Shown here: positions 1 to 20,738 of the stretch, piece by piece | How positions within the stretch are numbered: position 1 is the stretch's first letter | Layout of the letters: the number at the start of each line of letters is the position of its first letter | IMG/VR virus record: IMGVR_UViG_3300025131_000529 | Location: 1-20,738 of that record | Strand: one strand, 5' to 3' | DNA length: 20,738 nt | Origin: a virus | Position numbers and translations under genes: made by a program | The notes under the pieces: generated by a model | What the model was told of the DNA's origin: nothing | The model's input: the letters and a program-made list of their open reading frames with translations, nothing else | Database searches by the model: none

Positions 1-135
1 TGCCAGTTAGCACAGCTAGAAATGGGTATTCGGGAGCAAAACGAGTTGGAATACATGCCTGATGATAAATTGCAGGAATTGGCCGATAGGGCGTTTAAAA
101 AGCTAAAAACCAACCTGGATTCGGTGAAGGAATGA
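1..135 (+). CDS. C-terminal end of an unidentified upstream protein (partial)
   Basis: Frame 1 is open from the first base of the window to a TGA at 133-135, giving the last 44 residues of a protein that starts outside the window. The visible part is charged and looks helical, with alternating Leu and Lys/Glu near the end (ADRAFKKLKTNLDSVKE). I recognise no family. Its stop overlaps the ATG of the next gene at 132 (ATGA), and the GAAGGA at 126-131 inside its tail can serve as ribosome binding site for that gene, so the two are probably one transcript and translationally coupled. No function can be assigned from 44 residues. Confidence 0.7.
   Translation, partial: CQLAQLEMGIREQNELEYMPDDKLQELADRAFKKLKTNLDSVKE
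127..131 (+). promoter_or_regulatory. Ribosome binding site that bears on the PP-loop ATPase start
   Basis: AAGGA at 127-131 abuts ATG 132 with no spacing but is 9 bases from ATG 141. Spacing favours 141, while the ATGA overlap with the upstream stop favours 132 by reinitiation. Both are possible; the difference is three residues and does not affect the PP-loop. Confidence 0.4.
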
Positions 136-1085
136 GCACAATGCTAAATGAGATTCGAGATTCGGGCCGTCCTATTGTCTGCTCTGTATCTGGAGGTAAA
201 GACTCAACCGCGATGGCACTCTGGCTAAAAGAGCAAGGGTTGCATGAGACTAACCCGCTATTTTTTGTCTTCTCTGATACAGGGTGGGAACACGCTGAAT
301 TATACACCTATATTTATGACTATCTGAATGAGCGGGTTTTTGATGGGAAGCTCCACACCGTTAAATCGAAAAAATACCCCGGAGGAATGCCGGAACTAGT
401 AGAAAAGCGCGGGATGTTCCCGAGTCGTAAAATTAGGTTCTGCACCCAGGAGCTTAAAATCTTTCCGATTCGGGACTTTATAAGGGAAATTCGGGAGCAA
501 TACCCTGACCTTGAGAAACCGATTAATGCGGTAGGTATTCGGGCGGCTGAGTCTAAAGCACGGTCAAACATGCTCGAATTTGAACCCGGTACGATGCTAG
601 AGCGCGGCCCGAAGTCGGCGACCCTCTGTGATACTTGGCGACCCTTGATCACATGGGTTGTGCAGGATGTTGTGGATATCCATACGAGAAATCAGGTCCA
701 GCCTTGCCCGTTGTACTTGCGTGATGAGTTGCCCGCAAGTCGTGTTGGCTGCTGGCCGTGCATTATGAGCCGCAAAGAGGAAATCCGCGCAGTCGCAAAA
801 ACAGACCCGGCAAGAATTGAACAAATCCAAGATCTTGAAACCCTGGTGGCTGATAAGGCGCGGGAGCGATATGCGGCAAAAGGGGAGACATTCGATACCC
901 TTGGGTACACGCCGCCCACGTATTTTCAATCAAGGGAAGGCGACGGGTCAATGTGGCCAATTGCTGACGTGGTTAAGTGGTCCTATACAAAACATGGTGG
1001 AAAACAATACGAATTTTTTCTACCCTCCAAAGAAGAGCGTGGGTGTGGGATGTGGGGTCTATGTGACATGGGACCGGAGGATTAG
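132..1085 (+). CDS. PAPS reductase-superfamily PP-loop ATPase
   Basis: This 317-residue protein belongs to the phosphoadenosine phosphosulfate reductase / adenine nucleotide alpha hydrolase superfamily. The PP-loop SGGKDS lies at residues 20-25 after a short beta strand (PIVCSVS), and FSDTGWE at 47-53 fits the second strand. C104 sits in RFCTQELKIFP, the CT-x-x-LK-x-x-P pattern typical of the family. A CxxC (GCWPC, C207 and C210) and a C-terminal pair (C305, C311) could bind a metal or Fe-S cluster. Family members activate a substrate with ATP in sulfate assimilation, thiolation or DNA phosphorothioation (DndC); which applies here cannot be read from sequence, and no other Dnd-type gene is visible. 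Start: ATG 132 overlaps the previous stop, but AAGGA at 127-131 touches it directly; ATG 141 is 9 bases from that AAGGA and is the better-spaced alternative (314 residues). It precedes the acyltransferase gene by 6 bases. Confidence 0.85.
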   Translation: MSTMLNEIRDSGRPIVCSVSGGKDSTAMALWLKEQGLHETNPLFFVFSDTGWEHAELYTYIYDYLNERVFDGKLHTVKSKKYPGGMPELVEKRGMFPSRKIRFCTQELKIFPIRDFIREIREQYPDLEKPINAVGIRAAESKARSNMLEFEPGTMLERGPKSATLCDTWRPLITWVVQDVVDIHTRNQVQPCPLYLRDELPASRVGCWPCIMSRKEEIRAVAKTDPARIEQIQDLETLVADKARERYAAKGETFDTLGYTPPTYFQSREGDGSMWPIADVVKWSYTKHGGKQYEFFLPSKEERGCGMWGLCDMGPED

Positions 1086-1091
1086 CGCGCC

Positions 1092-1673
1092 ATGAGCAGA
1101 CTGCACGAAGACGCCGAAAAATACCTTGCTCCGAGCAGGTTGCGGGATGGGGTGACGGAGGCGTCTCCTAAATTCAACCCGATTCGGGATTCCAAGCGTT
1201 TACCTATCCGGGTGCGTCAAGCTGATGAGGGTGATGCGAGCTTCATCTACTCTAGTTGGTTAAAAAGCTACGCGGCCCAGAACAAGGACCAGCCGAAGTT
1301 CACGATTTACGAGATGCACCGGGAAGTGGTTAGCCGGTTGCTTGAGAGTGGGATTACCCTGGTGGCCTGTATGGAGGATGACCCTGACCAAGTGCTTGCC
1401 TGGTTATGCGGTCAGAGGATTCCAAAATTCCTAATTGTTCATTATTGCTATACGAAAGCACCGTTCCGGAAATTCGGGCTGGCTAGGACGCTGCTAAATG
1501 CGTTCGATTATCGACAAGGCGAACCGATTGTGATTTCCCACAAGGGGTATATTTGTAAGGACTTAAAGGGGAAATACAACTTTTTACACATTCCCCATCT
1601 TCAACAAGAGGGTGGGTTGGCACACATGGAGGAGATTTATAATGCGCGTAGTAGCACTGCAACTGACGGCTAA
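1092..1673 (+). CDS. GNAT-like acyltransferase (phage type)
   Basis: This is a 193-residue protein. Residues about 40-160 follow the GNAT fold order: strand and helix IRVRQADEGDASFIYSSWLKSY, a central strand around VLAWLCGQ, then strand beta4 and the acyl-CoA binding turn LIVHYCYTKAPFRKFGLARTLL. The usual Q/R-x-x-G-x-G/A pyrophosphate loop is represented by RKFGLA, so acyl-CoA binding is plausible though the loop is divergent. The FIxxSWLxSY followed by HYxYxKxxFRxxGLA pattern matches, from memory, a family common in tailed phages. Substrate is unknown. GGAGG at 1076-1080 lies 11 bases before the ATG. The 3' end overlaps the next gene by 32 bases. Its position between a PP-loop ATPase and the terminase suggests co-expression with late genes or a nucleic-acid or protein modification role; that is inference. 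Confidence 0.7.
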   Translation: MSRLHEDAEKYLAPSRLRDGVTEASPKFNPIRDSKRLPIRVRQADEGDASFIYSSWLKSYAAQNKDQPKFTIYEMHREVVSRLLESGITLVACMEDDPDQVLAWLCGQRIPKFLIVHYCYTKAPFRKFGLARTLLNAFDYRQGEPIVISHKGYICKDLKGKYNFLHIPHLQQEGGLAHMEEIYNARSSTATDG

Positions 1674-1944
1674 CGCAAAGCCACTGCTGAACAATACGTT
1701 TATTAATACGGAGTTAAAGCAGCACCAGGAATTTGAGATGCACCTCAACAATAACATGATTGAGATTATCCACCGGGAGAAGGGGGCCTTTATTATTCCG
1801 TTAACTTCGGTTTCCTGGTTTCGCCCTGACCCGATTGGTACCGGCCCTACAGTAAAGAAACGCCGAGGCCGCCCACGAAAGTCCACGCCTATTGTGACTA
1901 AGGTTGCCACCGTGGCTAAGGCGGAGCCAGAATCAACCAACTAA
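1642..1944 (+). CDS. Small AT-hook protein upstream of terminase; candidate small terminase or DNA-binding protein
   Basis: A 100-residue protein. I chose ATG 1642, since GGAGGAG at 1628-1634 is ideally spaced 7 bases before it; an upstream in-frame start at 1612 lacks such a site. Residues 1-60 look like a small mixed alpha/beta domain ending in IIPLTSVSWFRP. Residues 72-81 (KKRRGRPRKS) are a textbook AT-hook, a minor-groove binding motif with a GRP core flanked by basic residues, followed by a Lys/Ala/Pro tail. Its stop overlaps the terminase start (TAATG, 1942-1946). Gene position directly before terL is where the small terminase subunit usually sits, and no other candidate is visible here. 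However, I see no helix-turn-helix, and the length is short, so this is a suggestion from context plus a DNA-binding motif only. Confidence 0.6.
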   Translation: MRVVALQLTANAKPLLNNTFINTELKQHQEFEMHLNNNMIEIIHREKGAFIIPLTSVSWFRPDPIGTGPTVKKRRGRPRKSTPIVTKVATVAKAEPESTN

Positions 1945-3386
1945 TGACCAAAGAGCATGACGCAAGAGCGGTTATCCGCGAATATATCAAACGGTTTGGC
2001 GAAACTCCCCAAGTCGATGATGAGTCATTGCCCGATAGAACTTTTCGCTGGAAAGAGGACCTATTTGAATACCAGCGAAACTTTATTGATGACCCGTCTC
2101 ATTTTAAGACAGCGTTATGTTCTCGTCGTTCAGGTAAGACTTATGCTTGCTGTTACTACCTAATTGAAACTGCGACGAAGCACCCTGACAGCCTTAGTGC
2201 TTATATCGGTTTGTCTAGGCGTAGTGCGAAGCGGTTGATGTGGCAGGAGATGAAGCGGGCGAATAGAAAATATATGTTGGGGATTAAGTTTAATAACTCT
2301 GAGTTGGTGGCTACGCTCCAGAATGGGGCTCAGATTATTTTAACGGGGGCAAATGATGAAGCTGACATCGATAAGTTACGGGGTTCTACTTACCGTCTTG
2401 TTGTTCTTGATGAAGCGGCCAGCTTTGGAGCCCATATGGACTCCCTTGTTGAAGAGGTACTTGAACCGGCGCTAGTGGACCATAATGGGACACTGGCTAT
2501 GATTGGTACACCTTCGGCGGCATGCTCTGGCCTGTTCTATCGTGCGACAACGGAATCTGATTTTGGGTATACAAATCACCACTGGACGATTCTCGAAAAC
2601 CCGTACATTCCCCATGCTAAGGATTGGCTTGATAGACGGATGAAGCAAAAGGGCTGGAATGACGAGAACCCTATCTACTTGCGTGAGTGGCGTGGGCGGT
2701 GGATTAGAAGCTTTGACTCGTTAGTCTATCAGTTCAACGAAGACCGGAATGTTGTAAACACTCTGCCTTGGGATGACCATGACTGGCACTATATCCTCGG
2801 GGTAGATTTAGGTTACGAAGACGCTACAGCCTTTATTATTGGGGCTTTTTGTGAAGACTTGCCAGATTTCTACATCGTGGAGGATTACAAGAGTAGCAAA
2901 ATGCTACCCTCTGATATTGCCGAGAAGATTAAGCAGTACGACCGGGAATATGACTTTCGCGTAATGGTTGCAGATACAGGCGGTTTAGGAAAAAGCATCG
3001 TAGAAGAATTTCGTTATCGTCACGGCTTGGCAATACGAGCTGCGGAGAAACGGAATAAGCTGAGTTACATTGAGTTAATGAACTCGGACTTATCGGCAAG
3101 TAGAATAAAAGTCTTAGAAGGCTGTAGCGTTTTGGACGAATGGCGGTTACTCCAGTGGGACGAAGACCGGCCTAAAGAAGATGACCGGTTTGAAAACCAC
3201 CTAGCGGATGCAGCACTATACGCTTGGCGTGAGTCTCGGCACTATGCGAGTGTACCAAGAGAAGTAGAGCCCGAGGTTGGTTCTGAGGAATACTATAAGC
3301 GCTTAAGCGACCGGCACGAAAAGCAACTACTCGACAAACTAGAGCATGGAGAAGGGAGCCTATGGTGGGAAAATATACGGCACTAG
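1944..3386 (+). CDS. terL: Terminase large subunit (packaging ATPase and nuclease)
   Basis: The motor that pumps and cuts concatemeric phage DNA at the portal. The 480-residue length is normal. In the N-terminal ATPase domain, the Walker A-type loop is SRRSGKT (60-66), the Walker B strand with catalytic Glu is LVVLDEAA (152-159; D156, E157), and the coupling motif is IGTP (187-190). The C-terminal RNase H-like nuclease shows its acidic residues in GVDLGYEDAT (D288), VADTGG (D344) and HLADAALYA (D422), so the protein appears intact. ATG 1944 overlaps the upstream TAA. No close Shine-Dalgarno sequence is visible (nearest purine run is about 17 bases away), so translation probably depends on reinitiation from the AT-hook gene. 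The next small gene begins inside its last 25 bases. Confidence 0.95.
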   Translation: MTKEHDARAVIREYIKRFGETPQVDDESLPDRTFRWKEDLFEYQRNFIDDPSHFKTALCSRRSGKTYACCYYLIETATKHPDSLSAYIGLSRRSAKRLMWQEMKRANRKYMLGIKFNNSELVATLQNGAQIILTGANDEADIDKLRGSTYRLVVLDEAASFGAHMDSLVEEVLEPALVDHNGTLAMIGTPSAACSGLFYRATTESDFGYTNHHWTILENPYIPHAKDWLDRRMKQKGWNDENPIYLREWRGRWIRSFDSLVYQFNEDRNVVNTLPWDDHDWHYILGVDLGYEDATAFIIGAFCEDLPDFYIVEDYKSSKMLPSDIAEKIKQYDREYDFRVMVADTGGLGKSIVEEFRYRHGLAIRAAEKRNKLSYIELMNSDLSASRIKVLEGCSVLDEWRLLQWDEDRPKEDDRFENHLADAALYAWRESRHYASVPREVEPEVGSEEYYKRLSDRHEKQLLDKLEHGEGSLWWENIRH

Positions 3387-3568
3387 ATGACCAAATCGTA
3401 GAGATGGTAACGTTTATGCGTAAAAACGGGGTCAAACGGTTAGTCATGACTGATAATGGAATCGAAGTTGAATTCCAAGACCGGGGGCCTATGAACGTGT
3501 ACCCCGAGTTAAATTCCACCGGCTCCGACGAAACCTCATATTACTACATCGATAAGGACAAAAACTAA
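3362..3568 (+). CDS. Small unknown protein between terminase and portal
   Basis: A 68-residue acidic protein with a compact alpha/beta look: a helix (DDQIVEMVTFMRKNGVKRL) followed by a beta hairpin (RLVMTDNGIEVEF) and a tail rich in Tyr and Asp. I do not recognise a family. It is supported as a gene by a strong purine run (GGAGAAGGGAG) just before the ATG, by its fit between two late genes (25-base overlap with terL) and by the TAATG overlap of its stop with the portal start. Genes of this size in this position are frequent in podovirus-like genomes and usually uncharacterised. Confidence 0.65.
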   Translation: MVGKYTALDDQIVEMVTFMRKNGVKRLVMTDNGIEVEFQDRGPMNVYPELNSTGSDETSYYYIDKDKN

Positions 3569-5445
3569 TGTACAAGCCCAAAGAATTCTGGTGGGAACAA
3601 ACCAAGGATATTCATGACGACGTTTTTTCGGCGGTCACTACACTGGCCGAAGACCAAAGCAACCGCACGAAGGATAACCTAAACTGGCTACGCTTGTTCT
3701 CGAATATTAACGCCAGTGGCTTGAATTCGCACGATTACTCTCGGCGCTCGGGCTCTAGAGCCGATGACGTTACTCTAAACATTGTTCATTCAATGTGTAC
3801 GACGGTAACGAGCAAGATTGCTAAGAACCGGCCCAAGATTACTTTCCTAACTTCTGGCGGTGACTGGTCCCTGAAGCGTAAGGCAAAACTGCTTGATAAG
3901 TTTGTAAACGGGCAATTCTACGCCACCGATATCTATACAACTGCCCCCAAGGTATTTTTAGACGCCGCCGTTTTTGGGACGGGCGTTATGAAGATTTATC
4001 AGGACGGGGAGCGGATTATTTCTGAACGCGTGTTTCCCAATGAGGTAATTTGCGATGACGCTGAAAGCTTTTATGGAAAACCTCGGCAAATGTTCCAGCG
4101 AAAGATTGTATCGCGTGAAGTGCTCTTGGCGGCGTATCCTGACTTTGAAAAGGAGATTTTAAATGCTTCAAAGGCTGAAACGAACAACTCTGGGGAAAGT
4201 GTTACGTCGAATCAAGTCGAGTGCGTGGAAGCTTGGCATTTGGCTAGTAAAAAGGGTTCCCCTGATGGCAGGCATTGTATTGCTTTAGATAATTGCACTT
4301 TACTAGATGAGCCCTACGATAAAGACTTCTTTCCTTTCGTTTTTATCCGTTGGACCGAGAATTTACTCGGTTTTTGGGGCCAAGGGCTCGCCGAACAGCT
4401 TCTAGGTGTCCAAGTAGAGATAAATAAGCTCCTGAACCGCATTCAGGAACAAATGCACCTGGCAACTCCCAAGGTATTCATCGAAACGGGCTCTAAAATC
4501 TCTAAGGCCCATATCAACAACGAAGTTTGGGGCGTAATCGAGTACACCGGGACTAAGCCGGATTTCCATGTGCCTAGAACGACCACTGGTGAGGTATTCT
4601 CTCATCTAGACCGGTTGTTTGGCCGCGCTTATGAGGTTGCCGGTATTTCCGAGATGGCGGCACAGGCTAAAAAGCCCGCCGGTTTAGATTCCGGGGTAGC
4701 TATTCGGGAGTTCTCCGACATCCAATCTGAGCGCTTTATGTTGGTAGCTCAGGGATACGAGAACTTATTTTTGACAGCGGCCCGTCAAATGATTGACATC
4801 GCCCGCGACATTGAAGAGCAGGGCAATACTTACGAGGTGATTAGTCATGGGGACAAGTATATTGAGCGGATTAAGTGGAAGGATATCGACCTTGAAGAAG
4901 ACCAATATGTTATGCAGATTTATCCGACTTCGCTATTATCAAGTACTCCGGCCGCAAAGCTACAAACGATACAAGAGATGGCTCAAACGGGCCTCTTAAA
5001 CCCCACCGAGGCGCGGGCCTTACTCGATTATCCAGATTTAGAAGCTGTAAACCAGTTGGCTACTGCATTTATTGACGACGTGGACCTTCTGATTGAGGAA
5101 ATGATTGAAAAGGGGCGTTATCATCCCCCCGAAACGTTCTCTAATCTTGAATTTGCGATTCAGAGGGTCCAGTCGGCTTATTTACGCGCAAAAATTGACA
5201 AAGTTCCGGAAGAGCGCCTGGAATTGCTCCGCCGATACATGGATGACGCAATTCGGGTAATTCAGACCCAACAAATGGCACAACAAGCGACCCAACAAGC
5301 GATGGCACCGGAGGGGGCTTCCGCACCGGGTGGTGGGGCTCCTGCGCCGGGGGCTCCGCCGATGGAAGGGGCTCCGCCGGAAGCAGGTCTTGAGCCTGGG
5401 GCAATGCCGCCTGCAATAGCTGAACAAATCGCTGGAATGCAATAA
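3568..5445 (+). CDS. Portal protein (head-tail connector dodecamer)
   Basis: This 625-residue protein has the hallmarks of a podovirus-type portal. An N-terminal helical region includes NIVHSMCTTVTSKIAKNRPKI (71-91). A conserved core lies at about 260-300 (FPFVFIRWTENLLGFWGQGLAEQLLGVQVEINKLLN in outline, with the GxGLAEQLLxxQxEIN helix), followed by the stem and crown region (about 340-415) with GxVAIREFSDIQSERF. The C-terminal 50 residues are a low-complexity Gln then Pro/Gly/Ala/Glu tail ending in AIAEQIAGMQ, a peptide repeated in the gene at 13538. The portal forms the ring through which DNA is packaged and ejected. Location after terL and before the scaffold fits. AAGGA at 3554-3558 is 9 bases before ATG 3568, which overlaps the upstream TAA. 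Confidence 0.9.
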   Translation: MYKPKEFWWEQTKDIHDDVFSAVTTLAEDQSNRTKDNLNWLRLFSNINASGLNSHDYSRRSGSRADDVTLNIVHSMCTTVTSKIAKNRPKITFLTSGGDWSLKRKAKLLDKFVNGQFYATDIYTTAPKVFLDAAVFGTGVMKIYQDGERIISERVFPNEVICDDAESFYGKPRQMFQRKIVSREVLLAAYPDFEKEILNASKAETNNSGESVTSNQVECVEAWHLASKKGSPDGRHCIALDNCTLLDEPYDKDFFPFVFIRWTENLLGFWGQGLAEQLLGVQVEINKLLNRIQEQMHLATPKVFIETGSKISKAHINNEVWGVIEYTGTKPDFHVPRTTTGEVFSHLDRLFGRAYEVAGISEMAAQAKKPAGLDSGVAIREFSDIQSERFMLVAQGYENLFLTAARQMIDIARDIEEQGNTYEVISHGDKYIERIKWKDIDLEEDQYVMQIYPTSLLSSTPAAKLQTIQEMAQTGLLNPTEARALLDYPDLEAVNQLATAFIDDVDLLIEEMIEKGRYHPPETFSNLEFAIQRVQSAYLRAKIDKVPEERLELLRRYMDDAIRVIQTQQMAQQATQQAMAPEGASAPGGGAPAPGAPPMEGAPPEAGLEPGAMPPAIAEQIAGMQ

Positions 5446-5475
5446 ACCTTAAATTCACACCACTAGGAGAGAAAT

Positions 5476-6378
5476 ATGTCTGAAGCGGAAGTAACTGCGT
5501 CTGAAATTGTTGAACACGCCCAAGGGGGGGAAAATGAAGTTCAACCTGAAGTTTCTGAGCCGGGTAATGGGGCGGCGGAAGTCCAAGAGCCGCCTTCAAA
5601 TGGAAGTGAAGTGGTGGAATCGGGTGAGTCACAAGCTGAACGGGCTGCGTTTGCTCGACAGTTTGCAAACCTCGCTAGACAAGAAAGACGGTTCCGAGAA
5701 GAAAAGCAAGAATTCAAAGGGGTAAAAAAGAAAGCGACTGAGTTGGAAGGCCTGCAAGATATGGCCAAATCCGACCCTATGCAGTTCTTGGAGAAGTTCG
5801 GAATCTCCTATGATGCCCTAACTCGGCGGGTAATTAACGATGGAAATGTTGCAATTGAAGACGTGGTTGCCCAACAGGCCAAAGAAATCGAAGCATTAAA
5901 AGAATTAAATCGAAAACAGAGCGAAGAGCGAGAAAATAGGTCGAAGAAAAGGGAATACGAACAGACTTATAACGGGTTTATTGACAAAATCAAAGAATTC
6001 GTTGAAAATGATAATCAATACGAGATGATTAAGGCTCACGATGCCTACCATACCGTTTACGAGGTCATGCAAGAGCAATTTGCTCACGATGGCACCGTGC
6101 TTGAATACGACCAAGCGGCCAATATGGTGGAACGGTATTATGAGGATGAAGCCGAACGCTATTTTAAGAGTAGCAAGCTGAGAGACCGTTATAAGGGACA
6201 CTGGCAACCTGAGCCAGAAACAGCGCAAGACGTTAAGCCTAGCCAGCCAGCAGTTAAATCAAGGCCAAAAACACTTTCAAATCAATTAACGTCGCAGACG
6301 CCTGCGCGTGACAATGAACTTCCGTCTAGGGAAGAGTCACTTGAGAGGGCGGCTGCTATTATGCGCGGCGAGATTTAA
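5476..6378 (+). CDS. Capsid scaffolding protein
   Basis: A 300-residue, highly charged protein without hydrophobic core segments. The first 50 residues are acidic and low in complexity. Residues about 55-100 and 125-180 are Glu/Lys/Gln/Arg-rich and predicted by eye to be coiled coil (for example ARQERRFREEKQEFKGVKKK). The protein ends in a short basic and amphipathic helix (REESLERAAAIMRGEI), as in scaffolds that bind coat protein through their C-terminus. Position between portal and major capsid protein is diagnostic of scaffold genes. It should direct procapsid assembly and leave the mature head. Assignment rests on composition and position, as scaffolds share little sequence. The ATG is preceded by AGGAGAG at 5465-5471. 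Confidence 0.8.
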   Translation: MSEAEVTASEIVEHAQGGENEVQPEVSEPGNGAAEVQEPPSNGSEVVESGESQAERAAFARQFANLARQERRFREEKQEFKGVKKKATELEGLQDMAKSDPMQFLEKFGISYDALTRRVINDGNVAIEDVVAQQAKEIEALKELNRKQSEERENRSKKREYEQTYNGFIDKIKEFVENDNQYEMIKAHDAYHTVYEVMQEQFAHDGTVLEYDQAANMVERYYEDEAERYFKSSKLRDRYKGHWQPEPETAQDVKPSQPAVKSRPKTLSNQLTSQTPARDNELPSREESLERAAAIMRGEI

Positions 6379-6386
6379 ACTTGTAG

Positions 6387-6411
6387 TTTTCTCGCCCTTA
6401 TAGCGAGGAAA
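6387..6411 (+). promoter_or_regulatory. Stem-loop burying the ribosome binding site of the major capsid gene
   Basis: CTCGC (6391-6395) pairs with GCGAG (6403-6407) around the 7-base loop CCTTATA. The stem can extend outward by a T-G wobble and three T-A pairs (6387-6390 with 6408-6411). The 3' arm contains the GCGAGGAA Shine-Dalgarno region that ends just before ATG 6414. Folding would hide the site; alternatively the hairpin may mark an mRNA processing end. The structure is seen in the sequence; the function is inference. Confidence 0.5.
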
Positions 6412-6413
6412 TT

Positions 6414-7631
6414 ATGGCCTTAACTACTGCGGTTACTGAAGCTCTTAAAGAACATTACAAACCCCAACGAATCAAAGAGATGGTTTACAAGAATAACCCT
6501 CTCCTTGCTCTAATTCCCAAATATACGAAATTCGGCGGCGAGAATATGCCAATGCCGATTATCACCACCGGACCACAACGGCGGTCGGCTACGTTTGCCA
6601 CTGGGCAAGCTAACACCTCAACCTCTAGTCTGAAGCAGTTCCTCTTAACTCGCGTTAGTGATTATTCCTTTGCGTCAATCTCGCATGAGGCAATCAAGGC
6701 GAGCCAGGGCAACGCTGATGCATTTATCCGATATGCCACCATGGAAATCGACGGGGCTATTCATAGCCTTAAGCGTTCTTTGGCTGTTGGTCTATACCGT
6801 GATGGTTCTGGCTCCATTGGCCAGTCTGAAGATAACCCAGATGGTAGTTATGCAAATCTGACGCTCATCGATGAAGAGGATGTATCCAATTTTGAAGTTG
6901 GGATGGAAATTGCTTTCTACGATAACGACGGAACTGGTAACGGCCCAGGTACAGCCAGAAGCGCAACCCGCGTAATTAGTGCGATTGACCGATCTGCTAC
7001 TCTTAAGTCGTTAACTTTTTCATCAAACATCCCCGTGGACGTTGCTTACCAAGACCACCTTGTTCAGGCGGGCGATTTGGATGCAAAGATTAGCGGCCTA
7101 GAAGCTTGGTGTCCTGCATCGGCTCCGGGCGCGACATCTTTCTTTGGTGTTGATCGTACAACGGACACTAGCCGCTTAGGTGGCAATCGTTCTGATGGTA
7201 GCGCAAAGCCAATTGAAGAGGCGTTGATTGACGGCTTGAGTTTGGCAGCGCGTAACGGTGGGGCTCCAAGTCATATTTTTGTGGATTATGCTACCTATGC
7301 AAATCTTGAAAAGGCCCTTGGGTCCAAGGTCCAGTATGACAAGCTAAAGGCTTCCGATGCCAATGTTGGTTTTACGTCTTTGAAGATTCACGGCCCCGCT
7401 GGAACGGTTGACGTTATTCCTGACATTAACTGCCAGCCAAATGTTGCTTGGGCGCTTCAACTAGATACTTGGTCCTTGAATAGCTTGGGTGAAGCCCCGC
7501 AAATTCTTGACCTTGATGGAAACAACATGCTTCGAGAAGCTTCTGCTGATGCTTACGAGGTTCGCATGGGTTTTTACGGAAACTGTGCCACTGTTGCTCC
7601 TGGTTGGAATTGCCGAATTGCCTTGGCTTAA
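6414..7631 (+). CDS. Major capsid protein (HK97-fold type)
   Basis: The 405-residue length and the position directly after the scaffold fit the shell subunit. The start MALTTAVTEALKEHY..NNPLLALIPK is a typical N-arm. A long region with LTRVSDYSFASISHEAIKAS and a helix around AFIRYATMEIDGAIHSLKRSL corresponds to the spine helix area. The C-terminal half contains the common coat pattern GAPSHIFVDYATYANLEKAL followed by strands (FTSLKIHGPAGTVDVIPD) and ends with EVRMGFYGNCATVAPGWNCRIAL, as in many podovirus-like coat proteins. I infer an HK97-like fold from family resemblance; no protease domain or cleavage site is evident. Its ribosome binding site (GAGGAA) lies in the 3' arm of the hairpin at 6387-6411. 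Confidence 0.9.
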   Translation: MALTTAVTEALKEHYKPQRIKEMVYKNNPLLALIPKYTKFGGENMPMPIITTGPQRRSATFATGQANTSTSSLKQFLLTRVSDYSFASISHEAIKASQGNADAFIRYATMEIDGAIHSLKRSLAVGLYRDGSGSIGQSEDNPDGSYANLTLIDEEDVSNFEVGMEIAFYDNDGTGNGPGTARSATRVISAIDRSATLKSLTFSSNIPVDVAYQDHLVQAGDLDAKISGLEAWCPASAPGATSFFGVDRTTDTSRLGGNRSDGSAKPIEEALIDGLSLAARNGGAPSHIFVDYATYANLEKALGSKVQYDKLKASDANVGFTSLKIHGPAGTVDVIPDINCQPNVAWALQLDTWSLNSLGEAPQILDLDGNNMLREASADAYEVRMGFYGNCATVAPGWNCRIALA

Positions 7632-7657
7632 ACCTTAATTAGGAAAGGAGCCTAGAT

Positions 7658-8047
7658 ATGGCGAATAGAGATTTTAAGGATGTGCAAGCGCTCCAGCGTG
7701 AAGTGAAGTGCATTACTGGCTCATTTTTATTTAGTGATGATGGAACTAGCACACTCTCAAATGCGTTGGGTGTGACAAGCACTAATACAATGGCCGCCGG
7801 TTTAGTAACTTTGACGTTGGACGATAAGTATTCATCGTTCTTGGGGTGTCAGGTGACTTATGGCGATGCTGCCCATGCAGCGGCGAAAGTTCCGGCAGTG
7901 TGCCTTAGTTCAGAAACCGTTAACACTACCAAGACCGTTATTTTGCAGTTCACAAATACGGATGATGGCGAGCTTTGTGCCAATGCAGATGTAGACGCCG
8001 ATACTGTCTACTTTATGATTTGGGTCAAAAACAGCGGCGTAAAATAG
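7658..8047 (+). CDS. Putative head decoration or cement protein
   Basis: A 129-residue, beta-rich protein with alternating strand-like segments (VKCITGSFLFSDDGT, GLVTLTLDDKYSSFLGCQVTY, KTVILQFTNTDDGE, TVYFMIWVKN) and many Ser, Thr, Asp and Gly residues. It ends with a strand that looks like the closing edge of a small beta barrel. Immediate position behind the major capsid gene and before the intrinsic terminator, so transcribed at capsid level, fits a capsid surface decoration or head-fibre protein. No specific family is claimed. GGAAAGGAG at 7642-7650 gives it a strong ribosome binding site 7 bases from the ATG. Confidence 0.6.
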   Translation: MANRDFKDVQALQREVKCITGSFLFSDDGTSTLSNALGVTSTNTMAAGLVTLTLDDKYSSFLGCQVTYGDAAHAAAKVPAVCLSSETVNTTKTVILQFTNTDDGELCANADVDADTVYFMIWVKNSGVK

Positions 8048-8057
8048 GAGTTAAGCC

Positions 8058-8291
8058 ATGCCTAAAAAAAAGGGGCTTGCTCTTATGATATTGTCCGGGG
8101 GTAAGAAAAAACCCAAGGACGATAAAGATGATAAAAAGGCTCTTCTAGCAGCCTGTGGAACTTTTGCTAGTTCGATGGGCTTGAAGCTTTCTTCTAAAGA
8201 GGAAGAAGCGGCTTGCGAGGCTCTTCTTGATTTTGTCCATATTGCTATGGATTACGAGGGGAACCCAGGCAGCGAGAAAGAAGAATATTGA
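8058..8291 (+). CDS. Small lysine-rich unknown protein of the capsid block
   Basis: A 77-residue protein. The first 27 residues are strongly basic and repetitive (MPKKKGLALMILSGGKKKPK, then Asp/Lys pairs); the rest forms an apparent small helical domain (LLAACGTFASSMGLKLSSKEEEAACEALLDFVHIAMDY) with an acidic tail. No family recognised. AGGAG at 8046-8050 lies 7 bases from the ATG. It is the last gene before the terminator at 8293-8323, so it belongs to the capsid transcript. The basic half could contact DNA or the acidic capsid interior; this is speculation. The A-tract in codons 3-5 could promote slippage but leads only to a quick stop. Confidence 0.65.
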   Translation: MPKKKGLALMILSGGKKKPKDDKDDKKALLAACGTFASSMGLKLSSKEEEAACEALLDFVHIAMDYEGNPGSEKEEY

Positions 8292-8292
8292 T

Positions 8293-8323
8293 ATAGGGGG
8301 GTGTAAAAGCCCCCTTATTTTTT
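8293..8323 (+). terminator. Intrinsic (rho-independent) terminator after the capsid genes
   Basis: A 9-bp stem pairs 8293-8301 (ATAGGGGGG) with 8310-8318 (CCCCCTTAT, one G-T wobble), around an 8-base loop TGTAAAAG. It is followed by TTTTT at 8319-8323. It lies between the stop of the lysine-rich gene (8289-8291) and the ribosome binding site of the adaptor gene (GGAGG, 8324-8328). As the downstream genes have no visible promoter of their own, partial termination (stepping down expression from capsid to tail) is likelier than full stop. Confidence 0.85.
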
Positions 8324-8332
8324 GGAGGGGTA

Positions 8333-9046
8333 ATGCCTACTAACGATAAAGTCTTCTCTACCCTTATGACGCAAGTGCGGCAACGGGCGGATATGGAAGG
8401 CTCTACTTTCGTTTCAGACACCGAGATTAGAGTTTGGTTAAATGCCGCTTTGGCGGAGCTGCACGATATTATGATTCTCTGCTTTGAGGATTATTATGTA
8501 AACACCACAACCTACTCTTTGCCGGGGACTAACCCTGGAACCCTCCCCTCTGACTTCTACAAGGCTCTAGGAGTGGATTTTGCGACTGGTGGGGTAACTT
8601 ACTCGATTAAGCCTTACTCGTTCCAAGAGCGAAATATGTACAACAGCAATGCTGGAGTTGTGTCGGGGAATCTCGCGGCCCTTCGGTATCAGATTCGGGA
8701 TAGTAGCATTCACTTTATCCCCGCTACTCCTCCATCGGGAACGGTAACGCTCCACTATATCCCTGAATGCCAACAGTTTAGAACAGGCGGCGAGGATGAC
8801 TCGGCTACGATTGGGTCTAAAAACAAGAGTGTAGCAATTGGCTACCAGGAATACATTGTAGTTTCCGCTGCCATTAAGTGTCTAATGAAGGAAGAATCTG
8901 ACATCAGAATGCTATTGGCCGAAAAAGCTGACCTCCAGAAGCGAATCGAGAACGCAGCACCCCGCAAAGACGCAGGGGAACCGCATAAGATTGTAGATGT
9001 ATCAGTAGGAACCCACGGCGATACGTGGATTAACCTCTTCAACTAG
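8333..9046 (+). CDS. Head-tail adaptor (connector) protein
   Basis: A 237-residue protein resembling podovirus head-tail adaptors that dock beneath the portal (the role of T7 gp11 or gp6-like connectors). The N-terminal helices contain SDTEIRVWLNAALAELHDIM (about 28-47), a pattern I associate with this family. Then comes a beta segment YSLPGTNPGTLPSDFYKALGVDF with the common LPxDFYK element. A strand-rich middle (LRYQIRDSSIHFIPATPPSGTVTLHYIP) and a C-terminal helical arm with KEESDIRMLLAEKADLQKRIEN follow. Position after the capsid genes and before the large tail protein supports the call. GGAGG at 8324-8328 is only 4 bases from the ATG and directly adjoins the terminator T-tract. Confidence 0.72.
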   Translation: MPTNDKVFSTLMTQVRQRADMEGSTFVSDTEIRVWLNAALAELHDIMILCFEDYYVNTTTYSLPGTNPGTLPSDFYKALGVDFATGGVTYSIKPYSFQERNMYNSNAGVVSGNLAALRYQIRDSSIHFIPATPPSGTVTLHYIPECQQFRTGGEDDSATIGSKNKSVAIGYQEYIVVSAAIKCLMKEESDIRMLLAEKADLQKRIENAAPRKDAGEPHKIVDVSVGTHGDTWINLFN

Positions 9047-9053
9047 GTAGGCC

Positions 9054-9392
9054 ATGGCTCAGAATTCATTCATTAGCCCATATGTCCGAAATACCACGGA
9101 TGACGAAAGCATAGAGTCTGTTCAGAACAGCCTGGAGAATAGCTTTCGCTCTGTTGAAGCATGCCCGTTGCTGGATGGCCACTTACTTGAGGGCATAGAG
9201 CTGCCTAACGGGATAACAGACGTTGACCATAAACTAGGGCGGGAGCTTAAGGGCTGGTTTTTAACGAGAACCCGCAATCTTGCCGGTGGGGATATCTGCG
9301 ATAAACAATCGCTGCATAATGAAACTGATAAAATACTCCGCCTTAGCAGCACATACGCGGCAACGATAACCGTAGACCTTTGGGTGTTTTAA
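9054..9392 (+). CDS. Small phage structural protein (GRELKGWF...VDLWVF type)
   Basis: A 112-residue protein. Its second half has a pattern recurrent in podovirus-like genomes next to adaptor and nozzle genes: an LPNGITDVDHKLGRELKGWFLTRTRN segment (about 50-75) followed by KILRLSSTYAATITVDLWVF at the very end. The C-terminal strand and Trp-Val-Phe finish suggest a small beta sandwich that closes on its own terminus. Likely a minor tail or adaptor component; I know no experimentally assigned role. AGGTAGG at 9045-9051 precedes the ATG. Its TAA overlaps the ATG of the 1380-residue tail gene (TAATG, 9390-9394), indicating coupled translation. Confidence 0.6.
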   Translation: MAQNSFISPYVRNTTDDESIESVQNSLENSFRSVEACPLLDGHLLEGIELPNGITDVDHKLGRELKGWFLTRTRNLAGGDICDKQSLHNETDKILRLSSTYAATITVDLWVF

Positions 9393-12300
9393 TGGCCTTA
9401 GAAAAGAAAATAATCGGCTTACCTATCGCTAAGGGTACTAACGAGAAGATATCCGACCGTGTACTTCCACTTGGAGAGTTGGCCGATGCTAAAAATGTCC
9501 AATTTCTAAAGGGCGGTGAGGCTAAGAAGCGAAAGGGCTTTTGGAGTCTTACTAATGATATTCCTGCGATTGTTGCGAGCGATGCAGCTAGAACGATTGA
9601 TAATGGAAAAGCGGTTGCTTCGTATAATGATGAGATTCTCGCCTTCGATGGCCGCTACGGTTACACAAAAACCTCTACGGATAACGATTGGGTAAATAAA
9701 GGAACCATTGTCGGCTGCACCCTTGAGAACGAACTCGTTGAAGCTGGTACAAATCTAGTACAGACCTCGGCGCACATTGCCCAATCGAATAACTTTGAGG
9801 TCCATGTTTGGTCCGAGGTTGACCCTACCGAGGTGGTAAGCATCACTGACGCTTTCGCCAGTGTTACTCCGGCAACCTTGGCTACCCCTTCAGATGACAC
9901 GCATGTTGGCTCTGGCTTAAGCGATTTAACGCCGGGGGGCTGGTATACCGGCACAGTTGCACGAACCTATAAGATAATTTGTACCGACCAAGCATCAAGC
10001 CCTGACCAATTTCAATGGCTTTATGATGATAATTCAGATGGAAGTTTTGTATCGGGCGGGACCGGTGTCAACTTCGCAACTAGCGCCATCGCTCTTAATG
10101 ACGGTGTGACTATAACGATGGGCGCGGTTGATGGGCATACGCGGGACGAATATTGGACTTTTACGGTCCCGGCTGGTTCTCCTGACCTTCGCTTAAACAC
10201 TATGCCTAGCCATAACTTCTCTGTAGGGCAGAAGCTCACTACAAATTTTACAGACTCCTCATGGCCTGATGGGGATTACGTTGTCACATCGGTAGATAGC
10301 ACGTCGGCAATACGAATCACGTTAGACGCTAATGTCCCGATTAACCCCACTGTTGATGCTACAGGCGGGACGGTTACAAACTATTCGGGGGCGGGCGTGG
10401 TTTGGCGTACCTATGCCAAGGTCCTAGACAAAACAACTCGCACAGAGGTTGTTGCTAAAACGCTGGTGAATGTTTTTACTACGGGGAACTCAATTTACAA
10501 TATCCCCCGCGCCCAAGTAGCCGCTTCGGGTAGGTACGTGTTTATTTTTGTCCACGTTGGCTCAGGCCGGATTAAATATACAAAGGTAGATACGGGGTCC
10601 GGTACCGGCGCTATAGCTAATGCCTTGAACCCTGGAGTTCTCACCAATAGCGCTTCGGACGTTTTATTTAGCGTAGACCAAACCAATCCCGATTGGTGCG
10701 TTGAGGCCGTGAATAACGCTTCTATCACTGACGGTGTTTGCGTTCTTGCCCGTAGAAGTGGGGCGGAAGGTTTCCGGCTTTCTTACTTTAACAATAGCGG
10801 CGGGACACTCTCAGAAGAGGGGTCATCCCCTGCGCCTGTTACTCACGCCACCGTCATACACTACCCACCGGCAGAACTAGCGGCGGTTGGTATAACTAGC
10901 GAGACGTACACCACAAATAAAACGCAATTTGAGATTGTTGGCGGGCTTATGCTCAAGGTTGTTACTCCTAGTGATAGTATCACCGGGGATTATATCGCCG
11001 TTGGCTACACTTCATCGGACGATATGACCGCAGCCGACCTGAACAGGGGCGGAACCGCTGATGAGCCAAACGGCATTAGGCTTAGGGTCTATAATGCTGC
11101 GTTAGCTTTGCAGGGGGCGGAGCAAGAAGTTCAAATCGACGCGGCAAGTACAGAGTTCACCTCTACGGATGAACCGGGCTTTGTCCTAGTGAACGGTACA
11201 GCCGGGAAAAATGTGGCCGGGAAAGTTCGATTCTTTCTAACGATGGTGGCGAATAAAACCAACCTTTCGGGCCGGTCGCCTAAGTTTTTAGTAAACGCAT
11301 ACGATTACACCCTGGCTGGCGGGATTGCCGATATAGACTTAGACCTCTATGGGATAACAGTCACCTCGGATTGCTTCGCCCATAACAGGGATTTATATCT
11401 TGGGGTTGGTTACGCCTCACGCACAAACGTGACGGGGGGTTCTGCCCCATTGTCCCATTTCAATACTTCCGTTGGGATGATTATGAACCACCAGGGCGAA
11501 GTTGTCGCAAAAGGAGCCACAAGCGCGGGTCCATGGGTGCAGGAAATCGACTTTCGCTTTATGCAGTACGCCGACTTTAACCGGATTCATGCAATGTATG
11601 GGGTTCAGCGCGTAGTGGTTGAGAATTCGAGCGAGGTTCTAACAGGCTCTATAGACCCCGCCGCCAGCACAACGGTCCCCGGCGTAGGAACTAAATTCAC
11701 CACCGAATTGACTGTTGGCGACCTGATTACCGTTACGGGGGAAACGCGGCAGGTTACGGCTATTGCAAGCGACACGAGCTTGACAGTGGGCGCTGCTTTC
11801 TCGAATAACTCTAACGACACGTCACCAGAAAAGTACGTCGCAACCAAATACAAGTTTGGCTCCTCTCGTTATAGCGGCGTCAACCTTAATAGCGTCGGGC
11901 TCGAATTAACGGCGATGGATGCAGCGGTGGGGACGATGGATTTTGCCCCTGTCCGGTATTTGCCAAACGTTCAAGCTAACGGTGCGTTGAAGGTAGCGGG
12001 GGGCATTCTTTGGGATTACTCCGGCGACTACTTCAAGGAAGATAACTTCTTCTACTACCCCGAAATTCATTCGACCGACCTTAGTGTAAGTGGCGTTTTA
12101 AACGGGACCTATTATTATAGGGCTATTTTTGAATGGGTTGACCATAATGGGAAAATCCAGCGCTCAAACCCGTCGCTCCCTTACACGGCAGCGGTGTCGA
12201 GCAAAAAAGTTACGCTCAGGATTTACAATCTCCACCTAACTCATAAAAGGGATGCCACAACTACGCTAAACCCTGGCGGGTATGCGGCGGTGAATTGGGG

Positions 12301-13534
12301 CGCTAGGTCAGAGGTGAAGCTGGTTCTCTATCGGACTAAAACCACAGGAAGCGTCTTTTTCCGCTGTGCCGAAGTTCTGATGGACCACTCAGACCGCTAC
12401 CAATCGATTACCGATAACCTGGGCGATACACCCTTAGGGGATAACCCGGTTCTATATACTACGGGCGGGAACGCTGGCCACATCTGCCCACCGTCGCAAT
12501 ATGACATAGCCCTTTGGAAAGACCGTGTATTCCTCGCCACAACCGAAAACACTGTTTGGTTCTCTAAGCGTTTCGCGGAGAATCGAGAAACTGGTTTTAG
12601 TGACTCATTCATTCGCTCAGTCGATAACCGCTCAGAGAGGATTCGCGCCTTGTGTCCCAATTTGGAACACTTGCTTATTTTCGGTGCTCGAAATGGCTAC
12701 TATATGTCAGGCGATGGGCCGAGCGATTCCGGTGCTGGTCCAGGTTTTTCCCCGTTAAGGGTATTCGCTCCGGGCCAAGGTGCCCTTGATGGCACATGCC
12801 GCGTTGAAACTCCTGCGGGTGTGTTCTTCCAGACCCGGCAAGGGCTAATGCTCTGCGCTCGCAATATGCAGGTTACGCCCAAGGGGGCTAAGGTAGAGGA
12901 CCAAATAACCGCGACTAATTATGCGATAGACGGTCATGTGTTCCAGAAAGAACATGAGGTTAGGTTTGTAGTGTCAGGAGGCCAAACGATTGCGGTCTAC
13001 AACTACCTATTTGACCAATGGACTACTTGGCACTTGGACGTTGCTACCGGAACAAACGCGGGGTCTGTTGTGGTGGATGGTGACTATTACCGCCTAAACA
13101 CTGCTGGGGTTCTTTACCAGCAGCAAACGACAACCTATTACGACAAAGTTGTATCGGCGTTGAAACCTTATCAGTTCTTGCTTGGTACTGGCTGGATTAA
13201 CGTGGGGCAACTCCAGCAATTAGGGCGGGTTTATCAAGTTCTATTTCTCGGGGATTACAATGCAGCATCCACCCCCCGGTTATTGCTCTACACCGACTAC
13301 AGTACCTCGGCGACTACAGTGTCAATGAGTTCACCCCCAGGCACTTCGAAGTTTCAACTTGCCGCCAAATTACCAAAGCAAAAAGTGAAGGCGTTAAAGT
13401 TTCAAATTGCAGAAGACACCCCCGGAGCAGGAGGGGACGTTATGTCAATCCAGAGTTTCGCTTTACTCGTAGGACTTAAGAAACCTGGAACGAGCTTCAA
13501 GCTTCCAGCGGCTAACCAGATTAGCGGAGGATAA
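9392..13534 (+). CDS. Giant nozzle-like tail protein (T7 gp12 / P22 gp10 role)
   Basis: I start at ATG 9392, which overlaps the upstream TAA; a TTG four codons earlier is less likely. The product has 1380 residues. The N-terminus (MALEKKIIGLPIAKGTNEK... LPLGELADAKNVQFLKGGEAKKRKGF) is typical of podovirus tail nozzle or stabilisation proteins. So is the block at about 1038-1170, with LWKDRVFLATTENTVWFS, ENRETGFSDSF, IRALCPNLEHLLIFGARNGYYM, and GVFFQTRQGLMLCARN, which I read as beta-propeller-like. Inserted modules are visible: a domain at about 170-260 with GGWYTGTVARTYKI and ..GVTITMGAVDGHTRDEYWTFTV, common in virion adhesins, and one at about 750-820 with GTKFTTELTVGDLITVTGE...SLTVGAAF. It should form the lower tail tube, gating DNA. 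It is well above the usual size of about 700-800 residues. No good Shine-Dalgarno is present, so coupling is likely. Confidence 0.7.
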   Translation: MALEKKIIGLPIAKGTNEKISDRVLPLGELADAKNVQFLKGGEAKKRKGFWSLTNDIPAIVASDAARTIDNGKAVASYNDEILAFDGRYGYTKTSTDNDWVNKGTIVGCTLENELVEAGTNLVQTSAHIAQSNNFEVHVWSEVDPTEVVSITDAFASVTPATLATPSDDTHVGSGLSDLTPGGWYTGTVARTYKIICTDQASSPDQFQWLYDDNSDGSFVSGGTGVNFATSAIALNDGVTITMGAVDGHTRDEYWTFTVPAGSPDLRLNTMPSHNFSVGQKLTTNFTDSSWPDGDYVVTSVDSTSAIRITLDANVPINPTVDATGGTVTNYSGAGVVWRTYAKVLDKTTRTEVVAKTLVNVFTTGNSIYNIPRAQVAASGRYVFIFVHVGSGRIKYTKVDTGSGTGAIANALNPGVLTNSASDVLFSVDQTNPDWCVEAVNNASITDGVCVLARRSGAEGFRLSYFNNSGGTLSEEGSSPAPVTHATVIHYPPAELAAVGITSETYTTNKTQFEIVGGLMLKVVTPSDSITGDYIAVGYTSSDDMTAADLNRGGTADEPNGIRLRVYNAALALQGAEQEVQIDAASTEFTSTDEPGFVLVNGTAGKNVAGKVRFFLTMVANKTNLSGRSPKFLVNAYDYTLAGGIADIDLDLYGITVTSDCFAHNRDLYLGVGYASRTNVTGGSAPLSHFNTSVGMIMNHQGEVVAKGATSAGPWVQEIDFRFMQYADFNRIHAMYGVQRVVVENSSEVLTGSIDPAASTTVPGVGTKFTTELTVGDLITVTGETRQVTAIASDTSLTVGAAFSNNSNDTSPEKYVATKYKFGSSRYSGVNLNSVGLELTAMDAAVGTMDFAPVRYLPNVQANGALKVAGGILWDYSGDYFKEDNFFYYPEIHSTDLSVSGVLNGTYYYRAIFEWVDHNGKIQRSNPSLPYTAAVSSKKVTLRIYNLHLTHKRDATTTLNPGGYAAVNWGARSEVKLVLYRTKTTGSVFFRCAEVLMDHSDRYQSITDNLGDTPLGDNPVLYTTGGNAGHICPPSQYDIALWKDRVFLATTENTVWFSKRFAENRETGFSDSFIRSVDNRSERIRALCPNLEHLLIFGARNGYYMSGDGPSDSGAGPGFSPLRVFAPGQGALDGTCRVETPAGVFFQTRQGLMLCARNMQVTPKGAKVEDQITATNYAIDGHVFQKEHEVRFVVSGGQTIAVYNYLFDQWTTWHLDVATGTNAGSVVVDGDYYRLNTAGVLYQQQTTTYYDKVVSALKPYQFLLGTGWINVGQLQQLGRVYQVLFLGDYNAASTPRLLLYTDYSTSATTVSMSSPPGTSKFQLAAKLPKQKVKALKFQIAEDTPGAGGDVMSIQSFALLVGLKKPGTSFKLPAANQISGG

Positions 13535-13537
13535 ATT

Positions 13538-14161
13538 ATGGCTGAATGGAATGAATTCGGGGATACATACGAGGAGGAGGGCCTTGCATCGGCGGTATCC
13601 GAAAGCCCTGTTGGTATGCTTCTGGACCCCGGCCAAATCGGGCCCAAGGTAAACGTAAACGCCCCAAATATCCCAGAACAACTAGACCCTGAAATGCAAG
13701 CCCGAATGCAAGGCGCTGTTGGCGCTATGCGTAGTCTTCGTGGACGACCAACAGCGGCTGGAATGGCCGCTAGAAGAATGGGGGAACAGGGACTAGCAGA
13801 GCAATACTCTAGGATGAGTGGTGCCTCGGGAGCGCGGCAACATGCGCTTTCTCGAAAAGGCGCGGGGATGAGTGGCCAAATCTTAGCGGGGCAAGGTAGA
13901 GGGATGTCGTCGGAGGCGCTTCAGCGGTATCAGCTAGGTACTCGTATGACACAAGCACGGATGGCCTTACAGAATGGCCAAGTGCTGTTCTCCCTAACTG
14001 AGCGAATAAAGAATAAGTACGCTGAGAATGGAATTCAGCTAAACCAGGACCAAGCGAACGCGATGGCGCTGTCTGCAATAGCGGGCCAAATCGCGGGGAT
14101 GCAGGGTGAAGGCAACACGACGGGTACAAAAAAAGGGTTTGTCGGACCACCCGCAGAATAG
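13538..14161 (+). CDS. Putative small internal virion (ejection) protein
   Basis: A 207-residue protein unusually rich in Gly, Ala, Met, Arg and Gln. After an acidic start (1-30), residues 50-190 are largely amphipathic helical with recurrent AxxRM/GMS/GQ elements (MQARMQGAVGAMRSLRGR, MAARRMGEQGLAEQYSRM, MSGQILAGQGRGMS). The composition and position, first in a run of large helical proteins behind the nozzle gene, match ejection proteins such as T7 gp14. There is no recognisable enzymatic motif. Residues 180-189 (AIAGQIAGMQ) repeat almost exactly the last ten residues of the portal. GGAGG at 13526-13530 lies 7 bases before the ATG. The stop (TAG) is in frame with the following gene, 9 bases ahead of its ATG. 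Confidence 0.55.
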   Translation: MAEWNEFGDTYEEEGLASAVSESPVGMLLDPGQIGPKVNVNAPNIPEQLDPEMQARMQGAVGAMRSLRGRPTAAGMAARRMGEQGLAEQYSRMSGASGARQHALSRKGAGMSGQILAGQGRGMSSEALQRYQLGTRMTQARMALQNGQVLFSLTERIKNKYAENGIQLNQDQANAMALSAIAGQIAGMQGEGNTTGTKKGFVGPPAE

Positions 14162-14170
14162 GAACTAATC

Positions 14171-15100
14171 ATGGCTGAAAAATCAACATACGCAGAAGAT
14201 GGCGTCATGGCCCCTGACTGGTGGAAAACGCAATACAAGCATGGAAAACGCTTCGCGGGGCAGGTGGGTGATTTTTTTGACCCCGATTCGGGCGGGCTTG
14301 CCAAGATGCTCGGGGTGGAAGAAAAGAAATTTGGCGTCCAGCCGAAATCCGCTGAGTACTACCAGGACCGAAATGTTGGTCGGCGTCAGGTGTTGCAAGA
14401 CATCAAAGAACTCCAACGCCTCCAAAGGACGGGTGGGGCCGCTACCAGAGAAGCAAGAGCGCTTCAGCAAGAACAGGCGAAAGGTCAGATTGCCCTACAG
14501 CGGGGTATGGATACCGGTGGGCGTGGTGAACGTATGGGCACCGAGGCCGCAGCGGAATCCTACGTTCAGGCGATGGCTCCGGTAGCAATGATAAAAGAAG
14601 CTGAAACCGCAGGTTACACAAAGCAAGAAGCTGCTGCTGCTGCCATGCTTGTTATGGATGATAAAAAATTTCAAGACGAGCTTGATAAACTTGGCGGGGA
14701 TATTGCTCGCGGGGAAGCTCAAGCAACCCAAGCGGGCAGGGCGGGGTTTATGCAAAAGGCTGGCGCGATTGGTGGCGCTATCCTTGCCTTCAGTGACGAA
14801 CGCGCAAAAACGAATATCCGCCCCATCTCCAAGGCCGCTCCTAGAGATTTCCTAGAGAAGCTAAACACAGGAGGGTTTGACTATCGCCCTGAATTTGGAG
14901 GGGAGCGCGGGCGAATGGGGCCACTACTAAACGAAGAAGTGGCAAAGACGGAAGTGGGAAGAAGCTTTATCAAGCGTGACCCCCAAACCGGGTACCTCGT
15001 AACAGACCCCAACGCCGCAGCATTAACAACTATGGCGCTTCTCAAGCAACAGAACGAACGAATTAACGCACTAGAGAAGTCAGGAAAGGGGCGTAAGTAA
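14171..15100 (+). CDS. Helical virion protein with C-terminal S74/chaperone-like domain
   Basis: A 309-residue protein of two parts. Residues 1-190 are Gln/Ala/Glu/Arg-rich and mainly helical (for example 73-112 and 124-160). A short hydrophobic stretch FMQKAGAIGGAILAF (193-207) leads into a domain at 208-302 that resembles the intramolecular chaperone (peptidase S74) domain of phage spikes and fibres. It begins SDERAKTNIRPI (208-219), continues DFLEKLNTGGFDYRPE, then GxMGPLLNEEV in the place of the usual G-x-x-AQE-V, then a YLVTDPNAAALTTMALLKQQ stretch, and ends in a helix NERINALE. In known members cleavage occurs at the Ser-Asp, here S208-D209. The AQ motif is changed, so activity is uncertain. 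There is no beta-helix spike. AGGA at 14160-14163 spans the previous stop. Confidence 0.65.
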   Translation: MAEKSTYAEDGVMAPDWWKTQYKHGKRFAGQVGDFFDPDSGGLAKMLGVEEKKFGVQPKSAEYYQDRNVGRRQVLQDIKELQRLQRTGGAATREARALQQEQAKGQIALQRGMDTGGRGERMGTEAAAESYVQAMAPVAMIKEAETAGYTKQEAAAAAMLVMDDKKFQDELDKLGGDIARGEAQATQAGRAGFMQKAGAIGGAILAFSDERAKTNIRPISKAAPRDFLEKLNTGGFDYRPEFGGERGRMGPLLNEEVAKTEVGRSFIKRDPQTGYLVTDPNAAALTTMALLKQQNERINALEKSGKGRK

Positions 15101-16704
15101 TGGTTTGGGAAAGAGCCGTAGAGGCACCGCTGTCGCTGTCAATGACACCAGAAGAGGAGCGTGAGCGGCAAATTCAACTCGCAGAACAACGTTTGCGGGC
15201 ACAAGCCGCTGGACAAGCGCGATTAACCGAACAGGGACTTGCTGAAGAGGCCGCCATTAGAGAAGAGTCTAGGCGTCAGGAAGAACTAGCCCTTAGTCCA
15301 GAAGAAGCGGCCTATCGGCGCTTGCACGGGGGCAGCCCTTCGCCGGACTATGTGCCCGAACCGGCGTTGCTAGACCCCAATGTGCCTTATGTCGCGCCAG
15401 TACCAGCCGGGGCACCAACCGCACCAGCCGCACCAGTCGACCCAACCGTACCAGCGGGGGGACCACCAGAGGAACCGAAAGGCCGAGACTACGATGCCGA
15501 TATAAGTAAAGTCATGGGCCGGTACATGGGGGCAGACGGGCGGTTTCAAGAAGCCGAGGGCGCATGGGACACTAGGCGCGGTGAGATAGCCGAGCAATAT
15601 AGAACCGGTAAAGAGGCGAGGGTTACGCAGGCCCAGCAGGAACTCGACAAGGCGAAGAGTGTTCTAGGTACCGCCACTGAAAAACTCTCAAATTGGGAAA
15701 TTAACCCACAACGGGCTTTTCCTAATGCTTTCTCTAAAATTACCGCTGTCATTAGTGTGGCTATGGGTGCTTATGCTCAAGGCTTATCGGGCGGCAAACT
15801 CCCAAACACTGCTTTAGGGATTATCGATAACGCTATCAAAACCGATATCGACGCCCAAAAAATGGAGTACCAAAAACTCAAGGGCTTGGTGGACGAAAAG
15901 CGAAACGTCTACGGGATGGCTATGCGGTTGTTGGGTAGCGCCGAACAAGCAGAGCAAGTTGCCTATACTGCCGCGTACCAGACTTACCAGGCAGAAATTA
16001 ATAAGATTGGGAAAGAGTATGGCCTTGAGTACGGGGCTATAAATTTAAGCAGCAAGATTGACCAAGGGAACCGCAAGCTTGAGGTAAACGCAGCGAAGGC
16101 GGCAGGCAGCGGCGGGAAGCTACCTGTTGACATGAGAAAGTCCATGACCGCTTTTAGTTCATTAAAGGACAAACTGAAGCGTATGTGGAGTCTGTCGAAG
16201 GACATAAACATGGCCAGGGGCTACCTCGATGTCTTTGTGCCTGGCGAGACTGATACGAAGGAGTTCGACCGTTTGGGCGAGCAAGCAGCGGCGGATATGG
16301 TTTATGCCATTAGTGGGGTCACGGCGCGGCAAGAGGAGTACGACCGGGCAAGGAAATGGGCACCTAAATCGACTGATTTTGAAGGCATGCGGGTCGCTAA
16401 AATGGTGGGGATTATGGAGTATTCCTTAGAAAAAGGGACAGAGCATTACCACACCCTGACCTCTGGACAGAGAGCAAGGCTTTCCCCGCAATTACGCGCT
16501 ATGTACGAAATGTCTCCGGAGCAGCGGCGGGGCACAATCCTGACCCTGCTTGAAGGACAAGGCCACAACATTCAAGCCAAGGGATGGGAGGCAGAGGTTG
16601 GTGGTATAAAATCTAGTATGAAATCGGATGGGTGGTTAGCAGGCCCGCCAGGCTCAGAGACGGAATCCTGGATGGGCGGGGAGCGCGTAACCGGAAAAAA
16701 GTAA
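15100..16704 (+). CDS. Internal virion (ejection) protein, frame-0 product of the frameshift gene
   Basis: A 534-residue protein. Residues 1-75 are a charged Gln/Glu/Arg/Ala-rich helix or coiled coil. Residues 80-125 are a Pro/Ala/Val linker. From 130 to about 300 there is a long helical domain with an embedded hydrophobic Gly/Ala segment (FSKITAVISVAMGAYAQGLSGG, in outline 211-232) followed by NTALGIIDNAIKTDIDAQKMEYQ (236-258). From memory, this hydrophobic-then-DIxAQ pattern recurs in large virion proteins of phages. The C-terminal part (340-500) is again helical. A role inside the head and in the ejection conduit is inferred. AGGAAAGGGG at 15081-15090 lies 9 bases before ATG 15100, which overlaps the upstream TAA. 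The gene ends GGA AAA AAG TAA, the core of a -1 frameshift signal that would extend the protein into the lytic transglycosylase. Confidence 0.7.
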   Translation: MVWERAVEAPLSLSMTPEEERERQIQLAEQRLRAQAAGQARLTEQGLAEEAAIREESRRQEELALSPEEAAYRRLHGGSPSPDYVPEPALLDPNVPYVAPVPAGAPTAPAAPVDPTVPAGGPPEEPKGRDYDADISKVMGRYMGADGRFQEAEGAWDTRRGEIAEQYRTGKEARVTQAQQELDKAKSVLGTATEKLSNWEINPQRAFPNAFSKITAVISVAMGAYAQGLSGGKLPNTALGIIDNAIKTDIDAQKMEYQKLKGLVDEKRNVYGMAMRLLGSAEQAEQVAYTAAYQTYQAEINKIGKEYGLEYGAINLSSKIDQGNRKLEVNAAKAAGSGGKLPVDMRKSMTAFSSLKDKLKRMWSLSKDINMARGYLDVFVPGETDTKEFDRLGEQAAADMVYAISGVTARQEEYDRARKWAPKSTDFEGMRVAKMVGIMEYSLEKGTEHYHTLTSGQRARLSPQLRAMYEMSPEQRRGTILTLLEGQGHNIQAKGWEAEVGGIKSSMKSDGWLAGPPGSETESWMGGERVTGKK

Positions 16705-17318
16705 CAAGGGCGGGCGGTAGTGCCGCTTTGCCCGGTTCGCAGTACGCGGCCTTCAAGGGGCAGGGTGGCGGTGGCCGTAAGAAAACGGCGGCTATGGTTG
16801 GAGCTATTGCGAAAGAGCAAGGGATTGACCCCGGTACACTTGTTGCGATGGGGTTAGTTGAATCCGGCCTTAACCCTTCCGCGAAAGCTAAGAAAGGCAC
16901 GGCTAAGGGGCTGTTTCAGTTTATCGATAGTACCTGGAGCGAGATGATGAATAAGCATGGGAAAAAATTGGGTATTCCTTCCGACGCAAAAGCCACGGAC
17001 CCGGTTGCCTCAACCTTGTTAGCGGTAGAATTCTTACGCGGCAATGCTAGGGCACTATCAGGCAAGGCCGGGGTTCCTAAAAAGCTAGGTGCGCGTGACT
17101 ACTACGCAGCACACTTCTTTGGGGCCGGGGGTGCAGCAAAGTTCTACAAAGAAATGCAAAAGGACCCAAACGCTAAAGCGAAAGACATTTTTCCAAAACC
17201 GGCAAAGGCAAACAAGAATGTTTTCTATAGTGGCTCTGGGACGGCTAGGTCGTTAAGGGAAGTTTACGATTCTTTTGGGCGTAAACTAAGCAAGTACGGC
17301 GCAGGCGTGGGAGCATAG
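16632..17318 (+). CDS. Lytic transglycosylase (SLT-like) domain, probably made as a -1 frameshift extension
   Basis: The open frame codes for a lysozyme-like lytic transglycosylase that cuts peptidoglycan. The helix AAMVGAIAKEQGIDPGTLVAMGLVESGLNP has the catalytic Glu (codon 16860-16862) in the ES motif. KGTAKGLFQFIDSTW is the second hallmark, and DYYAAHFFGAGGAAKFYK plus ANKNVFYSG near the end is typical of phage internal-virion transglycosylases. As a stand-alone gene it is weak: the longest frame begins at GTG 16632 with no good ribosome binding site, and the first ATG (16794) lacks one and would start only about 20 residues before the catalytic Glu. The frame joins the 534-residue protein exactly at the slippery site, giving a predicted fusion 15100-17318 of 739 residues (534 + 205, starting at V of GTA 16701, catalytic Glu at 588). 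T7 gp16 is a known ejection protein that carries a transglycosylase. Confidence 0.85.
   Translation: MVSRPARLRDGILDGRGARNRKKVTRAGGSAALPGSQYAAFKGQGGGGRKKTAAMVGAIAKEQGIDPGTLVAMGLVESGLNPSAKAKKGTAKGLFQFIDSTWSEMMNKHGKKLGIPSDAKATDPVASTLLAVEFLRGNARALSGKAGVPKKLGARDYYAAHFFGAGGAAKFYKEMQKDPNAKAKDIFPKPAKANKNVFYSGSGTARSLREVYDSFGRKLSKYGAGVGA
16678..16733 (+). promoter_or_regulatory. Programmed -1 ribosomal frameshift signal (dnaX-like)
   Basis: Three elements are seen. A Shine-Dalgarno-like GGGGAG lies at 16678-16683. The slippery heptamer A_AAA_AAG at 16695-16701 is correctly phased in the frame of the 534-residue protein and directly followed by its TAA (16702-16704). After a 6-base spacer comes a stem-loop: 16708-16711 pairs with 16730-16733, T16729 is bulged, 16712-16717 pairs with 16723-16728 (two G-T wobbles), and the loop is TAGTG. 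Slipping back one base continues GTA ACA AGG into the transglycosylase frame. In E. coli dnaX the same heptamer is stimulated by an AGGGAG about 10 bases upstream and a stem-loop 5-6 bases downstream. Confidence 0.82.
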
Positions 17319-17321
17319 TGG

Positions 17322-20234
17322 ATGCCTAGACTTTACAACTTCCAAACGAACTCTTACGAGGAAATCCCTGAAGACCTTGTCAGGGAAAAGGTATTATCGC
17401 GGCAGTACGCTTTCACGGATTCAGAGAAGGTTCCCGTTATTGCTCCCGATGGTAGTCGCCACTTAATCCCTGGAACTAAAGCGCTTGAGGCTTTCGGCCG
17501 TGGGGGAAACTACGGGAATACTAAAGACTGGGCTCGAATTGCCCGCAAAGAAGAATACGGTGAGGACTCTTGGGAAAACTATCTAGGGGCCTCTATAGCC
17601 GGTCTTGCGCGTGGCGCTACTCTTGGAATGTCCGATGTTGTCTTGCGTGAAATCCTCGGCAAAGAACGAATGCAGACTTGGCGCGAAGAGTTTAGCGGCG
17701 TTAGCACTGCGACTGAAATCGGGGGGGCTGTTCTCCCGGCTTTGTTTTCTGGCGGTGGGACTACAGCGGCGACCGGCGCGAGGTTAGCGGCGAGGGGCCT
17801 AGCAAAAACTCCGGCTGCTGCCGTATTCAAGGGTGGGCGGCATTTAGAGGATGTAATCTCTGCGAGCAGGGTATTAAGCAGGGGCGCAAATAAGAATATT
17901 GCCTTAGACATTCTAAAAACCTCACTCCCAAAAGGTGTTGCAGGAGCGCTTGAAGGTGCCGCGTTTGGTGCGGGTACCACACTCACCGAAGTTATGCTTG
18001 GCGACCCCGAGGACGTTGGCGAATTGCTCTTAGCTAATGTTGGGTATAGTGCGTTGTTTGGTGGGCTGGGGAACGCCGGGATTAACGCTATGATGATGGG
18101 GGGCGCTGCCGGGACGAAGCAGCTTTCTAAGGGGTTTGCATCACTTTACGAGAAGACCACCGGGAATAAATTGTCTGTGTGGGGGCAAGAGAAGATTGCA
18201 AAATCAGTAGCGACCGTGATGGGGCGGGCTGACCCGGAGCAAGCAGCTTTGCAAACAACGGTGACGCCAAAAGCCAGGGCAAAACGTGGCGAAATCCGAA
18301 CGAAGATGGGCACCTTTGACGACCAGACGAAAGAGATCGTTGGCGAGTTGGATGGTGTGGCTGATGACATTGCAGTAGTCACTAAGGCATCCAGGGGCGA
18401 AGCAAAAAGAGAAGCAATCCGGCCGAGCATTTTTGACGATGTTGCCGAGGATGTGGCGGATACGGCTGCCGGGATTGGTAAACCGAAAGCCCCCGAAGTG
18501 AAGGCCCTGACCGAGGTTCATAGGACGCTCGGGGGCATTGTGGATGAGATAGACAACGTAGCAAAGGCTGAGGCTACCGGCACGTTTAAATGGCACGGTA
18601 AAGCTAGTAAAGCCCCGGACGCAGGAGGTTTTGCAGCGAGGTTAGAGAAAATCCTACAGGGGAATTGGGAAGGCGGTAGCCCCGCCCGGATTCTAGCAAA
18701 ATGGGTAGAGGACGTAACCGCTTCCGGCTCCTCCACAATCCGAGGCGTTGCCGAAGACGCTTTTCTAATGCTCGACGATTATAAAAAGTACACTGCACAA
18801 TTCGTTTTCGCTGGTAAAGACCGAGGAAAGGAAGAGATTTCCCAAGGGCTAGCCAATGGCATTATGAATATGTGGCGTCAGGTTCACCCTTTATTAGAAA
18901 ATGCTTCAATTTGGGGAAAAGCCGCGATTCATCAAAAAAACGTGAACGCCGCTTTTACCGACCTCCTGACGAAACAATCACGTTTTCGTGGTGTTTTTGG
19001 TTTTGGAAGAGGAACAAACTGGACGGACTCACGGAAGGTTAAAAAATTCCTTGAACAATTAGACGACCGCCCAGAGTGGAAAAGGGTTTATGAGGAATAC
19101 CTAGAAGCGGCACGGGTTTTCTCGGGCAAGGCGAAAGGGGCTTATACGTTTGCTGACGAAGCACTTGAGGCGGCGAATAGGTTGCCAACAAGATCGGCAT
19201 CAGCCAACGGTAGAGTTTCTAAGCTAACCCAAGAAATGGACGAAGCGCGGTTCATGTTCGGTACTACGGGGCTGAACGCTCAGACGGAACCAATCGCCGC
19301 GAAGATATTAGGCAACTTAGCCCGGAGAAGCATCGGCGGTTTAGCGGGTGGGTATGCCCTCGGTGGCCCAGGTGCCGCTATGGGTATCCTATTGGGCGGA
19401 ATTGCTGATGGTGCGGCAACCGCTAATCAATTAGCAGCAATAGAGTTTGCCATTAGCCGCGCTAGAAAAGGCTTCGAGAAAGGCTTAGACGACATCGTTG
19501 AACGCATGGCTAAGGGTGGCCCAGGCGGGACCATGGCAGCACGCCCCAATAGAACGAAACTTTTTCTAGCTCCACTGGCCGCGCAATTTGGTGAAGAGGC
19601 TCTTTCCCCGGCGGTGGATATGGCTCGCGATTATTTAACCGCAAAGGAACGGGCGAAGAAACTAGCAGACCCCCAAGCAGTGGAGGAGATGGCCAATAAA
19701 GTTGTGGCGCCCCTTAGAGAGATGCCCAACGTATCCGCAGCGATTAAGAATAAATTAATCGGCGGGCTATCCTATATCACTAACGAGTTTAAACCCGACA
19801 ATCGCACAATGGATGATGTGGTTATGGGCGTAAAAGAGCGCCCACCTACCGACAGCGAAAGAATGAAGATGGAGATTAAACTCGCGGTACTAGAAGACCC
19901 TACCGAGTTTTTAAGAAGCATCGAGAACCGCACATGTACCGGCACCCACGCTGATGCTATGCGGAAACTGTACCCAAAGCTTTACGCAATGTGCGAGGCG
20001 GGTATCTATGAGCGCGTTACTGATTTAGAAAATGCTGTCCCATTTGTAGACCGGCAAGTTCTTAGTATCGCGTTCAACCGGCCATTCGACGTTTCAAACA
20101 AACCCGAAAATATAACCATTTTACAAGCTTCCTATGGCGAAAAGTCAGAAGAAGAGACTACTATTAAATCAACCCCGTTGCTTAAGACTGATTTCGGTAA
20201 AGGCCCGACTGAAGTCGAAAAAGCTATGGCGTAA
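17322..20234 (+). CDS. Large internal virion (ejection) protein
   Basis: A 970-residue protein. A small N-terminal domain (MPRLYNFQTNSYEEIP... VPVIAPDGSRHLIP, 1-60) looks like a structural module with a beta-rich core. It is followed by Gly/Ala-rich, weakly hydrophobic segments at about 86-108 (GLARGATLGMSD), 128-165, 205-226, 235-265 and 663-711 (GGLAGGYALGGPGAAMGILLGG). These alternate with long charged helices. The pattern matches, from memory, very large virion proteins that follow the transglycosylase in podovirus-like genomes, and it suits a protein that is ejected and lines or crosses the host membrane (T7 gp15/gp16 role). No enzymatic motif is seen. A C-terminal part with NRTCTGTHADAMRKLYPKLY and PFVDRQVLSIAFNRP is probably a folded helical domain. 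GGGAG at 17309-17313 is 8 bases before the ATG, 3 bases behind the previous stop. Confidence 0.65.
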   Translation: MPRLYNFQTNSYEEIPEDLVREKVLSRQYAFTDSEKVPVIAPDGSRHLIPGTKALEAFGRGGNYGNTKDWARIARKEEYGEDSWENYLGASIAGLARGATLGMSDVVLREILGKERMQTWREEFSGVSTATEIGGAVLPALFSGGGTTAATGARLAARGLAKTPAAAVFKGGRHLEDVISASRVLSRGANKNIALDILKTSLPKGVAGALEGAAFGAGTTLTEVMLGDPEDVGELLLANVGYSALFGGLGNAGINAMMMGGAAGTKQLSKGFASLYEKTTGNKLSVWGQEKIAKSVATVMGRADPEQAALQTTVTPKARAKRGEIRTKMGTFDDQTKEIVGELDGVADDIAVVTKASRGEAKREAIRPSIFDDVAEDVADTAAGIGKPKAPEVKALTEVHRTLGGIVDEIDNVAKAEATGTFKWHGKASKAPDAGGFAARLEKILQGNWEGGSPARILAKWVEDVTASGSSTIRGVAEDAFLMLDDYKKYTAQFVFAGKDRGKEEISQGLANGIMNMWRQVHPLLENASIWGKAAIHQKNVNAAFTDLLTKQSRFRGVFGFGRGTNWTDSRKVKKFLEQLDDRPEWKRVYEEYLEAARVFSGKAKGAYTFADEALEAANRLPTRSASANGRVSKLTQEMDEARFMFGTTGLNAQTEPIAAKILGNLARRSIGGLAGGYALGGPGAAMGILLGGIADGAATANQLAAIEFAISRARKGFEKGLDDIVERMAKGGPGGTMAARPNRTKLFLAPLAAQFGEEALSPAVDMARDYLTAKERAKKLADPQAVEEMANKVVAPLREMPNVSAAIKNKLIGGLSYITNEFKPDNRTMDDVVMGVKERPPTDSERMKMEIKLAVLEDPTEFLRSIENRTCTGTHADAMRKLYPKLYAMCEAGIYERVTDLENAVPFVDRQVLSIAFNRPFDVSNKPENITILQASYGEKSEEETTIKSTPLLKTDFGKGPTEVEKAMA

Positions 20235-20247
20235 CAGGAGAAAACCA

Positions 20248-20673
20248 ATGGGCTGGACTCATTTAGTACATAATAAAGATTTATCGACACTCGCCGAGAT
20301 TTCAGCCGACACGTTGGGGGTTGATGCAGTAGCGGGGGATGTAACTACTGACGGCAACTGGATTAAATGCGCCGGGTATAACCAATGCACGCTAATGGTT
20401 TTTTATGACCACTCCACAACCGGAGGGAACCTTGTATTTAATATCGGGGTGTCAAACGACGGTTCAACCGAATTTCTTTTGCAAACTAGTTCAACGAGTT
20501 CGGGAGTCGCTACGTTATCGGATTTGCAATATAAGAAAGTGACCGGCACCGCCGATAAGCTTTTCGTCGTCGATTTTCCGATTAACTACGAGTATTTTAG
20601 CATCCGCAATCTGGCACTAAGCGGCCACGCAGACGACAAAATCACAATCACGGCCTTTCTAGGCAACATCTAA
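20248..20673 (+). CDS. Small beta-rich structural protein
   Basis: The start ATG 20248 is chosen because AGGAG at 20236-20240 lies 7 bases ahead; an in-frame extension back to 20134 runs inside the previous gene and lacks a site. The 141-residue product is made mainly of strand-like segments (CTLMVFYDHSTTGGNLVFNIGVSNDGSTEFLL, FVVDFPINYEYFSIRNLALSGHADDKITITAFLGNI), with many Ser, Thr, Gly and Asp. This resembles a jelly-roll or galactose-binding-like sandwich as found in tail-tip, fibre or head-decoration proteins. I recognise no specific family. It lies 13 bases after the large ejection protein. Confidence 0.6.
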   Translation: MGWTHLVHNKDLSTLAEISADTLGVDAVAGDVTTDGNWIKCAGYNQCTLMVFYDHSTTGGNLVFNIGVSNDGSTEFLLQTSSTSSGVATLSDLQYKKVTGTADKLFVVDFPINYEYFSIRNLALSGHADDKITITAFLGNI

Positions 20674-20685
20674 AGGAGGGCCGTT

Positions 20686-20738
20686 ATGGGCTTTAGTACA
20701 ATTGGCGATTTCGCGGAAACCCCTAGCGGTGGAGCAGG
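20686..20738 (+). CDS. Start of an unidentified protein (partial)
   Basis: ATG 20686 is preceded by a strong AAAGGAGGG (20672-20680). The frame stays open to the end of the window and gives 17 complete codons: M G F S T I G D F A E T P S G G A. Too little for a family call. The site strength and spacing suggest a genuine late structural gene, possibly a tail fibre or tip protein given its place. Confidence 0.6.
   Translation, partial: MGFSTIGDFAETPSGGA

Follow-up and report, generated by a model that had tools for sequence, protein, structure and literature searches.

A candidate -1 frameshift site joining exchangeable peptidoglycan hydrolases to a structural protein in an uncultured phage family

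Gene order and the carrier protein

The window, by which we mean the whole stretch of DNA analysed, is a 20.7-kb IMG/VR virus record of 20,738 nt. Its genes follow a podovirus-like order: terminase, a P22-like portal, a likely scaffold and a likely coat (6414-7631), structural and tail genes, and genes of unknown family. Several of the assignments in the structural region were made by order only. Before the terminase lie a gene resembling phosphoadenosine phosphosulfate reductase (132-1085; phrog_424, E 2e-48) and one that weakly matches acetyltransferases (1092-1673). The gene which concerns us here, termed the carrier gene (Table 1), is located downstream of the structural and tail genes. 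Upstream of it, a 309-aa protein (14171-15100) possesses a Peptidase_S74 chaperone domain (PF13884) near its C-terminus. The homologue of the latter protein in the related contig L001 (4143-4821) lacks this domain, and its last coil is encoded separately, by a 33-aa ORF having an ATG of its own.

The carrier has no family match in PHROG, Pfam or PDB, and its all-helical structural model (pLDDT 67) gave no significant fold match by Foldseek; an ejection role is therefore unconfirmed by structure. Nor could any sequence or fold homology to the known ejection proteins of the T7 and P22 type be detected in these same resources (PHROG, Pfam, PDB, Foldseek). A preliminary description of this DNA had named the product an ejection protein. 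The position of the gene after the tail genes agrees with that name, which, in the absence of a family or fold match, rests on this position and on the enzyme attached to the protein. Inferring from gene order, we regard the carrier as a probable internal or ejection protein. Its identification as a tail assembly chaperone or as the major capsid protein was considered and rejected, given the gene position, the presence of a separate likely coat gene, and the lack of a family match. GenBank phages searched with the carrier, the 970-aa product of the following gene, the portal and the coat gave no matches.

Table 1. Features of the carrier gene, its 3′-end and the adjoining reading frames in the window.
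Feature	Position	Strand	Remarks
Zero-frame carrier gene, short product (P0001, 534 aa)	15100-16704	+	Family of 63 homologous ORFs; predicted all-helical
Shine-Dalgarno-like GGGGAG	16678-16683	+	11 nt 5′ of the heptamer
Slippery heptamer A_AAA_AAG	16695-16701	+	X_XXY_YYZ phase; supported by sequence, relatives and the count of ORF ends
-1-frame extension	16701-17318	+	205 codons, SLT domain; carrier fusion of 739 aa
Zero-frame stop TAA	16702-16704	+	Abuts the 3′-end of the heptamer; sequence
Putative stimulatory stem-loop	16708-16733	+	11 bp, 1-nt bulge, 3-nt loop; 6-nt spacer from the heptamer
Following gene, 970 aa	17322-20234	+	Adjoins the carrier in relatives; far edge of the hydrolase slot

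The junction at the end of the carrier gene

On inspection of the sequence, the 534-codon carrier ORF is seen to end with the codons ACC GGA AAA AAG TAA. The three sequence tests for a dnaX-type cassette are met in the window, these being an in-phase heptamer, a stem approximately 5-6 nt downstream, and an internal Shine-Dalgarno (SD) sequence approximately 10 nt upstream. The heptamer, its phase, the immediate stop and the GGGGAG at 11 bases, all of which had been pointed out in the preliminary description, are correct to the base. The stem-loop that it placed 6 bases downstream is likewise present, with 11 pairs and a 1-nt bulge where 10 bp had been given, and the -1 frame does run without a stop into the transglycosylase. 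Both the 11 pairs and the bulge belong to the minimum-energy fold of the hairpin (35 nt; -17.3 kcal/mol), which has a z-score of -2.0 against dinucleotide shuffles.

The duplex between GGGGAG and the anti-SD sequence is calculated at -7.3 kcal/mol. Equal or better binding is found at about 5% of positions, so that the element is not rare alone. Its counterpart in contig L010 is GGAGGGG (-9.8 kcal/mol), and it is missing from several of the M23-bearing relatives discussed below; taken by itself, the putative SD element is only weak evidence.

The -1-frame extension matches the SLT transglycosylase domain (PF01464, E 9e-11), and the motif of the catalytic Glu, LVESGLNP, is intact. The SLT of L001 is 95% identical to that of the window, and among the nearest cultured SLT sequences, at approximately 41%, are those of internal virion protein D from T7-like phages of Aeromonas and Escherichia.

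Relatives of the carrier and the hydrolase slot

When viral contigs were scanned with only the carrier or only the SLT as query, L001 was the sole match. The key to finding the family was the coat protein, which as a query led to 72 contigs; further contigs were reached with a carrier profile and with the N-terminus of the 970-aa following gene. The profile search yielded 63 non-redundant carrier ORFs, including that of the window. Two of these (L141 and L155) are zero-frame fusions, and their removal leaves a set of 61 in which the window is counted. A -1-frame hydrolase directly follows the carrier in nine members of this set, and each of these nine has A_AAA_AA[A/G] in phase among its final four codons; an in-phase heptamer near the stop is found in none of the 52 carriers without a hydrolase (Fisher 6e-11, relatedness ignored). 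In those of the 52 with a readable next gene, that gene begins almost immediately after the carrier. Large ORFs at the carrier position without a hydrolase gene downstream were found to contain no in-frame hydrolase domain. The heptamer is A_AAA_AAG in the window, L001, L010 and L013, and A_AAA_AAA in L051, L103, L104, L105 and L111. Contig L019 groups with the window, L001, L010 and L013, and has neither hydrolase nor heptamer. Across all fetched loci there are 643 distinct ends of ORFs of at least 200 codons, and an in-phase heptamer occurs within the last five codons of 11 of them. Nine of these belong to the hydrolase-bearing carriers, and the remaining two have -1 frames that stay open for just 5 and 43 codons.

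Three unrelated enzymes occupy the slot behind the heptamer: SLT in the window, L001 and L010, VanY/M15 in L013 (PF02557, E 5e-11), and Peptidase_M23 in L051, L103, L104, L105 and L111 (E about 1e-25). When 26 contigs were searched with SLT, VanY and M23, one copy of each enzyme was found, at the carrier junction, the exception being L017. This contig (IMGVR_UViG_3300025120_000321) contains an M23 domain at 26626-26955, within a 463-codon open frame far from the carrier, and the L017 carrier itself has no hydrolase. The tree requires at least four changes of hydrolase presence, and the SLT/VanY, M23 and in-frame M23 groups are all separate on it; unrelated hydrolases appear to have been acquired at the slippery site at least three separate times. 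Without use of the slip, it is difficult to account for non-homologous enzymes behind a common slippery site. Only one carrier relative, L125 (PBMF01000024.1, Chloroflexi MAG SP22), came from a genome assembly, where it lies on a contig labelled Chloroflexi. It has neither hydrolase nor heptamer, and the label is a possible hint at the host of the distant relatives.

The preliminary description had called for an alignment of homologues. Heptamer, phase and stem are kept in the relatives, with compensatory changes in L010, and a well-started separate hydrolase gene common to the homologues, which would have refuted the proposal, was not encountered. The agreement between the window and L001 was not accepted as evidence. 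Heptamer, stop and stem are as in the window, with the changes in the stem being pair-keeping or confined to the loop; the two have a segment of recent common origin, in which most of the DNA from 15538 to about 17680 shows 80-97% identity, so that the site would appear conserved regardless. This block of high identity (15538-17680) covers carrier and SLT, while the flanking coding DNA is mostly 40-65% identical, and a recent module exchange is its likely origin, judging from the sequence.

L010 is distant from the window (carrier 30%, SLT 52% identity). Following its A_AAA_AAG, the 6-nt spacer, the 11-bp stem and the position of the bulge all match the window. None of the 11 pairs is lost in the window, L001 or L010; the stems of the window and L010 differ by two double compensatory changes (C-G to G-C; G-C to C-G) and, in three further pairs, by a single pair-keeping change. 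L013 has GGA AAA AAG TAA as in the window, with a hairpin of high stability immediately downstream (-33.9 kcal/mol, z -6.1). A downstream hairpin is also found in L051 (z -4.2), the only one of the five M23 members with a strong stem; the other four, together with L141 and L155, are without one but have runs of nine (A9) or ten (A10) adenines. Owing to the GC-richness of the DNA, neither the window nor L010 stands out from shuffled sequences in the overall folding energy of the 60 nt 3′ of the heptamer; better evidence comes from the 35-38-nt hairpins and the covariation.

In L141 and L155 the carrier and an M23 domain (E about 1e-26) form a single ORF of 695 and 680 aa, respectively. The junction reads GGC AAA AAA AAA AGA CCT AGA and contains an A10 run, at which a -1 slip would read AAG ACC TAG and terminate at once, the stop lying two codons on. 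If the A10 is used, which we can only infer, these two would exhibit reversed polarity, with a long zero-frame and a short shifted product; the run may also be a mere lysine-rich linker. In a more distant group (L112 at 2243, L115 at 2429, L122 at 1) a conserved A9/A10 run (KARQKK[NS]YA) is located mid-gene, upstream of the carrier. The -1 frame closes a few codons past this run, which is possibly another slip-to-short site.

Frameshifting, its alternatives and known systems

We consider it roughly nine in ten probable that a programmed -1 frameshift occurs at the 3′-end of this phage structural gene. This is a judgement made from sequence, and slippage, its rate, incorporation into the virion and the ejection role are inferred. 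The hydrolase might instead be made as a separate protein from a start of its own, perhaps by reinitiation after the TAA, with the heptamer being incidental. Start codons do exist in the frames of the window, L001, L010 and L013: the window has possible weak starts at TTG 16728 and ATG 16794, ATGs precede the hydrolase domain in L010 and L013 too, and L104 and L105 have a GTG within the M23 domain with a purine-rich sequence upstream. The start position is not conserved, however, and in the window no SD precedes the ATG, and the TTG sits within the stem-loop. The distribution of the heptamer (9/9 versus 0/52) would, moreover, be a coincidence. Further evidence comes from the M23 clade. Here the A9 run never varies among the five carriers, even though their genes differ at 27-58% of fourfold sites and exchange AAA for AAG, or the reverse, at 12-48% of the lysines they have in common. 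Over the 26 -1-frame codons after the heptamer, pN is lower than pS (0.14 versus 0.54 for L103/L104; 0.27 versus 0.75 for L051/L104), and in L103, L104, L105 and L111 these same codons include no ATG, GTG or TTG. The -1 frame of this clade is under purifying selection from the heptamer onward, ahead of any start codon. In L111 the first start is an ATG at codon 51, beyond the HKGTDY zinc motif, so that a separate standard start cannot yield the enzyme and a change of frame is the simplest route. We regard an independent start as unlikely.

Transcriptional slippage, in which RNA polymerase inserts or omits an A within the A-run and a fraction of the mRNA consequently encodes the fusion directly, would achieve the same end. 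Runs of nine adenines slip in bacteria, and the dnaX gene of T. thermophilus uses transcriptional slippage (PMC5009743). Such runs are present in the M23 clade (A9) and in L141 and L155 (A10); seven of the 12 distinct runs of at least nine adenines in all fetched loci lie at the carrier-hydrolase junction, and most of these loci are without a strong stem. For the A9 and A10 clades it is a real alternative and the question is open. The window, L001, L010 and L013, in contrast, have no more than six adenines (A6) ahead of a G, corresponding to the ribosomal A_AAA_AAG site; the window's run does not meet the criterion for transcriptional slippage (approximately nine or more A or T), and a covarying stem at ribosomal spacing would be left without a role. 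As a general account slippage by the polymerase is thus quite improbable. On the strength of the A6-G run and this stem, ribosomal -1 frameshifting appears to be the best reading for the window. Whether the event is ribosomal or transcriptional, one gene would yield both a plain and a hydrolase-bearing carrier. The in-frame fusions of L141 and L155 could also be taken to suggest that an indel, through decay or misassembly, has split a single carrier-hydrolase gene whose frames are never crossed. Against this, frame, phase and heptamer are identical in nine distinct contigs with three enzymes, and the -1 frames are open for 131-229 codons, encode recognisable hydrolase domains and are under purifying selection; this explanation we find scarcely credible.

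Under programmed frameshifting, the majority of ribosomes would terminate at the TAA at 16702 and produce the 534-aa carrier. Some would stall ahead of the stem-loop, aided by pairing of GGGGAG with 16S rRNA, and these may slip by -1 on A_AAA_AAG to give the 739-aa carrier-SLT fusion. The carrier moiety would then bring the fusion into the particle at a fixed minority ratio, where the SLT could open peptidoglycan during genome delivery. Since the -1 slot of relatives holds other hydrolases, it can be viewed as an interchangeable socket with a logic like that of Gag-Pol. We think it likely, though inferred, that in this uncultured phage family such a frameshift socket adds exchangeable hydrolases, at a set minority ratio, to a virion protein that is probably ejected, and that it has at least three origins, one of them with reversed polarity.

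If this is true, a frameshift sets the number of structural protein copies that bear a wall-cutting enzyme, and the dosage of a virion hydrolase becomes directly testable; the enzymes behind the one slippery site (SLT, VanY/M15, M23) have been swapped in the course of evolution. Ordinary annotation misses such fused enzymes or calls them free-standing genes, and more of them could be revealed by scanning phage genomes for A-rich heptamers located between a structural gene and a hydrolase.

Each of -1 frameshifting, dnaX-like cassettes and virion hydrolases is already known, and among tailed phages it is mainly in tail chaperones and capsids that programmed frameshifts have been described. Tail assembly chaperones dominate the PRFect survey of phage frameshifts. 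The preliminary description knew of no account of a frameshift that doses a muralytic domain in an ejection protein, and we too found none of a frameshift attaching a hydrolase to a virion protein in the literature searched, the coverage of which was incomplete, so that absence is not proof. Nor did this literature yield a paper linking frameshifting either to internal virion or ejection proteins or to M23 enzymes.

The cassette of the window is much like that of E. coli dnaX (tau/gamma), with A_AAA_AAG, an internal SD upstream and an 11-bp hairpin 5-6 nt downstream. In the E. coli gene the spacer is 5 nt, the hairpin 11 bp and the efficiency 50-80% (PMC8861025). The E. coli shift results in the short product and that of the window in the long one, and the gene and its purpose are unrelated. 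A dnaX in which the shift makes the long product is found in a minority of bacteria (PMC5009743). L141 and L155 would match the polarity of E. coli dnaX.

The likeness to retroviral Gag-Pol is one of logic only, a -1 shift near the end of an ORF fusing a structural protein to an enzyme. In Gag-Pol the shift gives a fixed ratio of structural protein to enzyme in the particle; the genes, hosts and ribosomes are unrelated to those considered here, and for the window both ratio and incorporation are inferred only. Shearman, in a 1994 paper cited in PMC10885494, reportedly described a Lactococcus phage lysin arising from two overlapping genes, which is likewise a phage lytic enzyme with genes overlapping in different frames. 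That lysin is a lysis endolysin, whereas the window presents a fusion to a structural protein. With T7 gp16 and other virion hydrolases the window shares an SLT domain on a virion-delivered protein, its presence in the particle being inferred in our case. The SLT domain of gp16 is located at the N-terminus of the internal virion protein itself (PMC4283147), whereas that of the window is a C-terminal, frame-shifted appendix on a smaller carrier, for which no relation to gp16 could be detected. Finally, λ G/GT and T7 10A/10B resemble the window in that a -1 shift near the 3′-end of a gene places a C-terminal extension on a minority of copies. Unlike these, the extension in the window is an exchangeable peptidoglycan hydrolase, and the carrier is neither a capsid protein nor a tail chaperone.
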